From assembly GCA_031257115.1 (NCBI GenBank), contig JAIRPF010000181.1:1-39163 (forward strand): 39,163 bases of DNA. Direction: 5' to 3'. Below, piece after piece: positions 1 through 39,163 of the stretch. This stretch comes from Accumulibacter sp. Its GTDB lineage: Bacteria > Pseudomonadota > Gammaproteobacteria > Burkholderiales > Rhodocyclaceae. The translations under genes were made by a program, and so were the position numbers. Position 1 is the stretch's first letter; each line of letters starts with the position of its first letter. Below the pieces are notes generated by a model that searched no databases, was not told the origin of the DNA, and was given only the letters and a program-made list of their open reading frames with translations.

Positions 1-119
1 CAAACCGTTGTGAAGCCGGTTCCCGCAAGGGGACTTGGGAAGGCTTGAGCCGTATGAAGGGAAACTTTCATGTACGGTTCTTAGGGGGAATGAACCAGTA
101 ATGGTTGTTCCTGCCCGAC
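1..119 (+). mobile_element. Group II intron, 3' end (domains V and VI)
   Basis: Positions 47-80 form a 34-nt hairpin that starts GAGCCGTATG and ends TGTACGGTTC, with a GAAA-containing tip. This is the characteristic domain V, the catalytic core of group II introns. Domain VI follows at about 83-119, with an AACCA/TGGTT stem. The intron should end near CCCGAC at 119. The rest of the intron, including any reverse-transcriptase ORF, lies outside the window to the left. The sequence beyond 119 is intergenic repeat DNA, so the insertion is not visibly in a gene on this side. At the usual branch-point position, about 7 nt from the 3' end, the sequence reads CCTGCCCGAC, where CCTACCCGAC would be expected from related introns as I recall them. 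Domain V is recognised with good confidence; the intron subclass is not assigned. Confidence 0.85.
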
Positions 120-348
120 TGGGATGCGGCACTTCACGCTGGAGGGGTTGACCTCCCTCAAGAGGGAGGTGGCCAGCGGCAAAGCCGCGGGTCGAAATGA
201 GTTGGGCTGTTGGATGCGAGGATGGTTGATGATTGAACTGGATTTCGGCGACCGATGGGGGCAAAGGCGAACCGGATTTCCGCGTTCGTGGGAATGACAG
301 GGGTTTTCCTTGCCTTTTGCCGTGTCCGCCCCGATCGCTTCCATCGCG
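120..348. repeat. Intergenic repeat mosaic downstream of the intron
   Basis: No gene is seen here. Positions 149-210 hold a module A copy (CCTCCCTCAAGAGGGAGG hairpin with a degenerate tail). Positions 276-295 hold a degenerate module B palindrome (ATTTCCGCG...GGGAAT). Positions 296-345 hold a module C-like stretch (TTGCCGTGTCCGCC). The array reaches the 3' end of the permease gene at 349. Confidence 0.6.
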
Positions 349-1584
349 TCACTGCGAGGACAGTCCGGCGACGATGGGGCGGCGGAAGACTTGCCAGGCG
401 GGCAGTGTGGCGAAGAGGACGCCCGCCAGCGCGAGGCATCCGACCAGGACGAATTCTTCGACGCCGAGGCTCGCCCGCATGGCGAAACCGGTTTTTCCCT
501 GGAGCCACGCCGACAGCGCCGAGGCGGTAGCGTAGCCGAGCGGCAGTCCAAGGAGAGCGCCGCCGCCGATGAGCAGCGCGACCTCGGCCCAGACCGCGCA
601 GAATACGTAGGCCCGGCCAGCGCCGATGGCGCGCAGCACGGCGAACTGGCGGCGGCGCGCGAGGAAGCCGACGAGCAGCGCCATCAACACCGCCGCGACG
701 ACCAGCGCCTGCGCCGCGATGGCCAGCAGCGACATCATGTCGCGCACGTTGCCGAGCGCGGTGTACAGTTCGTTGAGGACCTCGGCGGGAAACAGCGCCA
801 CGCTGCGCGGCGTGCGGAACGCGCCGCGCAGCGTGTAGGCGGCGGCGACCGATCGCGGCTTCACGACGATGGCCGGCGCGCCGGGCAGGGAAGCGGCGTC
901 CCACGGAGGCCCGATGCGTTCGCCGGCGGCGACGCCGTGACCGTCGGGCAGGCCGTGCACGGCCCACGCATCCTCGATCGGCACCAGGATGGCGGTATCC
1001 CAGATCGTCTGCTTCGCCGGCAGGCGTCCGACGACGGTGTAATGGGTCGCGGCGTGCGCCTCGTCGGGTTTCTCGTCGTCGTCGCCGTCATCGTCGTGAT
1101 GGCGGACGCCGTGCCGCGGGCCGATCCGGGCGCCGATGGGCAGCGGCACCGACGCGCCGATGACCGCTTCGCCGCGCCGCTGGAAAACCCGTCCTTCGCG
1201 CACGGCCAGCGTGCCGCCGCGCAGGACGAAGTCGGCGGTGACGCCGACGATCGGATGTCCCCGCCAGCGGTCGCCGAAGGCGATCGGCGCGGCAAACGTG
1301 ACTCCGGGAGCGTTCGCGGCCTGGGCCAGGATGGCGCCGTCGAGCAGCGGAATGGCTTGCGGTTGCAGGTAGACCGCGCTCAAGACCAGTTGCGTCGGAC
1401 TGCCGGGAGCGCCGATCAGCAGATCGAAATCGTTGGCGGCCCGCGCGCTGCCCTGACGCAGCGCGCGCTCCTGGGAGATGACGGCGATTCCGCTGGCCAG
1501 CGCGAGAGCGACCAGCGCGACGGTCGCCAGCGCCAGCAGGCGATTGCGGCGCAAATCGGCGAAGACGACGGGAAAAGGGTTCAT
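349..1584 (-). CDS. ABC transporter permease, FtsX/MacB type, with His/Asp-rich loop
   Basis: A 411-residue inner-membrane permease. One N-terminal membrane segment (about residues 15-36) is followed by a large periplasmic domain of about 240 residues and three C-terminal membrane helices, the FtsX/MacB topology. The ATPase at 1964-2629 lies upstream on the same strand and is the likely partner. Residues 156-182 of the periplasmic domain are unusually charged, with RHHDDDGDDDE followed by further His residues, which suggests metal binding. The reading frame extends to 1656, but the first 24 codons of that extension lie in a module C repeat (TTGTGGTTG, CCACGGCGGACGCGG). ATG at 1584, giving MNPFPVVFADLRRNR, is therefore preferred although no strong ribosome binding site is visible. 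Substrate unknown. Related ABC units in other Proteobacteria have been linked to zinc (zrg-type clusters); this is an analogy only. Confidence 0.82.
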   Translation of the reverse strand: MNPFPVVFADLRRNRLLALATVALVALALASGIAVISQERALRQGSARAANDFDLLIGAPGSPTQLVLSAVYLQPQAIPLLDGAILAQAANAPGVTFAAPIAFGDRWRGHPIVGVTADFVLRGGTLAVREGRVFQRRGEAVIGASVPLPIGARIGPRHGVRHHDDDGDDDEKPDEAHAATHYTVVGRLPAKQTIWDTAILVPIEDAWAVHGLPDGHGVAAGERIGPPWDAASLPGAPAIVVKPRSVAAAYTLRGAFRTPRSVALFPAEVLNELYTALGNVRDMMSLLAIAAQALVVAAVLMALLVGFLARRRQFAVLRAIGAGRAYVFCAVWAEVALLIGGGALLGLPLGYATASALSAWLQGKTGFAMRASLGVEEFVLVGCLALAGVLFATLPAWQVFRRPIVAGLSSQ

Positions 1585-1963
1585 TTTGGGCTTTGTGGTT
1601 GAAATGCTGGAGGAATTTTTTCGGCCACGGCGGACGCGGCGAAGGGCGAAAAACATTGACCACGGAGGGCGCGGAAAAACACGGAGAAAGGCGAAAGAGA
1701 AAATCCGTCATTCCCGCGAACGCGGGAATCCCGCGCGTAATTCCGGCGCGAAACGCCAGCCTCCCTTTTGAGGAAGATGGCTCGCGCGGTGGCGCGTTTT
1801 TGAATTGATCGCATACAAATTTCCGTAATCGCCAAGATTCCCGTAACCGCCCACAAATTTCCGTCATTCCCGCGAACGCGGGAATCCAGTTCGTTGCTTC
1901 TGCAAATTCAAATTCAAAATGAGTTGTTGTTTTCGCCGTGCCCGGCGGATGCTTTTTCCGTGG
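1585..1963. repeat. Repeat mosaic between ABC permease and ATPase genes
   Basis: There is no gene in these 379 bp. From the permease side: module C sequence at about 1615-1705, a module B palindrome at 1710-1729 (ATTCCCGCGAACGCGGGAAT), a linking hairpin, a module A-like hairpin (CCTCCCTTTTGAGG) near 1760-1800, two degenerate units of the 20-bp GTAACCGCC repeat at 1818-1855, and a second module B palindrome at 1866-1885. The insertion separates two genes that would normally be adjacent, and may reduce their co-transcription. Confidence 0.7.
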
Positions 1964-2629
1964 TCATCGCAGCGTTCCGTTTTCGAGCGTCATGCGGCGG
2001 TCGAGGCGGTCGAGCAGTTCGTGGTCGTGCGAGACGACGATCAGCGTGGCTTCCCGCGTTCGCGCGAGTTCGACCAGCAGGCCGCCGATCCGGGCGCGGT
2101 AATCCGGGTCGAGGCTGGCCGTCGGTTCGTCCGCGAGGACGATTCCGGGGTCGAAGAGCATGGCGCGGGCGAAAGCCACGCGCTGGCGTTCGCCGCGCGA
2201 GAGTAGGGCCACATCGCGGCGCGGACAGCCGATGCCGACGTCGTCGAGCAATTGTCCGGCCCGGCGGCGCAGATCGGCCGGCGGACGCCAGCGGTCGAAA
2301 TGCGCGGGGAGCATGACGTTGTCGATGGCCGTCAATCCTTCGACCAGGTGAAAATCCTGAAAAACGAGTCCGAGCCGGCGGCGGCGCCAGAGATCGCGCG
2401 CTTCCGGCCGCAGCGCGCACAAATCCGTATCGTCCCAGCGGACGCTTCCCGAATCCGGGACGGCGATGCCGGACAGGCAGTGGAACAGCGTCGTCTTTCC
2501 GGCGCCCGACGGGCCGCGGATGCCGAGGCTCGCGCCCGCCGCCAGGTCGAGCCGGGCGATTTCGAACAGCGCGCGTTGCTGGCCGGGGAATCGCCAGCGC
2601 ACGTTGCTGGCTTGCAGCGCCTCTCCCAT
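1964..2629 (-). CDS. ABC transporter ATP-binding protein, LolD/MacB type
   Basis: A 221-residue ATPase that would energise the permease at 349-1584. Visible motifs are Walker A GPSGAGKTT (about residues 39-47), Q-loop VFQDFH, signature LSRGERQRVA, Walker B GIVLADEP with the catalytic Glu, D-loop SLD and switch histidine VSHDHE. Length is typical of the LolD/MacB/FtsE subfamily, which generally couples to FtsX-like permeases for export or mechanotransmission. Start ATG at 2629 lies one base after the TGA of the upstream gene (2631-2633), so translation is probably coupled. The substrate cannot be read from this subunit. Confidence 0.93.
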   Translation of the reverse strand: MGEALQASNVRWRFPGQQRALFEIARLDLAAGASLGIRGPSGAGKTTLFHCLSGIAVPDSGSVRWDDTDLCALRPEARDLWRRRRLGLVFQDFHLVEGLTAIDNVMLPAHFDRWRPPADLRRRAGQLLDDVGIGCPRRDVALLSRGERQRVAFARAMLFDPGIVLADEPTASLDPDYRARIGGLLVELARTREATLIVVSHDHELLDRLDRRMTLENGTLR

Positions 2630-2630
2630 G

Positions 2631-3110
2631 TCAGCGCGCGAGTTCCGCGTCGACGAGGCGCACCTGGCTGACGAAACCGGTGCGCGGGTCGGTCCAGGAG
2701 CCGATTTCGAGCCGTCCCTCGACCTCGATGCGTTGCCGGAAGTCGACGGGCGCGAGCGTCTTTTTCAGGTAGATGACCACGATGTCGACGGGCCATTCGG
2801 CGTCCGAGGCGCAGAACGGGCACACCGCGACCGGCTCGCGGGTGAGCACGAAAAACGCGCTTTCCGGCTTGAGCGGAGGCGCCATGAAGCCGCGCATCCG
2901 CACCGGCCGGCCCTTGAGCGAGAGCGCCCGCTCGGAATACCGGATGCCCAGCACGCCGATCGATTGGTACAGCCCATCGAAACTCAGCGCCTCGGCCGTC
3001 CGTCCCAGGGCGGGGACGGCGGGAACGACGAGCAGGGGAAGCAGAAGAAAAGCCCGCCGGGAGAGCGCGGCGCTCTCCGGGGCGGGACGGCGGGAATCCG
3101 GGGAAGGCAT
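2631..3110 (-). CDS. Small exported protein with CPFC motif, companion of the ABC transporter
   Basis: 159 residues. The N terminus carries LSRRAFLLLPLLVVPAVPALG, a hydrophobic export signal preceded by a twin Arg, so Tat export is possible. The mature part has a beta-rich look, with KGRPVRMRGFMAPP, then CPFCASDAEWPVDIVVIYL, then RIEVEGRLEIGSWTDP. This resembles small OB-fold-like lipoprotein companions (DUF3299-like) found beside ABC/FtsX-type operons, but the family match is from memory and uncertain. The Cys-Pro-Phe-Cys pair could bind a metal or form a disulfide. Its ATG overlaps the alkaline phosphatase stop (TGATG, one shared base at 3110) and its own stop is one base before the ATPase start. 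The gene is thus tightly locked between phosphatase and transporter. Confidence 0.75.
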   Translation of the reverse strand: MPSPDSRRPAPESAALSRRAFLLLPLLVVPAVPALGRTAEALSFDGLYQSIGVLGIRYSERALSLKGRPVRMRGFMAPPLKPESAFFVLTREPVAVCPFCASDAEWPVDIVVIYLKKTLAPVDFRQRIEVEGRLEIGSWTDPRTGFVSQVRLVDAELAR

Positions 3111-4891
3111 CAGGGCTTGGCCGTGGCGGCGGATTTCCCATTGGGCGCCAGCGAAATCGCCTCGGCGATGACGCGGAAGAGGTCGGTGTTTTCCATCTGG
3201 CCGCGAACCTTTTCGGCGCCCGGCCCCATCGCCGTCAGGATCACGTCGTCGCCCGAATGGATGCCCTGGTTGGCCGCGCGCGGCCCTTCGTTCGGCAGGT
3301 TGCCGACGCGCAGCACGGCGCCCGGAACGTCCCGGTATTTCTCGTTGGCGACCATCACGCCGTCGTTGTTCTTGATCGCCGGCACGAATTCGCCGTCGAG
3401 GAAGGGGCGGAACGTGTCGTAATAGTCAGGATGCGCGCCAAAGATGAAGCGCAGGCGGCGCGGCACATCGACGCTAACCGGATAGCCTTCGCCGTTTGGC
3501 CGGTAATCGGGGAAGCCGGCGTCCTCGTAAATTTTCACCTTGTTGCGCATTTCGCCGCCGGGCGCGTTGTCGTCGACCGTGCCGATCACGCTGACCGGAT
3601 GGCTGTGGTCGGCCGTGACCAGGATCAGCGTGTTGTTGCCGTTGGCCTTGGCCCAGTCCCGCGCCGCGCCGACCGCGTTGTCGAGCATGATGGTGTCGTA
3701 GATCGCGCGTTCGGGGTCCATCGAATGCGAATACTTGTCGATGCGCGCCGATTCGACCATCAGCACGAAACCGTTCTTGTTGCGCGACAGAATCTTGATC
3801 GCCGCGCGCATTTCCTCGACCACGTCGGGCTGATCGGGAAACTTGGCGACCGAGCCTTTCTTGAGGAATTTCAGATCGAGCGCGCCGTCCACGTTGCCTG
3901 TGTTGTACAGGCCGAGCAGCCGGGTCGTTTTCGCGTTCTCCGCCGCCGCGAGCATTTCGCTCCGGGTCGTGACCACCGCGTAACCGGCGTCCCGGAACCT
4001 GGCGATGTAATCATCCTCGTCGGCGCGCTTCGAGCCGGCCACGCTCCTGGGCAGGAAATTCGGCGAACCGCCGCCCATCATCACGTCGATTCCGCTGTCG
4101 TAGTACATCCTGACGATGTCGTTGTAATCGGAACGGCGGCGCGTGTGCGCGACCATCGCGGCGGGCGTGGCGTCCTCGATCTCGGAATTGGTCACCGCGC
4201 CGACGGCCATGCCCTTGCGCTTGGCGAGCGAGGTCAGCGTCTCCACCTTCGGGTGGTCGAGCGATTTGGCGGCGCGCGAGCAGTAGACGCCCAGCGCGTT
4301 GACGCAGGATTTATGGCCGGTGGTATAGGCGTGCGCGGCGTTGGCCGAGTCGGTGATGATCGAATCGGTGCCCTGCGTGGTCAGGAGCGCCATGTACGGC
4401 ATCTCGTCGACCGCCAGCTTGCCCTTGATCTTGCCGCTCTCGACGCCCCTGGACAGAAGGCGGGCCGCGGTGCGGTGGCCGATCGAGAAGCCGTCGCCGA
4501 TGAACAGGATGACGTTCTTCGCCGCGCGCCGGGCCGGCGTGCCATAAACGGTCCAGTTGACCGACCGCGTGGCCGCGCCGTCGCCGGCCGTGACCGTATA
4601 GACGCCGGGGCGGGCGAGCGAAACGTCGCGCAGCAGCAGGCTCGAAACCTCCTTGCCGTCCTCGCGGGCGATCAGCTCGGCGCTCCTGCCCAGCACGCGG
4701 GCATGATCGTGGCCGTTGATGGTCAGCGAAACCCTGGCCGGATCGACGACGCCGGGAAACTCCACCTTCAGGTCGAAACGGCTGCCGGCGAGGATTTCCG
4801 CCCGGTCGATCGGATAGATGGTCTGCGCGGCGGCGGGCAGCGAACAAAGAGCGGCCGCAAGCGCCGCGAACGATGAAAGGGTGAAACGCAT
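3110..4891 (-). CDS. Alkaline phosphatase, PhoA family, exported
   Basis: 593 residues with a cleavable signal peptide (MRFTLSSFAALAAALCSLPAAAQ). It hydrolyses phosphomonoesters in the periplasm or outside the cell. The active site is complete: D133 in IGDG, nucleophile S182 in ITDSANAAHAYTTG, E380/D385/H389 in VESARIDKYSH, D428/H429 in TADHSH, and H545 in QGIHSGDD. These match the Mg and two-Zn ligand set of Escherichia coli PhoA. About 100 residues of beta-rich sequence precede the catalytic domain. ATG 4891 is chosen because AGGAGGAG lies just upstream. The longer frame to 4927 adds MLPPVFHRRRLF with no ribosome binding site. A Pho-box-like promoter lies directly upstream. The stop overlaps the start of the next gene by one base, tying the phosphatase to the ABC system downstream. 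Confidence 0.95.
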   Translation of the reverse strand: MRFTLSSFAALAAALCSLPAAAQTIYPIDRAEILAGSRFDLKVEFPGVVDPARVSLTINGHDHARVLGRSAELIAREDGKEVSSLLLRDVSLARPGVYTVTAGDGAATRSVNWTVYGTPARRAAKNVILFIGDGFSIGHRTAARLLSRGVESGKIKGKLAVDEMPYMALLTTQGTDSIITDSANAAHAYTTGHKSCVNALGVYCSRAAKSLDHPKVETLTSLAKRKGMAVGAVTNSEIEDATPAAMVAHTRRRSDYNDIVRMYYDSGIDVMMGGGSPNFLPRSVAGSKRADEDDYIARFRDAGYAVVTTRSEMLAAAENAKTTRLLGLYNTGNVDGALDLKFLKKGSVAKFPDQPDVVEEMRAAIKILSRNKNGFVLMVESARIDKYSHSMDPERAIYDTIMLDNAVGAARDWAKANGNNTLILVTADHSHPVSVIGTVDDNAPGGEMRNKVKIYEDAGFPDYRPNGEGYPVSVDVPRRLRFIFGAHPDYYDTFRPFLDGEFVPAIKNNDGVMVANEKYRDVPGAVLRVGNLPNEGPRAANQGIHSGDDVILTAMGPGAEKVRGQMENTDLFRVIAEAISLAPNGKSAATAKP

Positions 4892-4922
4892 GAATAATCT
4901 CCTCCTGTGAAAAACGGGAGGA

Positions 4923-4956
4923 AGCATAAGCGCCGCGTGTTACGGTTCGGTGACGG
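4923..4956 (-). promoter_or_regulatory. Putative PhoB box and -10 of the phosphatase operon
   Basis: Read on the minus strand, 4956-4939 is CCGTCACCGAACCGTAAC: two 7-bp direct repeats (CCGTCAC, CCGTAAC) separated by 4 bp. This is the spacing of the PhoB consensus CTGTCAT-N4-CTGTCAT. Ten bases downstream comes TATGCT (4928-4923), a fair -10, and the start codon lies about 30 bases further. PhoB-activated promoters use the Pho box in place of a -35, with a -10 about this far downstream. The match is by eye. Confidence 0.55.
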
Positions 4957-5605
4957 GCGGCCCGTTCTCGCTCGGAAAAAGAGCGCGCGGATCGGACAAA
5001 CCGCGAAACGGCATCGGCTTTTGCCTTCCTCAAGAGGGAAGTGCCGCGCCGAAGGCGTGGCGGAGGAAGTTTGGCGGTGGACTTGCAAACGCGAACAGGG
5101 TGGAACGGCCCGATTTTTTCCTCGACGGTTTGACTCCTTCCGGCCTACGGCTTTGCCACAGGCCACCTCCCTCAAGAGAGAGGTTTTATTTCAGATCATA
5201 GACTGGGGCAAGCGGAGCGAACCCCAACACGAGCGGTTGAACAAAGAGGCGCAAACGCCGGGACACGGCGAGCGGATGATATTCACCCCCGTGAAATTCA
5301 CCGCGCCATGATTGAAAAACACGGCAGGCGCAAATGTTGGGGTTCGCTTCGCTCACCTCAACCTATGCGGACTGGATTTCGGCGATCAAAGATTCGCCTC
5401 TGAAATTCACCCTCCGACGCCTTCCGGCTCGCGGTTTCACCGCGCGCCACTTCCATCGAGAGAGACTTCATACCATGACGGACACGGCGAAAGGCAACGG
5501 GTGACTTCGGTTTCCCGGTCGTCGTCCTGGATACCGGCTCGCGCCGGCATGACAGGAATTTCTTTCACTTTTGTCTTTTTGCCGTGCCCGTCGTGTCCGC
5601 CGTGG
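4957..5605. repeat. Intergenic repeat mosaic between phosphatase and LysR genes
   Basis: No gene is supported in this 649-bp stretch. Module A copies occur forward at about 5028-5092 (TTCCTCAAGAGGGAA hairpin plus GCCGAAGGCGTGG) and inverted at about 5140-5187 and 5417-5472. A diverged module B lies near 5524-5552 (GTCCTGGATACCGG...GGCATGACAGG). Module C lies at about 5553-5612 and runs into the end of the LysR gene. Open frames here are repeat-derived. Confidence 0.6.
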
Positions 5606-6562
5606 TTAGCTGCTTTTTTCAAACGGAATTTCCGGATTCACGAGTTCCGGATGCGCCAGTTTTTCGAGATAGTCCGGCGCGAATTCGAGGACGAAATCCC
5701 AGAAGGCGGCGAGTGCCGGCGTCAGCCGTTTTTCCTTGTGCCGCACCATGAACCAGCGGCGCATCACCGAAGCGCCCTCGACCTGGAGCACGATCAGGTG
5801 CCCGGTGGAAAGCTCCAGGCCCAGCGTGTGCCGCGAGAGGAAGCTGATTCCCAGCCCGGCCACGACGGCTTGCTTGATGGCTTCGTTGCTGCCCATTTCC
5901 ATGACGATGTTCGGTTCGATGGCGCGCAGGCGGAAAAATTCCTCCATCGCCGACCGCGTGCCGGAGCCGGCTTCGCGGACGATCATCGGCTCGGCGACGA
6001 TGTCGCCGACGGTCAGTCCGCGGCGTCCGGCCAGCGGGTGTTCCGCGCCGCAGACGATGACGAACGGATGCGGCGCGAAATTGACCGCCTCGGCGTCCAT
6101 GTTCGCCGGAGGGCGCCCCATGACGGCCATGTCGACCTCGTTGGCCTCCAGCAGCCGGGCCACTTCCTCGCGGTTGTCGACCAGCAGCCTGACCCGCACG
6201 TCGGGATGTTTCTTGCGGAACGCGGCCAGCAGTCCGGGAGCAAAGTATTCCGCCGTGCTCGTGACGGCGATCGATACGCGCCCGCCCTTCAGCCCCTTCA
6301 AGGCCATCAGCGATTCGTCCGCGTCCTTGATCAGGCGCAGGATCTGCCGGGCGTAGTCGGACAGCACCTCGCCGGCGTCGGTCAGGTAGACGCGCTTGCC
6401 GATGCGGTCGAACAGCGCGGAGTCCGAAACCTCTTCCAGTTGCTTGATTTGCAGGGAAATGGCGGCGTGCGTCAGATGCAGTTCCTCGGCGGCGCGGGCA
6501 AACGAAAGATGCGTCGCCGCCGCGGAAAAAATCTGGAGTTGGCGAATGGTGATATTTTTCAT
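5606..6562 (-). CDS. cbbR: LysR-family transcriptional regulator, CbbR type
   Basis: A 318-residue regulator with an N-terminal winged helix-turn-helix (RQLQIFSAAATHLSFARAAE then LHLTHAAISLQIKQLEE) and a periplasmic-binding-protein-like effector domain. The stretches LLVDNREEVARLLEANEVD and AVMGRPP closely resemble CbbR proteins, which activate Calvin-cycle operons in response to metabolites such as RuBP, PEP or NADPH. The adjacent divergent gene remnant is a fructose-1,6-bisphosphatase, a classic CbbR target, which supports the assignment. ATG 6562 (MKNITIRQLQ) is preferred over TTG 6568. The stop codon TAA at 5606-5608 lies in a module C repeat (CCGCCGTGGTTAG), so the original C terminus may have been altered. 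No RuBisCO or phosphoribulokinase gene is visible in the window, so the present target is unknown. Confidence 0.85.
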   Translation of the reverse strand: MKNITIRQLQIFSAAATHLSFARAAEELHLTHAAISLQIKQLEEVSDSALFDRIGKRVYLTDAGEVLSDYARQILRLIKDADESLMALKGLKGGRVSIAVTSTAEYFAPGLLAAFRKKHPDVRVRLLVDNREEVARLLEANEVDMAVMGRPPANMDAEAVNFAPHPFVIVCGAEHPLAGRRGLTVGDIVAEPMIVREAGSGTRSAMEEFFRLRAIEPNIVMEMGSNEAIKQAVVAGLGISFLSRHTLGLELSTGHLIVLQVEGASVMRRWFMVRHKEKRLTPALAAFWDFVLEFAPDYLEKLAHPELVNPEIPFEKSS

Positions 6563-6678
6563 CGGCAAACGATCACTAAATCAAATCCATAAAATATTTA
6601 ACCAATGTTTTTCTATCACACGAATTCAATCGCTTCAACCTGATTCTGTGACCGGGAGTCTTTTCCGGGAGCATCGCC
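6563..6678. promoter_or_regulatory. AT-rich divergent control region of cbbR and the fbp remnant
   Basis: This 116-bp gap is strikingly AT-rich for this genome and free of repeat modules. It contains TAAAATATTTA (6590-6600), an imperfect palindrome of the T-N11-A style bound by LysR proteins. It separates cbbR from the divergent fbp remnant, the expected position for CbbR binding. GGGAG at 6668-6672 precedes the fbp ATG at 6679. No exact promoter is assigned. Confidence 0.4.
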
Positions 6679-7123
6679 ATGCGATTCGGGCGTACCAACG
6701 TAAAAGTATCTGGTCGAAGAACAGCGCCGCAACCCGGCCCTCGCCGGTGATTTCTCCATGTTCGTCAGCGACGTGGTGCGTTCCTGCAAGGCGATTTCGC
6801 AAAGCGTTTCCCTGGGCCGGCTGATCCTGCGCGAGAGGGACGTCACCACGATCGGCCGGCACGACGGCCTGCGGACCGGCCTGCTGCACAAGGCCAGCCC
6901 GATGGCCGTGCTCGTCGAGCAGGGCGGCGGCATGGCCTCCACGGGCGACGCCCGCATCGCCGACATCGTTCCCGCCAGCCTGCGCCCGCGCACCCCGGTG
7001 ATCCTCGGATCGCGGGATGAAATCGAGCGCATCGAACGCTACCACGCGGAATATCTCAACGGCGAAGACAGACCCTTCAGATCCCCGCTTTTCGGCACGC
7101 GCTCCCTGTTCCGCCCGGACTGA
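6679..7123 (+). pseudogene. fbp: Class I fructose-1,6-bisphosphatase remnant (internal deletion and frameshift)
   Basis: An original start ATG at 6679 has a ribosome binding site (GGGAG). The first codons read MRFGRTNV; the frame then shifts in an AAAA run at 6702-6705. Removing one A gives VKYLVEEQRRNPALAGDFS, a typical FBPase N terminus, which continues as FVSDVVRSCKAISQSVSLG. At about 6815 this joins directly to the FBPase C-terminal region: KASPMAVLVEQGGGMASTG, then IADIVPASLRPRTPVILGS and PLFGTRSLFR at the end. The central roughly 200 residues, carrying the metal and most substrate ligands, are missing, so the protein cannot be catalytic. The ATG at 6758 opens a 121-codon frame but should not be read as a functional gene. 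Class I FBPase is a Calvin-cycle and gluconeogenic enzyme; cbbF genes often lie next to cbbR. Confidence 0.85.
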
Positions 7124-7394
7124 ACCGATCCGCCGGCAATGATACGAAGGTCATCGGCCACGATGGACACGACGGAAAATCCGAAAAGGAAGCCGAAGCG
7201 CGGCGGCGTGGCGAAAAGCGAAAAACATTGACCATGAAGGGCGAAAAAGCGAATGCCCAGCAAGGCGAAGTCGACAAAGGCGCGTGCAGTCTGGAATGGA
7301 ATGATGCGGGCGATCAGGCTTGCGCGCGAATCGGCGCGGGCCGATACTCCCCGCATTCCGTCCGGATTCCGGGGCGGCGAACCTGGAGGCGAGC
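7124..7394. repeat. Intergenic region with module C sequence
   Basis: Positions 7157-7245 carry module C-type sequence (CACGATGGACACGACGG, AAAAACATTGACCA). Nothing else is recognised before the GGAGG ribosome binding site at 7385. Confidence 0.45.
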
Positions 7395-8108
7395 ATGAAG
7401 CCTTATTCTCCAATCGCGCGCGCGTTTTTTCTGTCGCTGGCGTTCTGTTGCGCGGCGGCGCTGGGGCAGGGCGTATACGTGACGCGCGGCCAGAACGGCC
7501 CGGTGTTTTCCGACAAACCACGGCCGGGGGCGAAGGAACTGACGCCGCGGCCGTTGACGGTGATTCCCGCGCCGCCGGACTCCGCGCCAGTGAAGGGCGC
7601 GGGCGCGAAACCGGCGGCGCGGGAACCGCCGGAGGCCGTTCCGCCGTACCGGAGCCTGATGGTCGTCAGACCGGAGGACGGCGGCAGCGTGGCCGGCGAT
7701 ACTTCGCGCCTCGAAATCCGCCTGGCCGCCGATCCTCCGTTGCGGCCGGGCGAGGGCCACGCCTTCGTCGTGCGCGTCGACGAGCGTCTCGTCGACCAGC
7801 GGTTCACGACACCCGAATTCGTGATTCCGCAAGAGTTCTGGCCGGAAGGCTTCCTGCCGTCGAATCGGTATCTGCGGCTCGATGCCGCCATCGTCGACGG
7901 CAACGGCCAAGTAGTGATGCGCGCGCCGCCCGTGAGTTTTCGTTCGCGCCAAGTCCTGCTCCGCCCGCCCGGCTACCCGGTGAATCCGTGGCTCCGTCCC
8001 AAGCCGCAGCCCAAGGCACAGGCACATCCCGCGCCGCCGCCAAAGAAACCGGGTAAACAAACGCGGCGCGACGAGGCGCCGAGAACGCCGCTGCCCGGCA
8101 AAAACTGA
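7395..8108 (+). CDS. Exported DUF4124-like protein of unknown function
   Basis: 237 residues. The ATG at 7395 has GGAGG nine bases upstream, and the product starts with a signal peptide (MKPYSPIARAFFLSLAFCCAAALGQG). The first mature segment, GVYVTRGQNGPVFSDKPRPG, resembles DUF4124, a short beta motif (usually V...DG..VFSD.P) found at the N terminus of many proteobacterial periplasmic proteins. A Pro/Ala-rich spacer follows, then a beta-rich domain of about 120 residues (YRSLMVVRPEDGGSVAGD to VVMRAPPVSF) and a Pro/Lys-rich tail. Betaproteobacteria often carry such a protein near nitrogen-regulation genes; none is present here. The exact role is unknown. Confidence 0.8.
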   Translation: MKPYSPIARAFFLSLAFCCAAALGQGVYVTRGQNGPVFSDKPRPGAKELTPRPLTVIPAPPDSAPVKGAGAKPAAREPPEAVPPYRSLMVVRPEDGGSVAGDTSRLEIRLAADPPLRPGEGHAFVVRVDERLVDQRFTTPEFVIPQEFWPEGFLPSNRYLRLDAAIVDGNGQVVMRAPPVSFRSRQVLLRPPGYPVNPWLRPKPQPKAQAHPAPPPKKPGKQTRRDEAPRTPLPGKN

Positions 8109-8223
8109 AACCGCTCTTTTTCAGCCGAAAAATCCGATTCTCTCCACGCGCTCCGTGGTTAAAGTCCTGTTTTTCACCGCGCCCGCCGCGCCCGCCGCGC
8201 TTGACTGCTTTCCCCAAGCCCGA
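8109..8223. repeat. Short intergenic stretch with module C
   Basis: Positions 8140-8208 carry CGCGCTCCGTGGTTAAAG and CACCGCGCCCGCCGCGCC, module C-type sequence between the convergent genes that end at 8108 and 8224. Nothing else is seen. Confidence 0.4.
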
Positions 8224-8784
8224 TCAGGAGAATCCGGGCAGCCAGGGGGTGTGGTGATGGTGCGTCACCGGTTCGATCGTTCCTTGGAACAGGGCTTCGA
8301 TGACGGGGGGTTCCCGCCAGGCGTTGTCCATGAACGTCAGCCCGGCTTCCTCGACCAGCCGGCCCCGCCAGTAGTGGTTCGACACCTCGTCGAGCGTCGC
8401 CAGATTGAGACTGTGCGGCAGGCGCAGGTAGTCGAGCCAGCTCGAATCGTGGAACGAGACGACGTAAGCGCCCCGGCTGCGCGCGGGGACGAGGTGTTTG
8501 CCAAAAACCCGCGTGGGATGCTTGGCCCGGAAATTCTCCGCGTCGACGCGCGTGGCGAAAAACAAAAGCGCGTGCAGGCGGCTGGGAAATTCCTTGAACA
8601 GGCGCTGGCGGTAATACTCCAAGTGGTATTCCGCGAAATAGTTCTGGACGGTGGTGAAATTGTCCTCGGGCAGCGGCAGGTTGAACGGATTGGACGAGAA
8701 AACGTCCCAGCCGGGAATCTCGGCGTCGGTGTCCAGCCACGCATAGAGTTCGATGGGCGCGGAATCTCGAATCAGATGGTCCAT
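8224..8784 (-). CDS. Conserved-looking protein of unknown function
   Basis: 186 residues from ATG 8784 (MDHLIRDSAPIELYAWLDTD). A TTG at 8817 could extend it by 11 codons. The protein looks soluble, with many aromatic residues and no signal peptide or membrane segment. Noticeable stretches are NYFAEYHLEYYRQRLFKEFP, SRLHALLFFATRVDAENFR, VVSFHDSSWLDYLRLP and a His-rich end EPVTHHHHTPWLPGFS. Base composition at third positions looks like the neighbouring genes, which supports real coding. I do not recognise the family with certainty, although it has the look of the small DUF2441-type proteins. It is convergent with the DUF4124-like gene. Confidence 0.7.
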   Translation of the reverse strand: MDHLIRDSAPIELYAWLDTDAEIPGWDVFSSNPFNLPLPEDNFTTVQNYFAEYHLEYYRQRLFKEFPSRLHALLFFATRVDAENFRAKHPTRVFGKHLVPARSRGAYVVSFHDSSWLDYLRLPHSLNLATLDEVSNHYWRGRLVEEAGLTFMDNAWREPPVIEALFQGTIEPVTHHHHTPWLPGFS

Positions 8785-9024
8785 GTCCGTTGCCGACCGT
8801 GCGGCGGGAAAGCGCAAACAGATCGGTCAATGTAACACCAAACGGCGAACGGAAAAACCACGGTTTCGTTCCGGGGTGTTTTCGGTCGTGGAACGCGCTT
8901 CCGTTGTCCCAGCCCGAAAGACCATGAACCCAAAAATGGAGCGCGGGCATCTTGCTCACTGCGCTCATTCCGGCGCGAAGCGCCGTGGCCAAAAGATTTT
9001 CGCCTCCCGCCGTGGCCGGGGTTT
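8785..9024. other. Intergenic region, little recognisable
   Basis: In these 240 bp there is only a linking-module fragment at about 8969-8985 (ATTCCGGCGCGAAGCGCC) and the phrase AATGGAGCGCGGGC, which recurs inverted at 21000-21020. No gene is supported. Confidence 0.4.
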
Positions 9025-9801
9025 TCACAGCCGGTAGCAATAGAGCCGCGTTTTCCTCGCGTCGCCGACTTCGATTTCGGCGCTGGCTTCGACCTCCGGC
9101 ACGGGAAAGCTGTTGCTTATGAACAGCGCGCCCGGACGCATTTCGCTTTTGACCTTGAGCCACAGGCGGCTCATCGGCGCGGGGGACAGAAAGGCGTAAG
9201 CGACGCCGTATTCGGCCAGCGAAACGTCCCAGAGACTGCCCAGCCTCCAGTGGCAGTTCGGCAGCCTTGCCGCGCGCAGAAAGCCGATCGCCCACGGAAG
9301 ATACGAGTTTTCGACGCAGGAGATGTGGACGTCTTTCAGCGCCCTGGCGAGCGCGCAGGCGAGACCGCCCGCGCCGGCGCCGAGATCGACGATCTTCCCG
9401 GCGGACTCGCCGGCGAGCAGTCCGGCCAGCGCCTGGGTGGTTTCCCGGCTCGACAGGTACAGCGGAACCCGGCTCGTCAGCGCGCCGCGATAGACGAGAA
9501 ACGTCAGCGCGAAAGCCGCCAGATACCATCCTGGATCGATGTTCAGCCCGGAAAGGAGGACGGCGGCGGGCGCGAACAGCGCGTGAATGATCCGCCACCA
9601 CCAGAATTGGCGGGTCAGACAGGCGAACAGAAAAGCCAGCGATCCGATCAGGAGCGAGGTTTCGAGCCACGGCAGCGGCTGTTGGCGAAACAGGCAATAC
9701 GGCCAAGCGACGCCAAGGACGGCGAAAATCGCCGCGCCCTGGAGCGCCAGCTGCCTCGGATACGGCGAATCCGTCCGGGGAGAGGGTGAATCGTCATTCA
9801 T
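9025..9801 (-). CDS. Membrane-anchored class I SAM-dependent methyltransferase
   Basis: 258 residues. The N-terminal part has about three hydrophobic segments (LALQGAAIFAVLGVAWPYCL, LLIGSLAFLFACL, WYLAAFALTFLVY). The C-terminal half is a Rossmann methyltransferase. Motif I is IVDLGAGAGGLACALAR, the acidic end of strand two is SCVENSYLPW, and the post-motif strands are AYAFLSPAPM and GALFISNSFPVPE. The acceptor substrate is unknown. The product probably sits in the inner membrane with the catalytic domain in the cytoplasm. No operon partner is visible; it is divergent from a repeat-filled gap. Confidence 0.85.
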   Translation of the reverse strand: MNDDSPSPRTDSPYPRQLALQGAAIFAVLGVAWPYCLFRQQPLPWLETSLLIGSLAFLFACLTRQFWWWRIIHALFAPAAVLLSGLNIDPGWYLAAFALTFLVYRGALTSRVPLYLSSRETTQALAGLLAGESAGKIVDLGAGAGGLACALARALKDVHISCVENSYLPWAIGFLRAARLPNCHWRLGSLWDVSLAEYGVAYAFLSPAPMSRLWLKVKSEMRPGALFISNSFPVPEVEASAEIEVGDARKTRLYCYRL

Positions 9802-10440
9802 GCGGAAAATAACCCGGAGTCATTTCGTCTCGTCTCGTTTCGTCTCGATCGTCCGCGCATCCTGCCGCGAAAGAATCGAAACCGCAACGGGCACGACGGG
9901 AAATCGGGAAAACCACTGAATCACGGTGGGATCGGCGAAAGGCGAAAATACGCCAACTACGGTGAACACGGGGGAAAATCTGAAGGAAGATGGACGAGCA
10001 CGACGAAAAACAAAGAAAAACCGTCATTTCCGCGAAAGCGAGAATCCAGCGCGTACCTTTCGGCGCGAAGCGCCGCAAACCAAGCCTCTCTTTTGAGAGA
10101 GATGGCCCACGGCGAAGCCGCAAGTCGGAAGGAGTCGGGCGGTTGAGTTGCTGGCGTGGATGTTTGATGAACGACCTAGATTTTGGTGATCGAGGGGGGA
10201 TAGTTTTCTGTTCATCCGCGTTTGATGATTCAACTGCCCAACTCCTTTCGTTACGCCTTCGGCGTAACACTTCCCTCACGAGGGAGGCTTGGCTTGCGGC
10301 GCTTCGCGCCAGAGCGGGACTTTCTTTGCCACGCTTTGGCGCGACATCTCCTTCAGGGGGAGATGGCCCGCGCGACAGCGCGGGGCGGGGAGGCCGGGCT
10401 TGCGGGTTTTTGGCCGTGATCCATCGAGATCCTTTGAGAA
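9802..10440. repeat. Intergenic repeat mosaic upstream of the sugar-acid operon
   Basis: No gene. Module C-type sequence lies at about 9890-10020. A degenerate module B lies at 10026-10045 (ATTTCCGCGAAAGCGAGAAT), followed by the linking hairpin and a forward module A (10085-10150). An inverted module A lies at about 10230-10290 (ACGCCTTCGGCGT, CCCTCACGAGGG) with linking-hairpin sequence to about 10310. A third hairpin of the type CTCCTTCAGGGGGAG lies at about 10348-10390. A 5-bp repeat occupies 9823-9847. Confidence 0.6.
9823..9847. repeat. Five tandem 5-bp units (TTTCG/TCTCG)
   Basis: TTTCG TCTCG TCTCG TTTCG TCTCG lies just upstream of the methyltransferase start on the opposite strand. It could be a slippage-prone microsatellite; no role is claimed. 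Confidence 0.6.
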
Positions 10441-10497
10441 TTGTACAAATCGCGTGGATGGGCGTATCGTTTCGCGGGCGGATGTTTAACGGTACAC
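10441..10497 (+). promoter_or_regulatory. Candidate promoter and LacI-type operator of the sugar-acid operon
   Basis: TTGTAC at 10441-10446 and TATCGT at 10465-10470 are separated by 18 bp and could serve as -35 and -10. Just downstream, GTTTAACGGTACAC (10484-10497) is an imperfect palindrome centred on CG, the layout of LacI-family operators. A LacI-family gene closes this operon (14355-15404), so autoregulation through this site is a reasonable guess. The assignment is by eye and weak. Confidence 0.3.
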
Positions 10498-10637
10498 GCG
10501 CCGTTCGATGTTGGCGGCGGCGAGGTATTCGGCGGGCGGGCGCTTCAATGGGGGGAAATGCCGGGCGATTTTGCGCGGCGCTCGCCGGAGAGCCGGATTT
10601 TTCAAACGTTTCAGTCTTTTTATCGGGAGGCAGGGTC

Positions 10638-11399
10638 ATGGGATCGCTGATTGGCAAGCGCGCGCTGGTGACGGCGGGAGGACAGGGAATCGGCAAGGCG
10701 ATCGTGAAAGGATTGCTCGAAGCCGGATGCGACGTCGCCGTTCATTACCATTCCAACGAACGGGGCGCGCGGGAGATCGTCGCGCTGGCCGAGTCGGTCG
10801 GGCGCAAGGCGCGCTGTTTCCAGGCGGATCTGACCGCCGACTCCGCCGCGGCCCGGACGGTCGACCAGGCCGCGGATTTTCTCGGCGGACTGGATGTCCT
10901 GGTTAACAACGCCGGAGGACTGGTGGCGCGCCGGGTTCTCGGCGAGGTGGATCCGTCGTTCTGGCGGCAGGTTCTCGACGTCAACATGACCTCAATGCTG
11001 CTGGTGACGCGCGCGGCCGCGCCGTATCTCGCCAGGGCCGGCGGCGCTTCCATCGTCAACATCGCGTCGCTGGCCGGCCGCAAGGGCGGGCACCCCGGCT
11101 CGCTCGCCTACTCGACCGCCAAGGGCGCGGCGCTGACGTTCACCCGCGCCCTGTCCAACGAACTGGCGCCCCAGGGCATCCGCGTCAACGCGGTGGCTCC
11201 GGGCCTGATCCTCGGCACCAGTTTCCACGACACCCACACGACCAGGGAATCCGCCGAGGAAACGATCCGGGGAATCCCGCTGGCCCGCGCCGGCGGCGTC
11301 GACGACGTCGCCCGCCCCGTCGTCTTCCTGGCCTCGGAATACGACGGATTCATCACCGGAATCACGCTGGACATCAACGGCGGCGTCTACTGCGCCTGA
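10638..11399 (+). CDS. SDR-family oxidoreductase (FabG-like)
   Basis: 253 residues. It is an NAD(P)-dependent dehydrogenase or reductase of the classical short-chain family. The cofactor loop is VTAGGQGIGKAI near the N terminus, NNAG follows at about residue 90, and the catalytic Ser (NIASLAGRKGG), Tyr and Lys (AYSTAKGA) are present. The C terminus (GITLDINGGVYCA) is typical. ATG 10638 has GGGAGG upstream; the frame is open for a further 216 codons upstream, but those cover repeats and cannot be coding. It is the first gene of a cluster with a sugar-acid dehydratase, a Zn-dehydrogenase and a LacI regulator, so it probably oxidises a sugar acid or reduces a keto acid. The exact substrate is unknown. 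Confidence 0.92.
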   Translation: MGSLIGKRALVTAGGQGIGKAIVKGLLEAGCDVAVHYHSNERGAREIVALAESVGRKARCFQADLTADSAAARTVDQAADFLGGLDVLVNNAGGLVARRVLGEVDPSFWRQVLDVNMTSMLLVTRAAAPYLARAGGASIVNIASLAGRKGGHPGSLAYSTAKGAALTFTRALSNELAPQGIRVNAVAPGLILGTSFHDTHTTRESAEETIRGIPLARAGGVDDVARPVVFLASEYDGFITGITLDINGGVYCA

Positions 11400-11440
11400 C
11401 CGCCTCCGGCGGAAAGACGAACGCATTCGGGAGAAATGAA

Positions 11441-13096
11441 ATGATAAGGAACTGGAACGAAGAATCGCTGGATCACCGCAACGCCCTGCTCTACGCAATG
11501 GGCATTTCCGGGGAAGACGCCAGGCGTCCGGTCATCGGACTCGTCAATTCCTGGAATGAAATGAATCCCGGCCATTTTCCTTTCAGGGAAGTGATTCCCC
11601 TGATGAAAGAGACCATCCACGAAGCGGGCGGTCTGGCGCTGGAGTTGCCCATTTCGGGGATTTGCGACGGCATTTGCTCGAATACGCCGGGCGATCGCTA
11701 CACGTTGCCGGCCCGCGATCTGGTTTCCTCGGAAGTGGAAACGACCGCCGAACTGAACATGCTCGAAGGCATGGTCGTCATGGCGACCTGCGACAAGGTG
11801 GTGCCCGGCATGATCATGGGCGCCTTGCGGGTCGACATTCCCACGGTGATGTTCACCGGCGGCTACATGCTGCCCGGCGAACACCACGGGAAAATGCTGA
11901 CCCTGACCCATACCAAGCAAGCCTATGCCGCCTAGGTTGCCGGAGACATTCCCCGCGAAGAATACAAGGCGATCGTGCGCAACGCCTGCCCCACGCCCGG
12001 CGCGTGCCCCTTCATGGGAACGGCCAACACCATGTGCGCCTGTGCCGAGGTGCTGGGGCTTTCGCCCGACGGCAACGCCAGCGTGCGCAGCCAGAGCGCG
12101 GAGTGGCGGGAGATGGCCCGGCGGGCCGCGCTGCGCATCGTGGAAGCGGTGAAAAAGGAGGAGCGCCCTTCCGGCTTCATCACCCGGAGCAGTTTTGAAA
12201 ACGCGGTGCGCTACATGATGGCCACCGGCGGTTCCTCCAACAGTCTCCTGCACATTCCGGCCATGGCCCGGCAGATGGGTTTCGACATCACCCCCGAAAC
12301 CTTCGACGCGCTGAGCCGCGAAGTGCCGGTGCTGAACAGCATCTACCCCAGCCACAAGACCCATACCATGGTCGAATTCTCGCGGGCCGGCGGTCTGGGC
12401 GCGGTGCTGAAGGAACTGGTCCGGGCCGGCAAGATCGACGCTTCCGCCAGGGGGCTGTTCGGCGACATCGGGGAACGGGCGGAAAAGGCGGTGAACGGAA
12501 ATGCCGAAGTGATACGCCCGGCGAGCGACCCCATCCATCCCCAGGGCGGTCTCGCCGTGCTCCACGGCAACATCGGCACGGAAAGCGCCATCGTCAAGTT
12601 CAGCGCCGTGGACGAGGCGGCCTGGAAATTTTCCGGCAAGGCCAGGGTCTACGATTCCCAGGACGATGCCTGGAACGCCATCCTGAAAGACGAGATCGTC
12701 GCGGGCGACGTGGTCGTCATCCGCTACGAAGGGCCGAGGGGTTCGCCGGGAATGCCGCACATGGAAACCTTCATGGCCGCCGTTCTGGGCAAGGGCCTGG
12801 GAACGAAGATCGCCCTGGTTTCGGACGGGCGCTTTTCCGGCGCCACCGGCGGACTGGCCATCGGCCACGTGAGTCCCGAAGCCTACGAAGGCGGCAACAT
12901 CGCCTTCATCCGGGACGGCGACGCGATCCACATCGACATCGAAGCGCGCCGCCTGGATGTCGAGGTCGGCGAGGAAGAATTCAGGCGGCGGCGGGAAGGC
13001 TTCGTTCCGGTCGAAAAGCCCGCGACGGGCTGGCTGGCCCTGTATCGGAAAAACACCACCTCGGCGCACAGGGGCGCCACGGTTTTCTGGGACTGA
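11441..13096 (+). pseudogene. IlvD/EDD-family sugar-acid dehydratase interrupted by an in-frame amber codon
   Basis: A single frame of 551 codons, full length for the family, broken only by TAG at 11933-11935 (codon 165). Dehydratases of this family use a [2Fe-2S] cluster to convert sugar acids (or dihydroxy acids) to 2-keto-3-deoxy acids. Before the stop are PISGICDGICSNTPGDRYT (C75, C79) and VVMATCDKVVPGMIMG (C117). After it come [18 protein letters not shown] (C189), [49 protein letters not shown] and [21 protein letters not shown], all family-typical. The residues around the amber ([24 protein letters not shown]) match the normal, variable linker between conserved blocks, so one sense codon has simply become TAG. 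The start has GGGAG upstream and lies 41 bp after the SDR. As read normally, the product would be a 164-residue fragment lacking the third cluster ligand. Either this is a fresh nonsense mutation or the codon is suppressed. Confidence 0.9.
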
Positions 13097-13302
13097 ACGG
13101 GAGAACCACGGTCCCCGGAACTTGTCTCAAGGGAATTCGGGGATAGCGCCGGACACGCGGAAATTCCGGCCGGAACCGGCGGAATCTCTCTCCCGGACGC
13201 CGGGCGGGCGGCCGTTTCCCCGGCGAAACGGCGGGATGACCGCTTCGCCCGCCGATGAATCGACCAGAAGAGGCCGGAAAAGACGGAAAAAGGCAAGACA
13301 GG
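13097..13302. other. Intra-operon gap without repeats
   Basis: There are 206 bp between the dehydratase and the dehydrogenase, with no module A, B or C. A GGCCGGAACCGGC-type inverted sequence lies near 13165-13185. No gene or promoter is recognised. Confidence 0.35.
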
Positions 13303-14304
13303 ATGAAAGAACTTTTCAGGAATCGCCTTGGGAGAGTCGTCAGTCCCGGAGTGACGGATTTCATCGAGCGGCCGGTCATGGCGCCGGCGGACGACGAAGT
13401 GGTGGTAAAAATCGCCGCGAGCGCGATTTGCGGCAGCGACCTGCACATCTTTTCGGGCAGGCACCCCTCGGTTCCCCTCCCGGTCACCATCGGCCACGAG
13501 TTTTCGGGCCGCGTCGTCGCCCTGGGCAAGGATGTCGCCAGGGTCAGGGCGGGCGACCGCATAACGGTGGAGCCTTGTATCGTCCGCGGCCAATGCGACG
13601 CCTGCCTCCACGGCGATTACGGCTATTGCGAACGCATCAGCTTCACCTACCGGAACGGCGACGGCGCCATGGCCGATTACATCACCGTCAAGGAAGCCCA
13701 CGCGCACCTCCTGCCGCCGCGCCTGAGCGACGCCGCCGGCGCCCTGATCGAACCCCTGTCCGTGGCGACCCACGCGGTACGCCGCGCCGGCGTCGGGCTT
13801 GGGGAGAAGGTTCTCGTCATTGGCGCCGGCGCCATCGGCATCCTCGTCGCCGCCTTGTGCCGGCTGAGCGGCGCGGCGGAAGTCGCGGTCTGCGACCATT
13901 CCGCGTCCCGCCTGAGGGTGGCGAAAGAATTCGGCGCGAGCCACGCCATCGACCCCAGGGACGGCGGGGGACTCGAAGAGGCCGCGCGGGAAATTTCCGG
14001 CGGGGCCGGCATGGACAAAACCTTCGAATGCGTGGGCAAGGAAGGCACCTTCATTCAGGCCATGACCAGCCTTCGGCGGAACGGTCTCGCCACCATCGTC
14101 GGAATTTTCGAGAAACCGGACATCACCATCGACGCCATGCGTTTCATCAACCATGAAATCAGGGTGCAAGGCTCCCAGGGCTACTGCTGGGATTTTCCGA
14201 TAGCCCTGAAAATGTCGGAGCGGATCGACCTCGAAAAGCTCGTGACCCACGTATTCCCCCTCGAAGAACTCCAGAAAGCCCTCGAAACGTGCGCTTCCCC
14301 CTAG
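13303..14304 (+). CDS. Zinc-dependent alcohol/polyol dehydrogenase, C terminus cut by an amber codon
   Basis: 333 residues to the TAG at 14302-14304. It is an MDR-family dehydrogenase (sorbitol/threonine dehydrogenase type) that likely oxidises a polyol or sugar acid with NAD(P). The catalytic Zn region is AICGSDLHIFSG (C43) and TIGHEFSG (H65, E66). The Rossmann motif is VLVIGAGAIGILVAAL. The structural-zinc lobe reads EPCIVRGQCDACLHGDYGYC: C98, C101 and C109 are present, but the usual first ligand is R95 (CGC at 13585, one transition from TGC). After TAG the same frame continues AESIKVILKP and stops at TGA 14335-14337, which overlaps the LacI reading frame by ATGA. SIKVILKP is the normal family end. 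The missing final strand may be tolerated. ATG 13303 is preferred; 13255 is an alternative. Confidence 0.88.
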   Translation: MKELFRNRLGRVVSPGVTDFIERPVMAPADDEVVVKIAASAICGSDLHIFSGRHPSVPLPVTIGHEFSGRVVALGKDVARVRAGDRITVEPCIVRGQCDACLHGDYGYCERISFTYRNGDGAMADYITVKEAHAHLLPPRLSDAAGALIEPLSVATHAVRRAGVGLGEKVLVIGAGAIGILVAALCRLSGAAEVAVCDHSASRLRVAKEFGASHAIDPRDGGGLEEAAREISGGAGMDKTFECVGKEGTFIQAMTSLRRNGLATIVGIFEKPDITIDAMRFINHEIRVQGSQGYCWDFPIALKMSERIDLEKLVTHVFPLEELQKALETCASP

Positions 14305-14354
14305 GCGGAGAGCATCAAGGTCATCCTGAAACCATGAAAGAAGGAGCGCTTCCC

Positions 14355-15404
14355 GTGGCCACCATTCAAGACGTCGCATCCCGTTCGGGCGTATCCGTCA
14401 CGACGGTTTCCAATCTGCTGAACGGGCGAACCAACCGGATGAGCCAGGCGACCCTGGAGAAAGTCCGGTCGACCATCGCCGAGCTGAACTACCGGCCCAG
14501 CCACGCGGCGCGGCAATTGAAAACGGGCCGGATTCCGGTGCTCGGACTGCTCGTCCCGTCGATCGTCAATCCCATGTTCGCTTTTTTCGCGCGCGAAATA
14601 GAAATCGTCGCCAGGAAAAAATACGGCTACCGGATTTTCCTGGGAAACACGTACCGGCAAAAAACGGAGGAAACGATTTTCCTGGAGGACCTCCTGTCGC
14701 ATGGCGTGCGGGGCGCCATCGTCGTCTCCTCGCTGGCCGACCAAAGCCACTTCCGGGACGCGATCGAGCGGGGACTGAACATCGTCAACTACGACTGCCG
14801 GTCGACCGGGGACGACGCGGCGAAGATCGGCGCCGACAACGTATCGATGGACAACCACTGGGCCGGCAGGATCGCCGCCCAGAGCCTGATCGACGCCGGC
14901 TGCCGGCGTCTCGCCTTCGCCACGGCATCGGGCCGGACGACCAGCAGGCGCGACAAGATCGCCGGCTTCCTGGCGGCGGCCCGGGACGCCGGGCTTGCAA
15001 AGGAAGCGCGGGTCATCGAGGGCAAGGCGCAATCGGCCTATGGGGATACCGAACTGACCGAGCTGGGGAAAAATCTGGCGCGGGAAATCGCCACGACGCC
15101 GGGCGGGCGGCCGGACGGCGTGGTGGCGGTCAACGACATGCTGGCGATCGGCATGATCGCGGGATTCCGGGAACACGACGTCCGCGTCCCGGACGACATT
15201 TCGCTCGCCGGCATCGACGACATGGCGTTTTCCTCGCTCGTCAGCCCGGCCATCACCACCGTGCGCCCGCCCGTCGGGGAAATGGCCGAACTGGCCGTGC
15301 ACCGCCTGATGGCGCGGATGGAAGACCCGAAGCTACCCGCCAAAGATTTTCTCTTCACGCCAACGCTCGTGCGCCGGCAATCCGTGGCCGGCGTCGGCGG
15401 GTAG
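14355..15404 (+). CDS. LacI-family transcriptional regulator
   Basis: 349 residues. It is a local repressor, probably of the sugar-acid operon. The N-terminal helix-turn-helix is classic (ATIQDVASRSGVSVTTVSNL, then hinge RPSHAARQLKTGR). The effector domain follows (VLGLLVPSIVNPMFAFFARE, VAVNDMLAIGMIAGFREH, SLAGIDDMAFSSLVSPAITT). GTG 14355 is preferred because GAAGGAG lies eight bases upstream and the protein then starts as LacI proteins usually do (MATIQDVA). An ATG at 14334 would add MKEGALP and overlaps the ancestral dehydrogenase TGA by four bases. It ends in a TAG at a natural family end, so this TAG is taken as a true stop. Confidence 0.93.
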   Translation: MATIQDVASRSGVSVTTVSNLLNGRTNRMSQATLEKVRSTIAELNYRPSHAARQLKTGRIPVLGLLVPSIVNPMFAFFAREIEIVARKKYGYRIFLGNTYRQKTEETIFLEDLLSHGVRGAIVVSSLADQSHFRDAIERGLNIVNYDCRSTGDDAAKIGADNVSMDNHWAGRIAAQSLIDAGCRRLAFATASGRTTSRRDKIAGFLAAARDAGLAKEARVIEGKAQSAYGDTELTELGKNLAREIATTPGGRPDGVVAVNDMLAIGMIAGFREHDVRVPDDISLAGIDDMAFSSLVSPAITTVRPPVGEMAELAVHRLMARMEDPKLPAKDFLFTPTLVRRQSVAGVGG

Positions 15405-15770
15405 GCGGCCGGGGATCAAACGGGCGTGATCCAATCAAAGCCTTTCTCTTGAAATAAGCGGCCCGCGCGGCGGTCTCGACTCGCGCGAAGCGTTCCGGAC
15501 AAGCATCCCTCTCAAGGGAGGCGGATCGCGCGATAGCGCGTTTTTGAATCGAACGCCCGCGAATCCCCGTCATTTCCTCGACAAGCGGAAATCCGGTTCG
15601 CCGTTGCTCTCGCAGCCTCGCTGTCTCGCCGGCTCCGTCGCCATCGTCATTCCCGCGAAAGCGGGAATCCAGCGCGTACATCCCGGCGCGAAGCGCCGCA
15701 AGCCGATCCCCCCGCCCAACTTCCTCCGTCACGCCTTCGGCGCGACACCCCCCTCGGGAGGGAGGCTTGC
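15405..15770. repeat. Repeat mosaic downstream of the LacI gene
   Basis: No gene. A module A hairpin (CCCTCTCAAGGGAGG with GCGCGATAGCGCG) at about 15508-15545 is followed by the TTTTTGAATCGAACGCCCGCGAATCCCCGTCAT junction that also frames the 20-bp array at 36430. A module B palindrome lies at 15649-15668, a linking hairpin at 15683-15700 and an inverted module A at about 15720-15770 ending GGGAGGCTTGC. Confidence 0.6.
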
Positions 15771-15988
15771 AACGAGGTGAGTTCGTCTTTGCCGGAAATG
15801 CCGTTCTGGTCGAGGTCTCTCCAGAGGCGCGCGTTGGCGTATTGAGCGCCGGATGCGTTAAACACGCCGTCGTGGTTGGAATCGAGATCGGCGAGCGCGG
15901 CGAGGCCGTTGGTGGCCTTCCGGCCGTTGGAGAGTACGGTGTCGACGCCGAAGATATCGATTCGCCGCTGAATTTTCGCTGCTCCCAT
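15771..15988 (-). pseudogene. Fragment of a large RTX/calcium-binding repeat protein
   Basis: On the minus strand the sequence encodes FGVDTVLSNGRKATNGLAAL, then ADLDSNHDGVF, then YANARLWRDLDQNGISGKDELTSL. This is the conserved block of very large RTX-type exported proteins: LSNG..ATNGF.AL..LDSN.DGV followed by L.VWRD.NQDGIS...EL, with two EF-hand-like Asp-rich loops. Only about 70 residues survive. There is no start, signal or C-terminal secretion region. Both edges run directly into module A copies in opposite orientation (GGGAGGCTTGC at 15760-15770 and GCAAGCCTCCC at 16005-16015). It is a stranded gene fragment, not a functional gene. Confidence 0.75.
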
Positions 15989-16278
15989 CCAGGCTATGCG
16001 CCGGGCAAGCCTCCCTATCGAGGGAGGTGGCCCACAGCAAAGACGCAGGGGGAAGGGAGTCGGGCGATTGTTTTTCCCAATCGTTTTCGGAAACCCGAAC
16101 CGTCAAACGCCCTTCGTTCCGCTTTCGGCGCGGCACCTCTCTCGTGAGGGAGGTTTGGCTTGTGGCGCTTCGCACCGGAGTGTACGTACTGGATCCCCGT
16201 GTTCGCGGAAATGACGGGGGCTTTCTTTGTTTTTTGCCGTGTCCGCCGCGCCCGCCGTGGTCAAGGCGTTTTCCATCC
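15989..16278. repeat. Repeat mosaic upstream of the RTX fragment
   Basis: A forward module A at about 16005-16075 (GCAAGCCTCCCTATCGAGGGAGG) and an inverted module A plus linking hairpin at about 16108-16185 are followed by a degenerate module B (about 16194-16213) and module C at 16214-16275. Module C reaches the 3' end of the TolC-like gene. Confidence 0.6.
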
Positions 16279-17709
16279 TCAGGGAATCGGGAATTCGGCG
16301 GCGGGCAGCAGCAGGCGGCTGTCGAGCGCGCCTACGGCCCGGGCCAGCGCGGCGCGCGAGACGAACCAGTCGAGGGCGGCCTGAATGCGCTGGACGCGGG
16401 CCTTGGCCAGCGCGCTTTGCGCGTTGAGCAGGTCGAGGAGGGTGCCCACGCCGGCCTTGTAGCGGCCCAGCGCGACGCGCTCGGACTGTTCGGCGGAAGA
16501 GAGCAGGTCGGCGGCGCTTTTCACCGCTTGCGTGGCGGTGACGAGGTTTTGGTGGTTCGTCCAGACGTCCAGCGCGATCTGCTGGCGAAGCGCCTCGCGC
16601 TGCGCGCCGGCCGCCTCGGCGCGCGCCTCGGCGGCGCGCACGCGGTAGGTTGTCTCGTGGCCGGAAAAGAGCGGCAGCGTCAGCGTCAGCCCGATCGATT
16701 GGCGATCCGCGCGGATCGATCCGGTATCCTGCCACGCCGGACCGGCGGAGAGCGACAGGGTGGGGCGGCCGGCGGCGCGCGCGCGTTCGACGCCGGCCTG
16801 GGCCGCGCGGAAGCGTGCCTCCGCCGCCAGCAGATCGGGCCGCAGGCGGCGCGCCTCGGCGATCAGCGCCTCGACGTCGCGCTCGAACGCCGCGCCGGGC
16901 GCGGCGTCGGGGATGGCGTCGAGGGCGACCGGCGTACCGGCGTCGAAGCCCATGACGCTGGCCAGCGCGCCCAGCGCCGTTTCGGCCAGACCCTCGGCCC
17001 GGATGCGGTCGAGCACCGTCTGCGACCATGCCGTCCGGGCTTGCAGGCTGTCGGCCGGCGTCGCCGCGCCGACGCGGTGGCGCGTCTCCGCCGCCGCCAG
17101 GCTCTCGCGGCTGGCTTTTTCCGACTGCCACGCGGCGTCGAGCGCGGCGCGGGCGGCCTGCGCGTCGTAGTACGCCTGCATGGCCGCGAGAAAAACCGTC
17201 TGTACCGTGGCGTCGAGCGCGCCCGACGCGGCGAGCAGCAACTGGCGCGCGGCTTCGAGATCGGCGTCGCGCGCGCCGGAATCGTAAAGCAGCCAGGAGA
17301 GCGTCAGCGAAGCGCCGCGCGCGGTGGCGGCGTCGCCGTCCGCGCGCTGGCGCGACGCCGTCACGCCGGCGTCGATGCGGGGCAGGTAGGCGGCGCGCGC
17401 CACGCCGACCTCGGCCGCCTGCGCGCGGGCGCTGGCCCAGGCTTCGCGCGTCTGCGGATTGCGGCAAAGCGCCTGGTCGACCACGTCGAGAAGACCGTAG
17501 ACCGCGCCAAGCGGTCGCGGCAGGCAAGGCGTGAAATCGCTCCCGTCTTGCGCCGCGAGCAGCGGGCGGGGCGGGATGGAAGCGTCCACGCCGAACGGGT
17601 CGTCCGCGCCACGGGCGCTCGCCGGAAACGCCGCCAGCGCGGCGAAACAGGAGACGATGCGGACGGCGGACGAAAATCGCCCGATTTTTCCATCTCCTTG
17701 CCGTTCCAT
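16279..17709 (-). CDS. TolC-family outer-membrane efflux protein
   Basis: 476 residues from ATG 17709 (AAGGAAA seven bases upstream). It has a signal peptide (SAVRIVSCFAALAAFPASARG) and long alpha-helical, Ala-rich repeats in two halves, as in TolC-type trimeric channels that span the outer membrane and periplasm. Family landmarks are LLDVVDQALCRNPQTREAWA near the N terminus, AAYLPRIDAGV, YYDAQAARAALDAAW, RPDLLAAEARFRAAQAGVERA (start of the second repeat), LPLFSGHETTYRVRAAEA and YKAGVGTLLDLLNAQSALA. It would pair with an inner-membrane pump and an adaptor; neither is adjacent here. Expression is probably autonomous. The frame is open up to 17856 but no ribosome binding site supports that extension. 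Confidence 0.92.
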   Translation of the reverse strand: MERQGDGKIGRFSSAVRIVSCFAALAAFPASARGADDPFGVDASIPPRPLLAAQDGSDFTPCLPRPLGAVYGLLDVVDQALCRNPQTREAWASARAQAAEVGVARAAYLPRIDAGVTASRQRADGDAATARGASLTLSWLLYDSGARDADLEAARQLLLAASGALDATVQTVFLAAMQAYYDAQAARAALDAAWQSEKASRESLAAAETRHRVGAATPADSLQARTAWSQTVLDRIRAEGLAETALGALASVMGFDAGTPVALDAIPDAAPGAAFERDVEALIAEARRLRPDLLAAEARFRAAQAGVERARAAGRPTLSLSAGPAWQDTGSIRADRQSIGLTLTLPLFSGHETTYRVRAAEARAEAAGAQREALRQQIALDVWTNHQNLVTATQAVKSAADLLSSAEQSERVALGRYKAGVGTLLDLLNAQSALAKARVQRIQAALDWFVSRAALARAVGALDSRLLLPAAEFPIP

Positions 17710-18147
17710 GCCGATTTCCTTTGCTCCGTCAGGCTTCGTGCCGGCCGCGAGCGTCTTGCGAAACGGGCGCGGCCAGATGAAATCGCCGACTCGGCTCCGC
17801 GCCCCGCCATTGCGCTTTCCGACGCGAAACGGGGCCGCGAGCGCGAAGAATCCCACGCCGCGAACGCCGCGGATCCCCAGCCGGCAACTGGCGGATTCTA
17901 TCCCGCCGCCCCGCCGTGGGGAACCGTCCGGGCGAATCCGGCGGGAAACCCGCGTCCGGAAACGCGGACGGAACCGTCGGCGTGGCGAGGAGGTGCGGGC
18001 CGCGTCTTCGCGGCGACGCCATTGCGGCGCTCATGATGCCCGTGGGCGTTCCGCCGGTGAAAGCGCCATCCCGCCGAGAAAACCAGCGCGCCGCGTTTTT
18101 TACCGGTGGAAAACGAAAAACCGTACACGCCGACCGATTCCCGGCGT
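17710..18147. other. Divergent intergenic region between tolC-like gene and thiM
   Basis: 438 bp with no convincing gene and no A, B or C modules. There are GC-rich inverted sequences such as GCGTCCGGAAACGCGGACGG near 17950-17970. It should contain the promoter of the TolC-like gene, which was not identified. Confidence 0.35.
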
Positions 18148-18175
18148 TTCACATTCCACGCCCCGCTTTTATACT
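18148..18175 (+). promoter_or_regulatory. Probable sigma70 promoter of thiM
   Basis: TTCACA (18148-18153) and TATACT (18170-18175) are separated by 16 bp; each matches the consensus at five of six positions. Transcription would start near 18182, leaving an untranslated leader of about 22 bases, too short for a TPP riboswitch. Confidence 0.6.
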
Positions 18176-18203
18176 TGCCACTTTTCGTCTTCCCGGATGG
18201 CGC

Positions 18204-19004
18204 ATGATCAAGCCGCTCCCTCTCGATACCGTCGCCGATGAGCTGGCGCGTTTTCGCGCCGCCGCGCCGCTCGTGCACGTGCTGACCAACGAAGTCGTGC
18301 AGGAAATCACCGCCAACGTGCTGCTCGCCGCCGGCGCGTCGCCGGCGATGGTCGTCGCCGAGGAGGAAGCGCCGTCGTTCACGGCCCTGTCCGGCGCGCT
18401 GCTGATCAACGTCGGCACCCTGTATCCGGCGCGCCTCGCGTCGATGCGCCTGGCCGTCGCGGCGGCCGGACGGGCTAATGTGCCGTGGACGCTCGATCCC
18501 GTGGCGGCGGGCGTGCTCGACTTCCGCACGCGGGCGTGCCGCGAGTTCATGCGATGCGGGCCGGCGGCGATTCGCGGCAACGCCTCGGAAATCCTGTCGC
18601 TCGCGGGCGGCGCGGGCGGCGGGCGCGGCGTCGACGCGACGGCGGATTCCGGCGCGGCGGTCGAGGCGACCGAGCGGCTGGCGCGCGCGACCGGAGCCGT
18701 CGTGGCGGTGACGGGCGAAACCGATTTCATCACCGACGGCGAAACGACCTGGGCCGCGCCCTGGGGGCATCCGGTCATGACGCGGGTGGTCGGCACCGGC
18801 TGCGCGCTGTCGGCGCTCGTCGCGGCCTTCACGGCCGGCGCGCCGGACCGGCTCGCCGCCGTGGCCGCCGCCTGCGCCGTGGCCGGCCTGTGCGGCGCGA
18901 AAGCGGCGGCGGGCAGCCGCGGGCCGGGTTCGTTCCGGGCCGTTTTTCTCGACGCGCTGTATTCCCTGACACCGGAAGAATTGCGCGGGAAGGGGAATGA
19001 ATGA
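18204..19004 (+). CDS. thiM: Hydroxyethylthiazole kinase
   Basis: 266 residues, the usual length. It phosphorylates 4-methyl-5-(2-hydroxyethyl)thiazole with ATP, a salvage step in thiamine synthesis, in the cytoplasm. Family motifs are VHVLTNEVVQEITANVLLA, AGASPAMVVAEEE, LLINVGTL, TLDPVAAGV, IRGNASEI, VVAVTGETDFITDG and VVGTGCALSALVAAF with the catalytic Cys at about residue 200 in GTGC. ATG 18204 follows only a weak ribosome binding site (CGGATGG). No thiD or thiE is adjacent, so the gene stands alone, and no thi-box was seen in the short leader. The next gene in the same direction is a MoeB/ThiF-type activator 670 bp away, separated by repeats. Confidence 0.93.
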   Translation: MIKPLPLDTVADELARFRAAAPLVHVLTNEVVQEITANVLLAAGASPAMVVAEEEAPSFTALSGALLINVGTLYPARLASMRLAVAAAGRANVPWTLDPVAAGVLDFRTRACREFMRCGPAAIRGNASEILSLAGGAGGGRGVDATADSGAAVEATERLARATGAVVAVTGETDFITDGETTWAAPWGHPVMTRVVGTGCALSALVAAFTAGAPDRLAAVAAACAVAGLCGAKAAAGSRGPGSFRAVFLDALYSLTPEELRGKGNE

Positions 19005-19675
19005 AACGCTCCGGTATGCCGGCCGGTTTTGTTGGGTTCGCCGCGCCTATTCCAACCTGCGCGGGGCCACGGAAAACACGGAGAAAGACAAGAGCGAAAA
19101 AGCATTGACCACGGCGGATACGACGAAAAACAAAGAACCCGTCATTCCCGCGAATGCGGGAATCCAGAAACGTACTTTCCGGCGCGAAGCGCCGCACGAA
19201 AGGCCACCTTCCTGAGGGAAGTGGCTCGCGCGACAGCGCGAGACGGAAGGATTCACGGCGGCGGTTTTTCCCGATCGCGTCTGGAAACACGGCCGCCCGA
19301 CTCCTTCCGTCACGCCTTCGGCGCGACACATCCCTCAAGAGTGAGGCAAACCCCACCGCCGCCTTTGCCGCTTCCGTCACCGCCGTCATTCACGGAAAAT
19401 CCGTCATTCCCGCGCAAGCGGGAATCCGGTTCCTTGCCTCCGGCCCGAAGGGCCGACAATTCAAAGGATGCGGCGCGGTGCGCCGGAGTGTACGCGCTGG
19501 ATTCCCGCGTTCGCGGGAATGACGGGGGTTTTCTTTGTTTTTCGTCGCGCCCATCGTGGTTAAAAATTCTGTTTTCCTCCGTGCCCTCCGTGGTCAAAAA
19601 GATTTTCCGCCGCGCCCGTCGTGGTTAAACTACGGTTTTCAGATTGAGAGCTCGCGCCCATCGTGGCGATTTCCG
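19005..19675. repeat. Dense repeat mosaic between thiM and moeB
   Basis: 671 bp that consist almost wholly of modules. Module C lies at about 19060-19140, module B at 19144-19163 with linking hairpin and forward module A (19196-19250), inverted module A at about 19296-19350, module B at 19406-19425, and linking sequence plus module B at 19466-19520. Three successive module C pieces (CGTGGTTAAA, CGTGGTCAAA, CGTGGTTAAA) span 19521-19630 and a last CGCGCCCATCGTGG lies at about 19653-19666, just ahead of the moeB start. Confidence 0.7.
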
Positions 19676-20473
19676 ATGAACGACGAACAATTGCTTCGCT
19701 ACAGTCGGCACATCCTGCTCGATCCGATCGGCATCGAGGGGCAGGCGCGCATCGCCGGGGCGCGCGCGCTGATCGTCGGGGCGGGCGGTCTCGGATCGCC
19801 CGCGGCCCTGTATCTCGCCTCGGCGGGCGTTGGAAAGATCACCCTGGCCGACGGCGACGCGGTGGATCTCACGAACCTGCAACGGCAAATCCTGCACGCG
19901 CAGGATCGCATCGGGCAGGCCAAGGCGCTGTCGGGCCAGGCTGCCCTGAAGAACATCAATCCGGAAGTCGACGTCGTCCCCGTCACCGAGCGCCTGGCCG
20001 GGGAACAGCTCGCCGCGCTCGTCGCCGAGGCCGACGTGGTGCTCGATTGCTGCGACAATTTCGATACGCGCCACGCCATCAATCGGGCCTGCGTCCAGCA
20101 TCGCGCGCCGCTGGTTTCGGGCGCGGCGGTGCGTTTCGCCGGGCAGATTTCGGTTTTCGATTCCAGGCGGAGGGATTCACCCTGCTACCACTGCCTGTTT
20201 CCCGAAGGCGAAAAGACCGAGGAACCGCGCTGCGCCGTGACTGGCGTCTTCGCGCCGCTGACGGGCATCATCGGCGCCATGCAGGCGGCCGAGGCGCTCA
20301 AGCTCGTCTGCGGCGTCGGCGAACCGCTGCTCGGCCGCCTCCTGCTGCTCGACGGACTGACGATGGAGTGGCGCTGCGTGCGTTTTGCCAGGAATCCGCG
20401 CTGCGCGGTATGCGCGGATCACGCCGCCGAGACAAGCCTTCCTCTTGAGGAAGGTGTCGCGCCGAGGGCATGA
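19676..20473 (+). CDS. moeB: MoeB/ThiF-family adenylyltransferase with a repeat-encoded C terminus
   Basis: 265 residues. E1-like enzymes of this family adenylate the C-terminal Gly of MoaD or ThiS so that sulfur can be transferred during molybdopterin or thiazole synthesis. Motifs: RYSRHILLDPIGIEGQARI, Rossmann loop VGAGGLGSPAALYLASAGVG, DLTNLQRQ, DCCDNFDTRHAIN, zinc pairs CYHC and CAVC, and CAVTGVFAPLTGIIGAMQA with the conserved Cys. MoeB and ThiF cannot be separated by sequence alone; proximity to thiM slightly favours a thiazole role, while the linkage of this gene type to ctpA in related bacteria suggests MoeB. The last roughly 15 residues (ETSLPLEEGVAPRA) are encoded by a module A repeat, past the normal family end. 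Module C sequence ends about ten bases before the ATG, and no ribosome binding site is visible. Confidence 0.88.
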   Translation: MNDEQLLRYSRHILLDPIGIEGQARIAGARALIVGAGGLGSPAALYLASAGVGKITLADGDAVDLTNLQRQILHAQDRIGQAKALSGQAALKNINPEVDVVPVTERLAGEQLAALVAEADVVLDCCDNFDTRHAINRACVQHRAPLVSGAAVRFAGQISVFDSRRRDSPCYHCLFPEGEKTEEPRCAVTGVFAPLTGIIGAMQAAEALKLVCGVGEPLLGRLLLLDGLTMEWRCVRFARNPRCAVCADHAAETSLPLEEGVAPRA

Positions 20474-21589
20474 CGGGGGGATTCCCGGACGCGGACAAAC
20501 GGGAGACCATCATTCCGGCGCAAGCCGGAATCCAGTGCGGCGGTTGAAAACCTTTTGCCGCGAGACTCATGGGGGCGAAAATTTTTCGCCCCCGTTGCCC
20601 CCGCCCGCGAATTCCGGCTCGCGGCCTGCTTCGCCACGAACAGATGGAGATATCCGCTCGCGTCGTGGCAGCTTGCGACGAATAGCCCCAAGGCATTGAC
20701 GTAGCCCATCTCCCTATCGGTCGCGCCCGGATGACATCGCATTTTTGGATGAAACTCAAACGAACTCCCGTCATTCACGCGAAAGCTGGAATGACGAAGA
20801 AATGGAACGGTCGCCGCCTGAATCAAGACCGATCCAGTCTCGACTCGCGCAAAGCGCCGCCGAATCAGCCTCTCTATCGAGGGATAGCGGATCGCGCGAC
20901 GGCGCAAGCCGGAAGGAGTCTGGCGATCGAGCGCGGCGGACGGGACCGGAACATGGAGCGCGGGGGATCCCCGCTCCGTCCGCTTTTTTTGCGAACGGGA
21001 CGCCCGCGCTCCATTTTTGACGAACCGGCTTTCGCCGGAATGATGGTTTTCCCCTGTTTGTCCGTGCCGGGGAATTCAATCGCCAAACTCCTTCCGTCAC
21101 GCCTTCGGCGCGACACCTCCCTCGATAGGGAGGTTTGGTTTGCGGCGCTTCGCGCCGGAAAGTACGCGCCGGATTCCCGCGTTCGCGGGAATGACGGGAT
21201 TGGGGGGAAAGCGGCTTGCGCACTCGTTCCGACTCGCGCGAAGCGCTTGGATAAGCTTCCCTCTTGAGGGAGGTGGCCCGCCGAAGGCGGGTCGGAAGGA
21301 GTCGGGCCGTTGAATCATCAAACGCGGACAGACAGGAAAAACCGTCATTTCCTTGACAAGCCGGAATCCGGTTCGCCGTTGCCCTTGCCGCTTTCATCCC
21401 CTCGTCATTCCCGCGAAAGCGGGAATCCAGTTCGTTCATCAAATATTTGTTTCCAGAGATTCAATTGCCGGACTCCTTCCGACCCGCGGCTTCGCCGCGG
21501 GCCGCCTTTCTCAAGAGGGAGGCTTGCCCTGGCGCGGGGGCGGAGATCGTTCGCTCCGGTGAAAATCCTAGTTCTCCGTGTTTCGAAAA
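20474..21589. repeat. Long repeat mosaic between moeB and the HU gene
   Basis: About 1.1 kb without a supportable gene. A module B variant lies at 20512-20531 (ATTCCGGCGCAAGCCGGAAT, a paired change of the stem). Forward module A copies lie at about 20870-20930 and 21255-21315, inverted ones at about 21085-21150 and 21470-21525, and module B at 21173-21192 and 21407-21426. GGAGCGCGGGGGATCCCCGCTCC near 20954-20976 is a further inverted repeat, and TGGAGCGCGGG recurs inverted near 21004-21014. Open frames here are repeat artefacts. Confidence 0.65.
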
Positions 21590-21620
21590 CGAAAAAAAAG
21601 TCGGCGCGCAGGCCGACTTC
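21590..21620 (-). terminator. Rho-independent terminator of the HU gene
   Basis: On the minus strand AAGTCGGC, a six-base loop, GCCGACTT and a run of T follow about 20 bases after the HU stop codon. The stem is perfect and GC-rich. Confidence 0.9.
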
Positions 21621-21641
21621 CCGATTCAGGAGATGCTGGAA

Positions 21642-21941
21642 CTACTTTCTCTTCTTGGTCTTGTTGGCGGCGGCGACGGTTGCCTTGAACGTGGCGCCGG
21701 CGGAAAACTTGGGAACGGTGGTCGCCGGGATCTTGATCTTTTCGCCGGTCTTCGGATTCTTGCCTTCGCGGGCGGCGCGCGCGGCGGACTTGAAGGAACC
21801 GAAGCCGACCAGGCTCACGCCGTCGCCCTTGGCCACGGCATGGACGATCGTTTCGAGCGCGGCGTCGAGCGCCTTGCCGGAAGCCACCTTGGACAGGTCG
21901 GCTTTGTTTGCGATTGTTTCGATCAATTCAGACTTGTTCAT
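21642..21941 (-). CDS. hupB: HU-family DNA-binding protein
   Basis: 99 residues. HU dimers bend and compact DNA in the nucleoid. The N terminus [19 protein letters not shown], the core [19 protein letters not shown], and [20 protein letters not shown] are standard HU/IHF family. The C terminus is extended by a Lys-rich tail ([10 protein letters not shown]). ATG 21941 has AGGAGATGCT upstream. The gene ends in TAG and is followed by a strong terminator, so TAG clearly works as a stop in this genome. HU-alpha versus HU-beta is not resolved. Confidence 0.95.
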
Positions 21942-22169
21942 AGCATCTCCTGTGTTGATTGCAGAGGGTCGTGGGGAAAACGCAGGGTAATTCTTACACC
22001 TTACGAACGTGAATGGAAGAGGAAAAACCACGAAAAATCCGGAAAACGGGAAAAAATGTTGTTTTCTCCGGCAAACCACGGCCTCGCGGCCCGCGCGCCG
22101 GAGCGCCGCTCCGGGAAAAACGGCGTCACCGGCAGGGCGCGAACGGCGGGCGCGGCGAGGTTGGCGGCA
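21942..22169. other. Spacer between uvrA and the HU gene
   Basis: 228 bp between the end of uvrA and the HU start on the same strand. It includes a module C-like remnant (AAACCACGAAAAATCCGG) at about 22025-22045. It should hold the HU promoter; no exact site was assigned. Confidence 0.35.
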
Positions 22170-25016
<2,847 letters not shown>

Positions 25017-25124
25017 GAAAAAGCCGTGCCGGAGAAAAAGGCAGACCCGATAATATACGTCAAGGCGTCCCGCCCGGACGCCGCCACGGAAATCGCCCGC
25101 CCGGAAAACTCCGCCAAACTCTCT

Positions 25125-25130
25125 TATAAT
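25125..25130 (+). promoter_or_regulatory. -10 element of the ssb promoter
   Basis: TATAAT, a perfect -10, lies 36 bases upstream of the ssb start codon in an otherwise GC-rich gap. No good -35 is visible at the usual distance, so activation may need a factor. On the other strand GTATATTAT (about 25050-25060) could be the uvrA -10. No CTGT-N8-ACAG LexA box was seen in the shared gap. Confidence 0.5.
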
Positions 25131-25166
25131 TCCGCTTTGCTTTTGTATATCTTTCTGGGAGGCAGC

Positions 25167-25643
25167 ATGGCTTCGGTCAACAAAGTGATTCTCGTCGGCA
25201 ACCTCGGCGCCGACCCGGAAACCCGTTACATGCCCAACGGCGACGCCGTGGCGAACATCCGGATGGCCACCACGGAGTCATGGAAGGACAAGGCGACCGG
25301 CGAAAAGCGCGAAATCACCGAATGGCATCGCGTGGTGTTCTACCGGAAGCTGGCCGAGATCGTCGGGCAATACCTGAAAAAAGGCTCGTCGGTGTATATC
25401 GAGGGCCGTATCCGCACACGCAAATGGCAGGACAAGGAAGGCCAGGAACGCTACACCACGGAAATCGAGGCCAACGAAATGCAGATGCTCGGCGGCCGCC
25501 AAAGCGCCTCCGCGTCGGGCGGCGAAGCCGAATACGGCGGCCCGCCCGCTCCCGCCTCCGCGCCCGCCGCCCAGGGCGCTCGCGCGGCGCCGGCCAGGAA
25601 GACGACGAGCCTCGATGACATGGACGACGACATTCCGTTCTGA
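25167..25643 (+). CDS. ssb: Single-stranded DNA-binding protein
   Basis: 158 residues. It coats single-stranded DNA during replication, recombination and repair. The OB fold is intact ([60 protein letters not shown]), followed by a Gly/Ala/Pro-rich linker and the acidic interaction tip DDMDDDIPF. The start has GGGAGG upstream and a perfect -10 nearby. Its stop codon overlaps the ATG of the next gene by one base (TGATG at 25641-25645), so the two are translated together. Confidence 0.98.
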
Positions 25644-26554
25644 TGACCGTGGATACCGACGACTCCGCTGAACCCGCCGCCCCGGACGAACCGGCGCCAC
25701 ACGCCGCCCCGGACGAACCGGTACCGCCCGCCGAAACGGGGGGGAAAACCTGGGCGACGAAGATGCGCGCCCAGCCCCAGTGTCCCGAATGCGGGGGATT
25801 CAATTGCCGGAAATCGCACTGGCACTCCTCCGATGAAAAGCGGAATCATCTGGAAAGCAGCCCGTACCGCTGTCTCGATTGCTCGCATCGTTTCCTGAGA
25901 CCGCGGCAGATACAGGTGCTGGAGACGCGCTGGGCGCCGGCGGCGATCGCCGTGCTGGTCATCGGCATGGTCATCGCCGCGATCGCCATGTCGATGATGG
26001 AGCCGGATTTCGAGGGCTTGCCCGACAGTCTGTCGAGCATTCTCGACGATCCAAAGGTACGGCAGGCGGCGGCGGACGGCGATCCGGCGGCGCAGTTCAG
26101 GCTCGGCCAGGCGCTTTTCCTGGACTCGGCGCGGAGCAGCGAGACCTCGGCCCAGGCGGTGCATTGGCTCGAAACCGCCGCCAAGAGCGGCAACGTCGAC
26201 GCCATGATCTACCTGGGACGCCAGTTGCGGGCCGGCGTCGGCATTTTGCAGGATTTCGCCAAGGCCTCCCTGTGGATCCGTACCGCGGCCGTGCGCGGCC
26301 ACCCCGAAGGGATGCTGGAAATGGGACGCCTGTACCGCGACGGCGTGGACGTCGAAAAAAGTCCGATCAAGGCCTATGCGTGGTTCAATCGCGCGGCGGC
26401 CGCGCGCAACATCGACGCGGTGCGCGAACGCGACGCGATCGCGCAGCTCATGACGTCCGAGGACATCAGGGAAGCGCAGCGGCAGTCCGCGCAACTGGCG
26501 CGCGAAAGCGAGACGAATCGCGGACAGGTCGGCGGACAAGGCGCCCGCAATTGA
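25643..26554 (+). CDS. Zinc-ribbon membrane protein with Sel1-like repeats, coupled to ssb
   Basis: 303 residues. The order is: an acidic Pro/Ala-rich N terminus with a short duplication (AAPDEPAPHAAPDEPVPP), a zinc-ribbon-like segment (CPECGGFNCRKSHW ... YRCLDCSHRFLRPR), one membrane helix (WAPAAIAVLVIGMVIAAIAM), then Sel1-like helical repeats (AADGDPAAQFRLGQALF, AAKSGNVDAMIYLGRQLRAG, AAVRGHPEGMLEMGRLYRDG, AYAWFNRAAAARN). Sel1 repeats usually mediate protein contacts. The ribbon would be cytoplasmic and the repeats periplasmic if the helix is a normal anchor. The start shares a base with the ssb stop. Function unknown. Confidence 0.85.
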   Translation: MTVDTDDSAEPAAPDEPAPHAAPDEPVPPAETGGKTWATKMRAQPQCPECGGFNCRKSHWHSSDEKRNHLESSPYRCLDCSHRFLRPRQIQVLETRWAPAAIAVLVIGMVIAAIAMSMMEPDFEGLPDSLSSILDDPKVRQAAADGDPAAQFRLGQALFLDSARSSETSAQAVHWLETAAKSGNVDAMIYLGRQLRAGVGILQDFAKASLWIRTAAVRGHPEGMLEMGRLYRDGVDVEKSPIKAYAWFNRAAAARNIDAVRERDAIAQLMTSEDIREAQRQSAQLARESETNRGQVGGQGARN

Positions 26555-27095
26555 GCCGCCCCGGAAACCCCGGCAAAGCAAACGAAGCGATTCCGGCCAG
26601 CGCCCGGCAGTCCACGCAACAGCAAGGCCGGACAGAAACGGCAGCGGCATTTCGTCGGGGTTTCTCATCGGGGAATCATTCCGCCGCAATCGAGTAACGA
26701 TCCCATCGAAAGGGAAACAAAACCAGCGGCGGCATTTCCTTGCCCAGCCGTCCATTCCGGCGCGGAGCGCCGCAAGAACAAGCCTCCCTCTTGAGGGAGC
26801 GAAGCCACAGGTCGGAAGGAGTTTGGCGCTTGAGCTTCCAGACGCGAATATTTGGCGAACGAACTCGATTTCAGTGATCAAAGAAATGACTGAGTTTCCT
26901 GCTTGCCCCTGTCCGTGAATCCTACCGCCCGACTCCCCGCGCCACCCGCTGAACAGTGACTGGACTGAACACCGGAAATGCCGCATCAACAGCGATCTCC
27001 CGCCGGCTTACCGGCTTGATGACGGTACGACAGCAAGCCGGTTGCCTTCGTGCGCGTCGACACGCGCGCCGGGCTGCTCGAATAAGAATTGCCGC
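26555..27095. repeat. Intergenic region with one module A copy
   Basis: 541 bp. A linking hairpin and forward module A lie at about 26755-26830 (ATTCCGGCGCGGAGCGCC, CCTCCCTCTTGAGGGA, GGTCGGAAGGAG). The rest is not recognised. Near 27045-27085 one frame reads VAFVRVDTRAGLLE before a stop, which could be a trace of an enolase-superfamily gene but is too short to call. Confidence 0.45.
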
Positions 27096-27914
27096 TCAGC
27101 GCAACGTCATCGCCATCGCCGACAGGCAGTTGAACATGCGCACGGCGTGTTCGGCGGAGGCGGCGGAGAATTCCAGCGTGTCGCCGTCGATGCGCGCGAG
27201 CGCCGGCCATTGGCAGAACAGGTCGGCGTGGGCTGGCGTCTGCGTTCGCAGGCGCGCGGACACCGGCGTCGCAAGGCGCAGCGGTTCGGCCCGGACGGCG
27301 GCGGCCATCGCCCGCCGCGCGCCCGCTTCGATGGCCTCGCAAGCCGCCTGGGGCGAGAGCGAAACGGCGGCGTGCCGGCCCATCGCCTGCTTGGTCTCGA
27401 CAAAAACGGCGCGGGGGAAAAGCGGCCGGGTTTCCGCAATGAAGACGTCGTCGCCGCTGGCGAACACGACCGGCGCGCCCAGTTCGCCGGCCAGCGCGCC
27501 ATACAGCCCGGCCTCGCCGAGTTCGCGGCCGTTCAGCCAGACACGGGCGAAGGCGGAACTGTTGATCGTGTGCGCCAGCACGCCGCGCGTCCCCGCCCTG
27601 GCGTGGAAGCCCACCAGCATCACGCCGTCGAAACCGGCCGCGAGGCCGCCCATCATGCCCAGCGGGCGCGGCTTGCCGCTGACCAGCCGGGCGCGCGGAT
27701 CGAGTTCGTCGGCCAGCAGGTTGCGATAGCCGCCGTGCGCGTCGGCGGCCAGCAGTTCGACCGCCCCGCCGTCGAAAGCGCCACGGATGGCCGCGTTGAC
27801 TTCACGGGTCATCCAGCGCCGGGCGCGTTCGTATTCGGAATGGCCTTCGCGCGTCTGGTCCGGGTGCGTGACGCCGGCGACGCCCTCGATGTCGGCGCAA
27901 ATCAGGATGCGCAT
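27096..27914 (-). CDS. dppA: M55-family D-aminopeptidase (DppA type)
   Basis: 272 residues. M55 peptidases are cytoplasmic zinc enzymes that release N-terminal D-amino acids from short peptides. The N terminus MRILICADIEGVAGVTH carries the DIEG zinc ligands, followed by LLAADAHGGYRN with the conserved His, and VMLVGFHARAGT with a second His, then VFASGDDVFIAET. ATG 27914 has AAGGAAA just upstream; longer starts in the frame have no such support. The start lies inside the 3' end of dmpA (13-bp overlap), so both are in one operon and translation is probably coupled. The pairing suggests joint use of peptides with D- or beta-amino acids. Confidence 0.92.
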   Translation of the reverse strand: MRILICADIEGVAGVTHPDQTREGHSEYERARRWMTREVNAAIRGAFDGGAVELLAADAHGGYRNLLADELDPRARLVSGKPRPLGMMGGLAAGFDGVMLVGFHARAGTRGVLAHTINSSAFARVWLNGRELGEAGLYGALAGELGAPVVFASGDDVFIAETRPLFPRAVFVETKQAMGRHAAVSLSPQAACEAIEAGARRAMAAAVRAEPLRLATPVSARLRTQTPAHADLFCQWPALARIDGDTLEFSAASAEHAVRMFNCLSAMAMTLR

Positions 27915-29002
27915 GGGTTTCCTTCGCAAGAAAGTTGTTTCAGGACTTCGCGCAGCGTGCGGCGCGTATGTCCGTCCCGGCCCCGTACCGGCTCGGCGTG
28001 CCAAAGCGCGTGGATGATGGCCTGTTCGATGGCGTCCGCCGCGGCGTGGAACAGCGGGTCGAGCCGCGTTTCGTGCAGCATCGCCAGCGCCGGCATCGGC
28101 CGGGTCGCCAGATGGGGAACGGTATAGGCGGTGGAAAAAGCCAGCGCGATGTCGCCGCTGCCGTGTCCGAAAACCGAGCCGGTGCGCGCGAGTCCCGCGC
28201 CCGCGCGCAGCGCCAGGCGGCGCAGTTGGCGCGCGTCGAGCGGCGCGTCGGTCGCCAGCAACATGATGATCGAACCCTGCTCGGACTGCACTTGGGCGGG
28301 ATCATCGTTTGGTTGCGAGCCGCGCGAGCTTGCGGGCGCACCCTTCCTTGGGAAGGGGGTGAGGGGGTTGGCTGTCAACTCCCTCCCGATCGGACGCCCG
28401 GCCAGCGTCAGCGCCGCCAGCTTGCCGAAGTTGGCGAGCGCCAGCGCGCCGACGGTATGCCCATCGGCCTGGCGCGAGGCGGTGCCGATGCCGCCCTTCA
28501 ATTCGAAGGCGCTCATGCCGCGCCCCGCGCCGACGCTGCCCTGGGCGAAATCGGCGGCGGCGGATTCCAGCGCGATCCGGTAATGCTCCTCGGCGACGGC
28601 CAGCGCGCGGATGTCGTTGAGATAACCGTCGTTGCATTCGAGCACCAGCGGATTGACCGTCGGCCATTCACGCCCGATCCGGGGATGCGCCACCATCGCC
28701 GCGCGAATCTGCGCCTGCATCATCGCGCCGACGCCAAAGGTATTGGTCAGCGCGACCGGCGTTTCAAAGACGCCGAGTTCGCCGATCTGAACCAGGCCGA
28801 CGCTCTTGCCGAAACCGTTGATTACCGCGACGGCGGCGGGAATCTTGTCGATGAACGGATCGCCGGTATGCGGCGCGATGACCGTCACGCCGGTCTGCGC
28901 GGCGTCCCGGTCGAGCGTCGCGTGCCCGACGCGGATTTCGCCGACGTCGCTGATCGCGTCGCGCGGACCGGAGGGGAGAATGCCGATGCGGGGCGGATTC
29001 AT
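27902..29002 (-). CDS. dmpA: P1-family (DmpA/BapA) aminopeptidase with an extra linker
   Basis: 366 residues. P1 enzymes are Ntn hydrolases made as one chain that cuts itself into alpha and beta subunits and then releases N-terminal D- or beta-amino acids. Motifs: DAISDVGEIRVGHATL, GVTVIAPH, NGFGKSVGLVQIGELG, ALTNTFGVG, LECNDGYLND, ELKGGIGTASR and QGSIIMLLATDAPL. The Gly-Ser in QGSII matches the self-cleavage site and nucleophile. ATG 29002 has AAAGG upstream; the open frame to 29257 crosses repeat DNA. Between GRELTANP and the cleavage site sits LTPFPRKGAPASSRGSQPN, encoded by DNA with a CCCTTCC/GGAAGGG hairpin that resembles module A. It is followed by dppA with an overlap. Confidence 0.92.
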   Translation of the reverse strand: MNPPRIGILPSGPRDAISDVGEIRVGHATLDRDAAQTGVTVIAPHTGDPFIDKIPAAVAVINGFGKSVGLVQIGELGVFETPVALTNTFGVGAMMQAQIRAAMVAHPRIGREWPTVNPLVLECNDGYLNDIRALAVAEEHYRIALESAAADFAQGSVGAGRGMSAFELKGGIGTASRQADGHTVGALALANFGKLAALTLAGRPIGRELTANPLTPFPRKGAPASSRGSQPNDDPAQVQSEQGSIIMLLATDAPLDARQLRRLALRAGAGLARTGSVFGHGSGDIALAFSTAYTVPHLATRPMPALAMLHETRLDPLFHAAADAIEQAIIHALWHAEPVRGRDGHTRRTLREVLKQLSCEGNPCAS

Positions 29003-29290
29003 CGCAAGACCTTTTTGTCCGAAGAAAAACGGCAAGCCTGGCCGCCCGCCAGATCGGATATTTCGATCCGCAGTGGCGCGAGCGGCATCCAAGTCAAGGG
29101 TATATTTTCTCACGATCGAACCGAAGGAACGGTTTGAATTCACCCGGTTTTGCGCGGGTATGGAAGTGGCGGAACGCGCCGGAGCGAAAAGCAGTAAGCA
29201 CGACGAACACGACGGGCACGACGAAAAGCAAAAAAGCCCCCGCCATTGTCTTGACAAACGGAAATCCGGGTCGCCATTGCCTTCGCCGGT
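29003..29290. other. Region upstream of dmpA
   Basis: 288 bp. GGAACGG / CCGTTCC-type inverted sequence surrounds 29118-29135. Module C-like sequence (AAGCACGACGAACACGACGG) lies at about 29195-29225. TATATTTT near 29099-29107 is the only AT-rich spot and might serve a promoter. No gene. Confidence 0.4.
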
Positions 29291-29460
29291 TTCATCATAA
29301 CACGGACTCCGGTTTGAAACCCCGCCCTTCAGGGCGGCGTGAAGGCGGGAACCCCGGCCTGAAGGCCGGGGTTTCGACCGTGGCCACTTGGGAGGGGTGC
29401 CAACCCCTTCCAGGTTCGTTTACAGCGGCAGGCATGAATGCCTGCCGCTAATGAGTTGCT
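29291..29460 (+). repeat. Structured 170-bp element, copy 1 (four stems)
   Basis: Four hairpins in series: CCGCCC-TTCA-GGGCGG (29322-29337), CCCCGGCCTGAAGGCCGGGG (29352-29371), a TTGGGAGGGG/CCCCTTCCAGG stem (about 29388-29413), and GCGGCAGGCATGAATGCCTGCCGC split as two 11-base arms (29425-29448). The element ends TAATGAGTTGCT. A second copy lies at 34644-34816. The copies differ at many positions but keep their stems, including a paired G-C to A-T change in the last stem. It could be a structured RNA, a REP cluster or a MITE; orientation is arbitrary. Confidence 0.75.
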
Positions 29461-29791
29461 CGTCATTCCCGCGAAAGCGGGAATCCAGGACGTATACTCC
29501 GGCGCGAAGCGCCGCAAACCAAGTCTCCCTCTTGAGGGTGGTGTCGCGCCGAAGGCGTGACGGAAGGAGTCCGGCGGTCGATGTTTCCGACGCCGCGTAT
29601 GAAACCCCGCCGCCCGACGCCTTCCGGCTCACGGCTTCGCCGCGAGCCACCTCCATCGAGAGGGAGGTTTTAATCAGCGGCGCGTTTCGCGCCGGAGGGT
29701 ACTTCCTGGATTCCCGCTTTCGCGGGAATGACGGAGGGGGAGGAAAACGGCAAAGGGGGCGGCGAAGGCGACGGCGAGCCGGATTCCCCGC
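29461..29791. repeat. Two composite A-B repeats in opposite orientation
   Basis: Module B at 29465-29484, linking hairpin, and forward module A to about 29585 form one complete composite. An inverted composite follows: module A (about 29608-29670), linking hairpin and module B at 29710-29729. No gene. Confidence 0.7.
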
Positions 29792-30217
29792 CTATTTGTA
29801 CTTGCGCCATTCCGGCGGCGTGTCGTCGCGGTCGCCGTGCGGGTGGCGTTCCCAGGCGCGGGTGTAGGCTTCGTTATGCGATTTTTTCAACAGGCGGCGC
29901 GGCGCGTCGAGGTTGTGGATTTCGATTTCCTCGCTGTAGTAGACCAGCGCGCGCATCAGCTTGTTCAAAAGCGCGCATTCGAGATGGAAACCCTTTTCCT
30001 CCAGCGCGGCTTCGAGTTCTTCCAGCGAATGCTCGCGCAGATCGTAGGCGACCGCGACCGAGCGGCCGGCGGCGTCGGGGGCGGTTTCCAGTCCGGTCAG
30101 CCCGCCCAGAAAATCCGCCGCCTCGGAAACCTGGCCGGGGGGAAATTCCGCGAACCGGATGTTTCGTTCCTTGCGGATCGGATCCGGTTTTTTGGGCGTT
30201 TCGACCGCATGTTTCAT
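29792..30217 (-). CDS. Small conserved protein of unknown function next to ctpA
   Basis: 141 residues. ATG 30217 has GGGAGAGCGC upstream and lies 19 bp after the ctpA stop, so it is the last gene of the envC-ctpA group. The middle looks like a small alpha/beta fold reminiscent of heavy-metal-associated domains: VAVAYDLREHSLEELEAALE, then EKGFHLECALLNKLMRALVY, but without the CXXC metal motif. The C terminus is striking and looks strongly conserved: NEAYTRAWERHPHGDRDDTP then PEWRKYK. I believe similar proteins occur in many betaproteobacteria, without known function. It ends in TAG. Confidence 0.82.
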   Translation of the reverse strand: MKHAVETPKKPDPIRKERNIRFAEFPPGQVSEAADFLGGLTGLETAPDAAGRSVAVAYDLREHSLEELEAALEEKGFHLECALLNKLMRALVYYSEEIEIHNLDAPRRLLKKSHNEAYTRAWERHPHGDRDDTPPEWRKYK

Positions 30218-30236
30218 GCGCTCTCCCGGAGGGCCG

Positions 30237-31646
30237 CTACTTGCCCTGTATGATCTGCAACCCCTTGAGCAGATTGATCGCCTGGTTCAACTGGTAGTCC
30301 TTCGGCGAGGCCAGCTCGCGGCCCGGCGGCTCGAAGCCCTCGTCGTCCTTGTCTTCCTCCCTGGTCGCCTTCGGCTTGGCGGGGGCCTTGGCCGGCGGCC
30401 TGGCGGGCGCGGCTTCCTTGCCGTCGTCCTTGTCGCCATCCTTGCCGTTTTCCAGGTGGTTCTCCAGGTCGGCCTCGCGCAGGCGCATGGACGAGCCGCC
30501 GTTGGGCGTCTCCTCGACAGCAATGTCCGGAACGATGCCCTTGGCCTGGATCGAGCGCCCGGACGGCGTGAAATACCGGGCCGTGGTGAGCTTGATCGCC
30601 GCGTTTCCGGGCAGGGGAATGACGGTCTGCACGGAACCCTTGCCGAAACTGGTGACGCCCATGATGACCGCGCGCTTGTGATCCTGCAGGGCGCCGGCGA
30701 CGATCTCCGAGGCCGATGCCGAGCCGCCGTTGATCAGCACCACCATCGGCACTTTCAGCGCCTCGACGGGAATGCCGCGGATGAAGTCTTCCCGCCCGCC
30801 GCGCAGGTAATCTTCGGGATTCGCGTGGTATTGGCGCTTGGCGTCGGGCACGCGGCCGTCGGTGGAAGTGACCAGCGTTCCATACGGCAGGAAGGCGGCG
30901 GAGACGCCGATCGCCGAGTTGAGCAGGCCGCCGGGGTCGTTGCGCAGGTCGAGCACCAGACCCTTGAGCGGGCCGGGCTTGTAGAGGTCGCCCAGGTGCT
31001 TGACCACGGAAGGCGCCGTGTTTTCCTGGAAGGAAGTGATGCGCAGATAGCCGTACTGCCCGTCGATCAGTTTGGATTTGACGCTCTGCACCTTGATGAT
31101 TTCGCGCGTCAGCGTGATCTCGATCGGTTGCGGCTCGCCCTTGCGGATGATGGACAGCTTGATCTTGGTCTTGGGCTTGCCGCGCATACGCTTGACGGCG
31201 TCGTTCAGGGTCATGCCCTTGACCAGCTTGTCGTCGAGCTTGAAGATCAGGTCGCCCGCCTTGACGCCCGCCCGGTCGGCGGGCGTGTCCTCGATCGGGG
31301 AGATGACCTTGACCAGACCGTCCTCCATGCCGACCTCGATCCCCAGTCCGCCGAATTCGCCCTGGGTGGCCGTTTGCAGATCCTTGAAAGCCTCGCTGTC
31401 GAGGTAGGACGAATGCGGGTCGAGGTTCGACAACATGCCGCTGATCGCGTGGGTTATCAGCTTCTTGTCCTCGACCGGCTCGACGTAGCCCTGCTTGATC
31501 GCGTTGAACACCTCGGCGAAGGTGCGCAGTTCCTCGACGGGAAGCGCCCGGACTTCCTTTTCGGCCATCGCGGAGAATTGCAGGCTGAGCAGGATTCCGC
31601 CCACCAGTCCCGCGCAAACCAGCCCCGCCTGTTTCAACTTGCCCAT
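30237..31646 (-). CDS. ctpA: S41-family C-terminal processing protease
   Basis: 469 residues. A periplasmic serine protease that trims or degrades cell-envelope proteins, including peptidoglycan hydrolases. The N-terminal anchor or signal is LVCAGLVGGILLSLQFSAMA. A PDZ domain follows (FGGLGIEVGMEDG to KLSIIRKG). The catalytic core is VLDLRNDPGGLLNSA, GGSASASEIVAGAL with the nucleophile at S311, and VTSFGKGSVQ with K336, the Ser/Lys dyad 25 residues apart as in Prc. The C-terminal region is charged and Ala/Pro/Lys-rich (PAKAPAKPKATREEDKDDEG). ATG 31646 has TTTTGGAGCG upstream. It follows envC by 65 bp on the same strand, the common betaproteobacterial pair linked to septal wall hydrolysis. It ends in TAG. 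Confidence 0.96.
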   Translation of the reverse strand: MGKLKQAGLVCAGLVGGILLSLQFSAMAEKEVRALPVEELRTFAEVFNAIKQGYVEPVEDKKLITHAISGMLSNLDPHSSYLDSEAFKDLQTATQGEFGGLGIEVGMEDGLVKVISPIEDTPADRAGVKAGDLIFKLDDKLVKGMTLNDAVKRMRGKPKTKIKLSIIRKGEPQPIEITLTREIIKVQSVKSKLIDGQYGYLRITSFQENTAPSVVKHLGDLYKPGPLKGLVLDLRNDPGGLLNSAIGVSAAFLPYGTLVTSTDGRVPDAKRQYHANPEDYLRGGREDFIRGIPVEALKVPMVVLINGGSASASEIVAGALQDHKRAVIMGVTSFGKGSVQTVIPLPGNAAIKLTTARYFTPSGRSIQAKGIVPDIAVEETPNGGSSMRLREADLENHLENGKDGDKDDGKEAAPARPPAKAPAKPKATREEDKDDEGFEPPGRELASPKDYQLNQAINLLKGLQIIQGK

Positions 31647-31711
31647 CGAACGCGCTCCAAAAAATTGCCCGTGTCAATTACTCACATCAATTACCCACAT
31701 CGATTGCCGCG
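31647..31711. repeat. Three 13-bp tandem units in the envC-ctpA spacer
   Basis: GTCAATTACTCAC, ATCAATTACCCAC and ATCGATTGCCGCG lie in a row at about 31673-31711, just after the envC stop (minus strand). The role is unknown. Confidence 0.5.
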
Positions 31712-33046
31712 TCACTTGAGATCGACCCATTTCAGCGGATCGACCGGTTGCCCCCGGTGACGCAGCTCAAAGTATAAACCTGATTCCGGATTGCCGCCGC
31801 TATTGCCGGCGGAGGCGATCGGATCGCCGCCGCGCACGTCCTCGCCGACCTGTTTCAGGACCGCGTCGTTGTAACCGTAGATCGACAGATAGCCGCCGCC
31901 GTGATCGACGATCAGCAGGTTGCCGAAGCCGCGCAGCCAGTCGGCGAAAACCACGCGCCCGGCGGCGATGGCCTTGACGTCGCTGCCTTGCGGCGCGCGG
32001 ATGAACAGCCCTTTCCAGGCGCCACCCTCCTGCCGCGCGCCGCCGAAGCGGTTGGTGAGCGTTCCCCGCACCGGCAGGCGGAGACTGCCTTTCAGGGCGG
32101 CGAAACTGCCCGCCGGCAAGGCTTCCGGCGTGTGCTCGTTCACCAGTCCGGGCGCGCTTCCCCGCCCCGGCGGCTGCTTGTTCGGCTCCGCCGTCCGCGC
32201 GCCTTCCCGGCGCGGCGCGTTCCGCGCGGCGATGATCCGGTCGAGCCGCGCGACGAGCCGCGCGAGCTGTTTCTCGTCGCGCTGCAATTGGCCGATTTCC
32301 TTGCGCTGCCGGGAAATTTTCGACGAAATCTCGGCCAGCGTTTCCTTGCGCCGTTCGCGCTGGGCGAGGAGCCTGGCGTGCTGTTCCTTCTGCCTGGCCT
32401 CGATCGCGGAAAGTTCCCTGGCGCGTTCGCGCATGGCCTCGGAGGTCGCCTGCTTCCTTTCGAGCAGCGTTTCCGTCTCGCGCAGCAGTTGCCCGCGGGC
32501 GTTCCCGATGGCGGCGAGATAGTACAGGTCGCGCGCCATCTGGTTGGCGTCCTTGCCGTCGAGGAGCAGCCGCAAGGCGTCGGGCCGCCCCTGGAAATAC
32601 TGCCGCCGGGCCATGTCTTCCAGTTGCGCGCGCAACTCGTCCAGCCGTCGGCCCAGCGTCCGTTCCTGCGCGCCGAGATCCTTCAGCGCGGCCCGCGCCC
32701 TGTCCCTTTGGCCGGACAGGCCGTGCAATTCCCGCTGCGTCGCGGAAATTTCGCGCTCGATGTCCTTGATCCGGTCCGCCGCGTCCGCGCGCGCACCCTG
32801 CGCGGCCGCCATTTCCTTGCGCAGCGTTTCGATCTGGCCGCGCAACTCCTTGAGACCGGTTTTCTTTTCCGAGACCTCCGCGCGCGTCGGCGAAGCCGCG
32901 CCGCTTTCTCCGGAAAACGCGACCGGCGCGACCGCCAGGACGAGGAACGCTAGACACGACAAGACGAGGCGCGGCGGGACGAAGCCCCGGAGAGCGCGGC
33001 GGAAAGCGGACGGCGCTGGAATTCCGCCGGTGGAAAAAACATTCAT
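31712..33046 (-). CDS. envC: Murein hydrolase activator, EnvC type (degenerate LytM)
   Basis: 444 residues. A signal segment (RLVLSCLAFLVLAVAPVAFS) is followed by about 230 residues of coiled coil rich in Glu, Arg, Gln and Ala (KTGLKELRGQIETLRKEMAA and on), then a C-terminal LytM/M23 fold (LRLPVRGTLTNRFGGARQEG, ADWLRGFGNLLIVDHGGGYL, ELRHRGQPVDPLKW). In true M23 peptidases the zinc ligands sit in H-x3-D and H-x-H; here the first site reads GGAWKGLFI and the last reads RHR, so catalysis is lost. This is typical of EnvC, which recruits and activates amidases at the division site. It lies upstream of ctpA. The gene is divergent from the rhodanese gene. Confidence 0.95.
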   Translation of the reverse strand: MNVFSTGGIPAPSAFRRALRGFVPPRLVLSCLAFLVLAVAPVAFSGESGAASPTRAEVSEKKTGLKELRGQIETLRKEMAAAQGARADAADRIKDIEREISATQRELHGLSGQRDRARAALKDLGAQERTLGRRLDELRAQLEDMARRQYFQGRPDALRLLLDGKDANQMARDLYYLAAIGNARGQLLRETETLLERKQATSEAMRERARELSAIEARQKEQHARLLAQRERRKETLAEISSKISRQRKEIGQLQRDEKQLARLVARLDRIIAARNAPRREGARTAEPNKQPPGRGSAPGLVNEHTPEALPAGSFAALKGSLRLPVRGTLTNRFGGARQEGGAWKGLFIRAPQGSDVKAIAAGRVVFADWLRGFGNLLIVDHGGGYLSIYGYNDAVLKQVGEDVRGGDPIASAGNSGGNPESGLYFELRHRGQPVDPLKWVDLK

Positions 33047-33100
33047 GCGCGGAGCGTGGGAGCAACTTCAGGGGAGCATCCCCGGAACCGGAAACTATTC

Positions 33101-33106
33101 TATAAT
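33101..33106 (+). promoter_or_regulatory. -10 element upstream of the rhodanese-grxC-secB genes
   Basis: TATAAT, a perfect -10, within ATTCTATAATGATTC. A -35 is not evident. It lies in the gap shared with the divergent envC gene. Confidence 0.45.
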
Positions 33107-33225
33107 GATTCGCTTGACCCGGCGAGAACCGGCGCGGAACATGTCCGGAGCAAAACCCGCCGCCCGCCGCCGTATCCGCCGTGGTTGAACCGCCTTTGAA
33201 TCACCCCTCGTTTCTGGAGCGTCGT

Positions 33226-33645
33226 TTGGAATTCATTCAGCAAAACATCTACCTCATCCTTCTCGCGCTGGGAAGCGGCGGCGCGCTGGCCTTTCTCTCC
33301 CTCCAGGGTTCCGCCGCGCGCGGCGGTCTGACCCCGACGCAGGCCACGCTGCTCATCAACCGGGAGAACGCGCGGATCATCGACGTGCGCGCGGCGGACG
33401 AATACGCGGACGGCCACCTGCCCGAGGCGCGCAACGTCCCCGTGGAACAGATCGGCGCGCTCGCGGAAGAACTCGAAAAACTCAGGGATACGCAACTGAT
33501 CCTCGTCTGCCGGAACGGAACACGCTCGGCCGGCGTCCGCAAGCAGCTCGAAAAGATGGGATTCGCCCGGGTCGGCAGTCTGGCGGGCGGCATCGTTGGC
33601 TGGCGCGCGGCGGGCCTGCCCGTCCGCAAGGGAGCGAAGAAATGA
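33226..33645 (+). CDS. Membrane-anchored rhodanese-domain protein
   Basis: 139 residues from TTG 33226. An N-terminal membrane helix (IYLILLALGSGGALAFLSL) precedes a single rhodanese domain: TPTQATLLINRENARIIDVR, GHLPEARNVPVEQI, catalytic loop LVCRNGTRSA with C95, and LAGGIVGWRAAGLPV. Such proteins carry persulfide sulfur. The TTG start is chosen because CTGGAG lies six bases upstream and MEFIQQNIYL matches the usual start of this betaproteobacterial family. The GTG at 33181 sits in module C-type sequence (CCGCCGTGGTTG). It overlaps grxC by four bases (ATGA). Confidence 0.9.
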   Translation: MEFIQQNIYLILLALGSGGALAFLSLQGSAARGGLTPTQATLLINRENARIIDVRAADEYADGHLPEARNVPVEQIGALAEELEKLRDTQLILVCRNGTRSAGVRKQLEKMGFARVGSLAGGIVGWRAAGLPVRKGAKK

Positions 33646-33914
33646 GCGCCCACCGCATCGTCATGTACACGACGGGAGTTTGCCCCTATTGTGTCCGCGC
33701 CGAAAATCTGCTGCGTTCCAGGGGCGTGGACGAGATCGAGAAAATCCGGGTCGATCTCGACCCGCGACGGCGGGCCGAGATGATGGAGAAAACGTCGCGC
33801 CGGACCGTCCCGCAGATTTTCATCGGCGACACCCACGTGGGCGGATGCGACGACCTGATCGCCCTCGACCAGGCCGGCAAGCTCCTGCCGCTGCTTTCCG
33901 CCCCGGATGAATGA
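33642..33914 (+). CDS. grxC: Glutaredoxin 3
   Basis: 90 residues. A small cytoplasmic thiol-disulfide oxidoreductase that works with glutathione. The active site is CPYC (GVCPYCVRAENLL), the cis-Pro loop is TVPQIFIGD, and the glutathione contact is GGCDDLIAL. The start overlaps the rhodanese stop as ATGA, and secB follows after 111 bp. The order rhodanese-grxC-secB-gpsA is a conserved betaproteobacterial block. Confidence 0.97.
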   Translation: MSAHRIVMYTTGVCPYCVRAENLLRSRGVDEIEKIRVDLDPRRRAEMMEKTSRRTVPQIFIGDTHVGGCDDLIALDQAGKLLPLLSAPDE

Positions 33915-34025
33915 CAGAGGGAAGGCCGGACGGACTCCGCCCGGTTTTCCAGATTTCGCCCGAATCACGCTTCACCTTTTGTTCACCCTTTACCCCGATC
34001 AACCCCAACCGAAAAGGCAACCATC

Positions 34026-34490
34026 ATGGCCGAACAAGAAACCCCGTCCTTTACCATCGAAAAACTCTACGTCAAGGATCTCTCGCTGGAAGTGCCCAAC
34101 GCGCCAGCCGTTTTCCTGGAGCGGGAAACGCCGGAAATCAACCTGCAACTGCGCACCGGCGCCGCGAAAGTCGGCGACGACATTTTCGAGGTCACGCTGA
34201 CCACCACCGTGACGGCCAAGATCGGCGAAAAAACCGTTTTCCTGGTCGAAATCGGCCAGGCGGGGCTTTTCCGCATCCGTCACGTGCCCGAAGAAAACAT
34301 CGAACCGCTGCTCGCCATCGCCTGCCCGAACATCCTGTTCCCCTACGCGCGCGAAGTCGTGGCCGACGCGGTGACCCGCGCCGGTTTCGCGCCGGTCGTC
34401 CTGCAGCCGGTCAACTTCGAAGCCATGTACGCGGCGCGCGCCCAGCAGGCGCAGCAAGCGCAGCAGGAACAGCCGGCGGGCCACGCCTGA
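34026..34490 (+). CDS. secB: Protein-export chaperone SecB
   Basis: 154 residues. SecB tetramers keep exported preproteins unfolded and deliver them to SecA. Family motifs: FTIEKLYVKDLSLEVPNAP, EVTLTTTVTAKIGEKTVFL, VEIGQAGLFRIRHVPEEN, ACPNILFPYAREVVADAVTR and GFAPVVLQPVNFEAMYAAR. The C terminus is Gln/Ala-rich (AQQAQQAQQEQPAGHA). AAAGGCAACC precedes the ATG. It is separated from its usual neighbour gpsA by a repeat region and an SH3 gene. Confidence 0.98.
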   Translation: MAEQETPSFTIEKLYVKDLSLEVPNAPAVFLERETPEINLQLRTGAAKVGDDIFEVTLTTTVTAKIGEKTVFLVEIGQAGLFRIRHVPEENIEPLLAIACPNILFPYAREVVADAVTRAGFAPVVLQPVNFEAMYAARAQQAQQAQQEQPAGHA

Positions 34491-34530
34491 TCGTCTGACG
34501 GCGCGCGGCGGAAAAAGCGAAAACTTTTTA

Positions 34531-34632
34531 GCCACGGCGAGCGCGGCGGGCGCGGCGAAAAACCGGGGATCAGGTAAAACCACCGGGTTTCCTGTCTTTG
34601 TCTCTCGTCGTGCCCGTCGCGCTCGCCGTGGC
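34531..34632. repeat. 102-bp inverted-repeat element downstream of secB
   Basis: Perfect 15-bp inverted ends: GCCACGGCGAGCGCG (34531-34545) and CGCGCTCGCCGTGGC (34618-34632). The interior has a nested AAACCGG ... CCGGGTTT pair. The ends are of module C type, which suggests that module C pieces elsewhere are ends of such elements. It looks like a small non-autonomous element; it could also act as a terminator for secB. Confidence 0.65.
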
Positions 34633-34643
34633 CGCCGCGTTCT

Positions 34644-34816
34644 TTCATCGTAAAACCGGCTCCGGTTTGAACCACCGCCCTTCAGGGCGGTGCGAAGGCT
34701 GAAATCCCCGGCCTGGAAGGTTGGGGTTTCGACCGTGGCTACCTGGGAAGGGGGGCGAACCCCTTCCAGGTTCGTTGACCGCGACAGGCATGAATGCCTG
34801 TCGCTAATGAGTTGCT
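34644..34816 (+). repeat. Structured element, copy 2 (four stems)
   Basis: Same order of stems as copy 1 at 29291-29460. CACCGCCC-TTCA-GGGCGGTG lies near 34673-34692, a CCCCGGCCTGGAAGGTTGGGG stem with G-T pairs follows, then CCTGGGAAGGGG/CCCCTTCCAGG (about 34742-34770), then GCGACAGGCAT and ATGCCTGTCGC arms (34781-34804). It ends TAATGAGTTGCT, nine bases before the AAAGGAG ribosome binding site region of the SH3 gene, so it would be part of that gene's leader if transcribed from upstream. Confidence 0.75.
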
Positions 34817-34831
34817 GAAAGGAGCATTGCC

Positions 34832-35275
34832 GTGCAAAGAGTTTCGGCATTCGCGTTGCTGGTTTTGCTTGCCGTCCTGGCCACGCCGGCGCGCGCCGTC
34901 GAATACCGGACGGTGGAAGCGGCGACGACGCTGTACGACGTGCAGTCGTTGAAAGGCGTCAAGCTCTTCGTCATCCGGCCCGAAACGCCCGTGGAAGTCG
35001 TGGTCAGCCTGGAAGGCTGGGCCAAGGTGCGCGACGCCGAGGGCGGGCTGGCCTGGATCGAGAAAAAATATCTGGCCAACCGCCGCACGGTCATCGTCAG
35101 GGCGGACTGGGCGGACGTCCGGCAAAATCCCGAAGAAGCCGCGCCGCTCGCGTTTTCGGCCGAACGCAACGTCGCGCTGAATTACCTCGAAACGCTCCCC
35201 GGCGGCTGGGTCAAGGTGCGCCACCGCGACGGACAGGAAGGTTTCGTCCGCGCCAGCCAGGTCTGGGGATTCTGA
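34832..35275 (+). CDS. Exported SH3-domain protein
   Basis: 147 residues starting at GTG 34832 with AAAGGAG upstream. Signal peptide: MQRVSAFALLVLLAVLATPARA. Two bacterial SH3-like domains follow: VEYRTVEAATTLYDVQSLKG to WAKVRDAEGGLAWIEKKYL, and VIVRADWADVRQNPEEAAPL to WVKVRHRDGQEGFVRASQVW. Such domains often bind peptidoglycan or protein partners in the periplasm. The gene sits between secB and gpsA, a place where betaproteobacteria frequently have such a protein. Precise role unknown. Confidence 0.85.
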   Translation: MQRVSAFALLVLLAVLATPARAVEYRTVEAATTLYDVQSLKGVKLFVIRPETPVEVVVSLEGWAKVRDAEGGLAWIEKKYLANRRTVIVRADWADVRQNPEEAAPLAFSAERNVALNYLETLPGGWVKVRHRDGQEGFVRASQVWGF

Positions 35276-35288
35276 AACCGGGAGACTG

Positions 35289-35323
35289 AAAACGGGATTT
35301 TTCCCTCTCCGGATTCCCGTTTT
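35289..35323 (+). terminator. Possible weak terminator hairpin between SH3 gene and gpsA
   Basis: AAAACGGGA (35289-35297) and TCCCGTTTT (35315-35323) pair perfectly with a 17-base loop; the stem itself supplies the T run. It would be bidirectional and is probably weak. Confidence 0.4.
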
Positions 35324-35348
35324 CCGTCCTTCATTCTCCGCCTCCGCC

Positions 35349-36338
35349 ATGCGTCTCACCATCCTTGCCGCCGGCGCGTGGGGCACGGCGCTGGCCGTCG
35401 CGCTCGGCTCCCGGCATGAAGTCGTCCTGTGGGCGCGCGACGCCGCCGCCGTCCGGGACATGCGGGAGACGCGCGAAAACCGGCGCTTCCTGCCGGGAAT
35501 CGCGCTGCCCGCGTCCGTGCGCGTCGACGACGATCTGGCCGCCTCGGCGAACCGCGCCGACCTGCTCATCGCCGCCGCGCCGCTGGCCGGCCTGCGCGGC
35601 GTCCTGCGGCGGCTGCGCGAGACCGGCGCGGCCGCGCCGCTGCTCTGGGTCTGCAAGGGATTCGAGCCGGGCAGCGGCAAATTGCCGCACCAGGTCGCCG
35701 CCGAGGAATTGGGCGAAGGAATAGCTTGCGGCGCGCTGACCGGCCCCAGCTTCGCCGAGGAAGTCGCCCGCGGCCTTCCCGCCGCGATCACGCTGGCCTC
35801 GCGCGACGGCGAATTCGCCCGCCGCGCCGCCGCCGGACTGCACGGCGGACGCCTGCGCATCTACGCCAACGACGACCTGATCGGCGCGGAAACCGGCGGC
35901 GCGATGAAAAACGTCATGGCCATCGCCGCCGGCATCAGCGACGGACTCGGCTTCGGGCACAACGCCCGCGCCGCCCTGATGACGCGCGGTCTCGCGGAAA
36001 TCACCCGCCTCGGCGTCGCGCTCGGCGGCCAGCCCGGCACCTTCATGGGACTCGCCGGCATGGGCGACCTGCTCCTGACCTGCGCCGGCGACCTTTCGCG
36101 CAACCGTCGCGTCGGTCTGGCGCTGGCCGCCGGCAAACCCCTGCCGCGGATCCTCGCTGAACTCGGCCACGTCGCCGAAGGCGTCGGCGCCGCCCGCGAA
36201 GCCGCCGCGCTGGCGCGCCGCCTCGCCATCGACATGCCGATCACCCAGGCGGTCGACGCCATCCTGCACCGTGGCGAATCGGCGGCCGACGCCGTCGAAA
36301 AACTGCTGGGACGCGACCCGAAAACCGAAAGCATTTGA
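35349..36338 (+). CDS. gpsA: NAD(P)-dependent glycerol-3-phosphate dehydrogenase
   Basis: 329 residues. It reduces dihydroxyacetone phosphate to sn-glycerol 3-phosphate for phospholipid synthesis in the cytoplasm. Motifs: LAAGAWGTALAVALG (cofactor loop), WVCKGFEPGSGKLPHQ, LTGPSFAEEVARGLP, GGAMKNVMAIAAG with K187, DGLGFGHNARAALMTRG, GLAGMGDLLLTC and RNRRVGLALAAG. The first Gly of the usual GxGxWG loop is Ala here (AAGAWG), a mild change. No clear ribosome binding site precedes ATG 35349. The tandem-repeat array begins about 120 bp downstream. Confidence 0.96.
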   Translation: MRLTILAAGAWGTALAVALGSRHEVVLWARDAAAVRDMRETRENRRFLPGIALPASVRVDDDLAASANRADLLIAAAPLAGLRGVLRRLRETGAAAPLLWVCKGFEPGSGKLPHQVAAEELGEGIACGALTGPSFAEEVARGLPAAITLASRDGEFARRAAAGLHGGRLRIYANDDLIGAETGGAMKNVMAIAAGISDGLGFGHNARAALMTRGLAEITRLGVALGGQPGTFMGLAGMGDLLLTCAGDLSRNRRVGLALAAGKPLPRILAELGHVAEGVGAAREAAALARRLAIDMPITQAVDAILHRGESAADAVEKLLGRDPKTESI

Positions 36339-36460
36339 GCCTGGAATCCCATCCCGCAACAGAAACGAGAAGCGATGACGCGCCGGAAACAGTTCCACGA
36401 AACGGCGAGGCGAAGTCGACAAGGTATCGTTTTAGAGCGTTTTTGAATCAAACGCCCGCG
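36339..36460. other. Spacer from gpsA to the tandem array
   Basis: It ends with GAGCGTTTTTGAATCAAACGCCCGCG, the same junction sequence seen before array-like or module B DNA at about 1795 and 15537. No gene. Confidence 0.5.
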
Positions 36461-36780
36461 AATTTCCGTAACCGCCCACAGATTCCAGTAACCGCCAGCG
36501 AATTCCCGTAACCGCCCACAAATTCCCGTAACCGCCAACAAATTCCCGTAACCGCCAACAAATTCCCGTAACCGCCAACAGATTCCCGTAACCGCCAACA
36601 GATTCCCGTAACCGCCAACAGATTCCCGTAACCGCCAACAGATTCCCGTAACCGCAAGCGAATTCCCGTAACCGCCCACAAATTCCCGTAACCGCCAACA
36701 AATCCCCGTAACCACCCACAAATCCCCGTAACCACCAACAAATCCCCGTAACCGCCAACAAATCCACGTAACCGCCAACA
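36461..36780. repeat. Tandem array: 16 units of exactly 20 bp
   Basis: The unit is AATTCCCGTAACCGCCAACA; all 16 copies are exactly 20 bp, with no indels. Variation is limited to a few positions (first base A/G; T/C at 4; AACA/CACA/AGCG at the end). Units 2-4 (from 36481) and 10-12 (from 36641) show the same order of variants, so a block of eight units (160 bp) was apparently duplicated. Units 13-16 share AATCC. The array ends directly in a module B palindrome (36791). Because 20 is not a multiple of three, all frames cycle through a 60-bp pattern without stops on the minus strand; this is not a gene. No spacers, so not a CRISPR. Confidence 0.95.
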
Positions 36781-37051
36781 AATCCCCGTCATTCCCGCGA
36801 AAGCGGGAATCCAGCGCGTAAACTCCGGCGCGAAGCGCCGCAAGCCAAACCTCCCCCTGAAGGAGGTGTCGCGCCGAAAGCGTGACGGAAGGCGTCGGGC
36901 GACTCAAGTTTCCCTGGCCGCGCCATGGTACACTTCCCGCTTCCCTTCCCGGCTTGCCCGGCGCCATGCCGCCCGTTTCCATTCCTCCGTTCGTTCCCGA
37001 ACCGTTCCGGCCCGAATCCGGAAAGCGCGCCGCGCCCGCCGGGGGCGCGGG
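36781..37051. repeat. Composite B-A repeat and recJ leader
   Basis: Module B (36791-36810), linking hairpin CCGGCGCGAAGCGCCG (about 36827-36841) and forward module A (CCTCCCCCTGAAGGAGG, GCCGAAAGCGTGACGGAAG) to about 36902 form one intact composite. The remainder to the recJ start has no recognised feature. Confidence 0.65.
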
Positions 37052-38788
37052 ATGACTCATCTCCAGGCTCGCCACGCGCCGCCGCGCGTTCAGTGGCAAC
37101 TGGAACGGGAGGGCGTGCCTCCGCTGCTCGCGCGGCTTTACGCCGCGCGCGGCGTGGCGGCGAAAAGCGAACTCGACTACGATCTCAAGAACCTGATTCC
37201 GCCGGCCCGGCTGACCCGCGCCGCCGACGCCGCCGCGCTGCTCGCCGACGCCATCGAGGCGCGCTCGCGCATCCTGATCGTTGCCGATTACGATTGCGAC
37301 GGCGCCACCGCCTGCGCCGTCGGCGTGCGCGCGTTGCGGGCCATGGCCGGCGATTCGGGCGCCACGGTCGATTATCTGGTGCCCAACCGCTTTACCGACG
37401 GCTACGGCCTGTCGCCGGAGATCGTCGATCTGGCCGCCGCGAAAAATCCCGACCTGCTGGTCACCGTCGACAACGGCATCGCCAGCCTGGATGGCGTCGC
37501 GCGCGCCAGCGAACTGGGCATCGCCACGCTGATCACCGACCACCATCTGCCGGGCGAAGCCCTGCCCGCGGCGGACTGCATCGTCAACCCGAACCAGCCC
37601 GGCTGCGATTTTCCGAGCAAATGTATCGCCGGCGTCGGCGTGATGTTCTACGTGATGCTCGCCCTGCGCGCCGAACTGCGCGCGCGCGGCTGGTTCGGCG
37701 GGGCCGGCGGGATCGCGGAACCCAATCTCGGCGCGCTGCTCGATCTCGTCGCGCTCGGCACGGTGGCCGACGTGGTCCGCCTCGACCGCAACAACCGCAT
37801 CCTCGTCGGCCAGGGGGTGAAGCGGATGCGCGGCGGGCGGCTGAATCCCGGCATCCGCGCCCTTTTCAGCGCCGCCGGGCGCGATCCGGCCAAGGCCGGC
37901 GGCGCGGATCTGGGGTTCATGATCGGCCCGCGGCTCAACGCCGCGGGACGCCTCGCCGACATGTCGCTCGGCGTCGAGGCGCTGATTACCGACGACGCGG
38001 CGCGCGCGCTGAACATCGCGCGGGAACTCGACGCGCTCAACCGCAAGCGCAAGGACATCGAGGCGGACATGCGGGAACAGGCGCTCAGCGCCCTGGAGGC
38101 CGTCGGCGAGGATGACGACGCGGACGCGGCTCCCGCGATCACCCTGTTCCATCCCGAATGGCATCAGGGCGTGATCGGCATCCTCGCCTCGCGCATCAAG
38201 GACAAGCGCCATCGCCCGGTGTTCGCCTTCGCGCGCGGCGACGGCGCGGACGGGGAACTCAAGGGGTCGGGCCGCTCGATTCCCGGCCTGCACCTGCGCG
38301 ACGCGCTGGATCTCATTTCCAAGCGCGCGCCGGGTTTGCTCAAGCGTTTCGGCGGACACGCGATGGCCGCCGGAGCGACGATCCTCGAAGCCGATCTGCC
38401 GCGCTTTTCCGAACTCTTCGCGCAAGCCGCGGGCGAGCAGCTCTCCCCCGCCGATCTCAAGCGCACGCTGGAAACCGATGGCGGCCTGGAAGAGGGCTAT
38501 TTCTCGATCGCCACGGCGCGCCTGCTCGAAGACGAAATCTGGGGCCAAGGCTTTCCCGCCCCGCTGTTCGAGGATGAATTCACCGTCGAAAACCAGCGCG
38601 TCCTCAAGGAAAAACACCTCAAGCTGCGCCTGCGCAAGGGACGCCTCGCCATCGACGCCATCCAGTTCAATTTCGAACTGGCGCCGGGGCCGGCGATCCG
38701 CGCCGCCTACCGCCTGACGGTCAACGAATACAACGGCGTGGAATCGCCGCAGCTCCTCGTCGAGCATATCGAGAACCGGACGGCGTGA
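37052..38788 (+). CDS. recJ: Single-stranded-DNA-specific exonuclease RecJ
   Basis: 578 residues, normal length. It is a 5'-3' exonuclease acting on single-stranded DNA in recombination and mismatch or base excision repair. DHH-family metal motifs are present: VADYDCDGATACAVG, VTVDNGIASLDG, LITDHHLPGEALP, LVALGTVADVVRLD. The DHHA1 domain follows (LKGSGRSIPGLHLRDALD, KRFGGHAMAAGATI), then the OB-fold C-terminal part. ATG 37052 (MTHLQARH) is preceded only by a weak GGGGGCG; upstream codons in the frame lie in repeats. The last quarter remains open and intact to TGA. Confidence 0.96.
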   Translation: MTHLQARHAPPRVQWQLEREGVPPLLARLYAARGVAAKSELDYDLKNLIPPARLTRAADAAALLADAIEARSRILIVADYDCDGATACAVGVRALRAMAGDSGATVDYLVPNRFTDGYGLSPEIVDLAAAKNPDLLVTVDNGIASLDGVARASELGIATLITDHHLPGEALPAADCIVNPNQPGCDFPSKCIAGVGVMFYVMLALRAELRARGWFGGAGGIAEPNLGALLDLVALGTVADVVRLDRNNRILVGQGVKRMRGGRLNPGIRALFSAAGRDPAKAGGADLGFMIGPRLNAAGRLADMSLGVEALITDDAARALNIARELDALNRKRKDIEADMREQALSALEAVGEDDDADAAPAITLFHPEWHQGVIGILASRIKDKRHRPVFAFARGDGADGELKGSGRSIPGLHLRDALDLISKRAPGLLKRFGGHAMAAGATILEADLPRFSELFAQAAGEQLSPADLKRTLETDGGLEEGYFSIATARLLEDEIWGQGFPAPLFEDEFTVENQRVLKEKHLKLRLRKGRLAIDAIQFNFELAPGPAIRAAYRLTVNEYNGVESPQLLVEHIENRTA

Positions 38789-39130
38789 CGGAACGTCCTC
38801 CTTGACAGGGCCTCGCGGCGGATTGACCCCTGGACGTCCCACCGGCGCGGCCGCATCGGGATGATCCTGCCGATCATCATGATTCCCTCGGTGATCGGCT
38901 ACGTCATCACGCGACGCCCATCCTGGTTCCCGTCGTCTCCGTAAAGGATGCGGCGCTACGCGCCGGAGTGTACGCCCTGGATTCCCGCTTTCGCGGGAAT
39001 GACGGTGTGAGGGGAATGACGAGGCGGGGGAGGGGAATAACGGCGGCGGAGGCGGAGGAAAATAACGAAGCGGAGGTTCTCACGCGGGCGGAGTCTCGTG
39101 AGGCGGGCGGAAATAAATGGCATCCGCCTC
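38789..39130. other. Region downstream of recJ with gene debris and a repeat
   Basis: A 27-codon frame at 38861-38944 encodes a hydrophobic stretch (MILPIIMIPSVIGYVITRR) that looks like a broken membrane-protein segment; it has no start signal and is not called as a gene. An inverted linking hairpin follows (GGCGCTACGCGCC, about 38951-38963), then module B at 38981-39000. GGAATGACG and AATAACG variants occupy 38995-39065. Confidence 0.45.
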
Positions 39131-39160
39131 TTGCGGGGCCTTGTTTCACGTGTGTAGAAT
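39131..39160 (+). promoter_or_regulatory. Candidate promoter reading out of the window
   Basis: TTGCGG (39131-39136) and TAGAAT (39155-39160) are 18 bp apart and point toward a gene beyond the right edge. Confidence 0.35.
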
Positions 39161-39163
39161 GTC

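Follow-up and report, generated by a model that had tools for sequence, protein, structure and literature searches.

Gene content of the locus

The window (the whole stretch of DNA analysed, 39,163 nucleotides) is contig 131 of a host genome of 3.36 Mb in 212 contigs, given as 100% complete and 0.02% contaminated. The genes considered here are listed below; the relative is the same-genus genome (G025) that carries an intact orthologue of the dehydratase.

10638..11399, forward strand: SDR oxidoreductase gene, uninterrupted, upstream of the dehydratase; matches the relative at 208 of 253 residues, with a dN/dS of 0.25
11441..13096, forward strand: IlvD/EDD-family dehydratase frame of 551 codons, open but for one internal TAG; 90% identity to the intact 551-residue orthologue
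11933..11935, forward strand: in-frame TAG at dehydratase codon 165, where all 26 homologues have a sense codon
11441..11935, forward strand: truncated product of 164 residues under normal termination, without C189 and without the C-terminal domain
11975..13096, forward strand: downstream open frame with a GTG start 14 codons past the stop; rest of the N-terminal domain and whole C-terminal domain
13303..14337, forward strand: zinc alcohol-dehydrogenase-like gene; position 95 is Arg, and an amber falls 10 codons short of the homologous end
14302..14304, forward strand: second in-frame TAG, codon 334 of 344; Arg in the relative, Asp in a Treponema homologue
14289..15404, forward strand: LacI/RbsR-type regulator frame, with a TAG end just past the last Pfam match

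The TAG at codon 165 is the sole break in the dehydratase frame in this assembly, as an earlier note on this DNA had claimed; the frame is otherwise open as far as the TGA at 13094-13096. The lesion takes away more than 20% of the homologous frame, and the frame read from the GTG at 11975 is open for 373 codons. Homology spans the whole frame, again as claimed: Pfam matches to ILVD_EDD_N flank the amber (profile positions 1-132 before it and 150-306 after it), the second is followed by a match to ILV_EDD_C (1-191), and the presence of both domains places the frame in the IlvD/EDD family. The dehydratase matched 8 NCBIfam models, each with a score short of the curated cut-off (for instance 571 against 618.15 bits for ilvD). 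On contig 193 the host genome carries at least one further, stop-free IlvD/EDD-type gene.

Cysteines occur at dehydratase positions 75, 79, 117, 183, 189, 199 and 201. The earlier note had named C75, C79, C117 and C189 as cluster cysteines; all four are present, and when the intact relative is aligned with two solved dihydroxy-acid dehydratases C117 and C189 stand opposite cysteines, whereas C75 and C79 have no counterpart. Canonical iron-sulphur dehydratases of this type have three conserved cluster cysteines. Gly44, common to the window and 12 of 12 close homologues, faces the Cys after 'TP' in the two solved enzymes, at what we take to be the first canonical position, and the window dehydratase lacks the canonical three-Cys set in that only C117 and C189 align. 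A C75-x3-C79 motif was seen in the window dehydratase and in all 12 close homologues (L086-L096 and L111). Since C75 and C79 face no cysteine and glycine stands at the Cys site, the pair is a feature of the subfamily and not canonical ligands; a subfamily with Gly44 and C75-x3-C79 may possibly ligate its cluster differently.

The second amber reported for the next gene is real, but cuts only the last 10 codons from the alcohol dehydrogenase gene. Homology continues through these ten codons: the relative shares 6 of the 10 residues and the Treponema copy 8, and comparison with the relative gives 4 synonymous and 4 nonsynonymous changes. Branch counts for the alcohol dehydrogenase (26 against 24) give no acceleration; the window departs at three of 75 invariant columns and the relative at one of 73. 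One of the three is position 95 (13585-13587), presumably part of the structural-zinc lobe of the family, which is Arg in the window, whereas the relative and 6 of 6 other homologues have Cys. Since the second amber is joined by the loss of a conserved cysteine, the operon appears to be losing its function; these departures speak weakly for relaxed selection on it rather than for a translational trick.

Other features of the contig were recorded. A fructose-bisphosphatase remnant lies about 4.3 kb upstream of the dehydratase (6758-7123, forward strand; FBPase_C profile 72-126 of 127). By eye, its reading is broken, the N-terminal piece running directly into the C-terminal one with the middle mostly gone, and a divergent LysR/CbbR-like gene adjoins it. 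PF00316 had no match in the host genome; the same search gave matches in 6 of 14 control genomes. On the strength of this remnant and of the missing PF00316 match, gene loss on the contig seems to be under way. A tandem array at 36390-36849 has a 20-nt unit in 16 overlapping copies at 20-nt spacing. A dispersed repeat with a core like CCGTCATTCCCGCGAAAGCGGGAATCC occurs in 12 copies in the window (identity at least 63%; positions 1694, 10010, 15633, 19128, 21391, 29449 and 36775, for example), with other repeat blocks near.

Homologues, origin and past selection

Dehydratase homologues were sought in 99 genomes, the window's own included. Among the matches listed, one same-genus genome (the relative) has an orthologue, of 90% identity and stop-free, and the next best matches are at most 41% identical. 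A protein identical to this orthologue is encoded by the Accumulibacter MAG isolate Kf353_bin148. Next in similarity come two Treponema MAGs (82 and 78%), of which one bears the same sample prefix, followed by Clostridia or Bacillota (71-78%). Because its nearest relatives beyond the genus are of these groups, the dehydratase gene was probably acquired from outside the genus. Synteny of the window with the relative was observed for the adjacent SDR gene alone; the dehydrogenase of the relative lies on another contig beside other genes.

The two Treponema MAGs (L087 and L111) carry the same dehydratase. In L087 its neighbours are the alcohol dehydrogenase and, judged by eye, two Gfo/Idh-like oxidoreductases, a setting pointing to transfer of a sugar-catabolic cluster.

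An internal stop was found in none of the 26 dehydratase homologues over the matched stretch (only 246 residues for L108), and the alignment at codon 165 proposed in the earlier note returned a sense residue in each of them. The 12 that are at least 71% identical to the relative comprise 10 with Tyr, one with Phe and one, the relative's own, with Trp; the other 14, which are more distant, have Leu (7), Phe (2), Val (2), Tyr (1), Trp (1) or Met (1). The column in another set (24 of 29 rows, at 34-41% identity, with the wrongly oriented L004, L005, L007, L022 and L026 left out) holds Phe 11, Tyr 5, Lys 4, His 2, Leu 1 and Met 1. The position is mostly aromatic or hydrophobic; Lys occurs in distant homologues, so the residue alone leaves a lysine derivative possible. 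TAG stands only in the window's own row among the matches listed, and the amber is restricted to one lineage. One further row, an IlvD/EDD homologue in the same-genus genome G017 (contig 179, 89883-90830), carries an in-frame TGA.

Comparison of the window dehydratase with that of the relative gave a dN/dS of 0.116 at a dS of about 0.46, with 0.092 upstream of the stop and 0.126 downstream. The two differ at 55 amino-acid positions (stop column counted); with six outgroups, 19 of the changes were assigned to the window branch and 25 to the relative, and 11 were left unassigned. Synonymous codon differences polarised by the Treponema copy in L087 divided into 45 window-like, 46 relative-like and 21 neither. 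At the 266 columns invariant in 12 homologues the window departs once (Lys to Arg), and in the mirror test the relative likewise departs once. A rough Poisson bound, with half of dS taken for the window branch, limits unconstrained evolution to at most 7% of that branch in any of 12 settings. Divergence of the dehydratase is not accelerated, and the statement that the frame shows no drift is borne out. Low dN/dS, balanced branch counts and one departure in 266 columns indicate that the dehydratase was constrained as usual up to a very recent time, if not to this day.

Reading of UAG in the host genome

The searches for pylS and for a CUA tRNA that the earlier note had called for gave nothing. 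Pyrrolysyl-tRNA synthetase was sought with TIGR02367 only, TIGR03912 and the pyl biosynthesis genes being outside the search, and had no match over the cut-off in the host genome (two weak matches of 24.9 and 23.1 bits against 178.15); in the control, weak matches appeared in 13 of 14 genomes and one over the cut-off in 1. A CUA anticodon was found in none of the 42 tRNAs matched. The set is without Ile-GAT and Ala-TGC, so some genes are unassembled or were missed and the absence of CUA is not absolute. The RF1 gene is uninterrupted (536.9 bits against a cut-off of 423.25).

Stop usage was surveyed in 773,820 bases (734,657 plus the window). The 537 sampled ORFs, picked by coding bias, end in TAG (104), TGA (352) or TAA (81). 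TAG stands between the T2SSE and T2SSF genes in L112, and between an ABC ATPase and a permease-type gene. No stop was found within 123 domain matches of five families, 115 of them over the cut-off (ABC_tran 56, AMP-binding 5, Peripla_BP_4 6, Response_reg 40 and adh_short 16).

A census of in-frame stops with coding signal over 60 codons on both sides, whose thresholds and ORF choice were our own and which overlooks short or weakly biased genes and any stop close to a gene end, the second amber among them, returned 28 (TGA 11, TAG 9, TAA 8). Two of these fall within the window, at 11933 and at 2204, the latter opposite a reverse-strand coding signal. When 8 census stops besides 11933 were checked by Pfam with the pieces taken apart, 3 had different domains on either side, 1 had the same repeat family and 4 were unmatched; the 3 with different domains (two TAG, one TGA) thus separate adjacent genes. 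The one with a repeat family is the TAA at 18680 of L123 (G000, contig 210), which splits a very long frame and is flanked by PATR autotransporter repeats.

In a UAG-reassigned code, UAG is expected to be frequent in genes and rare as a terminator, with RF1 lost or altered. Genome-wide recoding of TAG was rejected, since TAG is an ordinary terminator in the sampled ORFs, RF1 is intact and the 123 domain matches are stop-free. The genome gives no sign that the amber at codon 165 is read as an amino acid.

Explanations of the amber and comparison with known systems

The dehydratase gene has one premature stop and no other clear damage, and the mutation is most likely very recent. Very probably a nonsense mutation has made it an ordinary pseudogene of very young age, within an acquired catabolic operon where decay is setting in. 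This operon, made up of the SDR, the IlvD/EDD-type dehydratase, the zinc alcohol dehydrogenase and the LacI-type regulator, would serve sugar or sugar-acid catabolism; it was probably acquired and dispensable, and its decay seems to have begun very recently in this Accumulibacter-like lineage. A point mutation would have turned codon 165 into TAG, and RF1-mediated termination there would leave a 164-residue fragment without C189 and the C-terminal domain, so that the enzyme would be lost. The mutation would be too young for further damage in the dehydratase. The neighbouring alcohol dehydrogenase has a late amber of its own and has lost a conserved cysteine. Three findings count against a young pseudogene: ambers in two adjacent genes are more striking than one, the recognisable codons past the second amber would also be explained by readthrough, and the alcohol dehydrogenase branch counts are without acceleration.

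It is unlikely that the stop is an assembly or consensus error, or a minority strain variant that entered the assembly, the population having an intact gene. The fragmentation of the assembly (212 contigs) and the fully constrained appearance of the rest of the dehydratase would fit such an error. Single-base errors that give clean in-frame stops are uncommon in consensus assemblies, which counts against it, as does the neighbouring gene, whose own amber and lost conserved cysteine make relaxed selection on the operon plausible.

Amber readthrough, by an unassembled suppressor tRNA, a leaky context or a near-cognate tRNA, that yields enough full-length enzyme is very unlikely. A CUA anticodon is missing from the 42 tRNAs, RF1 is present, TAG is an ordinary terminator here (between T2SSE and T2SSF, for example) and no stop interrupts the 123 domain matches. 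The positive evidence for readthrough is that constraint was strong in the past both before and after the stop and that one operon has two ambers; to this may be added the tRNA set without Ile-GAT or Ala-TGC, a sign that the assembly misses some genes.

There is little to commend a split gene, in which translation would restart at GTG 11975 and the separately made fragments would combine into an active enzyme. The GTG lies 14 codons past the stop and its frame runs on for 373 codons; the break falls inside the Pfam N-terminal domain, between C117 and C189, and none of the 26 homologues is interrupted over the matched stretch (for L108, 246 residues only). It is likewise highly improbable that the amber arose before the lineage parted from its close relative and that efficient readthrough or a suppressor missing from the assembly decodes it, with both operon genes functional. 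The Trp of the relative, against Tyr in 10 of 11 other close homologues, requires at least two codon steps, and TAG lies on one of the two shortest routes; a Tyr to Trp change through TAG would fit an amber-bearing ancestor without showing it. Pyrrolysine at codon 165 was rejected as next to impossible, with no synthetase over the cut-off (24.9 against 178.15 bits at best), no CUA tRNA found, Lys in 0 of 26 homologues of the main set and known pyrrolysine proteins given in the accessible part of PMC3941956 as almost only methylamine methyltransferases and their homologues, even though the UAG codon lies within a catabolic enzyme and Lys in 4 of 24 distant homologue rows means that the fold does not forbid a lysine-like residue.

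Of the three options in the earlier note, a very recent mutation fits best, and the suppressor tRNA and the pyrrolysine or other recoding are without support in a genome whose tRNA set is incomplete. As a young pseudogene the dehydratase would give a further view of gene loss at a stage before secondary decay, here in a lineage that has an Accumulibacter MAG as its nearest named relative. Readthrough, if shown, would mean amber decoding in a presumably betaproteobacterial lineage without a found synthetase or tRNA, and would be a real surprise.

The dihydroxy-acid dehydratases 6nte and 6ovt and the L-arabinonate dehydratase 9evv have the same two Pfam domains as the window frame, and 6nte matches residues 13-547 of the dehydratase of the relative. 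Unlike the solved IlvD/EDD dehydratases, that of the window has Gly44 at the first Cys position and the additional C75 and C79. With pyrrolysine-containing proteins it has an in-frame UAG in common; it differs from them in its unrelated protein family and in the lack of a synthetase over the cut-off and of a CUA tRNA. The titles and abstract openings of literature on pseudo-pseudogenes and on Accumulibacter or termite-gut pseudogenes held no comparable case. Pseudogenes of Sodalis can still be transcribed, according to the available text of PMC7067036.

The closest parallel is offered by Salmonella, and it weakens the premise of the earlier note that a dead gene soon gathers other damage. Of the 378 Salmonella pseudogenes in the available text of Kuo and Ochman (2010; PMC2916853), 346 have a single inactivating mutation, which in 131 of these 346 is a premature stop, and most pseudogenes show little or no sign of accelerated divergence. 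Unlike that study, the present case comes from a fragmented assembly with one informative close relative and with synteny only for the adjacent SDR gene. Like the young single-lesion pseudogenes described there, the window dehydratase has one inactivating premature stop and no acceleration; judged by this analogy, its pattern is that of a newly formed pseudogene.
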